Under the pieces are notes generated by a model. That model worked only from the letters and a program-made list of their open reading frames with translations. It was not told where the DNA came from and did no database searches. From the NCBI GenBank assembly GCA_007694005.1, contig RECN01000059.1, forward strand, positions 1 through 64,000: DNA of 64,000 nucleotides. Direction: 5' to 3'. The translations under genes were made by a program, and so were the position numbers. This document shows, piece after piece, positions 1 through 64,000 of this stretch (position 1 is its first letter; each line of letters starts with the position of its first letter). The stretch is from Spirochaetaceae bacterium. GTDB lineage: Bacteria > Spirochaetota > Spirochaetia > DSM-27196 > SKKC01.

Positions 1-2
1 TG

Positions 3-302
3 ACGTTTCGCAGCGGAGCTATCCGGATGCTTAATAACGAGTATCCACTCCCGATCATGGTCATAGCCGTGGACGGAGGTTATACTTTCGGGAAGCTTCG
101 ACAGGTTATCAGGCACATGCGGGGCGCGGTCTACCGGATCAGGATTATCGGTGTTCTTCCCCCGGCACACAGCCGCGATGAACTGAGCGGCGCTTTAAAG
201 ACCGCCGAGGAAATGGTGCGAAAACAGGTGGCAATCTGGCGCAGTAACGAGTCGTCCGGGACGGAACACATACCGCGCTCGCTACAGCTACCACGAACGT
301 AA
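3..302 (+). CDS. C-terminal part of an unidentified protein; frame is open to the left window edge
   Basis: Frame reads through from position 3 without a stop before the first ATG at 27, so it is probably truncated. No recognised family. Confidence 0.4.
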   Translation, partial: TFRSGAIRMLNNEYPLPIMVIAVDGGYTFGKLRQVIRHMRGAVYRIRIIGVLPPAHSRDELSGALKTAEEMVRKQVAIWRSNESSGTEHIPRSLQLPRT

Positions 303-324
303 ACAGGGACTTACACGATCGACT

Positions 325-2076
325 ATGCTTAAAGAATTCAGAACGCTTCTCCCCTTTGTCCGGAAATACCGCAGAATGTACATATTCGGTATATTCTGGC
401 TGCTCGTCACCAGTGGCGGACAGCTTCTCATTCCTCAGTTTATCCGTATCGCAATCGATATGATCGCCGAAGGTGCAGTCGACCTGTCATCGGTCGCTGA
501 GCTCATGGGCTGGCTGCTCCTGACCGCCGTGCTAATCGCTGCCGGACGATTCGGGTGGCGCTATTACATTCACGGTGCGAGCAGACGTATTGAGAAGGAG
601 CTCCGAGACAAGCTGTTCAATCATCTGCTGTCGCTGTCGGGGAGCTTTTACAATCGCACGCGCATCGGCGATCTCATGGCTCGAGCCACGAATGACATGA
701 ACGCGATACGAATGGCGAGCGGAATGGCTCTGGTAGCGTTGACTGATGGCCTTCTCATGAGCGCGGCGATACTCACCATTATCTTTATACAGAACCCTGC
801 CCTGGCGCTGATTGTCATTCTCCCGCTGCCGCTTATTACCTTTCTCGTCCTTTTTCTCGGGAAACTGGTCGGCCAGCTGTTTCGCAGTGTGCAGGAAGGC
901 TTTTCCACCCTGAGCGAACAGGCCCAGGAATCACTGGCGGGCATACGCGTTATCAAAAGCTTTGTGAAGGAAGATTACTTTGCAAACCGGTTCCGCGATG
1001 CGAATGACGAGTATCAGACGCGGAACATGCGACTCATCCGGATCTGGGGCATGTTTTTCCCCCTCGTAACCTTTCTGTCGGGACTCACATCGCTGTTGTT
1101 GCTCCGTTTCGGAGGTGTCGCTGTCGTTGTCGGCGAGATTTCCGCAGGTGACTTCGTTCAGACACTGAGCTACCTCGAGATGATGATCTGGCCAATGCTG
1201 GGTATGGGGTTCACGGTAAACCTGCTGCAGCGCGGAGGTGCAAGTCTCAGTCGCGTCAACCAGATACTGCAGGAAGAACCCGACATCACGAGTCCGATCA
1301 ACGGAATACGGACACCTATCCACGGGAGCATAGAGATACGCAACCTGAGCTACCAGTACAGCGATACTGAGGATGAAGCACTCAGGAACATAGATCTGAC
1401 GGTGCCGGCGGGAAGCATACTGGGAATACTCGGGCGTACAGGAAGCGGAAAGAGCACCCTGATCAAACTCCTGCCACGCCTGATAGATCCACCACGGGGA
1501 ACGATCTTCCTCGATGGACGAGACATACACGACTACGATCTGTCCTGGCTTCGGCTCCAGTTTGCCATAGTCGCGCAGGATAACTTCCTCTTTTCGCAGA
1601 CCATACGCGACAATATCGGCTTCGGCATGTCGGTATCGGATGACGAGCGCATCCTGCATGTTGCCGATGTGTCGACGATCAGCCGGGACATCGAAAATTT
1701 TCCGGCAGGCTGGGACACACAGGTTGGTGAGCGGGGTATAACCCTCAGCGGCGGACAGAAGCAACGGGTATCGATTTCCCGGGCTCTTGCAACCGATCAT
1801 GGCATACTCATCTTTGACGATGCTCTGAGTGCCGTTGACACCGAAACGGAGGAACGCATCCTTGACCAGCTTCTCAAGGAACGCGCGGGAAAAACCAGCA
1901 TTATCATCAGTCACCGGGTATCGACCCTGAAGACGGCGGATCATATTGCGGTTATCGAACACGGGCGTATCGTGCAACACGGCACGCACACGGAGCTGCT
2001 GGAAGACGAAGACGGCTTCTATGCAGAAATTGCCGCCCTGCAACGCCTCGAATCGGCCGGAGATCTGAAATCATGA
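325..2076 (+). CDS. ABC exporter half-transporter, subunit 1 (TMD-NBD)
   Basis: Walker A GRTGSGKST, signature LSGGQKQR, Walker B ILIFDDAL, N-terminal TM domain. Confidence 0.93.
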   Translation: MLKEFRTLLPFVRKYRRMYIFGIFWLLVTSGGQLLIPQFIRIAIDMIAEGAVDLSSVAELMGWLLLTAVLIAAGRFGWRYYIHGASRRIEKELRDKLFNHLLSLSGSFYNRTRIGDLMARATNDMNAIRMASGMALVALTDGLLMSAAILTIIFIQNPALALIVILPLPLITFLVLFLGKLVGQLFRSVQEGFSTLSEQAQESLAGIRVIKSFVKEDYFANRFRDANDEYQTRNMRLIRIWGMFFPLVTFLSGLTSLLLLRFGGVAVVVGEISAGDFVQTLSYLEMMIWPMLGMGFTVNLLQRGGASLSRVNQILQEEPDITSPINGIRTPIHGSIEIRNLSYQYSDTEDEALRNIDLTVPAGSILGILGRTGSGKSTLIKLLPRLIDPPRGTIFLDGRDIHDYDLSWLRLQFAIVAQDNFLFSQTIRDNIGFGMSVSDDERILHVADVSTISRDIENFPAGWDTQVGERGITLSGGQKQRVSISRALATDHGILIFDDALSAVDTETEERILDQLLKERAGKTSIIISHRVSTLKTADHIAVIEHGRIVQHGTHTELLEDEDGFYAEIAALQRLESAGDLKS

Positions 2077-4166
2077 TGGAAGAGGAAAAGGTAATCTCGG
2101 GATTCAATCCCGCGCTGCTCAGGCGCCTGCTGCAGTTCGTGGCGCCGCATAAGTGGAAGGCCATAATCGCGGTAGCCGCTCTGCTCGTCGCGACCGCTGG
2201 CGAGCTGGGCATCCCCATCGTGATACAGCGCACCGTCGACGAATACCTCGTGCGAAGTTATGTACGAATCAGCGAGGCCGGTGCCGAGTCTGCGGATCTT
2301 GATTCGCTCCGGCTCGATGACGCAGATATCCGCATCGACGGGCAGATCTACGTGAACACCAGCCGCCTTGTAGACGTCACCGGACTGGAACGCGAACGCC
2401 TGACCGAAGCCGGCATCCTCTCGGAGGAGCAGTTCTTTGTCGTCGGTCTGAATGACGCCCGGGTACAGGGGATCGTTACCCGGTACGACGAGCTCTTCAC
2501 GGGCTCGGCGGACTATGCTTCGATTCGATCATCCGACCTCAGCCGCATCGAGCCCGATGACCGACGGTCGCTTCGAGCGCCGGACATCGATGGCATCACT
2601 CGTATGGCACTGTTTTTCCTCATTGTCCTCGTCGCAGTACTCTCGCTGAGTTTTACACAGGTGTACCTGCTCGCCCTGACCGGTCAGGGAATCATGAAAG
2701 ACATGCGGCTCACGCTGTTCAAACACGTAACCCATCAGAGTCTCGACTATCTGAACAGGAATCCCGTCGGGAAAATGGTCACCCGTGTGACCAACGATGT
2801 TGAAACCATCAACGAGCTCTTTCAGAACGTTCTGAGCAACCTCATACGCGACATGGCACGGATGATCGGCGTTGTTATCGCTCTATTTATTCTGAGTCGC
2901 CGTCTCGGGACGGTAACGCTGCTGACACTCCCTCCGGTGGTCGTGGCGTTTGCATTTTTCAGAGTTCGGGCCCGCGAAGCATTCCGGAATGTCAGGGTGT
3001 GGGTCAGCCGGGTTAACACATTTCTGAACGAGCACCTTTCAGGCATGGGTGTCGTACAGATGTTTGTGACCGAACGCCGCGCAGCCGAGAGGTTCGAACA
3101 GGATAACGAAGCACTTATGAAGGCGAACCTTGGCGAGATGTACGTTATGGCAACGTTCAGACCGCTTGTGGATCTGCTCTCCAACGTCTCCATCGCCGTC
3201 ATCATCTATTTTGGAGCTTCCTTCTTCTCGCGGGGGCTCGTCAGCCTCGGCATTGTAATTGCGTACATCAACTACGTTCGTCTTTTTTACCAGCCGGTAA
3301 TGAGTATCTCCGAGCAGTTTACCATCCTGCAGTCGGCCATGGCCGGCGGCGAGCGTGTGTTCCAGATTCTCGATGAGAAGGACGAAATCGCGGATACCGG
3401 AACAGGAACCCTGCCCCAACCCGTACGCGGTGAAGTCGTATTCGATAACGTGGTGTTCGCGTACAAGCCGGGTGAAATCGTTATACGAAACCTGTCGTTC
3501 CGCATCGCCGCAGGCGAAACGGTAGCGGTCGTGGGCTACACCGGTGCGGGCAAGACGACAATCGCGAATCTTCTGACCCGAATGTGGGACATACAGGAAG
3601 GCAGCATACGAATCGATGGCACAGACATACGGTCGGTACCGCTCGCGCAGCTGAGAACAACGGTGCAACCCATTCAGCAGGATGTGTTTCTTTTTAACGA
3701 AACGGTCAGTGAGAACATACGACTCGGTGCCGATTTTTCGGATGAGCGCATACGCGATGTTTCACGCATCGTACAGGCAGAAAAGTTCATTACCCAGCTA
3801 CCCGAGGGTTTTGATTCGGTACTCAACGAAGGTGCGACCAATATCTCAACCGGCCAGCGACAGCTTCTGAGTTTTGCCCGGGTTCTCGCCCACGATCCAC
3901 GCATAATCATCATGGACGAGGCAACCGCAAACATCGATACTGAGACCGAACAGCTGATACAGAAGGCTATGCTCAAGCTGATGGAAGGACGAACGAGCCT
4001 CGTTATCGCACACCGGCTCTCGACCATCCGTCATGCCGACCGGATTCTCGTCCTAAGCCACGGGCAGCTCGTCGAACAGGGTACCCACGACGAACTGATC
4101 AGCCATAAAGGCCTCTACTACAATCTGTACCGCCTTCAGTATCAGGACGAACCGACATCCGGGTAA
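2073..4166 (+). CDS. ABC exporter half-transporter, subunit 2 (TMD-NBD) with a large TM1-TM2 loop
   Basis: Walker A GYTGAGKTT, signature STGQRQ, Walker B IIIMDEAT; 4-bp overlap with subunit 1. Confidence 0.92.
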   Translation: MMEEEKVISGFNPALLRRLLQFVAPHKWKAIIAVAALLVATAGELGIPIVIQRTVDEYLVRSYVRISEAGAESADLDSLRLDDADIRIDGQIYVNTSRLVDVTGLERERLTEAGILSEEQFFVVGLNDARVQGIVTRYDELFTGSADYASIRSSDLSRIEPDDRRSLRAPDIDGITRMALFFLIVLVAVLSLSFTQVYLLALTGQGIMKDMRLTLFKHVTHQSLDYLNRNPVGKMVTRVTNDVETINELFQNVLSNLIRDMARMIGVVIALFILSRRLGTVTLLTLPPVVVAFAFFRVRAREAFRNVRVWVSRVNTFLNEHLSGMGVVQMFVTERRAAERFEQDNEALMKANLGEMYVMATFRPLVDLLSNVSIAVIIYFGASFFSRGLVSLGIVIAYINYVRLFYQPVMSISEQFTILQSAMAGGERVFQILDEKDEIADTGTGTLPQPVRGEVVFDNVVFAYKPGEIVIRNLSFRIAAGETVAVVGYTGAGKTTIANLLTRMWDIQEGSIRIDGTDIRSVPLAQLRTTVQPIQQDVFLFNETVSENIRLGADFSDERIRDVSRIVQAEKFITQLPEGFDSVLNEGATNISTGQRQLLSFARVLAHDPRIIIMDEATANIDTETEQLIQKAMLKLMEGRTSLVIAHRLSTIRHADRILVLSHGQLVEQGTHDELISHKGLYYNLYRLQYQDEPTSG

Positions 4167-4207
4167 GAGCGCCCGCACGGTGTGTCTGTCGCATACATAC
4201 ACAGGGC

Positions 4208-4729
4208 CTACTCGAGCAGATCGACCAGCATTCCCTGTATCTCATCCACCCGGGCAAGCAGCGACAGCTGCTCCCCCTGCGTCTGCAGGAGGCCGACAGC
4301 CAGACGTTCAAGAGAACTGTTTATCTGAGAGATGATGGTGAATCGCTTGCGATTGAGGACATGGCCGCCGCTCTCGTGCTGCTCGGTTCGAAATGATCCT
4401 GCCACGACGAGAGAAAGAAACTCGCTGACAGCGGAGCGATACCGGCTGAGATTATCCCGCGAAGGAACCCGCTTCAGGTCGTCCCCAAGCTTCTGAATAT
4501 CGTCAAGGACCTTTTCTGCCTGCTCCAGACTCGCCTCGACGGCTGCGCTGGAAAACTCGTGTTCCGCCGCCGTTAGTGACTCGAGCGTCGACGCGAACGG
4601 AGCCGGCTGCGAGCCGGCAGCACCGGTAGCGCGATCTTTCGATTTTTTCTTACGTGTGGAAGCAGACCCTGAACCCGCAGCGCTTGCGGCACCGAAGTAG
4701 CTTCCTGCATCTATACGGTCCATCGGCAA
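4208..4729 (-). CDS. YaaR-like (DUF327) protein
   Basis: C-terminal pattern ...RYRSAVSEFLSLVV...RKRFTIISQINSSLERL...LLARVDEIQGMLVDLLE resembles YaaR/DUF327. Confidence 0.6.
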   Translation of the reverse strand: MPMDRIDAGSYFGAASAAGSGSASTRKKKSKDRATGAAGSQPAPFASTLESLTAAEHEFSSAAVEASLEQAEKVLDDIQKLGDDLKRVPSRDNLSRYRSAVSEFLSLVVAGSFRTEQHESGGHVLNRKRFTIISQINSSLERLAVGLLQTQGEQLSLLARVDEIQGMLVDLLE

Positions 4730-4741
4730 ACCTCCGGCTGA

Positions 4742-5287
4742 TCAGCCTGTCCCCTCAGATTCGGAATATACGGGACGGGCGTCTGGGTCAAAGGACTCGG
4801 GACTGGCCGAAGTCTTTCTCTGACTCACAAAGGGATCCTCGCCGGTAAGACTACCGGGTTCGATCGGCTGGAACAGGGTCCGGTTAAAGCGGTCGCCCGC
4901 GCCCTGAGCAGACAGCTCGCGGCGACGTTTCTCAAAGGCCTCAATCCCGGTTACAACACAGGAACCATGAATCAGGGTTCCTTCTTCGGCAACCATGCGC
5001 GGACTGTAGAGGTTACCGATTACAATCGCTGAAGCGAGTACGATCACATTCGCGGTGCAATAGATCTCCCCTTTAAAGATTCCTCCGATCACCACAACCG
5101 AGGCTTCGATCGTGCAATCGGCTCTGCCGCTGCTTCCGATGATTACTTTACCCGACGTGCGGATCGTACCTGAGTAATCACCGTCGATGCGAAGCAGCCC
5201 CGCAAGTTCAAGATCGCCGCGAAAATGAGTACCGGCTCCAACCACGGAGTTGACCAGTGAATCAAATGATGCCTGACGTATTGCCAT
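4742..5287 (-). CDS. Bactofilin (polymer-forming cytoskeletal protein)
   Basis: Short beta-helix-type repeats: GTHFRGDLELAGLLRIDGDYSGTIRTSGKVIIGSSGRADCTIEASVVVIGG. Confidence 0.88.
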   Translation of the reverse strand: MAIRQASFDSLVNSVVGAGTHFRGDLELAGLLRIDGDYSGTIRTSGKVIIGSSGRADCTIEASVVVIGGIFKGEIYCTANVIVLASAIVIGNLYSPRMVAEEGTLIHGSCVVTGIEAFEKRRRELSAQGAGDRFNRTLFQPIEPGSLTGEDPFVSQRKTSASPESFDPDARPVYSESEGTG

Positions 5288-5298
5288 TCCAAGTATCC

Positions 5299-6312
5299 TT
5301 AATCAATCAATGATCGTCGACCGTTCGGCACAATCTCTGTGCCCGCTGCGGGTCGAACAGTGAGGAAGACGTTCGGATCAATATTTTCGGTCCCAAGCCA
5401 GACCTCGAAACCCAATCGGGGCTCCACGGTGTTTCCGCTCGAACCCAGGGTGCCCAGTACCTGCCCCTGTGTAACCTGATCTCCCGGCTGAACCCGGATA
5501 CTCTGAAGGTGTGCGTATCGGGTCTTGAATCCGAAACTGTGCTCTATATCCACGTGCCATCCATAGCCGTTCGGATCGAAATCAACACGCGTAATCTTGC
5601 CGTTTGCGCTCGCGACAACGGGAGAGCCCGGCACGTCCCAGATCAGAACACCCTGACTCATGTCGAACTCTCCGCGAATAGGATCTTCTCCCGGACCCCA
5701 CTGCCTGCGCACCTGTCCGGCGCGCGAATCGACGGGCCAGAGTACGGGGAGATTCATGAGAAACTCGCGCTCCTCCTGAAACAGCTGTGATAGCTGTATC
5801 AGCGGTTCGGTATACGAGTCGAGCATTTCGGAGACCGCAGAGATAAAGAGACTGTCGGGTATATCGGCGTCGGAAGCCTCACGCAACCACTCGAACTCAA
5901 GAAAATCTCCACTTCCATCCACCTCGGGACCTTCGGTACCACCAGATGCTTCACTACCCGTGTACTGCATGGCGCGTTGAATTGCGGCCTGAAACTCACC
6001 GGCGCCGCCACGGAGTCCGGTTATCTGCTCCCGGACCTGCTGCAGCCCCTCGTAGTTCTGCTCGAGTCGTGTACTCTGCTCAGCTACTTCGCGCCCGCGA
6101 TCGCTGTACACCGTCGCGATATAAAAGAAGAGGCTCGCGACACCGAAGACCATGATACCAAGCACAACGAACACGAGAGCCGTCACCCGAAGGTTGACGA
6201 TTCGTTTCTCGGAATGCGGAATCACCATGACGGTGAAACGTCCCTTTCCTTCTCGCTCCGAGGCGTAGCGTCGCTTCTGAATACGTGGGTGTCGGGGTTC
6301 TTTTCTGCTCAT
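5299..6312 (-). CDS. Membrane-anchored M23/LytM-fold protein with degenerate zinc site
   Basis: N-terminal TM, coiled coil, C-terminal LytM fold (NGYGWHVDIEHSFGFKTRYAHLQSIRVQPGDQVTQGQVLGTLGSSGN); start set at MSRKEP. Confidence 0.85.
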   Translation of the reverse strand: MSRKEPRHPRIQKRRYASEREGKGRFTVMVIPHSEKRIVNLRVTALVFVVLGIMVFGVASLFFYIATVYSDRGREVAEQSTRLEQNYEGLQQVREQITGLRGGAGEFQAAIQRAMQYTGSEASGGTEGPEVDGSGDFLEFEWLREASDADIPDSLFISAVSEMLDSYTEPLIQLSQLFQEEREFLMNLPVLWPVDSRAGQVRRQWGPGEDPIRGEFDMSQGVLIWDVPGSPVVASANGKITRVDFDPNGYGWHVDIEHSFGFKTRYAHLQSIRVQPGDQVTQGQVLGTLGSSGNTVEPRLGFEVWLGTENIDPNVFLTVRPAAGTEIVPNGRRSLID

Positions 6313-6530
6313 CTGTAATCCGTTCCGGACATCGCTCTGAAACGCTATCACGCCGCTGTTGACGATGTCAAAGCTCGCGTGACGGCTGCAGGTCTGTTGA
6401 CGCCCAACAAGCAAAGAGGTATGTTGGTGGCACTAGGCGTCCCGGCACCAGGAAAAAACCGAATCTCGTCAGTTTGTCGCTCAAGCGAACAACTGCGGGT
6501 ATATTCAGCAGACGAAGCGACGGAAAAAAT

Positions 6531-7304
6531 ATGAAATTTTTTGATACTCACGCCCATATCGGGTTGATTCATGAAGATCCGATCGAACAGCTTATTATCG
6601 TAAAAGAAGCCAAACAGGAAGGCGTTACCGGTATACTCAGTATCTGCAACAACCTGCACGATTTCTTTCAGATCCACGAAAATCTGAGTACCGCCGACAA
6701 CGTGTATCACAGTGTGGGAGTATCCCCGTCCGAGGTCACGAATCCCGGCCGGGACTGGGAGCAGAAGATCGAAGAAGGTGTTGCCCTGCCGCGCGTCGTC
6801 GCTATCGGAGAAATCGGACTGGACTATTACCGGAAGTTCGGTGACAAGGACAGCCAGATTGAACTGTTTATACGACAACTCGAAATCGCATCGCGACTCG
6901 GGTATCCGGTGGTGATTCACAACCGAGAGGCCGGAACGGATGTTCTCGAGATTTTGCAGGAAAAACTGCCTCCGAAGGGTGGAATACTCCACTGCTACAG
7001 TGAAGACTGGAAGTACGCGCAACAGGCGCTTGAACTTGACCTGTATATTTCATTCGCCGGAAATGTAACGTACCGGAACGCCCGAAATCTGCACGAGACA
7101 GCGGTGAACATGCCGCTTGAGAGAATGCTTGTCGAGACCGAGAGTCCGTTTATGGTGCCGAGTGCCCACCGGGGGAAACGGAATAAGCCGTCGTACCTTC
7201 GGGATACCGTAGAGTTCATCGCAGAACTCAGAGAGGAACCCCTGGAGCAGATCGCAGAAGCGATCTACGCCAACAGCCTCCGCGTATTCGGCATCGACGG
7301 TTGA
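6531..7304 (+). CDS. tatD: TatD-family metal-dependent hydrolase
   Basis: MKFFDTHAHIG start, GEIGLDYY, VIHNREA, HCYSED, VETESPFMVP. Confidence 0.92.
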   Translation: MKFFDTHAHIGLIHEDPIEQLIIVKEAKQEGVTGILSICNNLHDFFQIHENLSTADNVYHSVGVSPSEVTNPGRDWEQKIEEGVALPRVVAIGEIGLDYYRKFGDKDSQIELFIRQLEIASRLGYPVVIHNREAGTDVLEILQEKLPPKGGILHCYSEDWKYAQQALELDLYISFAGNVTYRNARNLHETAVNMPLERMLVETESPFMVPSAHRGKRNKPSYLRDTVEFIAELREEPLEQIAEAIYANSLRVFGIDG

Positions 7305-7338
7305 CCCTTACAGACTGTGGTGCTATAAGCACCGTATC

Positions 7339-8784
7339 GTGGGAAGCTCCTCAGACACTTTAAAACACTTTTGCGGGGTAGCAGGCATCTACTCGCCCGT
7401 CCCCGCTAATATACCCCAACACTTATTCTTTCCCCTGTTCTCGCTCCAGCATCGCGGACAGGAAAGCGCGGGAATCGCGTACAGGAAGGACGGTAGAACC
7501 GTCGCGTACAAGGATCTCGGAATGGTTTCGACGGTTCTCTCCCGCTACCTTTCCGGTCATCGGGAAAGCACCGTTGGCATCGGACACGTACGCTACTCCA
7601 CACATGGCGGAAACAAGCTGGAAAACGCCCAGCCCCTGGTCGTGCAGTGCAACAAGGGCGAAGTGGCCGTTGCACACAACGGAAACATATCGAATGCCCT
7701 GCAGCTGCGCGACCGTCTGGTGCACGAAGGCGCGATCTTTCAGACAAGTTCCGACACTGAGCTGATTCTGCACATGCTCTCGCGCTCACGTCGCGACTCC
7801 TTTGACACCGCCCTGGAAGAGGTTCTCGAGGCCCTCGAAGGCGCCTACACGATGGTGTTGATGCACGACGACAGGCTCTTTGCCGTACGGGATCCGAACG
7901 GTTTTCGCCCACTGTTTGTCGGGTACCACGACGGAATGACCATCGTGGCAAGCGAGTCGTGTGCGCTGGATGTGCTGGGCTGTACCGGACAGCGCGAGCT
8001 TGAACCTGGTGACATACTTGTACTCGGTCCCGACGGCGAACAGAACCGCCGAATAAAATCTGTCGGTCGAAAGCGCGCTCAATGCGTGTTCGAGCTTATA
8101 TACTTCGCCCGCCCGGACTCACGCGTTTTCGGGACCGGGGTCTATACTGCCCGCAAGAACATGGGCCGGGCTCTGGCCGAAGTAGACGAGCTGGATGGAC
8201 GCGGTGGAGACATCGTCGTCCCCGTGCCCGACAGCGGGACGACTGCCGCACTCGGTTATGCTGAGGCCTCGGGCATCCCCTTCGATTTCGGACTGACCCG
8301 AAATCACTACGCCGGTCGGTCATTCATTATGCCGACTACCGCGGAGCGGGAACTCGCGGTGCGCATGAAGCTTCACCCCGTCACCGACGTCATCGCCGGA
8401 AAGTCCGTCATGCTGATCGATGATTCACTCGTGCGGGGTACAACAGCTCGCAGTCTGGTCAAACTCCTGAAACGAGCCGGTGCCAGAGAGGTGCATCTGC
8501 GCCTCTGCGCACCGGAACTGCGATGGCCGTGTTTTTTCGGCATAGATATCCCCACCCGCGACGAACTCATTTCCAACAAGAAATCACCGGATGAGATTGC
8601 GGCGTACATAGGCGCGGACAGCGTCCGCTTCCTCGACATCGCCCACCTGAAGAACGTCCTCGCAAAACCGAAAGACTTCTGTTACGCGTGTTTCAGCGGC
8701 GCATACCCCCTCGCAGTACCTCTTACCGAGGATGAACGTCGGAAACAACCTCGTGATCACGAAATTCTCGAAATGGAGCAGTGA
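7339..8784 (+). CDS. purF: Amidophosphoribosyltransferase
   Basis: Short propeptide before CGVAGIYSP; HRGQESAGIA; PRTase motif VMLIDDSLVRGTT. GTG start. Confidence 0.96.
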   Translation: MGSSSDTLKHFCGVAGIYSPVPANIPQHLFFPLFSLQHRGQESAGIAYRKDGRTVAYKDLGMVSTVLSRYLSGHRESTVGIGHVRYSTHGGNKLENAQPLVVQCNKGEVAVAHNGNISNALQLRDRLVHEGAIFQTSSDTELILHMLSRSRRDSFDTALEEVLEALEGAYTMVLMHDDRLFAVRDPNGFRPLFVGYHDGMTIVASESCALDVLGCTGQRELEPGDILVLGPDGEQNRRIKSVGRKRAQCVFELIYFARPDSRVFGTGVYTARKNMGRALAEVDELDGRGGDIVVPVPDSGTTAALGYAEASGIPFDFGLTRNHYAGRSFIMPTTAERELAVRMKLHPVTDVIAGKSVMLIDDSLVRGTTARSLVKLLKRAGAREVHLRLCAPELRWPCFFGIDIPTRDELISNKKSPDEIAAYIGADSVRFLDIAHLKNVLAKPKDFCYACFSGAYPLAVPLTEDERRKQPRDHEILEMEQ

Positions 8785-9767
8785 GCATGGACTATACTTC
8801 CGCTGGAGTGGACATAGAGGCCGGTGACAGCTTCTCCCGCTATATTGCCTCGATACGTTCACCGGCTCTGTCAGGCGGCATCGGAGGCTTTGCCGGTGGC
8901 CTGGAGCTCGATCTGACCGGCATCCCTGATCCGGTTCTGTTGTCCACCACTGACGGCGTAGGTACGAAGCTGCTCGTCGCTGAACGACTCGGCCTTTTCC
9001 GAACGATCGGCATCGATCTGGTCGCCATGTGTGTGAACGATCTTGCGGTATGCGGGGCCCAACCTCTGCAGTTTCTTGACTATATTGCCTGTGGAAAACT
9101 GACCGCGACCCCGCTTGAAGACATAATGGAAGGCATCGTGCAGGGGTGTGAGCTGGCCGATTGCAAGCTTTCGGGCGGTGAAACAGCCGAAATGCCCGAT
9201 GTATACGCTGCTGGTTCGTTTGACCTCGCAGGCTTCTGCACCGGAGTAGTCTCGAAAGCTCGCATGCTGCCACGAACGGATCTACTGAAAGCTGGCGACC
9301 TCGTTTTCGGCATGGCTTCAAACGGAGTGCACTCGAACGGGCTCAGTCTGGCTCGAAAGGCGCTGGAACACGCACCGGAGCCGCTATACGCAGACCTTCT
9401 TGAACCGACCAGAATTTATGTGCGAGAGCTCATGCACCTTGCACAACACCCTGCCCTTGCAGCCGCCGCCCATATTACCGGTGGTGGTCTGGCAGGTAAC
9501 ATAGCGCGGGTAATCCCCGACGGTCTTTCGCTGGAGTTGAGCTGGGACTGGCCGGTACCAGAGATATTCGGGCACATAGCGGAGTATGGCTCAGTCGAGA
9601 TTTCAGAAATGCGTACCGTGTTTAACATGGGTATTGGTGTCGCCATCGTCGTGAGCAAGGCCGGCGCGGACAGCTTCCTTGAACACGCAGACGTATACAC
9701 GAGTGCCGACGGGCACGGCATCGAGCTGAGTCAGATCGGCGTGCTTCAAGGCGCATCAAGCAGCTGA
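8781..9767 (+). CDS. purM: Phosphoribosylformylglycinamidine cyclo-ligase
   Basis: DYTSAGVDIEAG, STTDGVGTKL, LSGGETAEMPDVY, HITGGGLAGNIARVIP. Confidence 0.96.
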   Translation: MSMDYTSAGVDIEAGDSFSRYIASIRSPALSGGIGGFAGGLELDLTGIPDPVLLSTTDGVGTKLLVAERLGLFRTIGIDLVAMCVNDLAVCGAQPLQFLDYIACGKLTATPLEDIMEGIVQGCELADCKLSGGETAEMPDVYAAGSFDLAGFCTGVVSKARMLPRTDLLKAGDLVFGMASNGVHSNGLSLARKALEHAPEPLYADLLEPTRIYVRELMHLAQHPALAAAAHITGGGLAGNIARVIPDGLSLELSWDWPVPEIFGHIAEYGSVEISEMRTVFNMGIGVAIVVSKAGADSFLEHADVYTSADGHGIELSQIGVLQGASSS

Positions 9768-9768
9768 T

Positions 9769-10464
9769 ATGGCTCGCATCGCCCTTTTTGCCAGCGGAAC
9801 TGCAAGCAACGCACAATGCATCCTCGAACACTTCGGATATCTTCAAAAGGCTCCTTTCCCAGGCGGTGCCGTATCGGACCCGTCCATCCGTTCCTGCGAG
9901 ATTGCATGCACGATCAGTGACAGATCATCCAGCGGGATACATCAACTTGCAGCCTCCGCCGGTCTGCCCGGCTTTCTCGTATCGTACCGTTCCGGCCGGG
10001 AGCACGCAGAACAAAGAATACGGGCAGTTCTCGCGGAACAGAAGGTCGATCTTCTCGTTCTTGCCGGCTACATGAGATTGCTCGGTGCAGAGCTCGTAGA
10101 TACCTACGCAGGTCGTATTCTGAACATACACCCTTCACTGCTGCCTGAATTTCCGGGTATGCACGCGATCGAGCGGAGTTTCCATTCGGGTAACGCCAGG
10201 GCAGGGATCACCATACACCTCGTTGATGCCGGCATGGATACGGGACCGGTAATCGCCCAGGCGTCTTTCGACCGGACCACGATTGCATCGATCGTGGACT
10301 TCGAGAAGCAGATCCATCGTCTCGAGCACATTCTCTACCCGAAGGTGGTTGAGCAGGTCGCCAAGTATATAGACAATGGTCAGTGGCCCGGCGCGAATCT
10401 GTATGCTTCAGGTCTGCGTGAATCGCTGCCCGACTGTTACAGACTGGAGGATACACACACGTGA
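9769..10464 (+). CDS. purN: Phosphoribosylglycinamide formyltransferase
   Basis: LFASGTASNAQ, LVLAGYMRLL, NIHPSLLPEFPGMHAI, AGITIHLVDAGMDTGPVI. Confidence 0.95.
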   Translation: MARIALFASGTASNAQCILEHFGYLQKAPFPGGAVSDPSIRSCEIACTISDRSSSGIHQLAASAGLPGFLVSYRSGREHAEQRIRAVLAEQKVDLLVLAGYMRLLGAELVDTYAGRILNIHPSLLPEFPGMHAIERSFHSGNARAGITIHLVDAGMDTGPVIAQASFDRTTIASIVDFEKQIHRLEHILYPKVVEQVAKYIDNGQWPGANLYASGLRESLPDCYRLEDTHT

Positions 10465-11732
10465 AAGTACTATTGATAGGATCAGGCGGCCGCGAGCACG
10501 CCATCGCCTGGAAGATATCCCGCAGTAATCGTTTAAGCGGCCTCTATATTGCCCCTGGTAATCCAGGAACCGGACAACTCGGAACGAATCTGCCGGATGT
10601 CGACGTCCTTGATCCTGCAGCGGTTGTAGAGTGCTGCAGGAAGTATCGCATTAATCTTGTGTTCGTCGGCCCGGAAGCTCCGCTCGCAGCCGGCGTTTCG
10701 GATGCACTGAACGAAGCAGGAATCCCGGTAATCGGTCCGGGATCTGCGGCAGCCCGCCTTGAAAGCAGTAAGACCTTCTCAAAACAGTTCATGGAAAAGC
10801 ATCACATCCCTACGGCTCGGGCATGCACGGTTCATTCCGGGCAGGAACTCGAACGGGAGCTTGCGAAACGGTCACTCCCGATGGTTCTTAAAATGGATGG
10901 GCTCGCCGCAGGGAAAGGGGTCCTGGAGGCCAAATCCCTGGAGGAGGCACGGGAGTTTGGACTCAATGCTCTGGAAAGCGGATCAGTCGTCATAGAAGAC
11001 TTTCTCACTGGGTACGAGGTGTCCGTCTTTGTGTTGCTCGACCAGAATGGATATAGAATGCTGCCCGCCTGCGCGGATTACAAGAAGGCAGGAGAACGCT
11101 CGACCGGCCCGAACACCGGTGGCATGGGAGCAGTATGTCCCGTTCCGTGGCTTCCGGACGAGATGCTTACGATCATCGAAGAAACCGTCGTTCAGCCGAG
11201 CATTCATGGCCTTGACTCGGATAAGCTCCGATACACCGGCGTACTCTACATAGGTCTCATGATTACCGACGACGGTCCAAAAGTTCTTGAATACAACGTT
11301 CGCTTTGGCGATCCCGAGACACAGGTACTCCTGCCTTTAATCAGAGCGGACATCCTCGACATGTGTGATGCCATGATTAACGGCCGTATCCGTGACGCAT
11401 TCCTGGAAATTGACGATCTCGTCTCGGTCGGTGTGGTTGTAGCATCCGCCGGCTATCCAATCGATCACAAAACCGGGTATCCCATACAGATACACGAAAC
11501 AAAGGCGCATCCCGTTACACCCGACACGATCGAGCAACTTTTGTTTCACGGTGGCACACGGACAGACGGGGAAAACCGCCTTGTGACTGACGGCGGACGT
11601 TGTATGACCTGTGTAGCACGGGGCCGGAACATTATCGAAGCACGCGCCGCTGCCTATCAGGTTGCCGAAGCAGTTGATTTTGAAGGAGCCTGGTTTCGCG
11701 GTGATATCGGTTCCCGAATCTTCGGAGAGTAA
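10461..11732 (+). CDS. purD: Phosphoribosylamine-glycine ligase
   Basis: MKVLLIGSGGREHAIAWK, FVGPEAPLAAG, MVLKMDGLAAGKGV, EYNVRFGDPETQ. Confidence 0.97.
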   Translation: MKVLLIGSGGREHAIAWKISRSNRLSGLYIAPGNPGTGQLGTNLPDVDVLDPAAVVECCRKYRINLVFVGPEAPLAAGVSDALNEAGIPVIGPGSAAARLESSKTFSKQFMEKHHIPTARACTVHSGQELERELAKRSLPMVLKMDGLAAGKGVLEAKSLEEAREFGLNALESGSVVIEDFLTGYEVSVFVLLDQNGYRMLPACADYKKAGERSTGPNTGGMGAVCPVPWLPDEMLTIIEETVVQPSIHGLDSDKLRYTGVLYIGLMITDDGPKVLEYNVRFGDPETQVLLPLIRADILDMCDAMINGRIRDAFLEIDDLVSVGVVVASAGYPIDHKTGYPIQIHETKAHPVTPDTIEQLLFHGGTRTDGENRLVTDGGRCMTCVARGRNIIEARAAAYQVAEAVDFEGAWFRGDIGSRIFGE

Positions 11733-11761
11733 ACGCCTCCCGACAGAATCCGTTCGCAGCG

Positions 11762-12538
11762 TTACGGCGCATGCCGCAGCTGACGGTTCAACTCGTAGGC
11801 GAAGATTCCGGCTGCGACCGATACGTTCAGACTGTCGGCAAAACCGCCCCCGGGAATCGCGAGCGCCGCGTCGCAGTTTTCCCGAACATTCGGCCGTATG
11901 CCCTCGCCTTCGCTTCCGAAGACGATGACGGCAGGAAAGCTGATCACAGCATCCGGGAGGGCTTCGCCCCTTGCCTCTGCGGCATAGATCCAGTATCCAG
12001 CGTCCCGCAGGTCCCGAAGTGTCCGTGCAAGATTCACAACGGTACCGTGCAGCTGGTGTTCGCTCGTGCCGGCACTCGCACGCCGGACGACCTCGCTGTC
12101 GGTCGCACTGCCTCGTTTCGGATAGACCACGGCACGTACACCGAAACGGTTTGCGGTCCGGATAATTGCCCCAAGGTTATGAGGATCGGTAACCTGATCG
12201 AGCGCGAATATGGTTTCCCTCGAAGTCACGGGTTTGAGTGCGGCAAGGTCAATAACACGGTTCGGCCGATCAACCCGGTTGCTGCTCCGGGTACTTCCCG
12301 CCACCCGAACTGCTTGAGTTTCGCTTCCGGCGCGAAATGCAGCAATTCTGGCCCCCACGTTGTCTGTCCGTTTTCGAAGTTCTGCACGTGTAACCTGCTC
12401 GACGCTCACGCCTGTTCCTGAGGCACGGATCAGCGCGCGGGCACGGTCCTGTCCCTTCTCAACGAGAAGAACGCCGGTTATTCCGGCGTCGAGCATGCCC
12501 CGTATTCCGTGTACTCCGTGAACCCAGTCGCCGGTCAT
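11762..12538 (-). CDS. rlmB: TrmH/SpoU-family rRNA methyltransferase, RlmB-like
   Basis: DPHNLGAIIRTANRFG, VFGSEGEGIRP, IPGGGFADSLNVSVAAGIFAYEL. Confidence 0.85.
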   Translation of the reverse strand: MTGDWVHGVHGIRGMLDAGITGVLLVEKGQDRARALIRASGTGVSVEQVTRAELRKRTDNVGARIAAFRAGSETQAVRVAGSTRSSNRVDRPNRVIDLAALKPVTSRETIFALDQVTDPHNLGAIIRTANRFGVRAVVYPKRGSATDSEVVRRASAGTSEHQLHGTVVNLARTLRDLRDAGYWIYAAEARGEALPDAVISFPAVIVFGSEGEGIRPNVRENCDAALAIPGGGFADSLNVSVAAGIFAYELNRQLRHAP

Positions 12539-12969
12539 CGCCGTTGCGAGACCTCTTCGTAGAAAAACTCTTCCAGATCCATGCGCCCGTCATGATTCGT
12601 GTCCTGCTCAAACCCGGCAATCTGGTTACCTTCGATAACGAACACCCGCAGATCTATCGCTCCGTCAGAGTTGGAGTCGATTTCGTGCAGCACAAGCTGC
12701 CCGTCGTGGTATGCGTAGAAATTATCAAAGCGCCCGTCACCGGAGTAATCCATCGCGGCGCGTATCAAAAGGCCGTCGCTGTCCGAAATGACCGCATAGT
12801 CAATCTGACCGTCGTCGTTGGTGTCGAGCAGGTCCCACTCGGAGGTAAAGTCCTCGGGGTCGAAGGTCGTCGCCCTCGGTGCACTTTCGAAGGGAAACGA
12901 TGCAGTCAGAACAATGAGTACTATGGCTGCGCAGATGATACGTACCGTTCGTGAGTGATAAGATCGCAT
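12535..12969 (-). CDS. Secreted/anchored protein with four EF-hand-like calcium-loop motifs
   Basis: Signal-like N-terminus MRSYHSRTVRIICAAIVLIVLTAS; loops DTNDDGQID, DYSGDGRFD, DSNSDGAID, DTNHDGRMD. ATGA overlap with rlmB. Confidence 0.7.
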   Translation of the reverse strand: MRSYHSRTVRIICAAIVLIVLTASFPFESAPRATTFDPEDFTSEWDLLDTNDDGQIDYAVISDSDGLLIRAAMDYSGDGRFDNFYAYHDGQLVLHEIDSNSDGAIDLRVFVIEGNQIAGFEQDTNHDGRMDLEEFFYEEVSQRR

Positions 12970-13063
12970 ATGGTAAGGATCGGCCAAAATCATGCTGGTA
13001 ATGAGGCCTCGGGACCCGAAAGAAAACGGGCTTCGTCGATTAAACGCAGACTCGACCGCTAAC

Positions 13064-14188
13064 TTATCGCAGGCTCGACAGCGGAACCGGGTCCGGTTCG
13101 CTGCTCGCCGCTTCAACCTCGGCCAGTTCTTTCAGGAGATGCTTGACCTTGCCATGAACTCTCTCAGGTACCATGACACGGAGCTTCACGTAGAGATCGC
13201 CGCGTTTCGACGAATGATTCAGGCGTGGTACACCCCAGCCTTTCACCCGGAGAATATCGCCATTCTGCGACCCGGAAGGAACCTTGACCGTAATCCGCTC
13301 GCCGTCGAGCGACGGAATAAATACGTCGGCGCCGAGCGCGGCCTGAGTAAAGCTCACGGGAATGAGGCAGTACAGATCGTCTCCGTCACGCTCAAAGTAC
13401 TCGTGAGGCGCGACGCGCAGAAAGACGTACAGATCGCCCGCCTGAGCACCGTGTGGCCCTGCCTCACCCTGCCCGGGTACGCTTAACCGCTTTCCGGTAT
13501 CAATTCCGGCGGGTATGGTGACCTTTACGGTGGAACGACGCTGCTCGACCCCGGCACCACCGCAGGTTCGACAGGGGTTCTCTACGATCTGTCCTTCGCC
13601 CTGACAGTCGGGACAAACCGTAGCAACCGAGAAAAAGCCCTGACTGCGTCTCACCTGTCCGACGCCACCACAGGTGGGGCAGGTTCGGCGCGCACCGTCT
13701 CCCTCAGATCCTGTGCCCGAGCATGAACTGCAGTGGACCGTCCTGGGATACGTGATCTCTTTTACACAGCCGAACGCGGCATCCTTGAAGGAAATTTCGA
13801 GCTCGACCTTGATATCCGAACCACGTCGTGGTCCTGATCTGCCTCTTCCGCCGCGACGTCCGCCACCGAAAAAGCTGTCGAAAATCCCGGAGAAATCCCC
13901 GAAAATATCCTCGAAATCGCGATACGCGCTGGAAAATCCCCCGCCGCCATTACCGGACATCCCGTCCACGCCGGCGAACCCGAACTGGTCGTAGGCCTGT
14001 CGCTTCTGGTCGTCCGATAATATTTCATAGGCTTCGGCAGCAGCTTTGAACATATCCTCAGCGCTGGAGTCACCCGGATTCCTGTCCGGGTGGTACTTCA
14101 CTGCGACTTTGCGATACGCTTTCTTTATATCGTCCTTGGTCGCGGTTTTCGCCACGCCAAGGACTTCGTAATAATCGGTTTTTGCCAC
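13064..14188 (-). CDS. dnaJ: Chaperone DnaJ
   Basis: J-domain YHPDRNPGD, G/F region, four CxxCxGxG-type zinc motifs. Confidence 0.97.
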   Translation of the reverse strand: MAKTDYYEVLGVAKTATKDDIKKAYRKVAVKYHPDRNPGDSSAEDMFKAAAEAYEILSDDQKRQAYDQFGFAGVDGMSGNGGGGFSSAYRDFEDIFGDFSGIFDSFFGGGRRGGRGRSGPRRGSDIKVELEISFKDAAFGCVKEITYPRTVHCSSCSGTGSEGDGARRTCPTCGGVGQVRRSQGFFSVATVCPDCQGEGQIVENPCRTCGGAGVEQRRSTVKVTIPAGIDTGKRLSVPGQGEAGPHGAQAGDLYVFLRVAPHEYFERDGDDLYCLIPVSFTQAALGADVFIPSLDGERITVKVPSGSQNGDILRVKGWGVPRLNHSSKRGDLYVKLRVMVPERVHGKVKHLLKELAEVEAASSEPDPVPLSSLR

Positions 14189-14211
14189 CAGAAATTCCTG
14201 CCGGTCGGTAC

Positions 14212-16146
14212 TTACTTGTTATCGTCTTCGTCAACTACCTCGTAGTCAACATCTTCCACGGTTTCCGAATCATCGGACCCTGTTTCCTGTTCCGATGCTC
14301 CTGCCTGCCCACCATTCTCTGTGGATGCGCCTTCGGCGTTTTCCGACGAGGCTTTGTACACTTCTTCGGCGAGTTTGTACGAAGCTTCTTTCAGGACTTC
14401 CGTCTTCTGTTTGATCTGCTCGGCGTCGCCTGAGTCGAGTGCCGACTTCAGATCCGAAATCGCACCGTTAATCTTCTGCCGGTCTTCGTCGCTGACCTTG
14501 TCGCCGTAATCCGAAAGACTCTTTTCCGTGGAATACACGAGTGAATCTGCTTCGTTACGAGCCTCGGCTGCTTCTTTGGCCTTCCGGTCATCCTCGGCGT
14601 GGGATTCGGCGTCTTTTACCATTCGATTGATTTCGTCTTCGGACAGACCCGAACTCGACTCGATGCGAATCTTCTGTTCTTTTCCGGTGCCAAGATCCTT
14701 CGCGGATACGTGGACAATACCGTTCGCGTCGATGTCGAAGCTGACCTCGACCTGAGGAACCCCCCGCGGCGCGGGCGGTATTCCCACCAGGTCGAAGCGA
14801 CCTAGAGTTCGATTCTGGCTCGCCATTTCGCGTTCACCCTGGAGCACATGTATGCTGACAGCAGTCTGATTGTCCGCCGCCGTCGAGAATATCTGGCTCT
14901 TACGGGTCGGTATGGTGGTGTTTCGATCGATCAGCTTGGTGAAAACTCCGCCGAGAGTCTCAATACCGAGCGAGAGCGGAGTGACGTCCAGGAGCAGCAC
15001 GTCCTTGACGTCGCCTCCAAGAATTCCACCCTGTATTGCAGCACCCGAGGCGACGACTTCATCCGGGTTTACGCCCTTGTTCGGGTCACGGCCAAAGAGA
15101 TCCTTGACAAGTTTCTGCACGGCCGGCATTCGCGTGGACCCGCCGACGAGAATTACCGCGTCGACTTCCTGAGCCTTTACTCCGGCATCCTTGAGTGCGT
15201 TGAGACAGGGCTGCTTGGTTCGCTCGACGAGGTCTGCAACCATGCGCTCGAACCTGGCACGTTCGAGGGTGTACTGCAGATGCTTCGGACCGGAACTGTC
15301 AGCCGTAATGAAGGGAAGATTGATCTCCGTGCTCTGCGTTGTCGAGAGCTCTTTCTTTGCCTTCTCCGCGCCTTCTTTCAGGCGTTGGAGTGCCATGCGG
15401 TCCTTCGACAGATCGATACCGTAATCGTTCTTGAAGCCTTCAACAAGCCAGTCGATAATGCGCTGATCGAAGTTATCACCTCCAAGATGGGTATCGCCGT
15501 TGGTACTCTTGACCTCGAATACACCGTCACCAAGCTCGAGGATACTGATATCGAAGGTTCCTCCACCGAGATCGTAGACAGCGATTCGTTCGTCACCTTT
15601 GTCCTTGCCGAAACCGTATGCCAGTGCAGCTGCGGTCGGTTCGTTGACGATGCGTTTGACGTCGAGACCCGCGATGCGCCCTGCGTCCTTGGTCGCCTGA
15701 CGCTGACTGTCGTTGAAGTAGGCAGGAACAGTAATTACGGCTTCGGTTACTTTCTCGCCAAGGTAGTCTTCCGCCGTTTCTTTCATCTTCTGAAGAATTG
15801 CTGCCGATATTTCGGGGGCCGAGTACTGTGTGCTCCCGGCGTCAACCTTGATCCCACCATTGCCATCATTGATGACCTTGTAGGGGACCATCCCGATCTC
15901 CTGCTCAACCTCCTCGAAACGTCGACCCATGAAGCGCTTGATCGAGTACACGGTGTTTTCCGGGTTCGTGACAACCTGGTTTTTAGCAGGCTGACCTACC
16001 AGCCGCTCGCCTTTTGCCGTGTAGGCAACCATGGACGGCGTCGTCCTCTGCCCTTCAGCATTCTGTATGACAGTAGGCTCACCGCCTTCCATAATGGCAA
16101 TACATGAGTTGGTTGTCCCGAGGTCGATTCCAATAATCCTGCCCAT
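14212..16146 (-). CDS. dnaK: Chaperone DnaK (canonical Hsp70)
   Basis: [42 protein letters not shown], acidic C-terminus [14 protein letters not shown]. Confidence 0.98.
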
Positions 16147-16196
16147 TCCATTTACTCCTTATTTTCGTTTCTCTGCTGTCGAGTCATTCCGAAAAC

Positions 16197-16874
16197 TCAT
16201 TCGGAATCCACTTCGTCTTCTGATGTCTGCGGACCAGCGGGCATTGCCACTTTTACTTTAGCCGATCGCAAAACACGATCGTGCAGCATGTACCCTTTCT
16301 GGAAATCATCAGTAACCGTTGCATGTTCTACGTCGTCGCTGTTTTCCATAGTGAGTGCCTCGTGATGCTGAGGATCAAACTCAGTACCAACCGAGTCAAA
16401 TCGCTTCAAACCCCACTTTCGCTCGAGCATTCCCGTCAGCTGCTTTTCGATCAGAATCACTCCATCGTAGAGCGAGGCGAAGTCCGGGGTACTCTTCGCC
16501 GAGCTTATCGCACGTTCAAAATCATCAATAACGGGAATGATGTCAAGCAAAAGCTCTTTGTTCGCGAATTTGGCCGAATCTTCCTTTTCGCGCTGCATGC
16601 GTTTGCGGAAATTCTCGAAATCCGCCTGTTTCCTTAGGTATTGTTCCTTTAACTCACTGTTTTCCGCCTCAAGAGCCGAAATCCGGGCTTCAAGATCAGA
16701 AATGCGCACGCTTCCATCCTCACCGGGCGAAGGCGCGTCGCCCCCCTCCGTCTGCGCTGCGGTGTCTTCTGTCTGCTCTACATCGACTTCCTCTGTAACC
16801 GTCGCTGCCTGCGTCGCTTCCGTATCTATAGATTCACGCGGCTTATCCGCGTTCTCGTTTCCGTGTTGTGACAT
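16197..16874 (-). CDS. grpE: Nucleotide exchange factor GrpE
   Basis: QADFENFRKRMQREKEDSAKFANKELLLDIIPVIDDFERAI; DFQKGYMLHDRVLRSAKVKVA. Confidence 0.95.
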   Translation of the reverse strand: MSQHGNENADKPRESIDTEATQAATVTEEVDVEQTEDTAAQTEGGDAPSPGEDGSVRISDLEARISALEAENSELKEQYLRKQADFENFRKRMQREKEDSAKFANKELLLDIIPVIDDFERAISSAKSTPDFASLYDGVILIEKQLTGMLERKWGLKRFDSVGTEFDPQHHEALTMENSDDVEHATVTDDFQKGYMLHDRVLRSAKVKVAMPAGPQTSEDEVDSE

Positions 16875-16915
16875 TTCTAACCTCTGATGTAATGTAATGG
16901 CGTGTCTGAACGCTT

Positions 16916-16945
16916 AAGATACTGATCTGCCACGGAATCGGTCAA
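16916..16945 (-). promoter_or_regulatory. Candidate sigma-70 promoter for grpE-dnaK-dnaJ
   Basis: Minus strand TTGACC-N18-TATCTT, about 40 bp upstream of the grpE ATG. Confidence 0.5.
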
Positions 16946-16962
16946 GAAGGCAGCTCACCGCT

Positions 16963-17766
16963 TCAGGACGATACGCCCACGAGTGCATCCCGAATCTCCT
17001 GTACACACCGTCTCAAGTGAATTTCCCACGTGGCCAGATCCGAACTGGCCGGATTTGAGGCGGCCAGATAGGCAATACTTACAGCGGCTATGCATCGACC
17101 GAGAGAGTCGAAGACCGGCGCTGCGAGCGCACGTATACCTGGTGCGTGTTCTTCGTCATCGGTAGCGACACCGTCCCGCCTGATCTCAAGCAGGCATTTA
17201 GCCATGGTATTCCGGTCGGTGATCGAGTTTTCGGTGAACCGGGGAAGAGGCTCGTCGAGCACACGGCTTTGCAGAGTCTCAGGCATATACGCCAGAAGAA
17301 CCTTGCTCGCGGCACCTGCGGTTATGGGAAACCGTGATCCGATTCTCGCCGAGAGCCGAAACGGGTGAGGACTCTCGACACAGTCAAGAACTTCCACCTC
17401 ATTGCCCCGCTCCGCGCTGAGTTTAACGGTCTGTCCACAAATGCTTGAAAGCCGGGTCAGGTAAGGTCGCGCTACTGAGACAAGATCATGGGAGCGGAAG
17501 GCCGAACGGGCAATGTCAAGAATCGAGGGTCCGAGGGTCAGCCGTCCACCGACTCCGGTCTCGCTGAGGTAGCCGAGCACCTTAAGCGAACGCACGAGAC
17601 GATACGCAGAGCTCCGGGGCAGGTCGAGCTTCTCGGCGAGTTTTGAAGCGCCAATTCCCTGCGGAGAGGCCATATGAAGCTCCCACAGAATGCGATGCGT
17701 ACGTTCGACCGCCGGAACGAGGGGTTCATCTGACTGTTCTTCAACAGAATCGATCGTGCCGTCCAT
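16963..17766 (-). CDS. IclR-family transcriptional regulator
   Basis: wHTH (GIGASKLAEKLDLPRSSAYRLVRSLKVLGYL) and IclR effector domain; ATG at 17766 has an upstream GGGAGA. Confidence 0.9.
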   Translation of the reverse strand: MDGTIDSVEEQSDEPLVPAVERTHRILWELHMASPQGIGASKLAEKLDLPRSSAYRLVRSLKVLGYLSETGVGGRLTLGPSILDIARSAFRSHDLVSVARPYLTRLSSICGQTVKLSAERGNEVEVLDCVESPHPFRLSARIGSRFPITAGAASKVLLAYMPETLQSRVLDEPLPRFTENSITDRNTMAKCLLEIRRDGVATDDEEHAPGIRALAAPVFDSLGRCIAAVSIAYLAASNPASSDLATWEIHLRRCVQEIRDALVGVSS

Positions 17767-17885
17767 GTGTCCATCTATCTCCCTGTACTTGAATCCACTA
17801 TGCTGGACAAAATCGCGAACAGAACCTTTCTCGATCGTACGGAGTCCCATATAGTAGTAAAAAACGAGTATACCACGAGGAACAC

Positions 17886-18521
17886 ATGGAACAAAAGCAG
17901 TTCGAATCGTACGCCGGAACCGAACGGATCATTCCGGTTGTAACCCTGAATGACGCAACCTACGCGGTTCAGCTTGCGTGGACATTGCGAGAGGCCGGGT
18001 TTCGAACAATAGAAGTCACCCTGCGGACACCTGATTCCCTCCGGGCAATTCAGAATATCGCAAGCTCCGACTGCGATATCACCGTCGGAGCGGGAAGTAT
18101 AACGAATTCGCAGGCAGTGGAGGACGCTATCGCAGCTGGAGCGGAGTTTCTGGTAAGCCCTGGTCTCACGAGAAATCTCGTCGAGCAGGTCCACAAACGC
18201 GAAATAGCCTTTCTCCCGGGAGTTTCCACTCCTTCGGATATCATGCTTGGAATGGAGCTTGGCATAACGCTTCTGAAGTTTTTTCCCGCGGAGCCGCTCG
18301 GTGGAGTGCCCTACCTCAAAGCCCTCTCCGCACCGTTTCCTGAAGCGAGGTTTGTCCCGACCGGTGGCATTCGACCACAGAACCTTGCCGACTATCTCGA
18401 TCTTCCCGCAGTTGTCGCGTGCGGTGGCAGCTGGCTGGCGCCTGCGAAGGCGATCGCGTCGGGCGATATGAGTCAGGTGAAGTCACTGTGTCTGGAGGCA
18501 CAGAAACTGTTAGGTCGGTAA
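17886..18521 (+). CDS. eda: KHG/KDPG aldolase
   Basis: IIPVVTLNDATYAVQLAWTLREAGFRTIEVTLRTP, TVGAGSI, FLVSPGL, LKFFPAEPLGG, FVPTGGI. Confidence 0.93.
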   Translation: MEQKQFESYAGTERIIPVVTLNDATYAVQLAWTLREAGFRTIEVTLRTPDSLRAIQNIASSDCDITVGAGSITNSQAVEDAIAAGAEFLVSPGLTRNLVEQVHKREIAFLPGVSTPSDIMLGMELGITLLKFFPAEPLGGVPYLKALSAPFPEARFVPTGGIRPQNLADYLDLPAVVACGGSWLAPAKAIASGDMSQVKSLCLEAQKLLGR

Positions 18522-18526
18522 GAAGA

Positions 18527-20551
18527 TCAGATTCTCACCGGGATGAACAGATCAACGTCCCTGTCCAGAGTCTTTGAGTATACCCTTCGACGATCGGCGT
18601 CGTGGCGGACGATCACCTCTTCGCTCACGAGCCGATCGGCGAGTATTATGCCCATCCGGTCAGCAACCTGAAGGAGTATCCCGTAGGTGTGGTTCGTCTC
18701 TGACGCAGAATCGGGTATCGTTGCTCCGCCGACGACAAACAGTCGCACAACACCATCGGACATTCGATAGAAGTACTCACCGTTCGCGTCAGTTCCAATA
18801 CGTCCGAGATCCAGTGGAAACGTATCCGAAACCTGGCACGACGGTACGGCTATCGACTTTTCGCCCGACTCGAACACCAGAACCGTCAGTAAGCGTGTGC
18901 TGGCCGGAAGTACCATGACAAACTCGGCTCCATGCCCGGGGCTATTGTTCAGGGTAAGCGTCCCCGAAAGCAGCGTTTCAACGGCATGGTGAACTGCGTC
19001 GAGGCCGACACCACGCCCTGAGACCGGGCCGGGTTCCGGCACCGTACTGAAACCCGGTCTGACGATCGTACCGAGCACGTCGATGCGGGGGGCCGATGGA
19101 GGCGCGGTGTGTTCATCGATCTCAACCTCGAAACCGTGTTCCGAGGCACTGCGGGGCTGTCCTGCCGCCAGGTCCTGAACAGCCTGCTCGTCGACACCTC
19201 TTCCATCGTCCCTGAAACGGAGTTCGAGAGATTCTCCGCGACGCTGCACCTGTATATCGATTCGAGCCTCCACCGATTTGCCCGCCTGTGTCCGTTCTGA
19301 AGGTGACTCGATTCCGTGATCGACGCTGTTACGGACAAGGTGCAGAAGGATTTCGGAAATAACGTCGGCGACCGGAAGAAATACCCGTTCTGACTCGCCC
19401 GTTACGTTGAGCCGGGCGTGCTTTCCACTCGATGAACACATTTCTGCTACGAGCTGATACATTGGCTCGATCACGGAACTCACGGGAACCAGGGAGGTAT
19501 CCAGGACGGTTTCATTGACCCGCGAAGCGAGGGTCTCGGCAGCCCTCAAGGCCTGGCGAAGCTCCGGTGACGGTGGTATCGCCCGGTTTGCTATCTGCAT
19601 CGCTTCGCGAATCTGAAAAAAGAGTTCATCGGAATACAGGCTCATTGCCGCGTATCTGCGGGGGCTCAAATCGAGTGAAATGCTTTCGCGCTCGGCCATG
19701 GAAACGGAGCTTTCGGTCGACCCCTGCCGGTGCAGGTTGAGCAGCTGATCCCTGTCAACGGCCTCAATATCGATCGCGTGTACCTGATCTACGTCGAGTG
19801 CATCGTACAGGTCTTCCTCGCTGCAGCTTGCAGCGACCAGGGCCTTGAATACCCCGCCCGTGTACTTTTCGAGAGACTCGAAATCTGGCATGGTGCGAAT
19901 GACCGTGCAGACAGTTTCAAGATTGTTGATGATGAGAAAGAGACGCGGATACCCGAGATGTTCGGGGTCGGATATCCGACACGCGATCAGATACGGCACG
20001 TCACCGCGTCGGAGAGACTCGCGCACAATGTCCCGCTCAGTCTCGCTAAGGTCCTGAAAGGCCTTGTCGTAGACTGAGAGGTTCGCTGACCGTCCACGGA
20101 CGTCGTGAAGATCGCTGTGACGATCAGGGGAGGACGTATCTATCTCCGGAGTAACACCCAGCACGTTTAACTTTGCCTGTGTTACCCGGGTAAGCGAACC
20201 GACCGCGTCTGCCATGATCTGCAAAGCCTCTTCATCGAGGGCAGCTCCTTCGTGAAGGTTGCGGTCGCGCAACTGCTGCAGAAGGGACTCAAACTCGTGA
20301 GCATTATCGTGTATTTCGTGAAAATCAAGAAACGCGGCTTCAGACTTCAGACTGTGAACCGCCCGAAACGCGTTATCCAGTCCGGCCCTGCGGTAGCCTG
20401 ATTCCTGCAGATCCTGCGTGAAAAGCTCGAGCATCTGAATTACATTCTGACCGTCCTGTACGAACATGCGGCGCAGACGGGGAGTCCCTGCCTGTCCGGT
20501 TGCATCGGCTGCGGACTTCTGATTCTCGATGTGTTCCTGTCCGTTGTGCAT
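18527..20551 (-). CDS. CheA-like hybrid-architecture histidine kinase (Hpt / spacer / HATPase / CheW-like)
   Basis: Hpt motif AVHSLKSEAAFLDF; N-box HLVRNSVDHGIE; G1 RDDGRGVD; GRGVGLDAVHHAVE; CheW-like C-terminus. Confidence 0.85.
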   Translation of the reverse strand: MHNGQEHIENQKSAADATGQAGTPRLRRMFVQDGQNVIQMLELFTQDLQESGYRRAGLDNAFRAVHSLKSEAAFLDFHEIHDNAHEFESLLQQLRDRNLHEGAALDEEALQIMADAVGSLTRVTQAKLNVLGVTPEIDTSSPDRHSDLHDVRGRSANLSVYDKAFQDLSETERDIVRESLRRGDVPYLIACRISDPEHLGYPRLFLIINNLETVCTVIRTMPDFESLEKYTGGVFKALVAASCSEEDLYDALDVDQVHAIDIEAVDRDQLLNLHRQGSTESSVSMAERESISLDLSPRRYAAMSLYSDELFFQIREAMQIANRAIPPSPELRQALRAAETLASRVNETVLDTSLVPVSSVIEPMYQLVAEMCSSSGKHARLNVTGESERVFLPVADVISEILLHLVRNSVDHGIESPSERTQAGKSVEARIDIQVQRRGESLELRFRDDGRGVDEQAVQDLAAGQPRSASEHGFEVEIDEHTAPPSAPRIDVLGTIVRPGFSTVPEPGPVSGRGVGLDAVHHAVETLLSGTLTLNNSPGHGAEFVMVLPASTRLLTVLVFESGEKSIAVPSCQVSDTFPLDLGRIGTDANGEYFYRMSDGVVRLFVVGGATIPDSASETNHTYGILLQVADRMGIILADRLVSEEVIVRHDADRRRVYSKTLDRDVDLFIPVRI

Positions 20552-20562
20552 GTTGTTCTACC

Positions 20563-21279
20563 TCACACCTGTGCTGCGGTATTGATCCGGGAAAGCCCGG
20601 TCAGTGCTGTGCGGCGTACAGCGCGATCATCGTCCTTGAGTGCTCGTACAAAGAGCTTTCGAAAACACTCAGCCGGCCCTGTTTCCACCGCGGCTCTTAC
20701 GACCGATACACGCACGACTCTGTTTGCCGACTCGAACACACAGTCGTAATCTCCGAATGCGGCGCGTACCTTCAGACGTCCGAGAGCGCTTGCCGCGGCC
20801 ACGACCACCTGGTCGTCGTCGTCATACAGCGATGCTCTGAGGTATGCGGCTGCGCTGCGTTTTCCAGTCTGTCCAAGTTTCGCGCAGGCCTCGGCTCGTC
20901 GGGCAGGATCAGGTGCCGTAAGCGCAGTCTGACCAAGAGCTCCGAAACCTGTTTCAGCCGTTGCTGCGCGCGAAACGTCCCGTGTCGGCTTCGTGCCTGC
21001 CGCTCGCACCGACCGAACCGATCGAACCGGGCTTCGCCGTACTTCAACCGGGTAGGCTTCCTTCAGAACACGATACGCGCGGAGCGTACGCTCGAGCAAA
21101 AACCGACTTCCCCGTCCGGCACTACTGTCGGGATGCGCCTGTTTGACTTTTAGCGCATACGCTGCACGAATATCCTTCCAACCTGCAGAACGGTCGAGTC
21201 CAAGTGTCTGAAGGGCCGACGTCACCGAACGGGCGTCGACGGTCGCGTCAGGCGGTACCACTGCGCACCTCCGCGACAT
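20563..21279 (-). CDS. J-domain protein with C-terminal HEAT-like repeats
   Basis: HPD motif in IRAAYALKVKQAHPDSSAGRG; HEAT-like helices ARRAEACAKLGQTGKRSAAAYLRASLYDDDDQVVVAAASALGRL. Start uncertain (ATG 21279 or GTG 21261). Confidence 0.7.
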   Translation of the reverse strand: MSRRCAVVPPDATVDARSVTSALQTLGLDRSAGWKDIRAAYALKVKQAHPDSSAGRGSRFLLERTLRAYRVLKEAYPVEVRRSPVRSVRSVRAAGTKPTRDVSRAATAETGFGALGQTALTAPDPARRAEACAKLGQTGKRSAAAYLRASLYDDDDQVVVAAASALGRLKVRAAFGDYDCVFESANRVVRVSVVRAAVETGPAECFRKLFVRALKDDDRAVRRTALTGLSRINTAAQV

Positions 21280-22927
21280 CGGCGTACGACGACAACTCGT
21301 CTGCAAGCGCTCCGAGTGCCGCAACGATCTCGTACCTGCGTTCGGTATCGGCATCACCAACGGTCCATGCAAGGTTCAGGAAATGGGACGTCTCTTCCGC
21401 AAGGTCTTCGTCAATCTCGCTCCTGAGACGGTCGAACAGCATCTGCACGCGTGCACGTATGCCCTCAATCTCAGACTCGTGCGAGCCCGATCCGAGCGAC
21501 TGCTCTGATGCCTCAATCGACACGGAATGGCGGACTCCGGTATCGACATCGTGCGCGTCGACCTCAACGAGACCGTCCTCATTTACCGAGAATCCAACCT
21601 CGATTCGCGCCTGTCCCTGAGCGGCTTTCCGTATTCCTGAAAGAACGAATCGGCCGAGTGAGGTATTCTCGGAAACGAGTTCCGACTCTCCCTGAAGCAC
21701 GTGAATTTCAACGACGGTCTGATTATCCGAAACGGTCGTAAACACTCTTCGACTGCGGGCGGGGATGGGAGTGTTTCGCCGCACGATAGGAACGAAACAG
21801 TCGCCGAAGGTTTCTACACCGAGACTCTGGGGAGCCACGTCGGTGACCCGTACGGTGTCGATCCCGCGCTCTATCATTCCAGCCTGGACGGCGGCTCCAA
21901 GAGCCACGACCTCGTCAGGATTTATCATGTGTACTTCGTCAAGCCCCAGACTCCGTTGCAGATAGGTGTGGACCAGCGGAATCCTGCTCGACCCGCCGCT
22001 CACGATCAGGGCATCGATTCCCTGCACGCCGAAGCCCGCTTCGCGCACGACCTGCAGTGTTATCTTGATCGTCTTCCGGAGCAGAGGGGCGACGAGCTGC
22101 GAAAAGGCCTCACGAGAAATTGTATGAGACAGATGCACTGCTGATCCCCCGGTTCCGATAAACGGCAGAGAAACGTCAGCCGACAATCGTGACGACAGCT
22201 CGACCTTCGCCCGTTCCACGCTGTCACGGATCTGCTGAAGCAAAGCAGGATGAGCTCGAAGCTCAATATCAGTCTGTTTCGCGAAGGCCTCAAGAACTTC
22301 CTCGAGGAGCATCGCATCAAAGTCGAGGCCTCCGAGCTCGCGGTCCCCTGCTGTGCTCTTGACGGTATACGCGCGCCCATCCTGATGCAGACAGGTTGCG
22401 TCAAAGGTTCCCCCGCCAAGATCGTACACCAGAATTCTGCGTCGGCCTTCGGTTCGACCGGCCTCGCACAGCGCCGCAGCGGTGGGTTCGTTCAGGATCC
22501 TGACTACCTCGAGACCACAGGCCTGGCCCGCCTTAATCGTCGCTGCACGGGCGGACTCTCCGTAATGAGCAGGAACGGTTATGACGGCGCGTTCAATCGA
22601 TTCTCCGAGAAACTTCTCAGCGTCCAGCTTCAGTTTCGCCAGAATCAGCGAGGAGACATCGACAGGGCTGTAAGAATGGTCGTCGATCACAAACGAAGCA
22701 CCCGTACCCATAGAACGCTTGACCTGGGAGACCGTTCGGTCGATGTGCAGCACGGACTGGTTCTTCGCGGACTCTCCAACGAGTACTTCACCGTCCGGGG
22801 TCCAGGAAACCACCGATGGTGTCAGGCTTTTACCCCGATCATTTGGAATGATTCGGGGCTCATCACCATCCCAGAATGCTGCTGCCGAGTTCGTTGTTCC
22901 GAGATCTATCCCGATTATTCGCTTCAT
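21248..22927 (-). CDS. Second Hsp70 (DnaK paralogue) with shortened C-terminus
   Basis: [80 protein letters not shown]; 559 aa. Confidence 0.95.
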   Translation of the reverse strand: MKRIIGIDLGTTNSAAAFWDGDEPRIIPNDRGKSLTPSVVSWTPDGEVLVGESAKNQSVLHIDRTVSQVKRSMGTGASFVIDDHSYSPVDVSSLILAKLKLDAEKFLGESIERAVITVPAHYGESARAATIKAGQACGLEVVRILNEPTAAALCEAGRTEGRRRILVYDLGGGTFDATCLHQDGRAYTVKSTAGDRELGGLDFDAMLLEEVLEAFAKQTDIELRAHPALLQQIRDSVERAKVELSSRLSADVSLPFIGTGGSAVHLSHTISREAFSQLVAPLLRKTIKITLQVVREAGFGVQGIDALIVSGGSSRIPLVHTYLQRSLGLDEVHMINPDEVVALGAAVQAGMIERGIDTVRVTDVAPQSLGVETFGDCFVPIVRRNTPIPARSRRVFTTVSDNQTVVEIHVLQGESELVSENTSLGRFVLSGIRKAAQGQARIEVGFSVNEDGLVEVDAHDVDTGVRHSVSIEASEQSLGSGSHESEIEGIRARVQMLFDRLRSEIDEDLAEETSHFLNLAWTVGDADTERRYEIVAALGALADELSSYADVAEVRSGTA

Positions 22928-23472
22928 CAGTCGGTTCTGCTCCGTCGTCCCGTCGGACCGAGTCCGACCATCAGTTCAATCTCGGCTATTGTACCACCAA
23001 GTCGCGCTGCAATCTCGTCTACCGGCACACCCTGCCGGTGGAGTTCGAACACCGAATCACGCAGCGATCTGCGATCGTTCTCCGGCGCCACTGTGACCTC
23101 GCTCTTATTTTCGACGGGTTCTGCCGGTTTCCCGACATCAAGCGATGATTCTTCATTGGATCGAACGCTCCGGCGCCCAAGGGCGTTGTAGGTTTCGACC
23201 GTTCGTTCGGTGGTCTCCCTTACGCGCGTCAACGCGGAAAGACTCCGATCGGCGCGCTCAACCTCCTGCGCCACGCGTCGTACCCGGTCCTCGATGAGCG
23301 TGATATTGCGTTCGGTCGTTTTGTTCAACTCGGCGACGAGCAATCCGATTTCTTCCCGCACCTTCTCGATCGCGCGCTCGGCAGTCAGCTCCTGGTCGAT
23401 GCGTTTTCGAAAATACAGAAACATGAGAAGCAGTATACTTGAGTTAAAGAGCAGGAGTGCTAATAGATCCAT
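22927..23472 (-). CDS. Membrane-anchored coiled-coil protein with C-terminal HTH-like segment; SwrB-like architecture
   Basis: MDLLALLLFNSSILLLMFLYF TM, coiled coil, then FELHRQGVPVDEIAARLGGTIAEIELMVGL. ATGA overlap with the Hsp70. Confidence 0.65.
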   Translation of the reverse strand: MDLLALLLFNSSILLLMFLYFRKRIDQELTAERAIEKVREEIGLLVAELNKTTERNITLIEDRVRRVAQEVERADRSLSALTRVRETTERTVETYNALGRRSVRSNEESSLDVGKPAEPVENKSEVTVAPENDRRSLRDSVFELHRQGVPVDEIAARLGGTIAEIELMVGLGPTGRRSRTD

Positions 23473-23486
23473 AGACTTGAGATCGC

Positions 23487-23810
23487 TCAACCGGAAATGT
23501 CGATCGTTCCTCCGAGATCCGGGTCACGAAACACGATGCCTTCGCTATCCTGTTCGGATGTCTCACCTTCGTGCTTTCGACCACGACCTTCCCGCTGTTC
23601 CTGTTCATTCTCATCGTGGATAGAGTCGGGGCCTTCACTTACGTCCTCGGCCGTAGACACCGATCTGGCCTGTTCCTGGCTTTTCTCGGCGATTTCGCTT
23701 CCGGCAACCGCCTGGCTCTGGGCAAGCATGTTCCGTTCACCCATCGTCTCCCGCGATAAATTATCGAGACGAGAGAAGAGGACCTGCAGATCCATCGGTT
23801 GAATAGGCAT
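23487..23810 (-). CDS. Small highly charged hypothetical protein of the flagellar operon
   Basis: Fills the 2-bp-spaced slot between fapA and the next gene in the same orientation. Confidence 0.6.
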   Translation of the reverse strand: MPIQPMDLQVLFSRLDNLSRETMGERNMLAQSQAVAGSEIAEKSQEQARSVSTAEDVSEGPDSIHDENEQEQREGRGRKHEGETSEQDSEGIVFRDPDLGGTIDISG

Positions 23811-23812
23811 GG

Positions 23813-25753
23813 TTAATCACTCCTCTTCAAAGGGGTGTCGTCATCGGCTTCTTCGTATTTTTCGACCTTTACCGTCCCGGAACTCGCGACGAACGAAACC
23901 TGCTTGAACTCGTTACGCACATCAAGCGAGGCGTCCTTGATCCAGACTTTCACTCCGGGGTGAACAACTCCTGACGCGCTGATCCGTCCGGCAGTCCGGA
24001 TCTGAGACAGATAGTTCTTGAGCTCATCTGACTCATCCGTGAGCTCGTCGCGCTCGCGAACCAGCTCGTTCTTACGCCGCTGAAGCTCGCGGGCCTGATC
24101 GATCTTGTCCTTCGAGAGCTTTCGCCTCTGTTTGTGCATAGCCTGTATGGTCTGAAGGTTTCGCAGTACATCCTCGAGTTCATCTTCTATTTCCAGCAGG
24201 CGCGAGGTGAGTTCCTCGAGGCGTGCCTTGCTTTTCGGGTCGTATCCGACCTCGAGCACCGTCTCCATTCCACCAACACTTCCGAGTGTCTTGGCCTTGA
24301 TCTCTTCACTCGCACTGATCCGACCGCCGACGATGCTGGCGCGTTTTCCCTTACAGATTACCGCTTTGTCGGTTCTGACCCGGGAGTTGATGATACCGTC
24401 GCTGACGACGACCAGGTCTGCCGATTCGACATTGGCGTTTTCGATAAACTTCGCCCAGACACCCTTGCCCGACCGAATGTTTCCACCGCCTTTACCGGCG
24501 ATCCCCTGGTGCACGACGATATCGCCTTCAGCATCGAGGTCACACTTTCCAACGCTGCCCATGACTTCAATGTTTCCTGCTGCCTTGACACTGAAACCGT
24601 CGTCGACATTGCCCTTCACAAGGACGGTACCAAGAAAAAGTACATTGCCTGTTTTCAGATTCACATCGCCCGCGACGACGTAGACGGGTTCTACGTTCAG
24701 TTTGCCAGCCGCTATTACGACTTGTCCGTTTATGTCGGCAATGGCTTTCATACCGTCTTCGGTGACGGTAACGTTCTTTCCCGCTTCTATCGCTATATCG
24801 TTACCGTCCTCAGCGGTAATCATCTGATCGGTGACGGTACGGCCCGCCTCGCCCTGCTCCGCCGGCACCTTTTTTGCCAGCGTCTGTCCTTCGACGACAT
24901 TCTGTATCAGATTCAGTTCCTTGAAGTCGACCTTGCCGTTCTTCTCCTTCAGGTGGAGCTGGGAGGTATCCGTCTGAAAACTGTACGCGATGTAGGCGTC
25001 GGCACCGTCTTTGGGCTGCGATCCTTCTGCAACCTTGATACGGTCGCGATACGAGGGTTCGTCTTCGAGTCGTCTGATGCGTTCCTCATCGAACCCGTAG
25101 ACAATCCCGTGGCTTTGCAGAAAGCCCAGAATCGCATCGTAGCTCGGGTCAGCACCGCCGAGACCGGGAGGAAGCAGGGTAAGCCATGCGCTCATTTCGT
25201 CATCGGAAAGTTCAACGCTCATGGCGACGTCGTTGGCGGGATTGTGGTCGTAATCGGCGACGCGCACGTGCTGACCGTCAGCAAACTTGACAACCTTGGT
25301 TACCATCTTCCGGTCAAAGGTATCGACTCCACGTTCTGATAGCGCCTGTATGGCTTTCCGCTCTGTGCACGCGACCCCGTTACCTCGTGGAGGCGTTACT
25401 TTCAGAAGCACACCGGCAGGATCGAGCCTGACAAAGGCTTCGCCGTCGGCATCCTGGGAACCGATCGCGTCGGATATATAGCCGGAGTCGTCCGATGCGA
25501 GATCCTGTTCTTCGGCACTGCGCACGGCAGGATACGCGAGGATGGAACACGCCCGTTTCCCGATGCCAAAAACACCGGCCCGGTTCTGTTCGATGACTTC
25601 GTAGTCTATTTTCTTGATTGCGACACCAAGCTCGATCGCGGCCTGGCGGAGTGCTTCTTCTACCGTGTCGCCCGTTACGTGGACGTAGGTTCGCTCGCGG
25701 TCCTGCTCCGCCTGTGTCTTCATGTAGGCCTGGAGCTCTTCATATGTGACCAC
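23813..25753 (-). CDS. fapA: FapA/DUF342 protein with N-terminal Jag-N domain
   Basis: Jag-N GVFGIGKRACSILAYPAV; polar beta-helix AAGNIEVMGSVGKCDLDAEGDIVVHQGIAGKGGGNIRSGKGVWAKFIENANV. Confidence 0.85.
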   Translation of the reverse strand: MVTYEELQAYMKTQAEQDRERTYVHVTGDTVEEALRQAAIELGVAIKKIDYEVIEQNRAGVFGIGKRACSILAYPAVRSAEEQDLASDDSGYISDAIGSQDADGEAFVRLDPAGVLLKVTPPRGNGVACTERKAIQALSERGVDTFDRKMVTKVVKFADGQHVRVADYDHNPANDVAMSVELSDDEMSAWLTLLPPGLGGADPSYDAILGFLQSHGIVYGFDEERIRRLEDEPSYRDRIKVAEGSQPKDGADAYIAYSFQTDTSQLHLKEKNGKVDFKELNLIQNVVEGQTLAKKVPAEQGEAGRTVTDQMITAEDGNDIAIEAGKNVTVTEDGMKAIADINGQVVIAAGKLNVEPVYVVAGDVNLKTGNVLFLGTVLVKGNVDDGFSVKAAGNIEVMGSVGKCDLDAEGDIVVHQGIAGKGGGNIRSGKGVWAKFIENANVESADLVVVSDGIINSRVRTDKAVICKGKRASIVGGRISASEEIKAKTLGSVGGMETVLEVGYDPKSKARLEELTSRLLEIEDELEDVLRNLQTIQAMHKQRRKLSKDKIDQARELQRRKNELVRERDELTDESDELKNYLSQIRTAGRISASGVVHPGVKVWIKDASLDVRNEFKQVSFVASSGTVKVEKYEEADDDTPLKRSD

Positions 25754-25763
25754 GAAATCCCCC

Positions 25764-26573
25764 TTACATGATACCCTTCTTCACGTTGGTCAGCTTTGTA
25801 CGCAATCGCATTATAGCCTTTGTATGCAATTGAGACACGCGAGACTCGGTAACCTCGAGCACCTGCCCAATCTCTTTCAGGGTCAGATCCTCATAATAGT
25901 AAAGAACAAGCACCTTCTTTTCTTTTTCGGGCAACTCGCCTATTGCCTGAACTATTACCCGTCTGATTTCGTCTTTTTCAATAATAGTATCAGGATTCAG
26001 GCTTTTCGGAGACTCTATACTGTCGGCAATGGAAACCTTATCGGTATCTTCGCCCTGATACCAGACATCGTTGAGGCTGAGGATAGACGTGCCGGCGATT
26101 TTCTGCATGAGTTTCTCGAAGTCACGTCTGGACATAGACAGCTCGGCTGCGAGCTCTTCGTCGCTGGCCGGTCGTCCGAGGGAAACCTCGAGTTTGTGCA
26201 TGGCATCTTCGACTTCCCGTGCCTTCTGTCGCACCGACCGTGGAACCCAGTCTATGGAGCGCAGTTCATCGAATATCGCACCCCGTATGCGGGTCACGGC
26301 GTAGGTCTTGAACTTGACGTGCTTGTCAGGATCAAACTTCTCTATCGCATCGAAGAGGCCAAACACGCCGTAGCCGACGAGGTCATCGAACTCGACGTTC
26401 GCCGGCATGCCGACGGCGACCTTTCCGGCAACGTATTTCACCAGTGGGGCATACTGACGAACGAGTCGGTCCCGGATTTCCGGATTGTGTGTTGAGCGAT
26501 ACAATCGCCAGAGTTCTGCTTCGGTCTTGTCGGCTGCGACCTTTTCGCCCATTCGATCGTCCTTATCACTCAT
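25764..26573 (-). CDS. fliA: Flagellar sigma factor FliA/WhiG (sigma-28)
   Basis: Region 2 [35 protein letters not shown]; region 4 [40 protein letters not shown]. Confidence 0.95.
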
Positions 26574-27183
26574 CTCGCTTCAAGACCGTGCGAAGTGCTT
26601 CGGCCATTGTTTTCGTGTCCATGCCATACTCATCAACCGCTCGTGAAGCGCCTCCGTCTGAGGATACCGCGTTTTCCGCGTCAGTCCCAACTGTCTCGAA
26701 ACTTCCGGCGAATCCATCAAGTTCCGGTAGTTCATCTCCATCAAGATCATCCCGGTCCGCCTCGGATATATCGTGAGCAGATGCCGCCGGTTTCGATCCG
26801 TCTGCAGCTGCAAGCGATGGGGAATCCGCAGTTGACGTCTCTTCTACCTCTTCGATCATGGACTCGTCAAAAACGGAAGACATGGCACTCCGTGACGGGT
26901 CAGAGGACGGCCGTACATCAGTATCAGGCTCGTCGTCGTCATCCCCAACAGTCAGATTGACATGTGTACCTGTCTCGTACCGGGTTTCCCCCGAAAGTAG
27001 ATCAGGAAGCCATCGCTGTATCCCGTACGATGATGCAATAGCTCCTGCGGCAAACAGACCCGCAAACAATGCGGCCCGACCGAGCAGAACGCCGAACGCG
27101 ACGCCAGCTACGAGTCCCGTGAGAAAAGAGAGCACGAATGCTCCTGATGAAACTATAGCTACTGCTTTCCAGTGTACCGACAT
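26566..27183 (-). CDS. Hypothetical membrane protein between flhG and fliA
   Basis: [52 protein letters not shown] (TM hairpin) and acidic cytoplasmic-type tail; overlaps fliA. Confidence 0.6.
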
Positions 27184-27271
27184 AAAATCGGCTTTCCCCT
27201 CTTTTCGCATGGTAGGCAAATTCAATCCTGCAGTCAAGCAAGGGTATGCATGACTGGTTTTCGCCTTTGGA

Positions 27272-28144
27272 TCAGCTTTCCCGGTTAAACAGACGTTTCA
27301 GAAAGTTACCAACGCCTCCTCCTTCACGAAATTCAACCTTTTCCAGACGGCCAACGATGTGCTGCACGCAAATACTGGCCTTGCACTTCGGATTTGCTAC
27401 AAGGAACGGCTTCTGACGCAGGACGGCCTGGTGAACTTCCGGGTCCTCGTACACATATCCAAGATAATCCACCTTCAGGTTCAGAAACTGCCCGGCTATA
27501 TTTATCACACGCTCAGCGACCTTCTTACCCTCAGTCACCGAACTGACCCGGTTTACGACGAGCTTCAGACTGAGACCAAGATTGTCAATTTCGGTCGCGA
27601 CAATCTTGATTATTCCGTACGCGTCGGTTATTGCAGTCGGTTCGGGAGTTGTCACGATGATCGCCTCGTCAGCGGCTGCCACAAAACTGAGCACGTTATT
27701 GGAGACGCCGGCACCGGTATCGATGATCAGCACGTCCGCGTTGGACAGTTCGGAGAGTTCTTCGATAAATCCGTGACGTTCCTGCTCTGTAAGGTTTGCA
27801 ATCTTCGCAAAACCGCTAGCGCCTGCGACAATGCGGATACCGTAGTTGGTATCCATGATGATCTCGCTCATGCTCTTCTGTCGGCGGATCAGATGGTACA
27901 GGTTGTATTTCGGGATTATTCCGAGGATCACGTTCACGTTGGCCAGGCCAAGGTCTGCGTCCATGAGAACGACCCGTTTGCCCAGTTGCGCATACGCGAT
28001 AGCCATATTCGTTGCGAAATTCGTCTTCCCGACGCCACCCTTCCCGCTTGCGACGGCTATTATCCGTGTCTTTCCGGACTCGTTTCCGGTCCGATCACCC
28101 TGACTCTTCATCATTTCCCGCAGGGCATCTGCCTGGTCAGCCAT
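27272..28144 (-). CDS. flhG: MinD-like ATPase FlhG
   Basis: DQADALREM activator motif, VASGKGGVGKTNFATN, C-terminal amphipathic VGNFLKRLFN. Confidence 0.93.
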   Translation of the reverse strand: MADQADALREMMKSQGDRTGNESGKTRIIAVASGKGGVGKTNFATNMAIAYAQLGKRVVLMDADLGLANVNVILGIIPKYNLYHLIRRQKSMSEIIMDTNYGIRIVAGASGFAKIANLTEQERHGFIEELSELSNADVLIIDTGAGVSNNVLSFVAAADEAIIVTTPEPTAITDAYGIIKIVATEIDNLGLSLKLVVNRVSSVTEGKKVAERVINIAGQFLNLKVDYLGYVYEDPEVHQAVLRQKPFLVANPKCKASICVQHIVGRLEKVEFREGGGVGNFLKRLFNRES

Positions 28145-28177
28145 GTTCACTCTCCCTCTTGTACTCGGCAGCGTCTT

Positions 28178-29524
28178 TTATGCCCGCGCGGCATAGCCGG
28201 AACTCACTGGAACCGCTTCATCACCAACGGCTTCCATAGAGAAGCGTTCTTCGATATGCGACCTGTCAATATGAAACCCTTCCAGCTTTCGCAACAGCGT
28301 TGTTACCCGGGCTGGCTCGATGTCAATCGGAACCCGTTGTCCGACCGTGAGATAACAGAGAGCCTTTCCGCGTGCATGCAGAACGCTCACAAGGCTGCCG
28401 ATTCGAGCGGTCTCATCAAGCTTTGTTGCAACGACCGATCGACAGCCGAACGGTTCGTACTGCTGTATGATCGCTTCCAGATCGCTGGGCTTGGTCGTTG
28501 CGCTGACAGCAAGGTGAACCACGGCGCCCTGGCCACAGGCATCGAGCTGCTCCTTCATTTCACCGATCTTTACATAGTCGCGCGGGGACTTTCCTATGGT
28601 ATCGACGAAAACAACGTCGACATCGCGGTACACTGCAATTTGTTTCTCTAGATCGGCATAATTTTCTGCCGCGTGAACCGGAATGCCCATGATCTCTCCA
28701 TAGGTTTCGATCTGTTGCCGCGCCCCTATGCGATAGTTGTCTATGGTAATCATGCGAACGTCTTTAGCCGGACGATCTGCCTGCTCAATACCCCACATCG
28801 CTGCCAGTTTTGCGATTGTAGTCGTCTTACCGACACCGGTTGGACCAACCAGAATGAATACGTGTCCATTGCCTTCCGGACGATAGCGGTCGATCTGTAT
28901 GCTCTCGCCGATCCAGTCAACCACGCGCCGCTCGATCGCTTCGGTCTCGGCGAGTTCTTCGAGAGCAAACTCCCGCTTCAGTCGATCGACAATCATTCGG
29001 ATGTACGGTGTCGTAAACTCGTTCAACTCCAGAAGATCGCGAATGCGCGCCACTGTCGGATGATCTCCTCCGACAGCCACCTCGTTTCGATCGTGCGACC
29101 TGGTCTCTATCGTCGACCTGAGGGTTTTTACTTCCTGAAGCAGGGTATCGAGCGTTGCCCGCGGTGCGCCTCCGCTGCCCTGCATGGCCCGAGAATCTCC
29201 GGCGTCGCGCCGATTATTATCCGACTGCATCATGTCTGCGGGTGCGGGTGATTCCGTCACTTCCTCGCCGCCACGTTTCTCTGCGACTGACCCGAGAAAG
29301 CGTTTCTTCTGTTCTTCGAACGAGTTGTCGGCCCGTTTCTGCGCAGCCTGAGAGATATAACCCGTGACTTCGACGCCTTCATGGGTGAAAAGCCCAAGAA
29401 AGCCACCCATACGTACCGACCGGTGGTGCATCACCTTCGCGTGCGGCCCATACTTCGCACGAACCTTCTCCATGGCTTCTGTATGTGTCCTGCCCTGTTC
29501 AACGAAATATTCCATTCCCCCCAT
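28178..29524 (-). CDS. flhF: Flagellar SRP-like GTPase FlhF
   Basis: [46 protein letters not shown]. Confidence 0.95.
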   Translation of the reverse strand: MGGMEYFVEQGRTHTEAMEKVRAKYGPHAKVMHHRSVRMGGFLGLFTHEGVEVTGYISQAAQKRADNSFEEQKKRFLGSVAEKRGGEEVTESPAPADMMQSDNNRRDAGDSRAMQGSGGAPRATLDTLLQEVKTLRSTIETRSHDRNEVAVGGDHPTVARIRDLLELNEFTTPYIRMIVDRLKREFALEELAETEAIERRVVDWIGESIQIDRYRPEGNGHVFILVGPTGVGKTTTIAKLAAMWGIEQADRPAKDVRMITIDNYRIGARQQIETYGEIMGIPVHAAENYADLEKQIAVYRDVDVVFVDTIGKSPRDYVKIGEMKEQLDACGQGAVVHLAVSATTKPSDLEAIIQQYEPFGCRSVVATKLDETARIGSLVSVLHARGKALCYLTVGQRVPIDIEPARVTTLLRKLEGFHIDRSHIEERFSMEAVGDEAVPVSSGYAARA

Positions 29525-29540
29525 CCTTTTTTCTCCTTGC

Positions 29541-31655
29541 CTATACCGGTGCCTGAGTTTCCACGGTCGCTTTCTGAACTGTAATTTCGCCGACGCTGTT
29601 TACGCGTATATCATCTGCCACCTCAGGCACACTCATTACCGCGACATCAGGTAGATCGCGGGCAATGCCCGACCGGACCAGCGGTCTCGCCTGTTCAGAA
29701 CAGAGAATCACCGGCGGCAGCCCCTGCTGTTGTACCTGTTGCATCGTGTTGCTCACGCTGTTTATCCATGCACGCTGAAGTTCGGGTTTGAGAGCCGGCA
29801 TGGCACCCGATGCGGTGTCTATGCGGCTGTCGACGATCGTCTTTTCGAGTGAGGGTTCAATCGTAACAACATTGAGTGCCCTGGTATCGTCTGCATGCTG
29901 AAGGCAGATCTGTCGTCCTATTGCCTGTCGGGCCTTTTCGGTCAGGAACCCGGTGTCTTTCGTGACTGAGGCGAAGTCTGCCACTGCTTCGAGGATCGCT
30001 ACCATATTGCGAATTGATACCTGTTCGCGAAGCAGCCCCTGCAGGACCTTCTGTATCTCTCCGAGACCGAGGTTGCTCTGAACATCCTCGACGACCGCCG
30101 GATAGTCCCGTTTGAGGGTATCGAGCATGTTCCGCACTTCCTGTCGACCAAGAATCTCGGATGCGTGACGTTTGAGAACCTCGGTCAGATGTGTTGCGAT
30201 TATGCTCGGAGAATCAACAACGGTGTAACCGGCGCGTTCCGCCTCTTCCCGGTAATCCTCGGTGATCCATCGTGCCGGAAGACCGAAAGCCGGATCGGTT
30301 GTCCGCTCACCCGGAAGCTCGTCACGCTCACCACCCGGGTTTATGCTCAGGTAGTGGTTCAGCCGCAGGGTCCCCCGACCGACTTCGGTTCCCCGTATTT
30401 TTATGCAGTACTCGCTCGGTTCGAGGCGCATGTTGTCGATGATCCGAATTCTCGGCACAACGAGCCCGAGATCGAGCGCAGCTTCACGCCGGATTCGAGT
30501 GACCCGTTCCAGGAGCTCCGCACCCTGATCACGATCGACCAGCGGAACCAGACCGTAGCCGAGTTCAAGTGAGATCGGATCGAGCGGAGCGACCTGTGTG
30601 GCTTCCGGTTCCTTCTGCGGCTGTTTCTCGGAGTTCTGTCGCTGTTGCTGTTCCGCCTCGGCCTTGATCTCTGCACCTCCGAGTCGGATACCAAGATAGA
30701 GGGATGCCCCCGCGAGAGGCAGTAGTACGTACCAGGGAAAGCCGGGAAGAAAGGCAGTACCGGTAAGAAACATTGCCGCGACGAAGTAGGCCTTCGAGTA
30801 CCGGGAAAACTGCTTGCCGACATCCTGACCGAAGGTTCCGTCGCTGATAGCACGGGTGACGATCAGGCCGGTTGCCGTTGACACGAGCAGGGCAGGAAAC
30901 TGGCTTACGAGCCCGTCACCGACGGTCAGACTCACATAGGTTTCCAGGGCGATATCGAAGGGCTCACCGAGCAGGGTCATTCCTATGACCATCCCGCCGG
31001 CAATGTTCAGTACGGTAATGAATATTCCCGCCTTGACGTTTCCGCTGACGAACTTCGCAGCACCGTCCATGGCCCCGTAGAAATCGACTTCTTTCTGCAG
31101 TTCCTCTTTCTTGAGTTTCGCCTCTGCGTCGCCGATCGCGCCGGCGCTGTACTCGGCGTCAATCGCCATCTGCTTGGCCGGAAGACCGTCGAGGGTAAAA
31201 CGCGCTGCAACTTCGGCGACTCGCGTTGCACCCTTTGTAATGACGACCACCTGCACCACAATTATGATCACGAAGATGATGATTCCGATGACGATACCTT
31301 CGAGTCCTCCTGTACCAACGACGAAGGTTCCGAACGCGCGTACGAGACGGCCTTCGAAGAGGCTGCCCTGGCTCAGGATCAGTCTGGTGGAACTGACGTT
31401 CAGTGCAAGCCCGAAGATCGTACTGACAAGAAGCAGCGCTGGAAATATCGAGAAATCCAGTGCCCGCTGCGTGTACAGCACGATCAGAACGACCAGCAGA
31501 CTCAGGACCAGATTCAAGGCCATGAAGGTATCAAGCAGGAAGGCCGGCAGCGGCACGATGAACATGACGACTGCCATGAGGACACCGAGTGCGACCAGCA
31601 TATCGCTTCTTTGCCGCAGGAAGGTATTTCCGAGAATAGTTCTCATGTCCGACAT
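29541..31655 (-). CDS. flhA: Flagellar export protein FlhA
   Basis: Multi-TM N-terminus, FVSGNVKAGIFITVLNIAGGMVIGM (FHIPEP signature region), cytoplasmic FlhAC. Confidence 0.97.
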   Translation of the reverse strand: MSDMRTILGNTFLRQRSDMLVALGVLMAVVMFIVPLPAFLLDTFMALNLVLSLLVVLIVLYTQRALDFSIFPALLLVSTIFGLALNVSSTRLILSQGSLFEGRLVRAFGTFVVGTGGLEGIVIGIIIFVIIIVVQVVVITKGATRVAEVAARFTLDGLPAKQMAIDAEYSAGAIGDAEAKLKKEELQKEVDFYGAMDGAAKFVSGNVKAGIFITVLNIAGGMVIGMTLLGEPFDIALETYVSLTVGDGLVSQFPALLVSTATGLIVTRAISDGTFGQDVGKQFSRYSKAYFVAAMFLTGTAFLPGFPWYVLLPLAGASLYLGIRLGGAEIKAEAEQQQRQNSEKQPQKEPEATQVAPLDPISLELGYGLVPLVDRDQGAELLERVTRIRREAALDLGLVVPRIRIIDNMRLEPSEYCIKIRGTEVGRGTLRLNHYLSINPGGERDELPGERTTDPAFGLPARWITEDYREEAERAGYTVVDSPSIIATHLTEVLKRHASEILGRQEVRNMLDTLKRDYPAVVEDVQSNLGLGEIQKVLQGLLREQVSIRNMVAILEAVADFASVTKDTGFLTEKARQAIGRQICLQHADDTRALNVVTIEPSLEKTIVDSRIDTASGAMPALKPELQRAWINSVSNTMQQVQQQGLPPVILCSEQARPLVRSGIARDLPDVAVMSVPEVADDIRVNSVGEITVQKATVETQAPV

Positions 31656-32872
31656 CAGTTTCCTCCCCACCACTTCTGGCGCTTCTGTGCACCGCTGAGA
31701 CTGTAAACGTACTTCAATACCTTCACGACCGCCTCGTAGTACTTCTCGGGTATAGAGTCACCAATTTCCACTTCGGCGTGCAGGGCTCGCGCCAGCGGTT
31801 TGTTCTCGACTATGGGCACATTGTTCTCGCGTGCCCGTTCCCTGATTTTCTGTGCAACGTGGTCCTGTCCTTTCGCCGTGACCGTCGGCGCGTCCATTCG
31901 GACCCGGTCGTACTCGAGTGCTACTGCGAAGTGTGTCGGGTTTGTGATAACCACGTCGGCGTCGGGTATACGCTGCATCATGTTACTACTCAGGACTTCC
32001 TGCATGCGTTGCCGGAGGCGGTTGCGAATCAGGGGGTCACCTTCGTAGTTCTTCCGCTCTTCCTTAACTTCTTCCTTGGTCATTTTGAGGCTTTCGATAT
32101 GCTGTCGACGCTGGAACACGTAATCAAAGAGCGAGAGTATCAGGAACAGCAGCGAGGTCTGCAGCAGCACTCGAAACGCGAGACGGGATATCACCACAAC
32201 GGCGCTGCCGATCGTTCCGTACAGGAGATTCACGAGCTGTCCCGTCATGGCCTGAATATTGAAAAACCCGATCGCAGCGATCATGATTACCTTGCCGATA
32301 CTCTTGGCAAGGTTGAACCCTGCTTCTTCACTGGCAAAGCTTTTCTTGGCCCATTTCCCGAAGTTCGGAGCAATGCGTTTCGGGTCCGGCATCAGAGGTT
32401 TTGTTGTAAACAGAAAGCCGACCTGAACGAGGTTGCCCGCCCACGCGGCGACGAAACTGACAGCAGCTACCGGTGCCGCAAGACGGATAAAATAGTGATA
32501 GAAGGCCATGCCGAGCACGTGATCGGTTGCGGCGTTTACTTCGCCAATCTGACGCAGAAAGTACATCATCATTTCCTGCATGCCATTCCAGAGCCAACCC
32601 GACAAAACAAAGATGGTCAGAACGCCGATAAGAAGGATGAGCGCTGAGGTCGCATCCTGACTCTTGGCTACTTTTCCCTCTTCCTCCCGTGACTTTCGTA
32701 GTTTCTGTTCGGTCGGATCTTCGGTTCTGCCTTCATCTTCCGCGGCGAACCACTGCAGATGCATGCGCTCAGCGGCACGAAGCAGACTATCGTTCAACAA
32801 CTCTCCGTTTTGTGCATGCGTGCGTGTAGCGCCGTGAATGACGGCAGTGAAGACGCGCAGGGACTCCGTCAT
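31655..32872 (-). CDS. flhB: Flagellar export switch protein FlhB
   Basis: EGRTEDPTEQKLRKSREEG-type start, autocleavage motif VVITNPTHFAVALEYD. Confidence 0.96.
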   Translation of the reverse strand: MTESLRVFTAVIHGATRTHAQNGELLNDSLLRAAERMHLQWFAAEDEGRTEDPTEQKLRKSREEEGKVAKSQDATSALILLIGVLTIFVLSGWLWNGMQEMMMYFLRQIGEVNAATDHVLGMAFYHYFIRLAAPVAAVSFVAAWAGNLVQVGFLFTTKPLMPDPKRIAPNFGKWAKKSFASEEAGFNLAKSIGKVIMIAAIGFFNIQAMTGQLVNLLYGTIGSAVVVISRLAFRVLLQTSLLFLILSLFDYVFQRRQHIESLKMTKEEVKEERKNYEGDPLIRNRLRQRMQEVLSSNMMQRIPDADVVITNPTHFAVALEYDRVRMDAPTVTAKGQDHVAQKIRERARENNVPIVENKPLARALHAEVEIGDSIPEKYYEAVVKVLKYVYSLSGAQKRQKWWGGN

Positions 32873-33663
32873 GACCTTGCCCCCGCGTACACGGTAAAGA
32901 GTCGCATAAGCGATTCCCAACCGTTTTCTATGACCGCGTCGAAGGTTGCGATCAGGAGCGGCAACGAAAGAAAAATCAGAATAAACGCCGTGAGTATGGA
33001 AACGGGAAAACCAAGCATGAGCAGGTTCATCTGAGGAGCCGCTTTCGCCATGAGTCCAAGACTTATGTTGACGACAATCAGAGTCCCGAGTACCGGAAGC
33101 GAAATGATCAACGCCGCCTGAAACATCCCGGCGAGTGAACTCATCATGAGCGATGCCAGGGCCTCGGTTTGAGTCAGAACGTCGACGGCACGCACCGCTT
33201 CAAAGGAGCGAAGAACCCCTATGAAGAAGAGCCTGTTGAAACTGTTCGTCGCAATAAACACAAACAGGGCGACGAGATTGAAGTACTGTCCAAGCAGGGG
33301 TATTTCGACCTGGCTCAGGGGATCAAATACCTGCGAAGCACCAAATCCCATCTGCAGAGAAAAGAACTGTCCGGAGGTCTGGAATGCCGCAAAGACAAGC
33401 GTCATGAACAGCCCGATTATGAGACCGATCAGGCCTTCCCCCACAAGAAGCGCGACGTATCCGAGTCCTGTATCGGGAATCGGATACATCCCTGCTGCAA
33501 CCCACGGGAACACGACGTACGCCGTCATGAACGCGAGTCCGATTTTCGCGATTGACGGGATGCCCTGACTGCTGATGAGCGGAGCGGTAAACGTAATGAG
33601 CACGATGCGCGAAAACAGGAGAAAAAATACCTGACTGTTTGCCGCCAGTTCAAACAGGTTCAT
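32869..33663 (-). CDS. fliR: Flagellar export protein FliR
   Basis: Multi-TM FliR-family sequence between fliQ and flhB. Confidence 0.94.
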   Translation of the reverse strand: MNLFELAANSQVFFLLFSRIVLITFTAPLISSQGIPSIAKIGLAFMTAYVVFPWVAAGMYPIPDTGLGYVALLVGEGLIGLIIGLFMTLVFAAFQTSGQFFSLQMGFGASQVFDPLSQVEIPLLGQYFNLVALFVFIATNSFNRLFFIGVLRSFEAVRAVDVLTQTEALASLMMSSLAGMFQAALIISLPVLGTLIVVNISLGLMAKAAPQMNLLMLGFPVSILTAFILIFLSLPLLIATFDAVIENGWESLMRLFTVYAGARS

Positions 33664-33673
33664 GGTCAGTCAG

Positions 33674-33946
33674 TCACCTCACAAGCCCCGGAATCTGAGC
33701 GAAGATATTCTCGGTGAAAACCACCAGAACACCGAACATCCAGGGGCCGAAGAAGAGCAGCGCGAGCATGATCGCGACGATCTTCGGGACGAAAGTCAGC
33801 GTCTGCTCCTGTATACTGGTTGTGGCCTGCAGAATCGAAACGATGAGTCCTACGAGCATTCCGATCAGCAACACAGGTGCAGCGAGAATCAGTATCTGAA
33901 GCACCGAACTGCGAAGCAGCTGTACAACGTGTCCTAAGGTCATCAT
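33674..33946 (-). CDS. fliQ: Flagellar export protein FliQ
   Basis: Two-TM 90-aa protein LVGLIVSILQATTSIQEQTLTFVPKIVAI. Confidence 0.95.
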   Translation of the reverse strand: MMTLGHVVQLLRSSVLQILILAAPVLLIGMLVGLIVSILQATTSIQEQTLTFVPKIVAIMLALLFFGPWMFGVLVVFTENIFAQIPGLVR

Positions 33947-33959
33947 TGTTCATTACTCC

Positions 33960-34742
33960 TCATAAAAAACTCGCAACGAGTTGCTGTGTCAGCAGCGTCC
34001 AGCCGTCTATAAGCACGAACAGGATCAGCTTGAACGGCATCGAGATCATGATCGGAGGCAACATGATCATACCCATGGACATGAGCGTGGAAGCCACCAC
34101 CATGTCGATTACAATGAAAGGAATAAAGAGAAGAATACCGATCTGAAACGCGACGGTCATCTCGTGTAGAATGAAGGCGGGTATGAGTACATATGTCGGA
34201 ACTTCGGAGAGGTTTGAAGGACGCGGCAAGCCCGCCATCCGCATAAACAGTCGTATGTTGTCCGGATTCCGGTGCATCTGCCTGTACATGAAGTGCCGCA
34301 TTGGTCCCTCGAAGTTCTCAAATGCCTCTTCGAGACCGATTTCCCCCTCTGAAAGGGGGACAAACGCTTCCTCGTAGACCTGCGAAAGGGTGGGAAACAT
34401 GATGAACAGCGTCATAAAGAGCGCAACCCCCATGAGAACCTGACTCGGAGGGACCTGCTGAAGACTGAGAGCCCGCTTCACGAAGTCGAGCACTATGGCG
34501 ATACGAAGGAAGCTGGTCAGCAGAATGATGATCGAAGGTGCGAGACTGAGAACCGCAAGTATGAGCAGAATCTGCAGACTAAGTCCTACCTCCTGATCCG
34601 TTTCGGCGTCGCGTACCGAGAGATCAATGAAGGGGATGCCTAAGGCCTGTTCGCCCGGGGCGGTCTGCGCCGTTACGCGTGACACCGGAGCAAGCACCAT
34701 TACGAGCAGCAGAAGGGCTATGACAAGTCGTGGACGTCGCAT
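33960..34742 (-). CDS. fliP: Flagellar export protein FliP
   Basis: LSLAPSIIILLTSFLRIAIVLDFVKRALSLQQVPPSQVLMGVALFMTLFIM; MILPPIMISMPFKLILFVLIDGW. Confidence 0.96.
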   Translation of the reverse strand: MRRPRLVIALLLLVMVLAPVSRVTAQTAPGEQALGIPFIDLSVRDAETDQEVGLSLQILLILAVLSLAPSIIILLTSFLRIAIVLDFVKRALSLQQVPPSQVLMGVALFMTLFIMFPTLSQVYEEAFVPLSEGEIGLEEAFENFEGPMRHFMYRQMHRNPDNIRLFMRMAGLPRPSNLSEVPTYVLIPAFILHEMTVAFQIGILLFIPFIVIDMVVASTLMSMGMIMLPPIMISMPFKLILFVLIDGWTLLTQQLVASFL

Positions 34743-34750
34743 ACCGACAC

Positions 34751-35434
34751 CTACAGTTGCCGCAGCCGTTCGCGCTGCTCGGAGTAAAAGCCGCCCGCAG
34801 CGGTCACAACATCTTCATCCGGCCGGTTCACCGGAACCTTACGGTTCACGGCGTTTCTTCCTGTGCGTACAGAATCCGGCGCAACCCTGCCCCGACTCAG
34901 CATGTCACCCAGGATGTCCCCGAAGCGCCGATGTCCCGAGCCGGAGGCAGATCGTTTACGCGCACTTGCCTCAAGAAGAAGTTCGTCGACAGTCTCGGAG
35001 TTGGTAACCTCGGATATCAGGTTTACGGAGTTCTCCGAGGAGCCAACAAGCAGCACCTGCCCGCCGATTTCAACAAGATGCAGGCTGCGCCCTGCAGAAA
35101 GCTGTGTTGTGCCGAGCACCTGCAGCATCTCGCTGCGTGGGTGATTCCGATTCGACGCGCGACGCAACACGAAAAACAGCGCGTAGATGATACAGATAAC
35201 GAAGCCAAGGACGAGCAGCATGCGAATAAAATCCGCAGCTCCAAAGCTGGTGATATCTCCAGCGGGCTCGTCGGCTACAACATCTGCGTCGTCAAAGGTA
35301 AGAGTTGTTTCGTCTATGCGGTTTGTCGGGGCGGTATCTTCCGCCGGTGGTAATTGCGGTTCACTCTCCTGCGCCGACCCGAAGCCCGCACAGAATACCG
35401 CAAACACCACAATGAGCATTGTGGTTCGTTTCAA
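34751..35434 (-). CDS. fliO: Flagellar protein FliO/FliZ
   Basis: Signal-like N-terminus, TM and short basic cytoplasmic domain with LQVLGTTQLSAGRSLHLVEIGGQVLLVGSSE. Confidence 0.85.
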   Translation of the reverse strand: MKRTTMLIVVFAVFCAGFGSAQESEPQLPPAEDTAPTNRIDETTLTFDDADVVADEPAGDITSFGAADFIRMLLVLGFVICIIYALFFVLRRASNRNHPRSEMLQVLGTTQLSAGRSLHLVEIGGQVLLVGSSENSVNLISEVTNSETVDELLLEASARKRSASGSGHRRFGDILGDMLSRGRVAPDSVRTGRNAVNRKVPVNRPDEDVVTAAGGFYSEQRERLRQL

Positions 35435-35518
35435 CGTTCCCCTCCCGTCACGTTGTTCAATATGTAAAACGGCTATCGAAAGAACGGGTCTGCAGTCCCT
35501 TTCTCCCAGCCACTTTCA

Positions 35519-35541
35519 CAGATTCGCACTCAGTGCGTCTG
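35519..35541 (-). other. Potential hairpin at predicted 5' end of the fliO-distal transcript
   Basis: Minus strand CAGA-CGCAC-TGA-GTGCG-AA-TCTG (9-bp stem with 2-nt bulge). Confidence 0.5.
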
Positions 35542-35548
35542 CGTGTCC

Positions 35549-35578
35549 AGTATACCTCCTTAAAAAATTCTATGTCAT
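35549..35578 (-). promoter_or_regulatory. Candidate sigma-70 promoter upstream of fliO
   Basis: Minus strand ATGACA-N18-TATACT at the start of a 135-bp gap inside the flagellar run. Confidence 0.45.
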
Positions 35579-36700
35579 GTTATTGACCCGTTCCATTGGA
35601 GAAACGATTTCTGTAACACGGACACCAAAGTTCTCGTCTATAACAACAACTTCGCCTTTCGCAATCAGCTTGTGGTTCACGAGGATATCGACCGGTTCAC
35701 CGGCCAGTTTATCCAGCTCAATAATGGTCCCTTCGCCCATGCCAAGGATCTCTTTTATGAGCTTTCGAGTTCGACCGAGTTCGACGGTCATCTCCATGTA
35801 GACGTCCATGAGCAGACTGATGTTCCCCTGCTCACCGCCTGATGATCCGGCCTGAAGGTTGGGGAACTGCACGCTCTGCACGCTTGGACCACCACCCTGG
35901 CCGCCCCCGAACATACCCGCCATCGAGTCCTGCATTCCGCCCATGGCTCCTCCGCCGAAACCACCACCCTGTGGTTCCGCTGTCTGCGCACCGAAGCCTG
36001 TCGAGGCCTGTGGTTGCGCCTGTTGTGGTGACGGGTTCGATTTCGGCGCAGCCTGCGGGGCCGCCGGAGCTTCGATTGCATCCACGATGTTCTTGTCGAA
36101 GACTTCGTAAACAGTGCTTTCCACGTCGTCGATGGTGACGGGATACTCAACGACAACAAAGTCGCCCGAAGGGAGATCAAAATCATCTTTCCCGAGCAGC
36201 TGCCCTTCCGGCGATCCGGTCATGGCGGTAACACCCGCCTTGTCGCCTATGGCAGTCGCCACCGGACCGTGGATCTGACTGAACGCCTCCTGAAGAGCGT
36301 TCAGGGCTGCATCGTCCAGTTCCACACCGTCCTGACCCATCATTGGTCCAGCGATCGCGAGTGCGGTAGAAGACGACATGAAGAACGCATGGTCGCCGCT
36401 TACGCCGTCAGTATAGGGCATGAGAATCTGAACCATTTCGTCGTCCAGTTCACCGTACAGGGCGTCGCGTCGCACCGAACGGACAGAAGGACGGTCCATG
36501 GATACCGTCGTATTCACCAGCATCGAAAAGTTCGACCCTTGAGAATCAACGGTACCGCCTATAACCTCGGTAAAGGCCCTGATTTGTGAATCCGTAATAC
36601 CGTCGCTTGGACCGGACTGTGGCTCTTCTTCGAAGTCCATGCCGCCGGAACCTTGCAACAATGCATCTATTTCGTCTTGAGACAGGCTTCCGTCGCTCAT
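35570..36700 (-). CDS. fliY: Flagellar switch protein FliY (CheC-like + FliN domain)
   Basis: N-terminal LSQDEIDALL; Gly/Pro/Gln linker; C-terminal FliN VYMEMTVELGRTRKLIKEILGMGEGTIIELDKLAGEPVDILVN. Confidence 0.93.
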   Translation of the reverse strand: MSDGSLSQDEIDALLQGSGGMDFEEEPQSGPSDGITDSQIRAFTEVIGGTVDSQGSNFSMLVNTTVSMDRPSVRSVRRDALYGELDDEMVQILMPYTDGVSGDHAFFMSSSTALAIAGPMMGQDGVELDDAALNALQEAFSQIHGPVATAIGDKAGVTAMTGSPEGQLLGKDDFDLPSGDFVVVEYPVTIDDVESTVYEVFDKNIVDAIEAPAAPQAAPKSNPSPQQAQPQASTGFGAQTAEPQGGGFGGGAMGGMQDSMAGMFGGGQGGGPSVQSVQFPNLQAGSSGGEQGNISLLMDVYMEMTVELGRTRKLIKEILGMGEGTIIELDKLAGEPVDILVNHKLIAKGEVVVIDENFGVRVTEIVSPMERVNNMT

Positions 36701-36703
36701 GTC

Positions 36704-37729
36704 CTACTCCTCTCCTTCGATCGCGAGTTCTTCGAACTCTTCCTGCGCAATATCTTCAAGCTGCTCAATAATCTGAACTGCGAGCTTGTTTCTGACCTGC
36801 CCCGGCTTGCAGCGGAACTTCGGTCGATTCCCGATATTCAGATTCATGGGATCCCCTATGTGCACATCCGGCAGGCGGATGACGTCGCCCGCTCGAAGAC
36901 TGAGAACGTCGCGCACCGTAAGATCCATTTTCCCTACCTCGGCAACAATATCAACCGCAATGGTCGAAAGACGTTCCCTGAGTATGTTCAGATTCTCCGT
37001 GGTCGTGCCACGCCGCACCGAACTGTACCAGTACTGGGCACTCAATTTGGAAATAATGGGTTCTATCGTCAGATAGGGAATGCAGAAGTTCATCATTCCC
37101 TCAACTTCGCCAACCTTCGTTTCCAGCGTCACGAGCACGACCATTTCAGTAGGTGGGACGATTTGAGCAAACTGCGGGTTGGTCTCGATGTTTCCCAGTC
37201 GCGGTCTGAGGTCTATAACCTGACTCCATGCCTCGCGGACATTACCGAGAATGCGGACAATGATGCCTTCCATGACCGAGTTCTCGATATCGGTCAGATC
37301 ACGGGTTACCTTTGCACCTTCGCCCTGCCCGCCAAAGAGTCGGTCGATGATGGAGAACGTAATAGCCGGATCAATCTCGAGTATGCTGTTCCCCTTCAAG
37401 GGGTCCATATTGATGATTGCGAGCGTCGTCGGGTTGGGAATACTCCGTATGAACTCTTCGTAGGTCAGCTGATCGACACTTGCAACATGCACCTGTACCA
37501 GGCTTCGAAGCTGAGCGCTCAGCGACGTCGTTGTCAGACGAGCGAAAGTTTCGTGCATGATGCTGACGGTCCGGATCTGTTCCTTGGAGAACTTGTCCGG
37601 ACGTTTAAAGTCATATATTTTTATTTTGCGTTGATCGGCAGGCTGCTGGACTTCTTCGGTTTCGATATCTCCGGAAGAAATTGCGGTCAAAAGCTGATCA
37701 ATTTCATCCTGAGACAGGACTTCCGTCAT
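36704..37729 (-). CDS. fliM: Flagellar switch protein FliM
   Basis: N-terminal LSQDEIDQLL CheY-binding-type motif; FliM core and C-terminal SpoA-type domain. Confidence 0.96.
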   Translation of the reverse strand: MTEVLSQDEIDQLLTAISSGDIETEEVQQPADQRKIKIYDFKRPDKFSKEQIRTVSIMHETFARLTTTSLSAQLRSLVQVHVASVDQLTYEEFIRSIPNPTTLAIINMDPLKGNSILEIDPAITFSIIDRLFGGQGEGAKVTRDLTDIENSVMEGIIVRILGNVREAWSQVIDLRPRLGNIETNPQFAQIVPPTEMVVLVTLETKVGEVEGMMNFCIPYLTIEPIISKLSAQYWYSSVRRGTTTENLNILRERLSTIAVDIVAEVGKMDLTVRDVLSLRAGDVIRLPDVHIGDPMNLNIGNRPKFRCKPGQVRNKLAVQIIEQLEDIAQEEFEELAIEGEE

Positions 37730-37749
37730 GTTCCCACTCCCCGCCGATA

Positions 37750-37778
37750 ACTATACCGGGTTTTTCTCAACGAATCAA
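37750..37778 (-). promoter_or_regulatory. Candidate sigma-70 promoter upstream of fliM
   Basis: Minus strand TTGATT-N17-TATAGT in the 56-bp fliL-fliM gap. Confidence 0.5.
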
Positions 37779-37784
37779 TTCGTT
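37769..37784. promoter_or_regulatory. Perfect dyad AACGAAT-N2-ATTCGTT overlapping the -35 of the fliM promoter
   Basis: Both arms match over 7 bp with a 2-nt centre. Confidence 0.5.
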
Positions 37785-37785
37785 C

Positions 37786-38328
37786 TTACATTCCCAGAAC
37801 CTGGAATTCGTCAAACAGCACTTCCCGTATCGGACGACCGATCAGGATTGCGTTCAGCTGCTCCATAAGCTCAGTCTTCAGTATCTCTTCGTTTGCCGGT
37901 CGTAGCGCATCAACCGTATGACTCGCGAAAAAACGCCTCGCGCGATCCCGTAAGCGCGGCGTGTTCTGCGTCAGCTCAGCGGCGATCCGTGCGTTGCCTT
38001 CATCATACCCGAGCTGCAACTGTACCACAAACATGGCCCCGTCCGAGGTCGTTCCGCGAATTTCTCCCAGTCCGCCGAAGAATGATGCCGGGTCCAGACC
38101 TTCGGCCATTACTTCGCTGCTCGGAGTAAACACCTGACCCGCAGGCTCATCACCCTGAAGAATATTCAGCGTCACAACGACAACAGTCACAACGAAAAGA
38201 ATCGCCCCAATGACTATGGCAACCCACTTGAGTATCTGTATGGCGAGTCCCGACAGGACTCCGCCTTTTTTGTCCGGTGACTCCTCGGAGCCAATATCGT
38301 CATCACTGTCGAAAATATCATCCGACAT
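37786..38328 (-). CDS. fliL: Flagellar stator-associated protein FliL
   Basis: Single TM after a short acidic N-terminus; position between motB and fliM; C-terminal IREVLFDEFQVLGM. Confidence 0.9.
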   Translation of the reverse strand: MSDDIFDSDDDIGSEESPDKKGGVLSGLAIQILKWVAIVIGAILFVVTVVVVTLNILQGDEPAGQVFTPSSEVMAEGLDPASFFGGLGEIRGTTSDGAMFVVQLQLGYDEGNARIAAELTQNTPRLRDRARRFFASHTVDALRPANEEILKTELMEQLNAILIGRPIREVLFDEFQVLGM

Positions 38329-38363
38329 CGCTGTTACTCCTTAATCGGTGACTCTGCACACGC

Positions 38364-39092
38364 TTACAGATTCCCATCGCTGAGGATGATCACATCCACC
38401 CGACGGTTATAGGCCCTGCCCTCTGCCGTATCGTTTGCGAACAGCGGCTGCTGTTCCCCAAGCGACATGACCTGGAAGCGACTTTCAGGCGCTCCAAAAT
38501 CGACAAGATACCGCAGCACATTCAGCGACCGATCCGCGCCAAGATGCCAGTTATTCGGCCATGGCCCCTGGGGATCGGTGGGTTCGCTGTCCGTATGACC
38601 CTCAATGCGAAACGACCGCCCCGCGACCGTTTCACTCTGGAGCAGATCGGACAGATTCTGCAGTACAACCCGCGAACGCTCAATATCGATTTCCGCGCTC
38701 GCCGTACGAAAGAACGAATCCGCAGCGAGCGAGATTACAAGTCCCCGCTCGTCCCGGGTAACTCTGACCCTGTTCGAGCGTATTTCCGGTTCGAACAGAC
38801 TGATTGCCTGTCTGCGAGCCTCGTCGAGGGACCGACCGACACGTCGCGACGGAAGCTGCAGAATGTTGTTGCCGAGCTCGGCGAGCGGCCCCACCTCCAG
38901 GGTGTTACCACCCTGAAACGTCCCGAGCCCGGGAAACGCTGCGAGCACGAGCCGAAGCTCATACCCGTCAATCTCTGCCGTCGTAAACAGAAGTACGAAA
39001 AACGTGAGCAGAAGCGTCGTCATGTCTCCGTAGGTCAGCAGCCAGTCGGCTGCACCTTCGGATTTCCGTTCTTTTTTCTTTACACCTGCCAT
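38364..39092 (-). CDS. motB: Stator protein MotB
   Basis: WLLTYGDMTTLLLTFFVLLF with the conserved Asp; OmpA-like FRIEGHTDSEPT. Confidence 0.96.
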   Translation of the reverse strand: MAGVKKKERKSEGAADWLLTYGDMTTLLLTFFVLLFTTAEIDGYELRLVLAAFPGLGTFQGGNTLEVGPLAELGNNILQLPSRRVGRSLDEARRQAISLFEPEIRSNRVRVTRDERGLVISLAADSFFRTASAEIDIERSRVVLQNLSDLLQSETVAGRSFRIEGHTDSEPTDPQGPWPNNWHLGADRSLNVLRYLVDFGAPESRFQVMSLGEQQPLFANDTAEGRAYNRRVDVIILSDGNL

Positions 39093-39110
39093 GATTGCAC
39101 CCTGGCTGCG

Positions 39111-39896
39111 TTAGTCACGTACACTCTCCTGACGTATCGCCTCACGCTGCTTTGGCGGCAGGAAGCTGACAAGTTTCTCAAGGAGAATGCGCGGGTTGTC
39201 GCCGCTCTGTATGCTTAATATACCTTCAACCACGATTTCTTTCACGCGGGTCTCATCGCGGTTTCGATCTTCGAGTTTGTTCTTCAGAGGCACGAGGATG
39301 AGGTTTGCAAAAATAGAGCCGTACATTGTCGTGATGAGCGCGAGTGACATACCTGATCCAATGGCGTCCGGGTCGTCCCCGAGCGCCTGAAGCATGGCGA
39401 TGAGACCCGCGAGCGTCCCGATCATTCCGAAAGCCGGAGCGATCTTGCCCCAGTCATCGAAGAGCTTGATTCCGGTATCATGACGCTCCTGCAACTGATT
39501 CAGGTCGTTATAGAGAATACTCTTGATGATGTCGGGGTCGGTGCCGTCTACGACCAGCTGTATGCCCTTGCGCATGAACTCATCTTCCACTTCATCAAGG
39601 TTGTCCTCGAGCGCGAGAAGACCTTCCCTGCGCGCGCGTTCGGAAAACGCCACCAGATCGGAGATGATTTTTTCTTCCTTGAGGTCGGGCGTACGAATCG
39701 TCAGGTTCACGTATCGCATGACACCGAGCATGCGGCTCAGCGGATTTGATACGAGCATCGCCGCGAAGCTTCCACCAATAACCATTATGAACGACGCCAG
39801 GTCGATATACGCCCCGAGGAAGCCTCCACTCGTGAGAATGGACATGAGGATAAGGAGGAAACCGGAAATTATGCCAATTATCGTGCCGAGATCCAT
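39111..39896 (-). CDS. motA: Stator protein MotA
   Basis: MotA/TolQ/ExbB-like: PAFGMIGTLAGLIAMLQALGDDPDAIGSGMSLALITTMYGSIFANLI. Confidence 0.96.
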   Translation of the reverse strand: MDLGTIIGIISGFLLILMSILTSGGFLGAYIDLASFIMVIGGSFAAMLVSNPLSRMLGVMRYVNLTIRTPDLKEEKIISDLVAFSERARREGLLALEDNLDEVEDEFMRKGIQLVVDGTDPDIIKSILYNDLNQLQERHDTGIKLFDDWGKIAPAFGMIGTLAGLIAMLQALGDDPDAIGSGMSLALITTMYGSIFANLILVPLKNKLEDRNRDETRVKEIVVEGILSIQSGDNPRILLEKLVSFLPPKQREAIRQESVRD

Positions 39897-39905
39897 ACCG
39901 TCTTC

Positions 39906-40103
39906 CTACTCCTCGTTCTTGAAGCCGCCGATTCGGCGTCTGTACTCGACGATGCTGTCCGTGATCTGTTCCACGCCTTCTTTTACAATGAGCCGCTTTC
40001 CGGACAGCATTACCAGTGTCGTGTCCGGATTCGTCTCAATGTACTCGATCTGATGGGGATTCACAAAATACTTCCTGTCATCAAGGCGTGTCACACTGAT
40101 CAT
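39906..40103 (-). CDS. flbD: FlbD family protein
   Basis: MISVTRLDDRKYFVNPHQIEYIETNPDTTLVMLSGKRLIVKE. Confidence 0.93.
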   Translation of the reverse strand: MISVTRLDDRKYFVNPHQIEYIETNPDTTLVMLSGKRLIVKEGVEQITDSIVEYRRRIGGFKNEE

Positions 40104-40126
40104 CTAAACCTCTTCATCATACGGAT

Positions 40127-41542
40127 TTACTGCTTCAGTGTTAATACTTCCTGCAGCATCTGATCCGCCGTCCTGATGGTACGACTGTTCGCCTGGAAAC
40201 CTCGCTGAGTCACGATCATATCGGTAAAGGCCTCCGAGAGGTCAACGTTACTCATTTCAAGCGCACCTGATACGATCATGCCCCGCCCCGCCGAACCGGC
40301 CGGTGCAAGGTCCGCCTGACCGCTGTTGATCGTTCGTGCGAAATTTGTGTCACCGACCCGTTCAAGACCGCCGGGGTTGGTGAAACTCGCGAGGGCAATC
40401 TGCCCAAGCGCACGGTTGGTTCCGTTCGAGAAGATACCGGTCACGGTACCGGACTGGTCAATACGAAAGTCTTCAAGATAGCCCATGCCATACCCGTTCT
40501 GCTCGAAAATCCGAAGGCTGCTTGCCGAACTGAACTGAGTCATGGCGTTTGTGAACGAACCTGCCTCACCGAGATTAAGCGTAAAGGTCTGGGTCTGAAC
40601 GCCGTCAACTTCCGGCAGTCCGGTATCAGGGTCGATGGGTATCGCGCTTTCGGGAACCTCGAATGTCATCCCGACCGTCAGTTCCCCGTCGGTGTCTTCG
40701 CCGCCTTCATCGTTGAAGACGCGTCGCAGCGTCCCGTCATTAGCAAACTCTACGAAAAATCGTTCGGTATCCGCACTGTCAACACCGGCAACCGAGAGAT
40801 TCTGAAGCGGCTGTTCGTCTCCACCGGGATTCATGACAACGGCGACCTGCCACTGATTCGGCTGGCCGGGAACACGGGTAAAATCCAGTCTCAGTTCGTG
40901 CGTCGTTCCAAAGCTGTCATAAATTTCCTGCGTGACACTCCATGTACCTTCGGCAGTTTCCGAAGCGGTTGCATTCTCGGGAATCAGCGGAGTATTACGG
41001 TTCAGGTTCGAGGCGAACCTCACCTCGGTCGTTTCCTGTGCGCCGTCTTTCCCCCCTATGGGTATGTTCAGCTCACCCGGATTGCCGGTCGTGTTGATCA
41101 TGGTAGTCCCGTCAATATCCTCAGCTGCCCAGCCGAGGACACGCATGCCGTTGCCCGGATTGACCAGGGTTCCGTTCGCATCGAGACCAAAGGCACCGGC
41201 CCTCGTGTAAAGGTTCCGGTCGCCGTCGGAAAGCACGAAGAACCCGTCGCCCTGTATGGCTAGATCGTCCCGCTTACCCGTCGTCTGCAGACTGCCCTGC
41301 AGGTGCAACGTATCAATCGATGCAACGTTCATTCCGAGACCGACCTGCTGGGGGTTCACACCACCACGCTCGATTCCGGGTCGAGCAGCACCGCGCATAT
41401 TCTGCGAGATGAGATCCTGAAAATTCACGCGTCCACGCCGGTAACCGGTTGTATTGACGTTGGAAATGTTGTTACCGATGACATCCATACGAACCTGGTG
41501 GTTCTGCAAACCGCTGACACCGGAATACAATGATCGCATCAT
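40127..41542 (-). CDS. flgE: Flagellar hook protein FlgE (lacks Cys entirely)
   Basis: MMRSLYSGVSGLQNHQVRMDVIGNNISNVNTTGYRRGRVNFQD; C-terminal TDMIVTQRGFQANSRTIRTADQMLQEVLTLKQ. Confidence 0.97.
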   Translation of the reverse strand: MMRSLYSGVSGLQNHQVRMDVIGNNISNVNTTGYRRGRVNFQDLISQNMRGAARPGIERGGVNPQQVGLGMNVASIDTLHLQGSLQTTGKRDDLAIQGDGFFVLSDGDRNLYTRAGAFGLDANGTLVNPGNGMRVLGWAAEDIDGTTMINTTGNPGELNIPIGGKDGAQETTEVRFASNLNRNTPLIPENATASETAEGTWSVTQEIYDSFGTTHELRLDFTRVPGQPNQWQVAVVMNPGGDEQPLQNLSVAGVDSADTERFFVEFANDGTLRRVFNDEGGEDTDGELTVGMTFEVPESAIPIDPDTGLPEVDGVQTQTFTLNLGEAGSFTNAMTQFSSASSLRIFEQNGYGMGYLEDFRIDQSGTVTGIFSNGTNRALGQIALASFTNPGGLERVGDTNFARTINSGQADLAPAGSAGRGMIVSGALEMSNVDLSEAFTDMIVTQRGFQANSRTIRTADQMLQEVLTLKQ

Positions 41543-41549
41543 AGTCTTG

Positions 41550-42005
41550 CTACTCCTTTACCCGAATAACGTCGTTGTAGTCGAAATACTGTCCATCCAC
41601 GAGAACCTGGGGATCGTTTCCTCTGGTTACTTCGGTGACTCTGCCTTCGAGGACCCGATCTCCCGCTGAAACTTCAACGGTGCGCCCGATCAGTCCCACC
41701 GCCTGACTTCCTGAGAGAAGCCCCGACAGACGACGAAACTCTTCGGACATGTTTGTGATCTGCTCGAGTGATGAAAACTGCGCCATCTGCGCGATAAACT
41801 CCCGGTCATCCATAGGCTCGGTCGGATCCTGATTCTGGAGCTGTGTAATAAGGATGCGCAGGAAATCGTCCCGACCCAGCTCGGTTCTGCTGCCTTCGCC
41901 TGACGAAAGACGCTGGTTCACCTGATCAACCTGCTGGGCAGTTCGTGCCCGTTCGGTCGAACTCATTTGTGTAGATACATTGTTTAGCGCCGAAGCGATA
42001 TCCAT
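41550..42005 (-). CDS. flgD: Hook cap scaffold FlgD
   Basis: LGRDDFLRILITQLQNQDPTEPMDDREFIAQMAQFSSLEQ. Confidence 0.95.
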   Translation of the reverse strand: MDIASALNNVSTQMSSTERARTAQQVDQVNQRLSSGEGSRTELGRDDFLRILITQLQNQDPTEPMDDREFIAQMAQFSSLEQITNMSEEFRRLSGLLSGSQAVGLIGRTVEVSAGDRVLEGRVTEVTRGNDPQVLVDGQYFDYNDVIRVKE

Positions 42006-42029
42006 ATTCTCATCCTCTCCTTGTGGCAG

Positions 42030-43634
42030 TTAAGCCATCACATTCACACGGTGCTCACTGCCGCTGTCTGTAAGAAAATCGGCCGTTATATGTTCCACTT
42101 CACTGTACTGGTCACGGGAAGCATTCTGAGGACTCTCAGCGTAACGTTCGCCTGAAGCGCCGTTCTGTCCCGCGCCTTCCTGCGAACCATCATGAACGCT
42201 CACCTCGAACGCACCCGTACTCACGCCGCTTTCCTCGAAACTTCGCTGAAGGTCTGCGATGCTGTCGCGAAACACATCCCCTGCTGTTTCATTGTCGACA
42301 AATATCCGCAGAGCTACACGGTCTTCGATCATTTCCATTCGAATACGCACCGTACCGAGGCTTTCGGGCTTAAGCAGCAGTCGCAGCTCACCTTCATTGT
42401 TGTCTCGAAGAATGACCTGTGCCTGTCTGACTATTTCGGATGCACCCTGATCGCGAAGCGTCTGTGCGAGTCGCAGCGCGGCGTCGGAACGCGTGTCGCC
42501 CTGACTCGCAGCCATCGCGGCCCTGCTGTGCATGGCCTGTTCCGCTCCGTAGTTCTGTGGATTTCCGTTGTTACCCGTCTCGCCACCGGCCTGCGACTGA
42601 ATGACAGGACGACTTCGTGACGATTCGGCGCCGTCGCCTGCGGCGGTCTCCACGCGTGAACGGCTCTCACCGTTTCGCTGCGACCGTTCGTTTCGTCCAC
42701 GCCGGTGATCTCGAACGTCTATCGTCAGACTGTTGCGCTCGGAGTCTTTCTCTGCAGCCTGGGACTGCGATCGTGCGCGTGCGGCCTGGTCATGACGGTC
42801 TTCGGCCGTCCGTCGATGAGCCACATCGCCTTCGCGCCCATCGGTCTTCGGTGGTTCTTCGGTCTTTTCCGTAGCGGTCCGCTCGCCCGCTCGTCGCGAC
42901 TGTTCGCCGGTAGAAGCCGCAACGGGTCTGTCCGTGCGCGAGGTGGTTTTTACGTCAGTCTCGGAGCGGGCACGGACATTCGCAGCGGTTTTTCCGGTCA
43001 CGCTCGCCCCGTCAATCGCCGAAGCAGTGTCGCGCTGCGCGGCTGCTTCGGCGGCAGCAGTACGTTTTCTGTCTGTCTGCTCCGAAGCGAAGGCTTCTTT
43101 TTCGGCTGCGTTTCGAAACACGACAAGCTCGTCGTGGTCATACTCGCGTTCGTGCTCGTCCTCGGCCTCGGCTTTCGCGGATCTCTTCGTCTCTTCTGTA
43201 CGAGGTGCTTCCACCGATTTCTCAACGGCCGCGCCTGCAAGGCGAGCAGCATCGGATTCGTCCTGGACAGAGGCCTTCTCTTGTATCTTGTCGAGGTTGC
43301 CGTCGGGACGCTTGACCGACGCGGCGTCATTCCGCCGGCCTTCCTGCTCCTTAGACCGCTTCAGAGAAGAGTCGTCTTCGTCCTCAATCTCCTCAACGTC
43401 GCGTGCCGACGATTCCACCGGCTTATCGCGTTCTGTTTCTGATTCACGCTTCGCTGTGGAGTACTCCGAAGCATACCCGGACGCCTCCGGCCGGTCCTGT
43501 CGGACGGATGAAACTTCCCGCGAGAGAAGATCGGCGAATCCTCCATCGTGGAGAATTCCGTTTACGGCAGGAAACGCAGCGGGCTGCGAAATCTGAGGTG
43601 TCACCCGTACCGAAGCAATAATATCTGCTGTCAC
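42030..43634 (-). CDS. fliK: Hook-length control protein FliK
   Basis: Long charged disordered N-region; C-terminal LRLLLKPESLGTVRIRMEMIEDRVALRIFVDNETAGDVFRDSIADLQRSFEESG. Confidence 0.9.
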   Translation of the reverse strand: MTADIIASVRVTPQISQPAAFPAVNGILHDGGFADLLSREVSSVRQDRPEASGYASEYSTAKRESETERDKPVESSARDVEEIEDEDDSSLKRSKEQEGRRNDAASVKRPDGNLDKIQEKASVQDESDAARLAGAAVEKSVEAPRTEETKRSAKAEAEDEHEREYDHDELVVFRNAAEKEAFASEQTDRKRTAAAEAAAQRDTASAIDGASVTGKTAANVRARSETDVKTTSRTDRPVAASTGEQSRRAGERTATEKTEEPPKTDGREGDVAHRRTAEDRHDQAARARSQSQAAEKDSERNSLTIDVRDHRRGRNERSQRNGESRSRVETAAGDGAESSRSRPVIQSQAGGETGNNGNPQNYGAEQAMHSRAAMAASQGDTRSDAALRLAQTLRDQGASEIVRQAQVILRDNNEGELRLLLKPESLGTVRIRMEMIEDRVALRIFVDNETAGDVFRDSIADLQRSFEESGVSTGAFEVSVHDGSQEGAGQNGASGERYAESPQNASRDQYSEVEHITADFLTDSGSEHRVNVMA

Positions 43635-43658
43635 ATCTCCCCCGTTCGAAGCCTGTCC

Positions 43659-43673
43659 CGGTCACCCTGACCG
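43659..43673 (-). other. Short perfect hairpin in the flbB-fliK gap
   Basis: CGGTCA-GGG-TGACCG. Confidence 0.35.
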
Positions 43674-43708
43674 AAATCCAGCGCAGAACGCGGAAGTCGG
43701 ACCAGGGT

Positions 43709-44341
43709 CTATAACTCCGGCCTTTGCGTCATAAGACGCTGGACACGGGCTGCACGCTCCGGAGGGAACTGTGCAAGCCAGACCGAAGATAACGAGAACT
43801 CACCTTCTTCATCGGCAAGTTCGTCGGTAATCCGCAGTATGCTGACCACATCCTGGTCCTCATACCCTACGAGAATCGCGACGGCCTGAGCGGGTGTCAT
43901 GTTTTGAAGCGTGCGTGCGTTTCGCTCAAGGTTCGCTCTTCTATTCTCGTACGATCTGACTCTTTCATTGAATGAAAATTCCTGCTCTTCGAGCTGCCGC
44001 TCTCTATCTTCGAGTTCTTCGAGCCTGCGATCGAAGTCTGCCTGTTCCTGTGTGAGCTGCTGCTCACGTCTGTCCAGCTCCTGCTCACGTACGTTGAGCG
44101 CCTGTGAAAGGCGATCCGTACGCAGCTGTTCAAGGAGCAGCATGTCCTCTTCCTCGGGAAACTCGATCCGCGGAGCGACGCCGAACAGAGATAGTACCGG
44201 TCTGAGCGCAGAACGCGCGTCGACGACTCCAAGGAGATCGAGCCAGAATGCACCACCACCAAGAAGGGCGAGGATGAGAAGCACGAGAACGAGGATTCTC
44301 GGCCAGGGACCGACTCGATTCGACCTACGAGCCATGTTCAA
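43709..44341 (-). CDS. flbB: FlbB periplasmic-flagellar collar-type protein
   Basis: N-terminal TM, coiled coil, MgtE-N-like C-terminus LQNMTPAQAVAILVGYEDQDVVSILRI; between fliJ and fliK as in spirochaetes. Confidence 0.85.
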   Translation of the reverse strand: MNMARRSNRVGPWPRILVLVLLILALLGGGAFWLDLLGVVDARSALRPVLSLFGVAPRIEFPEEEDMLLLEQLRTDRLSQALNVREQELDRREQQLTQEQADFDRRLEELEDRERQLEEQEFSFNERVRSYENRRANLERNARTLQNMTPAQAVAILVGYEDQDVVSILRITDELADEEGEFSLSSVWLAQFPPERAARVQRLMTQRPEL

Positions 44342-44798
44342 CTCCTTCTTCTACCCTGCGTACGGCCCGTGTTCCGACCACGTCGTCGAGCGCAACCGCC
44401 TCGACACGCCGTTCCTCGGCGTAATGTCGTGTCGACCGGACTTCACGCAGGCGCGAGAGGACCTCTGTATCCCGGTGAGCCTCCTGAAAACGCTCACGGA
44501 CATCGGTAAGACGTTCCTCGACCCGCGACCGGGTCTTGATTCCCGCCTCTATTTCCTGCTCTATGCGCGTCAGATAGACGTGCCGGGCGTACATGCCGGT
44601 AAGGTTCAGTCGTCCATCAGGCTCCTGCGTTGGAGACGGGTCGGTGACGGTGAGTTGCACCTCATCCGATAGCCGGTTCAGCTCCTCGTTCGCCGAAATT
44701 AGTTCCGAGTGCACGGCGGCCAGGTCTCGCTCGATCAGCTGTTCACGGTATTTGCGTATGCGAAGCAGCGGATCAAGCTTGAAACGGAAACGCTTCAT
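44325..44798 (-). CDS. fliJ: Flagellar export chaperone FliJ
   Basis: MKRFRFKLDPLLRIRKYREQLIERDLAAVHSEL coiled coil, immediately after fliI. Confidence 0.88.
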   Translation of the reverse strand: MKRFRFKLDPLLRIRKYREQLIERDLAAVHSELISANEELNRLSDEVQLTVTDPSPTQEPDGRLNLTGMYARHVYLTRIEQEIEAGIKTRSRVEERLTDVRERFQEAHRDTEVLSRLREVRSTRHYAEERRVEAVALDDVVGTRAVRRVEEGVEHGS

Positions 44799-46120
44799 GG
44801 TCGAGACACTCCCGCGAGTTCGCAGACCCTCGAAATCGTTTCCTCAAGCGGGGCTTTTTCTTCCACACCCTGTTGTAGAAACGTTCGGATTGCATCGATC
44901 TTCTCGATCGCGCTGTCGATTTCCGGTTGCGAACCGCGCGCATACGCGCCGAGACTGATGATATCTTCGTTTTCGGTATACACGGCGAGGTGTCTGCGCA
45001 GTGCAGCGACCGCGCGACGGGTCGTTTCGTCGGTAATCCGGTTTTCGAGACGGGATATCGAAGCGAGCACATCAATCGCCGGATAATGAGCCCGCTGGGC
45101 GAGCCGCCGGGACAGAACAAGATGGCCGTCGAGAATACCCCGCACCGTATCCGAAACCGGCTCGTCCATGTCGTCGCCTTCGACGAGTATGGTGTAAAAG
45201 CCGGTCATGGTTCCGACTTCGCTCGTTCCGCATCGTTCGAGCAGCTTCGGTAATCCACTGAATACGCTTGGAGTGTACCCTCTGTTCGCCGGAAACTCAC
45301 CGCGAGCGAGCGAAATCTCTCTGATCGCCCTGGCGTAGCGGGTAACCGAATCGAAAAGGAACATCACGTCGTTTCCCTGATCGCGGAAGTACTCGGCAAT
45401 CGCTGTCGCGACACCGGCGGCCCGGTACCGGGCGAGCGGCGGCATGTCGCTCGTGGCAACCACGACAACGCTGCGTTGCAGCCCCTCTGGTCCCAGATCG
45501 TTCTCGATGAACTCCCGAACCTCACGACCACGCTCGCCGATCAGGGCAATAACGTTGACCGCCGCGTTCGTGTTCCGCGCAATCATACCAAGGAGCGTAC
45601 TCTTGCCGACTCCGCTCCCGCTGAATATACCCATGCGCTGACCGGTCCCCACCGGAACGAGCCCGTCGATAGCCCTGACTCCAGTTTCGATCGGCCGTGT
45701 AATCCTGCTTCGTGTGAGAACGTCAGGTGGCTCGCTGTTCACCGGATAGTAGTTTGATGAATGAATCTCCCCGAGCCCGTCTATGGGCCGACCGCGCCCG
45801 TTCAGAACCCGTCCGAGCAGGTGATCTCCGACAGCCACGCGAAGAACCGATCCGCCGCCGGTAACCGTGCACCCAACCTCTATGCCGTCAACATCCTCGT
45901 ACGCCATAAGCTGAACACGATTGCCGTGTAGCCCGATTACTTCCGCAGGCACACTCCGTGTCCCGTCGTCGAGATTGATGCGGCAGAGCTCCCCCACGAC
46001 CGCCTGCGGGCCTATGCTTTCAAGCAGCAGACCCTGCACCCGATCTATGACGCCGGAGTATTTTACCGGGTCTATGTCGTCGACAAGGTCACAATATTTT
46101 CCGAACAGGACGCTTGACAT
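44795..46120 (-). CDS. fliI: Flagellar export ATPase FliI
   Basis: GIFSGSGVGKSTLLGMIARN, LIGERGREVREFIE, VSDTVRGILDGHLVLSRRLAQRAHYPAIDVLAS. Confidence 0.97.
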   Translation of the reverse strand: MSSVLFGKYCDLVDDIDPVKYSGVIDRVQGLLLESIGPQAVVGELCRINLDDGTRSVPAEVIGLHGNRVQLMAYEDVDGIEVGCTVTGGGSVLRVAVGDHLLGRVLNGRGRPIDGLGEIHSSNYYPVNSEPPDVLTRSRITRPIETGVRAIDGLVPVGTGQRMGIFSGSGVGKSTLLGMIARNTNAAVNVIALIGERGREVREFIENDLGPEGLQRSVVVVATSDMPPLARYRAAGVATAIAEYFRDQGNDVMFLFDSVTRYARAIREISLARGEFPANRGYTPSVFSGLPKLLERCGTSEVGTMTGFYTILVEGDDMDEPVSDTVRGILDGHLVLSRRLAQRAHYPAIDVLASISRLENRITDETTRRAVAALRRHLAVYTENEDIISLGAYARGSQPEIDSAIEKIDAIRTFLQQGVEEKAPLEETISRVCELAGVSRP

Positions 46121-46126
46121 GGCTTC

Positions 46127-47092
46127 TTACTCCACCGGGTCAAAGACCGGATCCCGATCCGTATCGCGAATCTTCTTACGCCGTTCGGTAATCGGTACGA
46201 GTTCGAGTATGCGATCCTCGATTTCTCGAAGCTGGGATGCGATACGTGCGTCGATCTGGCCGAAGTCAGTCTCGATGATGCAACCGCCGCGGTCGACCGT
46301 CGAGTCTTCGAGAACACTTATATTCTGAACCCGCTCAATGCGATCAATGAAATCCTTCGCGTGACCCGAAACGAGGTTGAGATCGTCAATGTTTACCCGT
46401 ATCGTCACGTCTGCACGGCTCTTCAGCTTGCGAAGCGCCTGGGCAACGTTGTTCACGACGATATTTTTCTGATTTTCACTAATGACTTTGACGACTTTCC
46501 GGGCGATCTCGAGAACAAGGTGTATGAGCTGAGACTCGCTTTCTTCGATGATTTCCTGTCGGCGCTCAATGGTACGATTGATGATCACATGCAGGCGTTC
46601 AATGAGGCGCTCCACTTCCGCCTGTCCCTGGGCGTAGCCTTCGTCACGCCCCCTGGCGAAACCTTCCTCGTACGCGTTCCGTTCCGTCTCGGATGACTCA
46701 TCGCGCGCTTCGCGAAGAATACGCTCAGCCTCCTCCCGGGCATCGGCCCTGATTCGCTCGGCGTCTTCCTCGGCGGAGTTCTTCAGACTCTGTGCGTGCT
46801 CGCTTTTCGTGCGAACCTCTTCAAAGGCCAGATTCTCCGCTTCCTTGACGATGCGATCCGCGTCCTCTCTGGCGGCGCTGACGAGCTGCTCTTTTTCGGT
46901 CTCCCACTGCTGTCGAAAGAGCTCCGCCTCGCGTCGCAGGTCGTCGGCCGTTGGTCCGGCGTATTCTTCCAGTTCCAGCTCGGGCACGGCAAGCGCCGGG
47001 ACGTCGCGCTCCGGCAGCTGAACGAAGACTTTGCTGTCGGCGAGTCGCACTTCATGTGCGCGAAATACATTCTTAGCCACCGTACCCTCCAC
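46127..47092 (-). CDS. fliH: Flagellar assembly protein FliH
   Basis: Long coiled coil followed by a FliH/YscL-like domain; between fliG and fliI. Confidence 0.9.
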   Translation of the reverse strand: MEGTVAKNVFRAHEVRLADSKVFVQLPERDVPALAVPELELEEYAGPTADDLRREAELFRQQWETEKEQLVSAAREDADRIVKEAENLAFEEVRTKSEHAQSLKNSAEEDAERIRADAREEAERILREARDESSETERNAYEEGFARGRDEGYAQGQAEVERLIERLHVIINRTIERRQEIIEESESQLIHLVLEIARKVVKVISENQKNIVVNNVAQALRKLKSRADVTIRVNIDDLNLVSGHAKDFIDRIERVQNISVLEDSTVDRGGCIIETDFGQIDARIASQLREIEDRILELVPITERRKKIRDTDRDPVFDPVE

Positions 47093-47115
47093 GTAGCGTC
47101 GCAGGCCAGACCGGC

Positions 47116-48177
47116 TCAGACGACAAGCTCGTCCTCACCCGCACGAGCCACGACAATTTCTCCCTGCTCCTCGAGTTTCCGGATTATGCTCACGATCTTC
47201 TGTTGTGACTCTTCGACGTCTTTCATTCGAATGGGCCCCATATACTCCATATCTTCTTTCAGCAGCGTACTCGCCCGCTTTGACATGTTACGGAAGATCT
47301 TGTCCTGAACCTCGGTATCGACGCTCTTGAGCGCTTTCGCCAGCTCGCTTGTATCCACTTCGCGCATGACCTTCTGTATGGCGCGGTCGTCAAGCATGAC
47401 GATGTCCTCAAAGACAAACATGCGCTTCTTGATCTCTTCGGCGAGTTCGGGATCTTCTTCTTCAAGGCTCTCGATAATGACCTTTTCCGTCGAACGGTCG
47501 ACGAGGTTCAGGATCTCGACGATGCTCTCGACACCACCCGCGGCGGTATAGTCCTCACTCGAAAGCGTAGACAGCTTCTTCTCGAGCACACGTTCAACCT
47601 CACGAAGAACTTCGGGACTGGTTCTGTCCATAGTTGCGATACGTTTGGCGACGTCACTCTGCACGTCATGAGGAAGGCTGCCGAGAATCACGCTTGCCTT
47701 CTGAGGTTCGAGATATGCGAGGATAAGCGCAATTGTCTGCGGATGCTCCTGCTGTATGAAGTTCAGAAGATGCGTCGGATCGGTGCGCCGGATAAAGTCA
47801 AAAGGTCTGACCTGTAGGCTTGAGGTGAGACGGTTGATTATGTCGACGGCCTTCTGACTGCCCAGGCTCTTTTCGAGAAGCTCGCGGGCGTAGTCTATAC
47901 CCCCGGTCGTGATGAAGTCCTGGGCCATCATGAGTTCCTGGAACTCCTGAAGCACCCGGTCACGATCCTCCGAATCCACGGTTTCGAGCCGCGCTATTTC
48001 GAAGGTCAGCGTCTCAATCTCGTCTTCCCGCAGATGCTTGAAAATCTCGCTTGAGATTTCGCTGCCTATGGTTACGAGAAACACTGCAGCCTTCTGACGA
48101 CCGGTCAGCTCCTTCCGGTGACCGCCGGCCTTCTTTGGTGCACCGCCTCCTGCGGCTGTGGCGCTTCCTTTGGCCAT
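47116..48177 (-). CDS. fliG: Flagellar motor switch protein FliG
   Basis: LTGRQKAAVFLVTIGSEISSEIFKHLREDEIE; EHPQTIALILAYLEPQKASVIL; FVFEDIVMLDDRAIQKVMREVD. Confidence 0.97.
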   Translation of the reverse strand: MAKGSATAAGGGAPKKAGGHRKELTGRQKAAVFLVTIGSEISSEIFKHLREDEIETLTFEIARLETVDSEDRDRVLQEFQELMMAQDFITTGGIDYARELLEKSLGSQKAVDIINRLTSSLQVRPFDFIRRTDPTHLLNFIQQEHPQTIALILAYLEPQKASVILGSLPHDVQSDVAKRIATMDRTSPEVLREVERVLEKKLSTLSSEDYTAAGGVESIVEILNLVDRSTEKVIIESLEEEDPELAEEIKKRMFVFEDIVMLDDRAIQKVMREVDTSELAKALKSVDTEVQDKIFRNMSKRASTLLKEDMEYMGPIRMKDVEESQQKIVSIIRKLEEQGEIVVARAGEDELVV

Positions 48178-48178
48178 A

Positions 48179-49885
48179 CTACTCCTCCATCAACCACGTG
48201 CGAATCAGCTGGGCGACATCTTCCGGATGTTCGCGTGCCATATTAATGGCGTTTTCGTGCATCTCCATGCGCGCCCGCTCTTCGACACTCATCTCAACTT
48301 CCGTGCCTTCTTCTTCCGCGCTTCTGAGGGCAGCCTCTCTCATTGCCTGATGCTGCCGTGCAAGCTCTTCCTCACGTCTGCGTCGCCGCCGCTCGAGCTC
48401 GCGCTGTATGATACGCACCACGATGAACAGGGCCAGCAGGGCTGCCAGACCCAGCAGACTGAACAGTATGATCTGCTGTACCTGCCGCTGTCTGCGGAAC
48501 ACATCGTCTTCCTCGCGGTGCTGGGCGGATCGATTGAACTGAAGATGCTGCACCCTGACCTGGTCACCGCGTCCGGAACTGAACCCGACAGCTGCTTCGA
48601 CGAGCTCTCTCGCGATTTCCAGATCCTCGGGTGAAATCGGCGTGTAGGTCCGTGAAATACTTCCATCGGGGTTCATGACAACGTTTCCATTGTCATCGTA
48701 CTCCCATTCCCAGCGTCCATCGAGCGCAACACCGACCGATATTCGCTGCACGCTCGGTGCACCGGTCTCATTCGTCACCGTGCGGTTCAGCTCAAAGTTC
48801 CGGGTCAGCTCTTCCCGATTATAACTGCCGACAACTCCGGCACGGTCAAGATACTCAGGCGGTGTCTGCCCCTCCTGTCCCGGCGGGCCTTCAGGATTAA
48901 AGCCGGTACCCTCAAACCGTTCGAGAAAATCCCGCTCGCTTCGCGGAATATTGAGTACAAACTCGCTGTCATCAAAAGGTGTGCGCGGGTTGTTCTGTCG
49001 GGTGATGATCGGAAAGAATTCCTCCGACTCCCGGGTGAACTTCCCGAAATCCAGGTCAACGTTGATATTGGCGACCCGTACGCGGTCTGCACCGAAAATC
49101 CCCTCAAGCGCACTTCGAATGCTCGAAATGTAGCGCTCCTCGAGTTCACGTGTTACCTGAAGCTCACGGCGTCTGATCTCCAGGTCATCAAACTCCGCTA
49201 AAGACTCGAAGTTGTTCAGCACGACACCGGAACGATCATTGATCGTGATATGCCTCGATTGCAGGCCCTCAACGGCAAACATGATCAGCCGCTCGATACC
49301 TTCAATTTTCCTGCGATTTTCCCTGATGTCGCTACCGGGTCGGGGTTCGATTATGACGCTCGCGGTGACTGGCTGCTGATCCTCGGAGAACAGACGATCA
49401 CCGGGAATCACAAGCGAAACACTGGCGGCGTCCACCTCTTCGAGCGCGACGATGTGCTGTTCAAGGGCGCGGGTGATAGACCGTTGCAGATTAACGTTCC
49501 GCTCGAAGTCTGTCTGTGTCCAGCGCTCTATGTCAAAGAGTTCCCAGGGGTCGGTACGCGGAGGCACCAGCTGTTCACGGGTCAGTATAGCCCGCATTCT
49601 TCGCGCGGCAGACTCATTCTCTACGAAGATGCGACCGTCGTTGCCTATAGTATAGGCGACGTTCTCTTCGTCGAGTCGGAATGATATCCGGTCGAGAAAA
49701 TCAGGGTCGGTTACCGGACGTGTCAGCAGGGGCACCCTGCTCGGTGAGGCACTCACCGAGAGAAGCGCTATGGTTCCCCCGATGGCAGCTACTGCTATGC
49801 CTGCGAATACGATTTTCTGGACGGTTGTCCATCCGGACCACAGCTTTGATAGCTGCTCCCGCCGCTGCTTAATCCAGTCACTCAT
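48179..49885 (-). CDS. fliF: MS-ring protein FliF
   Basis: RVPLLTRPVTDPDFLDRISFRLDEENVAYTI; two TM segments; start set at MSDWIKQRR. Confidence 0.96.
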   Translation of the reverse strand: MSDWIKQRREQLSKLWSGWTTVQKIVFAGIAVAAIGGTIALLSVSASPSRVPLLTRPVTDPDFLDRISFRLDEENVAYTIGNDGRIFVENESAARRMRAILTREQLVPPRTDPWELFDIERWTQTDFERNVNLQRSITRALEQHIVALEEVDAASVSLVIPGDRLFSEDQQPVTASVIIEPRPGSDIRENRRKIEGIERLIMFAVEGLQSRHITINDRSGVVLNNFESLAEFDDLEIRRRELQVTRELEERYISSIRSALEGIFGADRVRVANINVDLDFGKFTRESEEFFPIITRQNNPRTPFDDSEFVLNIPRSERDFLERFEGTGFNPEGPPGQEGQTPPEYLDRAGVVGSYNREELTRNFELNRTVTNETGAPSVQRISVGVALDGRWEWEYDDNGNVVMNPDGSISRTYTPISPEDLEIARELVEAAVGFSSGRGDQVRVQHLQFNRSAQHREEDDVFRRQRQVQQIILFSLLGLAALLALFIVVRIIQRELERRRRRREEELARQHQAMREAALRSAEEEGTEVEMSVEERARMEMHENAINMAREHPEDVAQLIRTWLMEE

Positions 49886-49965
49886 GTCCCCTCCCATGGG
49901 TGCATGTATGCGGAGCGTTGTGATCTGACGATGCGAACGGACATCATCAGAACTACAACCCAGTC

Positions 49966-49994
49966 ATTATGTACCTACCACCTGTCTGTGGCAA
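49966..49994 (-). promoter_or_regulatory. Candidate sigma-70 promoter upstream of fliF
   Basis: Minus strand TTGCCA-N17-CATAAT in the fliE-fliF gap of over 100 bp. Confidence 0.5.
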
Positions 49995-50004
49995 CACCTT
50001 GTCA

Positions 50005-50364
50005 TCACCTCAGGTTGGTGATCTCCCTGTACGCCTGAACGACGCGATCAATCACGTTGCGAGTCAGGCTCAGAGCCAGACTTGCCTGATTGGCCGCGAT
50101 CGTCACGTCATGCGGATGCACGCTATCAGGATCGATTACCGCCTGAATACTCAGATCCGTGTGAGCCTGCTCGAGTCGACTGACTTCACCAAGACTGTCA
50201 AACAGCATCCTGCTGAACGCTTCATCTCCGTCAGTTTGCTGTATAGCATCACCGGGTCCCGCGAAATGCCCTGCGCGCGTCCGCGCGAGCGGCACATCGT
50301 GTCCCCTGACCTGATCGGGACTGAAACCGTGTGTCATCATTGATCCTATGTTGTTCATCTGCAT
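50005..50364 (-). CDS. fliE: Flagellar basal body protein FliE
   Basis: FSRMLFDSLGEVSRLEQAHTDLSIQAVIDPDSVHPHDVTIAANQASLALSLTRNVIDRVVQAYREITNLR. Confidence 0.95.
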   Translation of the reverse strand: MQMNNIGSMMTHGFSPDQVRGHDVPLARTRAGHFAGPGDAIQQTDGDEAFSRMLFDSLGEVSRLEQAHTDLSIQAVIDPDSVHPHDVTIAANQASLALSLTRNVIDRVVQAYREITNLR

Positions 50365-50386
50365 CCCCTCCCACAGAGATCAGTCA

Positions 50387-50404
50387 CACCCGGAAGCCCG
50401 GGTG
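50387..50404 (-). other. GC-rich intercistronic hairpin between flgC and fliE
   Basis: CACCCGG-GCTT-CCGGGTG (perfect 7-bp stem, 4-nt loop), 8 nt after the flgC stop; no T-tract follows. Confidence 0.5.
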
Positions 50405-50411
50405 GAATCCA

Positions 50412-50873
50412 CTAACCACGACCGATCTGCAACGCTCCCTGGAACATTGATCTCGCACCATCGATGACGCGGGTATTGGCCTCGTAGTTTCGTGACGCCG
50501 ATATGAGATCGACCATTTCATCGACGATATTCACGTTTGGCATCTCAACGTAACCCGCGCGCGGTCCGTCGAGTATAGCGTCGGGGTGATTCGGATCGTA
50601 GACGAGTCTCGGATCTGCATCCATGTCTTTCTGTATGTTCACAACCCGGACACCCTGCCCGACGCCGTTATCGAGTCGCTCCGGCAGAAACTGGCTTCTC
50701 CAGTAGGGCTGGTCGACACGAGGCCTGAATACGATGCGGCTTCGACGGAATGGCCCACCCTCGGTCGTCCTGGTCGTGTTTGCATTGGCGATGTTATCGG
50801 CAATGACATCCTGACGAAGGCGCTGCGCCGTGAGGCCTGTAGCTGCGATGTTAATGGTCGAAAAAAGTCCCAT
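50412..50873 (-). CDS. flgC: Flagellar rod protein FlgC
   Basis: INIAATGLTAQRLRQDVIADNIANANTTRT; MPNVNIVDEMVDLISASRNYEANTRVIDGARSM. Confidence 0.96.
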   Translation of the reverse strand: MGLFSTINIAATGLTAQRLRQDVIADNIANANTTRTTEGGPFRRSRIVFRPRVDQPYWRSQFLPERLDNGVGQGVRVVNIQKDMDADPRLVYDPNHPDAILDGPRAGYVEMPNVNIVDEMVDLISASRNYEANTRVIDGARSMFQGALQIGRG

Positions 50874-50884
50874 ATACGTTTCCC

Positions 50885-51304
50885 TTACCCGAGCACGATG
50901 TTCAGCCGGTTAAAATGCTCACCGACGTTCTGTGCCATAAGCTGATAACTGAGCATATTGTTCAGCATATTCATTGACTCAACTTCGATATCGACGTTGT
51001 TCCCGTTGTTCCGGGCCATTGTTTCCCAGTCGAGAATCCTGCGCGGCCTCACGCTGCGATAGTCGGTCGGACGCTCGAAGGCGATATGCCGTTCATTTGT
51101 CAGCGACTCGTTGAAACTCCGGGGACGATTCTCGCTTTCGATCGCACGTCGGAGGCCGCTTTCAAAGTTAACGAAGCTCCGCTTGAAGCCGGGAGTATCT
51201 GCATTCGCGATGTTGTTTGCGATGACATTCTGCCTGAGCATGCTGACATCCATGGTGCGCTGGAGAACATCCAGGTTTCTGCCCCACGAGTTATTCGTAA
51301 ACAC
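50885..51304 (-). CDS. flgB: Flagellar rod protein FlgB
   Basis: VLQRTMDVSMLRQNVIANNIANADTPGFKRSFVNFE; GTG start with upstream GGGAGGA. Confidence 0.96.
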   Translation of the reverse strand: MFTNNSWGRNLDVLQRTMDVSMLRQNVIANNIANADTPGFKRSFVNFESGLRRAIESENRPRSFNESLTNERHIAFERPTDYRSVRPRRILDWETMARNNGNNVDIEVESMNMLNNMLSYQLMAQNVGEHFNRLNIVLG

Positions 51305-51327
51305 GGCTATCCATTCCTCCCGATCTT

Positions 51328-51364
51328 TGTGCAGGTTCCTTCCATATATTTCGGCACCTGCACA
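51328..51364. promoter_or_regulatory. Perfect 9-bp inverted repeat TGTGCAGGT-N19-ACCTGCACA upstream of flgB
   Basis: Arms at 51328-51336 and 51356-51364; one arm lies in the promoter spacer, the other downstream of the -10. Confidence 0.7.
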
Positions 51365-51373
51365 GCATTTTTA
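51348..51373 (-). promoter_or_regulatory. Candidate sigma-28 (FliA/WhiG/SigD-type) promoter for the flgB operon
   Basis: Minus strand TAAA-N14-GCCGAAAT; consensus TAAA-N15-GCCGATAT/A. Confidence 0.6.
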
Positions 51374-51377
51374 AGCT

Positions 51378-52760
51378 CTACAGGATAAACCTGCTGAGAT
51401 CCTGATCCTGAACCACCGACGAAAGCCGTTCCTGCACGTATTTCGCGGAAATCGGTATTGTCTGCCCTTTCAGGTCAGGAGCGTCAAAACTCACCTCCTC
51501 AAGCAGAAGCTCAAGGATGGTATGCAGGCGTCGCGCACCGATGTTCTCGGTCTTGCTGTTAACGGTGGCGGCAATCGTCGATAGTTCCTGTATCGCATCA
51601 TCCTGAAACTCCAGCGTGACTCCCTCGGTCTTCAGAAGCTCGGTATACTGTCGAATCAGGGCGTTCTTCGGTTGTGTAAGAATACGCACGAAGTCGGCGG
51701 CATCGAGAGCCTCAAGCTCGACTCTGAGCGGAAACCGCCCCTGGAGTTCGGGTATCAGGTCGCTGGGCTTGGACATGTGAAAGGCACCGGCTGCGATGAA
51801 CAGAATGTGGCTGGTATCGACCATACCGTGCTTGGTGTTCACCTGACTGCCCTCAACGATGGGAAGTATATCCCGCTGCACCCCTTCGCGGCTTACATCG
51901 ATTCCGCTCTTGGAGGAGCTACCGGCAATCTTGTCGATTTCGTCGAGGAACACGATACCCATCTGCTCGACACGATCCCGCGCGAGCTCGCTGACCTGCT
52001 CCTGATCGACGAGTTTCTCCATTTCTTCCTGCATGATCACGTCCCGAGCGTGTTTAATACTCATGCGCTTCTTTTTCTTCTTACCGCCGAAGAGATTGCC
52101 AAGGTTGCCTAGATTGAGATCCATTTCCTCAAAACTACTACCCTGGAAGATCTCGATGGCCGGCATATTGCTCTTCGTTACCGATATTTCCACGTCTTTC
52201 TCGTCAAGGTCGCCGCGCCTGAGCCGATCACGAAACTTCTCCCGGGTTGCGCTCTGTGCCTCGACGGCACCGGAATCCGGCTGCTCGGGCTTGAACCCGA
52301 CTCCCTCGACCGCCTGAGACCCCGATGGTTTCTTTACCCCCGGCAGAAGCAGATCGAGAAGCTGCTCTTCGGTGCGTTTCTCCGCTTCCTCGCGGACATC
52401 CTCCTGCAGCTCGGACTTCACGATGTTCACCGCGACGCTCATGAGGTCCCGGATCATGCTCTCTACGTCACGGCCGACGTAGCCGACCTCGGTGTATTTG
52501 GTCGCTTCAACCTTGATAAAGGGAGCGCCCGTGAGCTTCGAAAGCCGTCTTGCAATTTCCGTCTTGCCTACGCCGGTCGGTCCGATCATGATGATATTCT
52601 TCGGCGCAACCTCATCGCGAAGTTCTTCCGGCAGTTTCCGGCGACGCATGCGATTCCTCAAGGCGATCGCAACGGCTTTTTTGGCTTTTTCCTGACCGAT
52701 GATGAACTTATCGAGTTCAGCAACGATCTCTCGTGGCGTCAGATCCTGGTACTCTCTCAT
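51378..52760 (-). CDS. hslU: HslU ATPase subunit
   Basis: [40 protein letters not shown]; start set at 52760 since the longer ORF runs through hslV. Confidence 0.97.
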
Positions 52761-52762
52761 GT

Positions 52763-53299
52763 CTAGTTCAACTCCTCGACGATCACGTTCGTGTTGGTAT
52801 AGATGCAAATGGAACCGGCAATGCGCAGGCTTCGCTCGGCAATTTCCCCGGCCGTCAGGTCGCTGCCGTCCAGATACGCCCGGGCGGCGGCCTGAGCGTA
52901 GCTTCCGCCACTGCCTATAGCGAGAACCCCCTCTTCGGGCTCGATGACATCTCCGTTTCCCGAAATAAGAAACATGCGCTCCCTGTTTGCAACGAGCAGA
53001 AGGGCTTCGAGTCTTCGAAGCATGCGATCGGTCCGCCATTCTTTGGCCAGCTCGACGGCAGCCCTCATGAGATCGCCGGAATACTCCTTGACCTTCGCCT
53101 CAAAACGTTCAAAAAGCGTGAAAGCGTCCGCAGTACCGCCGGCGAAGCCGACAAGGATGCTGTTATCGTAGACGGTACGGACCTTTCGCGCGTTTCCCTT
53201 CATAACCGTCTCACCAAGGGTGACCTGACCATCGGCGGCCATCGCCGTTTTCCCGTCTTTCTGTACCGCCACGACAGTGGTACTACGTATTCGTTTCAT
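52763..53299 (-). CDS. hslV: HslV protease subunit
   Basis: [39 protein letters not shown]. Confidence 0.97.
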
Positions 53300-54261
53300 T
53301 TTTCTTTCTCCTGTGGTTCCGGACGACGTGCCGAACGGGCGTGCGGATGAGCCTGTGAGTATATCCGCTTCAGCCCCGCGATGCCCACATGCGTATACAC
53401 CTGTGTAGTGGAAGGCCTGCTGTGACCGAGCAGTTCCTGCACCACGCGGATGTCAGCACCTTCGTCGAGAACGTGTGTTGCGAAACTGTGGCGGAATGTA
53501 TGCGGGGTGACCCGCTTCGAAATACCTGCTTCATTGCACCGTTTCTCTACGATTCCAAACACGCCTCGCGAACTTAATGTACCGCCGCGGAGATTCACAA
53601 ACAATGGGGTCGCCCCCTGTTTTCCCAGGCGACTGAGCAAAGCCTCGCGATAGGGCAGATACGCGGCAAGCGCTTCCCGTGCAGGAGCGCCGAGGAACAC
53701 CACACGATCCTTCCCGCCCTTTCCGTGCACGACTACGCGGCCGCGCCTCATGTCGACCTCCCGAAGCACAATCCCGCAAAGTTCGCCTACCCGACACCCG
53801 GTCGAGTAGAGCATCTCAAGTATGGCCTTGTCGCGCCGTGCCCGCAACCCGTTACCTTTTACGCACAGAACCTGCTCGATTTCTTTCTGATCAAGAACCT
53901 CAGGAAGACTCTTCCGCTGCTTCGGCCGCCGCAGCGATTCGGTGGGCATGTTTTCACGCAAACCCATTCTCTGCTCGAAACGGAACAGTCCGCTCAGGGC
54001 GGACAGGGCACGGGAAATGCTTCGCGCAGACTTGCCTGCGCGCGATTCTGCCGCAACAAACGCACGCAGCATCTCGCGATCTTCAGGGACGTCTTCGAGC
54101 GCAGAAGCCGTCCTCCACGAAGTAAACGCCCGAAGATCCGCCTCGTAGGACCGCAGCGTCTGGGGACTCATGCTGCGCACGGCGCGAAGGTATTCCAGAA
54201 AGCGGACGCTTGAGTCGGAAAGGGCTGGTGCGACGTTCAGATCGCGCTTCTCAGTTGCCAT
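53296..54261 (-). CDS. xerC: Tyrosine recombinase XerC/CodV-type
   Basis: Catalytic motifs [44 protein letters not shown]; next to hslVU. Confidence 0.9.
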
Positions 54262-55273
54262 GCAGGGTACTTCCTTGATTGTGCGTCAGCGCGAGTTCGT
54301 GCTGGAGCGAGCGGGCAAGCAGCGTGCCTATATCCGCACGGCTATGTGCCGGTCGAACGGATCCGCCCCGATTGCCTGCAGCGTGTTCGGCATATGCGGA
54401 GTCTGCAGGATCTTCATAGAGATCCGATGCACCGGCCACGATCCGTGCTCCCTCGTCCGACAGGGCCCGGGTTCCGGCTGCTGCCGGTCCTGCCGACACA
54501 CCGACTGAGTGGACACACAACTCGCGACCCTGGTCCAGAGCATAATCAGCGGTAATGAGGGCGCCGCTGTGCTCGGGAGCCTCCATCAGCACGACCCAGC
54601 GTGAAAGGCCGCTGATTATCCGGTTTCGTTGCGGGAAGTGATGCTTGAGCGGGGGGGTGCCGGGTGGATACTCGCTGACGATGGCGCCGTCGCTCTCAAG
54701 CATCCGCCCGGCAAGGCTGCGATGCGAAGCCGGATACAGGGTATCGATACCGCTTCCAAGCACCGCAGTCGTATGACCGCAGGCATCGACGGCTCCGCGA
54801 TGCGCCTCCCCGTCGATTCCGGCAGCAAGTCCACTGACCACCGGGATACCGTGGCCGGCAAGATCGGAGGCAAAACGCCGGGCCTCACGCCGCGCAGCTT
54901 CAGACGGATGTCGAGTGCCGACAACAGCACACTGCGGTGCATCGGGGGGCGCAATTTCTCCCCGGACGAACAGGAGAAATGGCGGATCAAAGGTCTCGCG
55001 TAAAAGCGGCGGGTACCCGGTCGACCAGACCGGCAAAATCCGAATTCCACGTGTCTCGCAGATCCTCAGATCCTGCTCACCCGCACGCAGAAGGGCAGCC
55101 GGGTCGAACGAGCGGATCTTCAGTCCACGTCCCGCAACCCGCGAAAGCCGGTCCTTGTCGAGCATCGAAAACCCCGACTCCGTGCGAACCGCCGTAAGTA
55201 CGGCTTCCTTTTCACCGCATCGGAGAGACGTAATGCGGTGAACAGCGAGAAACACGGGCGTAATCGGAGTCAT
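54251..55273 (-). CDS. dprA: DNA processing protein DprA
   Basis: VVGTRHPSEAARREARRFASDLAGHGIPVVSGLAAGIDGEAHRGA; GSGIDTLYPASHRSLA; FPQRNRIISGLS. Confidence 0.95.
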   Translation of the reverse strand: MTPITPVFLAVHRITSLRCGEKEAVLTAVRTESGFSMLDKDRLSRVAGRGLKIRSFDPAALLRAGEQDLRICETRGIRILPVWSTGYPPLLRETFDPPFLLFVRGEIAPPDAPQCAVVGTRHPSEAARREARRFASDLAGHGIPVVSGLAAGIDGEAHRGAVDACGHTTAVLGSGIDTLYPASHRSLAGRMLESDGAIVSEYPPGTPPLKHHFPQRNRIISGLSRWVVLMEAPEHSGALITADYALDQGRELCVHSVGVSAGPAAAGTRALSDEGARIVAGASDLYEDPADSAYAEHAAGNRGGSVRPAHSRADIGTLLARSLQHELALTHNQGSTLHGN

Positions 55274-55998
55274 TGGCTGCGAAGCTCCATCTGCAGGGCT
55301 CTGGCTCTGTCCCGGGTCTCGTTGTCGACCGCGTGTTCTATAACCTGATCGTACGCACGAACAGCCTCTTCCACGCGGCCAAGCGTAGCGAGCGCGTAGG
55401 CGCGGACGGCGTGCGCACGGTCATTCCGCGGTTGCGACTCGACGGCCCGGTCTGCGTAGACAAGCGCGTCCTCGGGGCGGTCGAGCTCAAAGGCGAGCAG
55501 CACAGAAAGTGCGTAGGCAGCTGCGGTATACCGTGGCCGCAGCTCAAGGGCGCGCCGATACGCACGCTCTGCGTGGTCCAGTCTCGCCTCGCGTTCTGCT
55601 GCGACTGTTGCCGCCTGAGCGTGCAGGCCTGCAGAAACGCCTATGTAGTAAAATATCGTCGGGTTCTCCGACTGAATCTCGGAAGCGTGAACAAACTGTT
55701 CCAGCGCCGGCCCGTACATTCGCTGGTCGAGCAGACGCATAGCCAGAAGCCGGTGCGCGTTAGCAAGATTGCCCAGGGCCCGGAGCGTTGACTCCACCTC
55801 GTCAAGATAGCGATCAACATCCTGCTCAAGCTCGCGTATCGTCGCCCGATCCGCCTCGCTGCGTTCTATCGCTTCGGGTTCCGTCATGAGCAGACGGTCC
55901 ACTGCACCGTCGCGTTCGGGCCTGCACGCGGCGAGCATCAGGCCCGCCGAACCGAGCAGGAGTATTGCACGCACTATGCTGATGGCTTTCGCTTGCAT
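55270..55998 (-). CDS. TPR-containing lipoprotein
   Basis: Lipobox LMLAACRPERD; TPR-like repeats RAYRRALELRPRYTAAAYALSVLLAFELDRPEDALVYADRAVESQPRN. Confidence 0.8.
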   Translation of the reverse strand: MQAKAISIVRAILLLGSAGLMLAACRPERDGAVDRLLMTEPEAIERSEADRATIRELEQDVDRYLDEVESTLRALGNLANAHRLLAMRLLDQRMYGPALEQFVHASEIQSENPTIFYYIGVSAGLHAQAATVAAEREARLDHAERAYRRALELRPRYTAAAYALSVLLAFELDRPEDALVYADRAVESQPRNDRAHAVRAYALATLGRVEEAVRAYDQVIEHAVDNETRDRARALQMELRSQ

Positions 55999-56021
55999 AC
56001 GCCTTCTCCGATAATCCCTGA

Positions 56022-56933
56022 CTATCCTCGTGGATGGTGTGTTCTGTGGTACTCCGCGAGAGCGTCCCGGTCCACATGGGTGTATATCTGTGTTGTGGAA
56101 ATATCCTGATGACCAAGAAGTTCCTGTACACTGCGGAGATCCGCACCTCCCTCCAGAAGATGAGTCGCAAAACTGTGTCTGAGCGTGTGAACCTTCGCGT
56201 CTATTCCGGTCTTTCCCGAGAGTTCACGAAACCGCTTCCACATACCCTTACGACTCAAACCTTCGCCCCGATTGTTTAAAAACAGACTGTCGGTGCGCTT
56301 TTTTGTTCTCACGAGCTTTGGCCTGCCCTTTTCGAGGTAATCCGACAAGCGCTGCACCGCTTCCTCTCCGAGTGGAACCAGACGTTCGCGATCGCCCTTA
56401 CCCCTCACCCGCACCACGCCTTCTCTGAGGTATATGCTGTTCAAACGTAGCTCAACGGCCTCCGAGATCCGCAGCCCGCAGGAATAGATCAGCTCGAACA
56501 GAGCTCGATCGCGCATACCGCGAGGTGTCGAACAGTCAATGCTCGCGAGCAGCTCGTCTATTTCTTCGACCCGGAGCACCCCTGGAATCCGCTGTTCGGC
56601 GCGTGGTACTTCAAGCAGCAGGGCGGGATTGTCCGGTCGGTAGTCATCGATCACGAGGAAGTGATACATCGCACGTATCGCGCTTATGATCTTTGCAACC
56701 GTACGCTGATCAACACCGTTCTCACCTCGACGACTGACGAGGTAGGACACGATCGTGTCGGTATCAAGATCGGCGACGTCCACCTTCTGAACGGCTGCGA
56801 AACGGGACAGCATCCTGCATTCCCGCATGTAGGTCTCGACCGTCTGTCGACTCAGCCTGAGCTCGACAGACAGGTAGTCTTCGAATCTCTCAAGTGTATC
56901 ACGTGACGTTGCTACGGCCGACGACTCACGCAC
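56022..56933 (-). CDS. xerD: Tyrosine recombinase XerD-type
   Basis: [58 protein letters not shown]; probable GTG start overlapping the ftsZ end. Confidence 0.88.
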
Positions 56934-58113
56934 CCTGCCCTCCGCCTGAAGACCGCCGATAGCGCAGGACAGCCGGCACGCCGAGCTCCTGATTCTCAGG
57001 ACTGTCGCTCTCAAACAGCTCTCCGGAGTGGTCCCGCTGGGTGCGACCGCTTGTCATATTGACCCATTCTTCGAGACTGATGTACTCGCTTTTGGAACGG
57101 TCCTCCGACTCCGGGGCCCGCCGGGGAATGTCGTCCGATGAAAAACCGGTCGCGATGACCGTTACCTTGACCTCATCATCGAGGGTTTCGTCGATCGTGG
57201 TACCGGCAATAATGAGGGCATCGTCGTCCGCATTGCTGGTAATGATATTGAGTACTTCCTCGTACTCAGTGAGCGAGAAGTCGGGACCCCCGGTTACGTT
57301 TACCAGCAGACCTTTGGACCCCTCGATACGGGCGTCTTCGAGAAGCGGATTATTGATGGCATTGGTCGCGGCATCGACTGCCCGATTATCGCCTTCCCCG
57401 TTTCCGATGCCCATGAGTGCATCACCATTGCCCTTCATGATCGTCCGTACATCGGCAAAGTCGATGTTTATGTCGCCCGGACGGGTTATGAGGTCAGAGA
57501 TACCCTGTACACCCTGACGCAATACGTCATCAGCGATGCGCAGCGCCTGCGTCATGGGGGTGCGTCGGTCGACGATCTTCAGCAGATGCTGGTTCGGAAT
57601 TGTGATCAGGGTATCGCAATGCTCCCTGAGACGCGCGATTCCGTCGTCTGCCAGCCTTGACTTGTACTTTCCTTCGTGGTTAAACGGCCGCGTTACAACC
57701 GCAACGGTCAGGATACCCATTTCACGGGCGATGCCCGCGATGACCGGTGCTGCACCGGTTCCGGTTCCTCCGCCCATACCTGCGGTAATGAAGACCATGT
57801 CGGCACCCTGTATCAGGTCCTTGATCTCCTCGCGGTCTTCCTGAGCAGCCTTTTCACCGACGGAGGGGTCACCACCGGCGCCGAGTCCTCCCGTGAGTTT
57901 ACTTCCCAGCGGCATCCTGGTTTCAGCGTGAGACCGCTGCAGGGCCTGCAGATCGGTATTCACCGCTACAAACTCGACGTTTCGCAGGCCGGCGGCGATC
58001 ATGCGGTTTACGGCGTTACCACCGCCACCACCGACGCCTATTACCTTAATGATCGTCGGACTTCCGACTTCGTGGTCAAACCCGCTTCCATTATCAAGAA
58101 TTTCGAACTTCAT
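56926..58113 (-). CDS. ftsZ: Cell division GTPase FtsZ
   Basis: [37 protein letters not shown]; start MKFEILDN with GGAGGGG upstream. Confidence 0.98.
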
Positions 58114-58165
58114 AGCCCCTCCCAAGTCTATTCAGCTGACTTATGTGTTTTGTCGGTTGAATCGA

Positions 58166-59398
58166 TTACTCAAAAAAATTCCGTATCCATTTCCCCAGTG
58201 TCTGCAAGGTACGACCTCCTTCCCTCCGTCCGGAATCGATCCGCACCGGATCCATCTGTGCCGCGGCGTAGTGCACGAGTCCGACTGCAGTCGCAAACTC
58301 GGGTCGCTGATAGGCTTCAGGCAGACCTTTACGGTCCATGGGGCGCCCGATTCTCGCAGGACTCCCGAAGATGTCCTGCGCGAGATCAACCGCTCCGGGC
58401 ATTAACGCTCCACCACCGGTCAGGACGACACCCCCGCCGATAGATCGCAGGTAGCCCTTCCTGTCGAGCTTTTCCCTGACCATGCCGAAGATCTCTTCCA
58501 TTCGCGGCTGAATGATCTCTGCGAGGCCGCGACGCTGAATCGAAAGCGGCGGCCGCCCGCCGACACCGGGAATAATGACGGGCTCATTGTCGTCGACCAT
58601 ATCCACGTAACAGCAACCCGCTTCACGCTTGATGCGCTCCGCACTGTCCACCGGTGTTTTCAGCATGATGGAAATGTCGTTCGTCACCTGCGCTCCGCCT
58701 ATTCCGACGACCCCGGTGTAATACGGAGCTCCATCCGAGTAGACGAGCATGTCGGTTGTCCCGCCGCCGAGGTCGAGTAGCAGTACACCTAACTCGCGTT
58801 CATCGGTGGAAAGCACCGAACCTGCCGAAGCGAGGCCGTCGAGGACCATGTGATCGACTCGAAACCCTGCCCGATTGATGCATTTGACCAGGTTCTGTGC
58901 GCTGGTCACGCTTCCGGTAATGATGTGAACTTCGCATTCGAGCCGAACACCGATCATGTCGAGCGGGTTCCGGATTCCCGCCTGATCATCCACGATGAAC
59001 TCCTGCGGAATGACGTGAAGTATCTCCCTGTCCATGGGAATGACCACCGCTCGAGCGGCGTCAATGACCCGATCGACATCAACCTGTGTAATCTCCCGTC
59101 CGCGCCCGGTCACAGCCACAACGCCACGTGAGTTCATTCCCTCGACGTGCCCGCCGGCCACTCCGGTGACAACAGCCTGTACTTCACGGCCTGCGTTCTG
59201 CTCCGCTTCCTCTATGGCTTCAGCGACACTTCGCAAGGTTGCTTCGATATTGATGACGACACCTCGTCGAAGTCCCGAGGACGCAGCAACACCCATACCC
59301 AGAAACTCCGCTTCTCCTGTCTCGGTCATTTCAGCGATGACCGCACAGACCTTACTGGTTCCTATATCAAGCGCCACTATTGTGGAGTCTATCGCCAT
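58166..59398 (-). CDS. ftsA: Cell division protein FtsA
   Basis: TIVALDIGTSKVCAVIAE; LLDLGGGTTDMLVY; VVLTGGGALMPG; C-terminal amphipathic WIRNFFE. Confidence 0.97.
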   Translation of the reverse strand: MAIDSTIVALDIGTSKVCAVIAEMTETGEAEFLGMGVAASSGLRRGVVINIEATLRSVAEAIEEAEQNAGREVQAVVTGVAGGHVEGMNSRGVVAVTGRGREITQVDVDRVIDAARAVVIPMDREILHVIPQEFIVDDQAGIRNPLDMIGVRLECEVHIITGSVTSAQNLVKCINRAGFRVDHMVLDGLASAGSVLSTDERELGVLLLDLGGGTTDMLVYSDGAPYYTGVVGIGGAQVTNDISIMLKTPVDSAERIKREAGCCYVDMVDDNEPVIIPGVGGRPPLSIQRRGLAEIIQPRMEEIFGMVREKLDRKGYLRSIGGGVVLTGGGALMPGAVDLAQDIFGSPARIGRPMDRKGLPEAYQRPEFATAVGLVHYAAAQMDPVRIDSGRREGGRTLQTLGKWIRNFFE

Positions 59399-60324
59399 GA
59401 ATCGCCCTCTCCCCGCAGGGTATAGACCACATCGCGACCACGCAAGTCTATCTCGGCCACGTTCTCTTCTCCGTACTCAGCACGTACGTAACTGATGATG
59501 CGCAGCGCCTGTTCGTAAGTCTCCGGCCGGGCGCGCGCGTCGAGACGGACCGGTATCGCCGCATTGAGCGGATAGAGCACCGTCTCGAACCTTCGTCCGA
59601 CCGGCACGAGCCGGATCTCGCTTATGAGATTGAACAGATCGGGGTGTTCGCGACGCAGCACGGTCAGATCCTGAAATAGACCAAGTATCTCATCCGGCAG
59701 CGCGTCTCCGAAGCTGAAGTTCCTGAACTGTATCCCGCTGATTATGGGGAGTGTCAGATCGCCTGCGCGTGCATCCCGAAAGAGCACACCGTCCTGGTCG
59801 CCGGCCACGGGTATCACCCCGGTGTCCGTTGCCACGTCGATCACAAACAGAGGCGTTCGACCCTGAAGGTCAATAATGAGCGTATCCGGAAACACCCGGG
59901 TCACGTGCGCACTGCGGACAGCCGGTAGTGACGATAGCCGTTGCTCGATCGCGCGTGTGTCTACGTGCAGATACAGAACCCGACCCGATAAGCCTGTAGC
60001 TTCCAGAAGCTGCTCACGCGAAAGAACCACATCACCGTCGACTCTCACCGTAGAGATAGCGAGATTCGGGGCTATGACGTGCTGAAATGTAAGCTCACCC
60101 GCCGCGATTGTAATAACTGTGAGTACGAGACCGATAATGAGCGTTCGAACGAGTCGTATGCGCTTACCGGTCGATTCTCCCTGAACAGTGGCGCGCTCCG
60201 TATTTCGCGTACTCTGCCGACCTGAAAGCCGATCGGTGCCACTCTGAGCGAAACGGAACCTGGCATCGTGGGAAGGCTGCGACCATGCCTCGGGTGCGCG
60301 AGTCCGCACTGCATCATCAGCCAT
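59389..60324 (-). CDS. ftsQ: Cell division protein FtsQ/DivIB
   Basis: Single TM, POTRA-like ISTVRVDGDVVLSREQLLEATGLSGRVLYLHVDTRAIEQRLSSLPAVRSAHVTRVFPDTLIIDLQGRTP. Confidence 0.9.
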   Translation of the reverse strand: MADDAVRTRAPEAWSQPSHDARFRFAQSGTDRLSGRQSTRNTERATVQGESTGKRIRLVRTLIIGLVLTVITIAAGELTFQHVIAPNLAISTVRVDGDVVLSREQLLEATGLSGRVLYLHVDTRAIEQRLSSLPAVRSAHVTRVFPDTLIIDLQGRTPLFVIDVATDTGVIPVAGDQDGVLFRDARAGDLTLPIISGIQFRNFSFGDALPDEILGLFQDLTVLRREHPDLFNLISEIRLVPVGRRFETVLYPLNAAIPVRLDARARPETYEQALRIISYVRAEYGEENVAEIDLRGRDVVYTLRGEGDSWR

Positions 60325-61462
60325 GGAGCTCCTCCGGATCGGACACCGATCGTGAAACATTCAACAGGAAACCACACGCAAGCAGAGTGACAAGCATGCT
60401 CGATCCGCCGGAGCTGAAGAACGGCAACGGCACACCGGTTGCCGGCACAGCCCCGGCCACGACGGCGATGTTCAGCAGCGCCTGAAACACGATCATGGAC
60501 GTAACGCCAAACGCGAGAAAACTTCGAAACGTATCGGGCGCTCGCATCGCGATGTAATAGCCTCTCCACGCGAAAACCGTAAACAGGGCGATAATGGCGA
60601 CGACTCCGACGAGCCCGAGCTCTTCGGCGACGACGGCAAACACGAAGTCCGAATGCACTTCCGGGAGCGCGCCCATTTTCTGTGTACCCAGTCCGATACC
60701 GACCCCCCATGCGCCACCGCTTTCGAGCGCCCGTTCGGCGGCGAGGATCTGGAAACCGGAACCCGCGGGGTCAAGCGACGGGTCGAGAAACGCGAGCAGG
60801 CGACGCACGCGATGTTCCCGGCTGAGAAGCAGAATCACCGCGAGAGGAGTCGAAACGAGGCCCAGTCCGAAGAAATATCTCAGCGGAGCGCCTGCTACGA
60901 AAAACATCGCCATGCCAAGCACAAACACAAAAACGGCCGTCGAGAAGTCGTTCTGCACGTAAATCAGGAACGAGAATAACGCGAGAACAAGAAACGGCGG
61001 CAAAAGCGTGTTGACCGCGTCGTCCATGGAGTCCTGCTTATTACTCAGGAGATGTGCAAGATAGATCACCATGACCAGCTTGACGAGCTCGCTCGGCTGG
61101 AAGCTGCGCCCGAAGACGAAGATCCATCGGCGCGCACCCTGAAGCGATGCCCCTATGCCAGGAACAAAGGTAAGCGACATAAGTACGAGCGCTCCAAGAA
61201 GCATGACCGGGAGAAATTTGCGCATCCTGTCGAGCGAAACCGTTGCCGGGAGGATTGCGAGCACCGCTCCGAGCAGCGTAAACAGGCCCTGCGTGCGGAA
61301 GAATCGATACGGATCGCCGAAGAGGTGCCCGGCGCGGAAGAACGAACTGGAGAAGAGGACCGTGAGCCCGGTCCCTGTCAGAAGAACCACCGAGCCAAGC
61401 AGCATCGAGTCAACCGATCGTTTGAGATGCACCCGTTCAGCGCTGAAACTGTAGGATGCCAT
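60317..61462 (-). CDS. ftsW: SEDS glycosyltransferase FtsW
   Basis: GARRWIFVFGRSFQPSELVKLVMVIYLA; ATGVPLPFFSSGGSSMLVTLLACG. Confidence 0.95.
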   Translation of the reverse strand: MASYSFSAERVHLKRSVDSMLLGSVVLLTGTGLTVLFSSSFFRAGHLFGDPYRFFRTQGLFTLLGAVLAILPATVSLDRMRKFLPVMLLGALVLMSLTFVPGIGASLQGARRWIFVFGRSFQPSELVKLVMVIYLAHLLSNKQDSMDDAVNTLLPPFLVLALFSFLIYVQNDFSTAVFVFVLGMAMFFVAGAPLRYFFGLGLVSTPLAVILLLSREHRVRRLLAFLDPSLDPAGSGFQILAAERALESGGAWGVGIGLGTQKMGALPEVHSDFVFAVVAEELGLVGVVAIIALFTVFAWRGYYIAMRAPDTFRSFLAFGVTSMIVFQALLNIAVVAGAVPATGVPLPFFSSGGSSMLVTLLACGFLLNVSRSVSDPEELHG

Positions 61463-62913
61463 TACACAGCCTCCCCTTGTCCGACCGGTGTCGTCGCCGA
61501 AAGCGTTGCATCGACAACAGGGAGAAGCTTTTCAAGCCCGACCGCACGACTGCCTTTCAGAAGCACCACATCACCCGACCGGACAACCTTTCGCACCAGC
61601 GGTTCCGCGGCCTCAACGTCATCCGCCCAGAAATTCTGGCCGCTGAAACCCGCATGTTCGCAGGCCCGGTGCGCATCGCGCATGTGTGACCCCACGAACA
61701 CGACCGCCTGCACAGGCAGCATTGCGACACGCCCCCCGACGCGCTCGTGCTCTACGCGCGAGAGCTCACCGATCTCGAGCATGGAGCCGAGCACGCAGAC
61801 CTGACGACTGCCCGCTCCGACAGACAACAGGTCAAGCGACGCGTGCATCGATTGAGGATTCGCGTTGTAGCAGTCAAGAATTACGGTGCAGACACCACGG
61901 AGAATCTGCGCCCGGCCAAACATCGGCAGCACGGCCTCGATCCCCGCCTGTATGCTGTCGAGACTGATACCCATGGTGCGAGCGACGACGGCAGCCGCGA
62001 GCGCGTTCATGCCCATTGCCTGGCCGACCAGGTTAACGGCGATTTTCCGGCCACCAAAAGACAGAACGCCCCCCGCGAGCCCACGGGTACGGTAGCCTCC
62101 AAATTCGGGTGTTGCGCGTGATCCGAATCGAACGATCCGGCCACGAACTCCGGCAGCGAGCACCGAGGCGTATTCATCATCATCCGGAATAAAAGCGGTC
62201 TGCTTTCCGGTGAACTGCGAGAAGATCATGCGTTTTTCGCGGGCGACACCTTCGCGTGTATGAACGAACTCGGTATGCGCAAGACCGGTGTTCGTAACGA
62301 TGGCGTAATCAGGTCTCACCAGCTCGGTGAGCAGAGCAATCTGTCCTATACCGTCCATTGCAATCTCGAATACGGCGAAACGATGATCGGAACCGATTTC
62401 GAGCATGGCCATTGGCAGGCCGATTTCGCTGTTAAGATTCCCTCTGCTTCGCCAGGTCGCCCCGGCAGTCGAGAGTATCGAAGCGATCAGCTCCTTCGTC
62501 GTCGTCTTTCCGTTACTTCCGGTGACACCGACTTTTACCAGACCGGGAAAGCGGGCGAGATGCGCTCTCGCCAGTCGTTGCAGGACGTAGAGAGGATCGT
62601 CGCACGACAGAACGGTCACGTTTTGATACAGAGCGTCTTCCTGAAGGTCCTGCAGAACCTCATCGACCCGATCATCACGGACAATAACAAGACGGGCACC
62701 TTTCGATACGGCGTCCCGGACGTAGGTGTGACCATCGGCAAAGCGGCCCGGAAGCGCAACGAACGCACAGCCTTCGGTGGTGATGCGGGAATCGACGACA
62801 ACACCGAAGAAGTCATTCCGCATGCGTGAATGCACGGTGTGCGGGATAGCTTCATTCGACAGCACCTGCAGGTAGAACTCGGACGTGATTCGAGGAAAAG
62901 CCTTCGCACTCAC
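61462..62913 (-). CDS. murF: UDP-MurNAc-pentapeptide synthetase MurF
   Basis: VGVTGSNGKTTTKELIASIL; LDCYNANPQSMHASLDLL; GTG start overlapping ftsL. Confidence 0.96.
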   Translation of the reverse strand: MSAKAFPRITSEFYLQVLSNEAIPHTVHSRMRNDFFGVVVDSRITTEGCAFVALPGRFADGHTYVRDAVSKGARLVIVRDDRVDEVLQDLQEDALYQNVTVLSCDDPLYVLQRLARAHLARFPGLVKVGVTGSNGKTTTKELIASILSTAGATWRSRGNLNSEIGLPMAMLEIGSDHRFAVFEIAMDGIGQIALLTELVRPDYAIVTNTGLAHTEFVHTREGVAREKRMIFSQFTGKQTAFIPDDDEYASVLAAGVRGRIVRFGSRATPEFGGYRTRGLAGGVLSFGGRKIAVNLVGQAMGMNALAAAVVARTMGISLDSIQAGIEAVLPMFGRAQILRGVCTVILDCYNANPQSMHASLDLLSVGAGSRQVCVLGSMLEIGELSRVEHERVGGRVAMLPVQAVVFVGSHMRDAHRACEHAGFSGQNFWADDVEAAEPLVRKVVRSGDVVLLKGSRAVGLEKLLPVVDATLSATTPVGQGEAV

Positions 62914-63203
62914 TGCCTGCGCTCCAATGCGGAACTCAGCGCTTCCACGCGGGGGCCGGCGAAGGTCTGCTCGAGTCCGAACACCTCCCTTGAGAGGCGA
63001 TCTATTCGCGCAGGTGAGCTTAGAGCAGATACGCTGGTGATTGCCCGCTTGTTTGCCTCAAGCAGAGTTCGTTGTTGAGACTCCGCCTGGCGGATCTCAC
63101 GCTGCACACGGTCAAAACGGAAGGCCTGATGTGCGTTGACGAAGAGAAGAACCGGCACAAGAGCTATGAGTATCCAGGCAACAATGGACAGACGCTTCAC
63201 CAT
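62910..63203 (-). CDS. ftsL: FtsL-like division protein
   Basis: Short bitopic coiled-coil protein between rsmH and murF. Confidence 0.75.
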   Translation of the reverse strand: MVKRLSIVAWILIALVPVLLFVNAHQAFRFDRVQREIRQAESQQRTLLEANKRAITSVSALSSPARIDRLSREVFGLEQTFAGPRVEALSSALERRQ

Positions 63204-64000
63204 GACTCCTCGATCCGGGTCTTCTCGACAACACGAAGCTTGGCGCTTCGAGAGGCCGGATTTCCGGCGACTTCCTCGTACGATGGCACAACAGGCCTGC
63301 GGGTAAGAATCGTTATTCGCTCACCCTCAGGCATTGCCACCGTATCTATTAGTTTCGGCGCGAACTTCGAAGCAGTAGAGTGCTTTGCCGTGACCGCAGA
63401 GCGACCGACAGCCGATTCGTCACCGGATGCAGCTCGAAACGCCCATTTTACCAGCCGGTCTTCAAGGCTGTGAAACGTAATGACTGCCATGCGACCGTGA
63501 TCGGGAGACAAGGCTGCGAGCGCTCGTGGAAGAGCCGTCCGGAGACGCTCCAGCTCGGCGTTGACCGCGATACGGAGGGCCTGAAAGGTCCTCGTCGCCG
63601 GATTGATGCGCCCGCGACGGTACGCCGCAGGCACTGCCGACGTTACCGTTTCAACCAGATCACCGGTAGTGCGAAGACCACCAGCGCTCCTGACACGAAC
63701 GATCGCAGCTGCAATGCGACGACTGTACCGCTCCTCGCCAAACACATAAATGATGTCGGCCAGATCTTCCTGCGAAATACCCGACAGCAGCTCGGCTGCA
63801 CTCATGACGGAATCGGAGAGACGCATGTCCAGTGGCTCATCCTCCCGGAACGTAAAGCCACGGCCTGAACCTGCGAGATGGAAAGTACTGATGCCAAGAT
63901 CGAAGAGGATGCGATGAGGTCGGGCGCCTGTGTATGACAACCAGAAGTCATCATACCAGGCGCACACAAACTCCACCTGCGACGCACGCGGCCCCAGAAA
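63197..64000 (-). CDS. rsmH: 16S rRNA m4C1402 methyltransferase RsmH, N-terminus beyond the window
   Basis: ILFDLGISTFHLAGSGRGFTFREDEPLDMRLSD; ITFHSLEDRLVKWAFR; reading continues to the right edge. Confidence 0.94.
   Translation of the reverse strand, partial: FLGPRASQVEFVCAWYDDFWLSYTGARPHRILFDLGISTFHLAGSGRGFTFREDEPLDMRLSDSVMSAAELLSGISQEDLADIIYVFGEERYSRRIAAAIVRVRSAGGLRTTGDLVETVTSAVPAAYRRGRINPATRTFQALRIAVNAELERLRTALPRALAALSPDHGRMAVITFHSLEDRLVKWAFRAASGDESAVGRSAVTAKHSTASKFAPKLIDTVAMPEGERITILTRRPVVPSYEEVAGNPASRSAKLRVVEKTRIEESW

Follow-up and report, generated by a model that had tools for sequence, protein, structure and literature searches.

Serine at the position of the crosslinking cysteine in the flagellar hook protein of a Spirochaetaceae bacterium, and the distribution of the two residues among spirochaetes

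The closest described systems are the spirochaete hooks in which FlgE subunits are joined by lysinoalanine. In Treponema denticola the bond connects Cys178 and Lys165 (PDB 6NDW, 6NDT, 6NDX). The C178, K165 and N179 mutants of this organism lose both the bond and motility, and the C178A mutant of Borreliella assembles flagella that look normal, yet is nonmotile (PMC10691653). Lys336 is one of five residues that the published alignment highlights, Thr334 is marked there as well, and PDB entry 6NDV is the D2 structure of the K336A variant.

A conserved cysteine has been described as the state outside Leptospira (PMC10691653). In Leptospira FlgE, serine replaces the cysteine and lysinoalanine is still made, both in vitro and in purified flagella (PMC10691653, PNAS Nexus 2023), with Ser179 using Lys166, Lys145 and Lys148 as partners (PMC10691653). 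The C178S variant of T. denticola also makes lysinoalanine in vitro (PMC10691653), so the presence of Ser at residue 178 does not imply that the crosslink is missing. Both Ser-type reactions are slower, and that of Leptospira needed pH 10-11 in vitro; both recombinant proteins crosslink without added factors, and the Leptospira authors suggest that unknown cellular factors may offset the low reactivity of Ser (PMC10691653). Brevinema andersonii, which belongs to a different order from the organism considered here, likewise combines Ser178 with Lys165 in its FlgE sequence (PMC10691653).

The DNA analysed here, referred to as the window, is a stretch of 64,000 nucleotides from a Spirochaetaceae bacterium (contig RECN01000059.1, assembly GCA_007694005.1). 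Its flgE gene occupies 40127-41542 on the minus strand, and the translated protein of 471 aa scores 552.5 bits against the NCBIfam profile NF004241 (cut-off 469), which identifies it as the flagellar hook protein. The surrounding genes, assigned by their order and sequence similarity, are also on the minus strand: a flgD-like (hook cap) gene lies upstream (41550-42005), and a small flbD-like gene (39906-40103), a motA-like gene (39111-39896) and a motB-like gene (38364-39092) lie downstream.

A first-pass annotation of the window had claimed that this FlgE contains no Cys, that Ser occupies the site of the lysinoalanine-forming Cys of T. denticola, and that a Lys is kept 13 residues before it, all of which is borne out by our analysis. 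Alignment with the 6NDX sequence is ungapped over residues 92-193, so that residues 165, 178 and 179 are numbered alike in the two proteins. The codons, all on the minus strand, are AAA for Lys165 (41048-41050), the predicted lysinoalanine acceptor; TCG for Ser178 (41009-41011), the predicted dehydroalanine precursor; and AAC for Asn179 (41006-41008). With Ser178 and Cys nowhere in the protein, the window FlgE falls outside the Cys type represented by T. denticola and Borreliella. It also differs from T. denticola at two further positions, having Leu for Thr335 and Arg344 (40511-40513, minus strand) for Lys336, whereas Ser342 (40517-40519, minus strand) retains the Ser/Thr character of Thr334.

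The possibility that a second, Cys-bearing FlgE is encoded elsewhere had also been raised. A search of the genome, a draft assembly of 204 contigs, returned the window FlgE as the sole FlgE; the remaining matches are partial (E 2.8e-28 to 5.3e-5) and belong to shorter rod/hook-type proteins. A sequencing error at codon 41009-41011 is unlikely, because 32 of the 33 FlgE sequences from the order of the window organism carry Ser178 and TCG is two changes away from either Cys codon. The observation itself is real, and Ser at residue 178 is a recognised alternative, not an anomaly.

The predicted structure is in line with this assignment. Modelling with 12 close sequences gave a poor result (pLDDT 45), and the model from 68 sequences reached a mean pLDDT of 81.8, with values >90 in most blocks of residues 91-430. 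It matches the Salmonella hooks and the crosslinked T. denticola dimer 6NDX, both D1 and D2 showing the FlgE fold, and its D2 domain superimposes on the T. denticola D2 structure captured as the dehydroalanine intermediate (6NDT), with an rmsd of 2.0 A and a TM score of 0.92 by target length. In the model, Ser178 and Lys165 are predicted to be placed within a single subunit as they are in the known crosslinking hook.

As the first-pass annotation had proposed, FlgE was aligned across Spirochaetota and the Cys/Ser switch was mapped on a tree. Sequences were collected from whole genomes throughout the phylum, at least one from most genera with listed coordinates, together with named genome records. 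The first set comprised 186 FlgE representing about 60 families; all of them have Lys165 and Asn179, with Cys at residue 178 in 100 and Ser in 86. The full set, including the named records, holds 236 distinct spirochaete FlgE; Lys165 and Asn179 are each present in 236/236, and residue 178 is Cys in 143, Ser in 93 and nothing else. The 23 non-spirochaete FlgE compared, mostly from Firmicutes, have Gly, Lys, Asn or Tyr at residue 178, and Lys165 occurs in 2/23. Since Cys or Ser is found at residue 178 in 236/236 spirochaete and 0/23 non-spirochaete sequences, the restriction is not due to chance, and Lys165 together with Cys/Ser178 are features of spirochaetes. Asn179, whose retention the annotation had pointed out, is indeed present after Ser178; as a sign of crosslinking it has, unlike Lys165, to be rejected, for it is found in 23/23 of the non-spirochaete proteins too and is a general FlgE residue. 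One genome encodes two full-length FlgE copies, both of the Ser type. In one family, and in one genus of another, every listed genome is devoid of an FlgE match; these are perhaps non-motile lineages.

The two residues have been exchanged many times. On single-gene FlgE trees built with column 178 left out, at least 9 Cys/Ser changes are needed for 186 sequences and at least 10 or 11, depending on the method, for 233 sequences, and across these at least about 10-11 switches no third residue appears at the site. The ancestor of the window's order is reconstructed as Ser (0.99) and that of its class as Cys (0.985 or more), suggesting that Ser in this order stems from one Cys-to-Ser change; the single Cys-type FlgE of the order has, by the same reconstruction, reverted to Cys. 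Leptospira interrogans, a member of a different class, acquired Ser by a separate Cys-to-Ser change on the tree. The root of the phylum is reconstructed as Cys, a result contingent on a distant outgroup and a single-gene tree. Ser178 is also seen in three Treponema metagenome genomes, although the other treponemes are of the Cys type, which implies that these switched recently.

Two further ideas about this history did not hold up. Both Ser codon sets, TCN and AGY, occur at residue 178, which could be taken as a sign of hidden passage through Cys. The codon sets are uninformative, because conserved Ser columns without Cys change sets about as often (11 changes in 86 at column 178, 18 in 180 at column 431 and 9 in 185 at column 407). 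High pH was likewise considered as the reason for Ser in the window's order, as the sample names of some named relatives belong to what we take to be a soda-lake series. This explanation is weakened by Salinispira pacifica, a member of the same order whose FlgE has Ser178; its published description reports a motile organism that has two periplasmic flagella and grows best near pH 7, so that the Ser type does not depend on an alkaline habitat.

The equivalent of Lys336 varies with the residue at 178. Wherever a sequence aligns at position 342 (Thr334 in T. denticola), the residue is Ser or Thr. At position 344, Lys is present in 140/141 aligned Cys-type FlgE vs 66/93 of the Ser type; it is missing from 27/93 Ser-type proteins, the window FlgE with its Arg344 among them, the position being relaxed in this type. 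On the tree, Lys344 was lost 8 times in Ser lineages (branch length 12.4), with one loss in Cys lineages (22.2) and two on branches leading from Cys to Ser, a skew toward Ser lineages with a one-sided P of about 0.001. General drift from Lys to Arg does not explain it, because other lysine columns change to Arg at much the same rate in both backgrounds (0.28 and 0.32 per unit). Two FastTree runs, one of them with columns 342-344 taken out, repeat the skew (P 0.0016 and 0.0011). In an unguided scan of conserved columns, only one was more skewed than position 344, whose P was 0.017 before correction for many columns, and we therefore regard the association between Lys336 and the Cys type as a supported lead, at a site already flagged in the literature, and not as proof. 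A column-by-column test of coevolution with independent pairs had 7 supported pairs only, none of them significant.

The window FlgE is also exceptional in its lysine content. It has three lysines, Lys90 (41273-41275), Lys165 and the conserved C-terminal residue Lys470 (40133-40135; both codons on the minus strand), the lowest count among the 186 surveyed, along with 28 Arg. Arg is found at positions 35, 182, 344, 395 and 420, where Lys predominates elsewhere; position 35 is Lys in 185/186 of the surveyed spirochaete FlgE. Lys165 has been retained. The FlgE of L. interrogans has the equivalent Lys and Ser, likewise with a spacing of 13 and a site without Cys, but it uses Lys145 and Lys148 in addition, whereas Lys165 is the only lysine of the window protein between residues 91 and 469, so that the alternative bonds of the Leptospira type are unavailable.

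We consider that the hook encoded in the window is probably a Ser-type, lysinoalanine-forming spirochaete hook with a single crosslink between Ser178 and Lys165. Our analysis shows which residues are present, how strictly they are restricted and what fold they belong to, and the chemistry would follow from the homologous cases of Leptospira Ser179 and T. denticola C178S. Within the assembled hook, the D2-domain Ser178 of one subunit would dehydrate to dehydroalanine, Lys165 at the D1-D2 boundary of a neighbouring subunit would add to it, and the resulting covalent bond would chain the subunits together. A single crosslink isoform is predicted, in contrast to the three reactive lysines of Leptospira, because the protein has no lysines besides Lys165, Lys90 and Lys470. 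This reading also draws support from the match of D2 to 6NDT, from the constancy of Ser or Thr at the Thr334 equivalent and from S. pacifica, a motile member of the order with Ser178. The points against this reading are the slowness of the Ser-type reaction, with the pH 10-11 used for Leptospira, the Arg at the Lys336 equivalent, and the conservation of Lys165, which could partly reflect a role at the interface that is independent of crosslinking.

The first-pass annotation had left three options for this hook, namely absence of the crosslink, dehydroalanine made from Ser by a different route, or stabilisation in another way. It is unlikely that the hook does without the crosslink, Ser178 being merely tolerated and non-covalent contacts being sufficient. 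The slow chemistry in vitro and the replacement of Lys336 by Arg would fit such a hook, and a literature search found no crosslink measurement for the window organism or any member of its order. Mere tolerance, however, should also give Ala, Gly or Thr, none of which is seen in 93 Ser-type proteins or through about 10-11 switches; the strict choice of Cys or Ser and the invariance of Lys165, even in the Lys-poor window FlgE, oppose loss of the bond, and the Ser-type hooks of Leptospira are crosslinked in vivo (PMC10691653). The option of dehydroalanine is favoured; it has already been published for Leptospira, in vitro and in vivo, and for T. denticola C178S in vitro.

It is quite improbable, in our estimation, that the crosslink forms only after another enzyme has activated Ser178, for example by phosphorylation as in lanthipeptide-type dehydration. 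The cellular factors suggested by the Leptospira authors would leave room for such a step, but both Leptospira FlgE and T. denticola C178S crosslink as recombinant proteins with nothing added. Of the annotation's "different route", the origin from Ser stands and a separate route is not required, as recombinant Leptospira FlgE reacts without other proteins, albeit at pH 10-11 in vitro. That Lys165 and a small polar residue 178 are kept for non-covalent packing of the D1-D2 interface, with crosslinking incidental, is very improbable: both residues do lie at the subunit contact in the solved dimer 6NDX, but the compared non-spirochaete hooks lack Cys/Ser178 and mostly Lys165, and the phenotypes of Borreliella C178A and the T. 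denticola C178, K165 and N179 mutants (PMC10691653) indicate that the bond itself is what matters.

Beyond the Ser178-Lys165 crosslink proposed for the window hook, the data invite a broader and more tentative reading. It is conceivable, and to us nearly as plausible as its opposite, that the self-made crosslink of spirochaete hooks exists in a Cys and a Ser version that can stand in for each other, have replaced one another at least about ten times and rely on partly different catalytic residues, with Lys336 needed for a sulfur leaving group and dispensable for oxygen.

Two results appear to be new, namely how widespread and recurrent the Ser type is, and that Lys336 is associated with the Cys type; a limited search of papers found no prior report for the window's order. 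In the published view, Ser is a peculiarity of Leptospira, with Brevinema noted, and Cys is the rule elsewhere. Our survey finds Ser178 over a large part of the phylum; its bearers include an entire order of free-living spirochaetes as well as some metagenome genomes of Treponema. That Lys336 is linked to Cys is a specific, testable clue to how the bond is made, and the three-lysine FlgE of the window is a convenient protein in which to test for a single crosslink isoform. Because Cys and Ser replace each other repeatedly and no third residue takes their place, this switching is strong natural evidence that selection keeps the dehydroalanine-forming residue itself.
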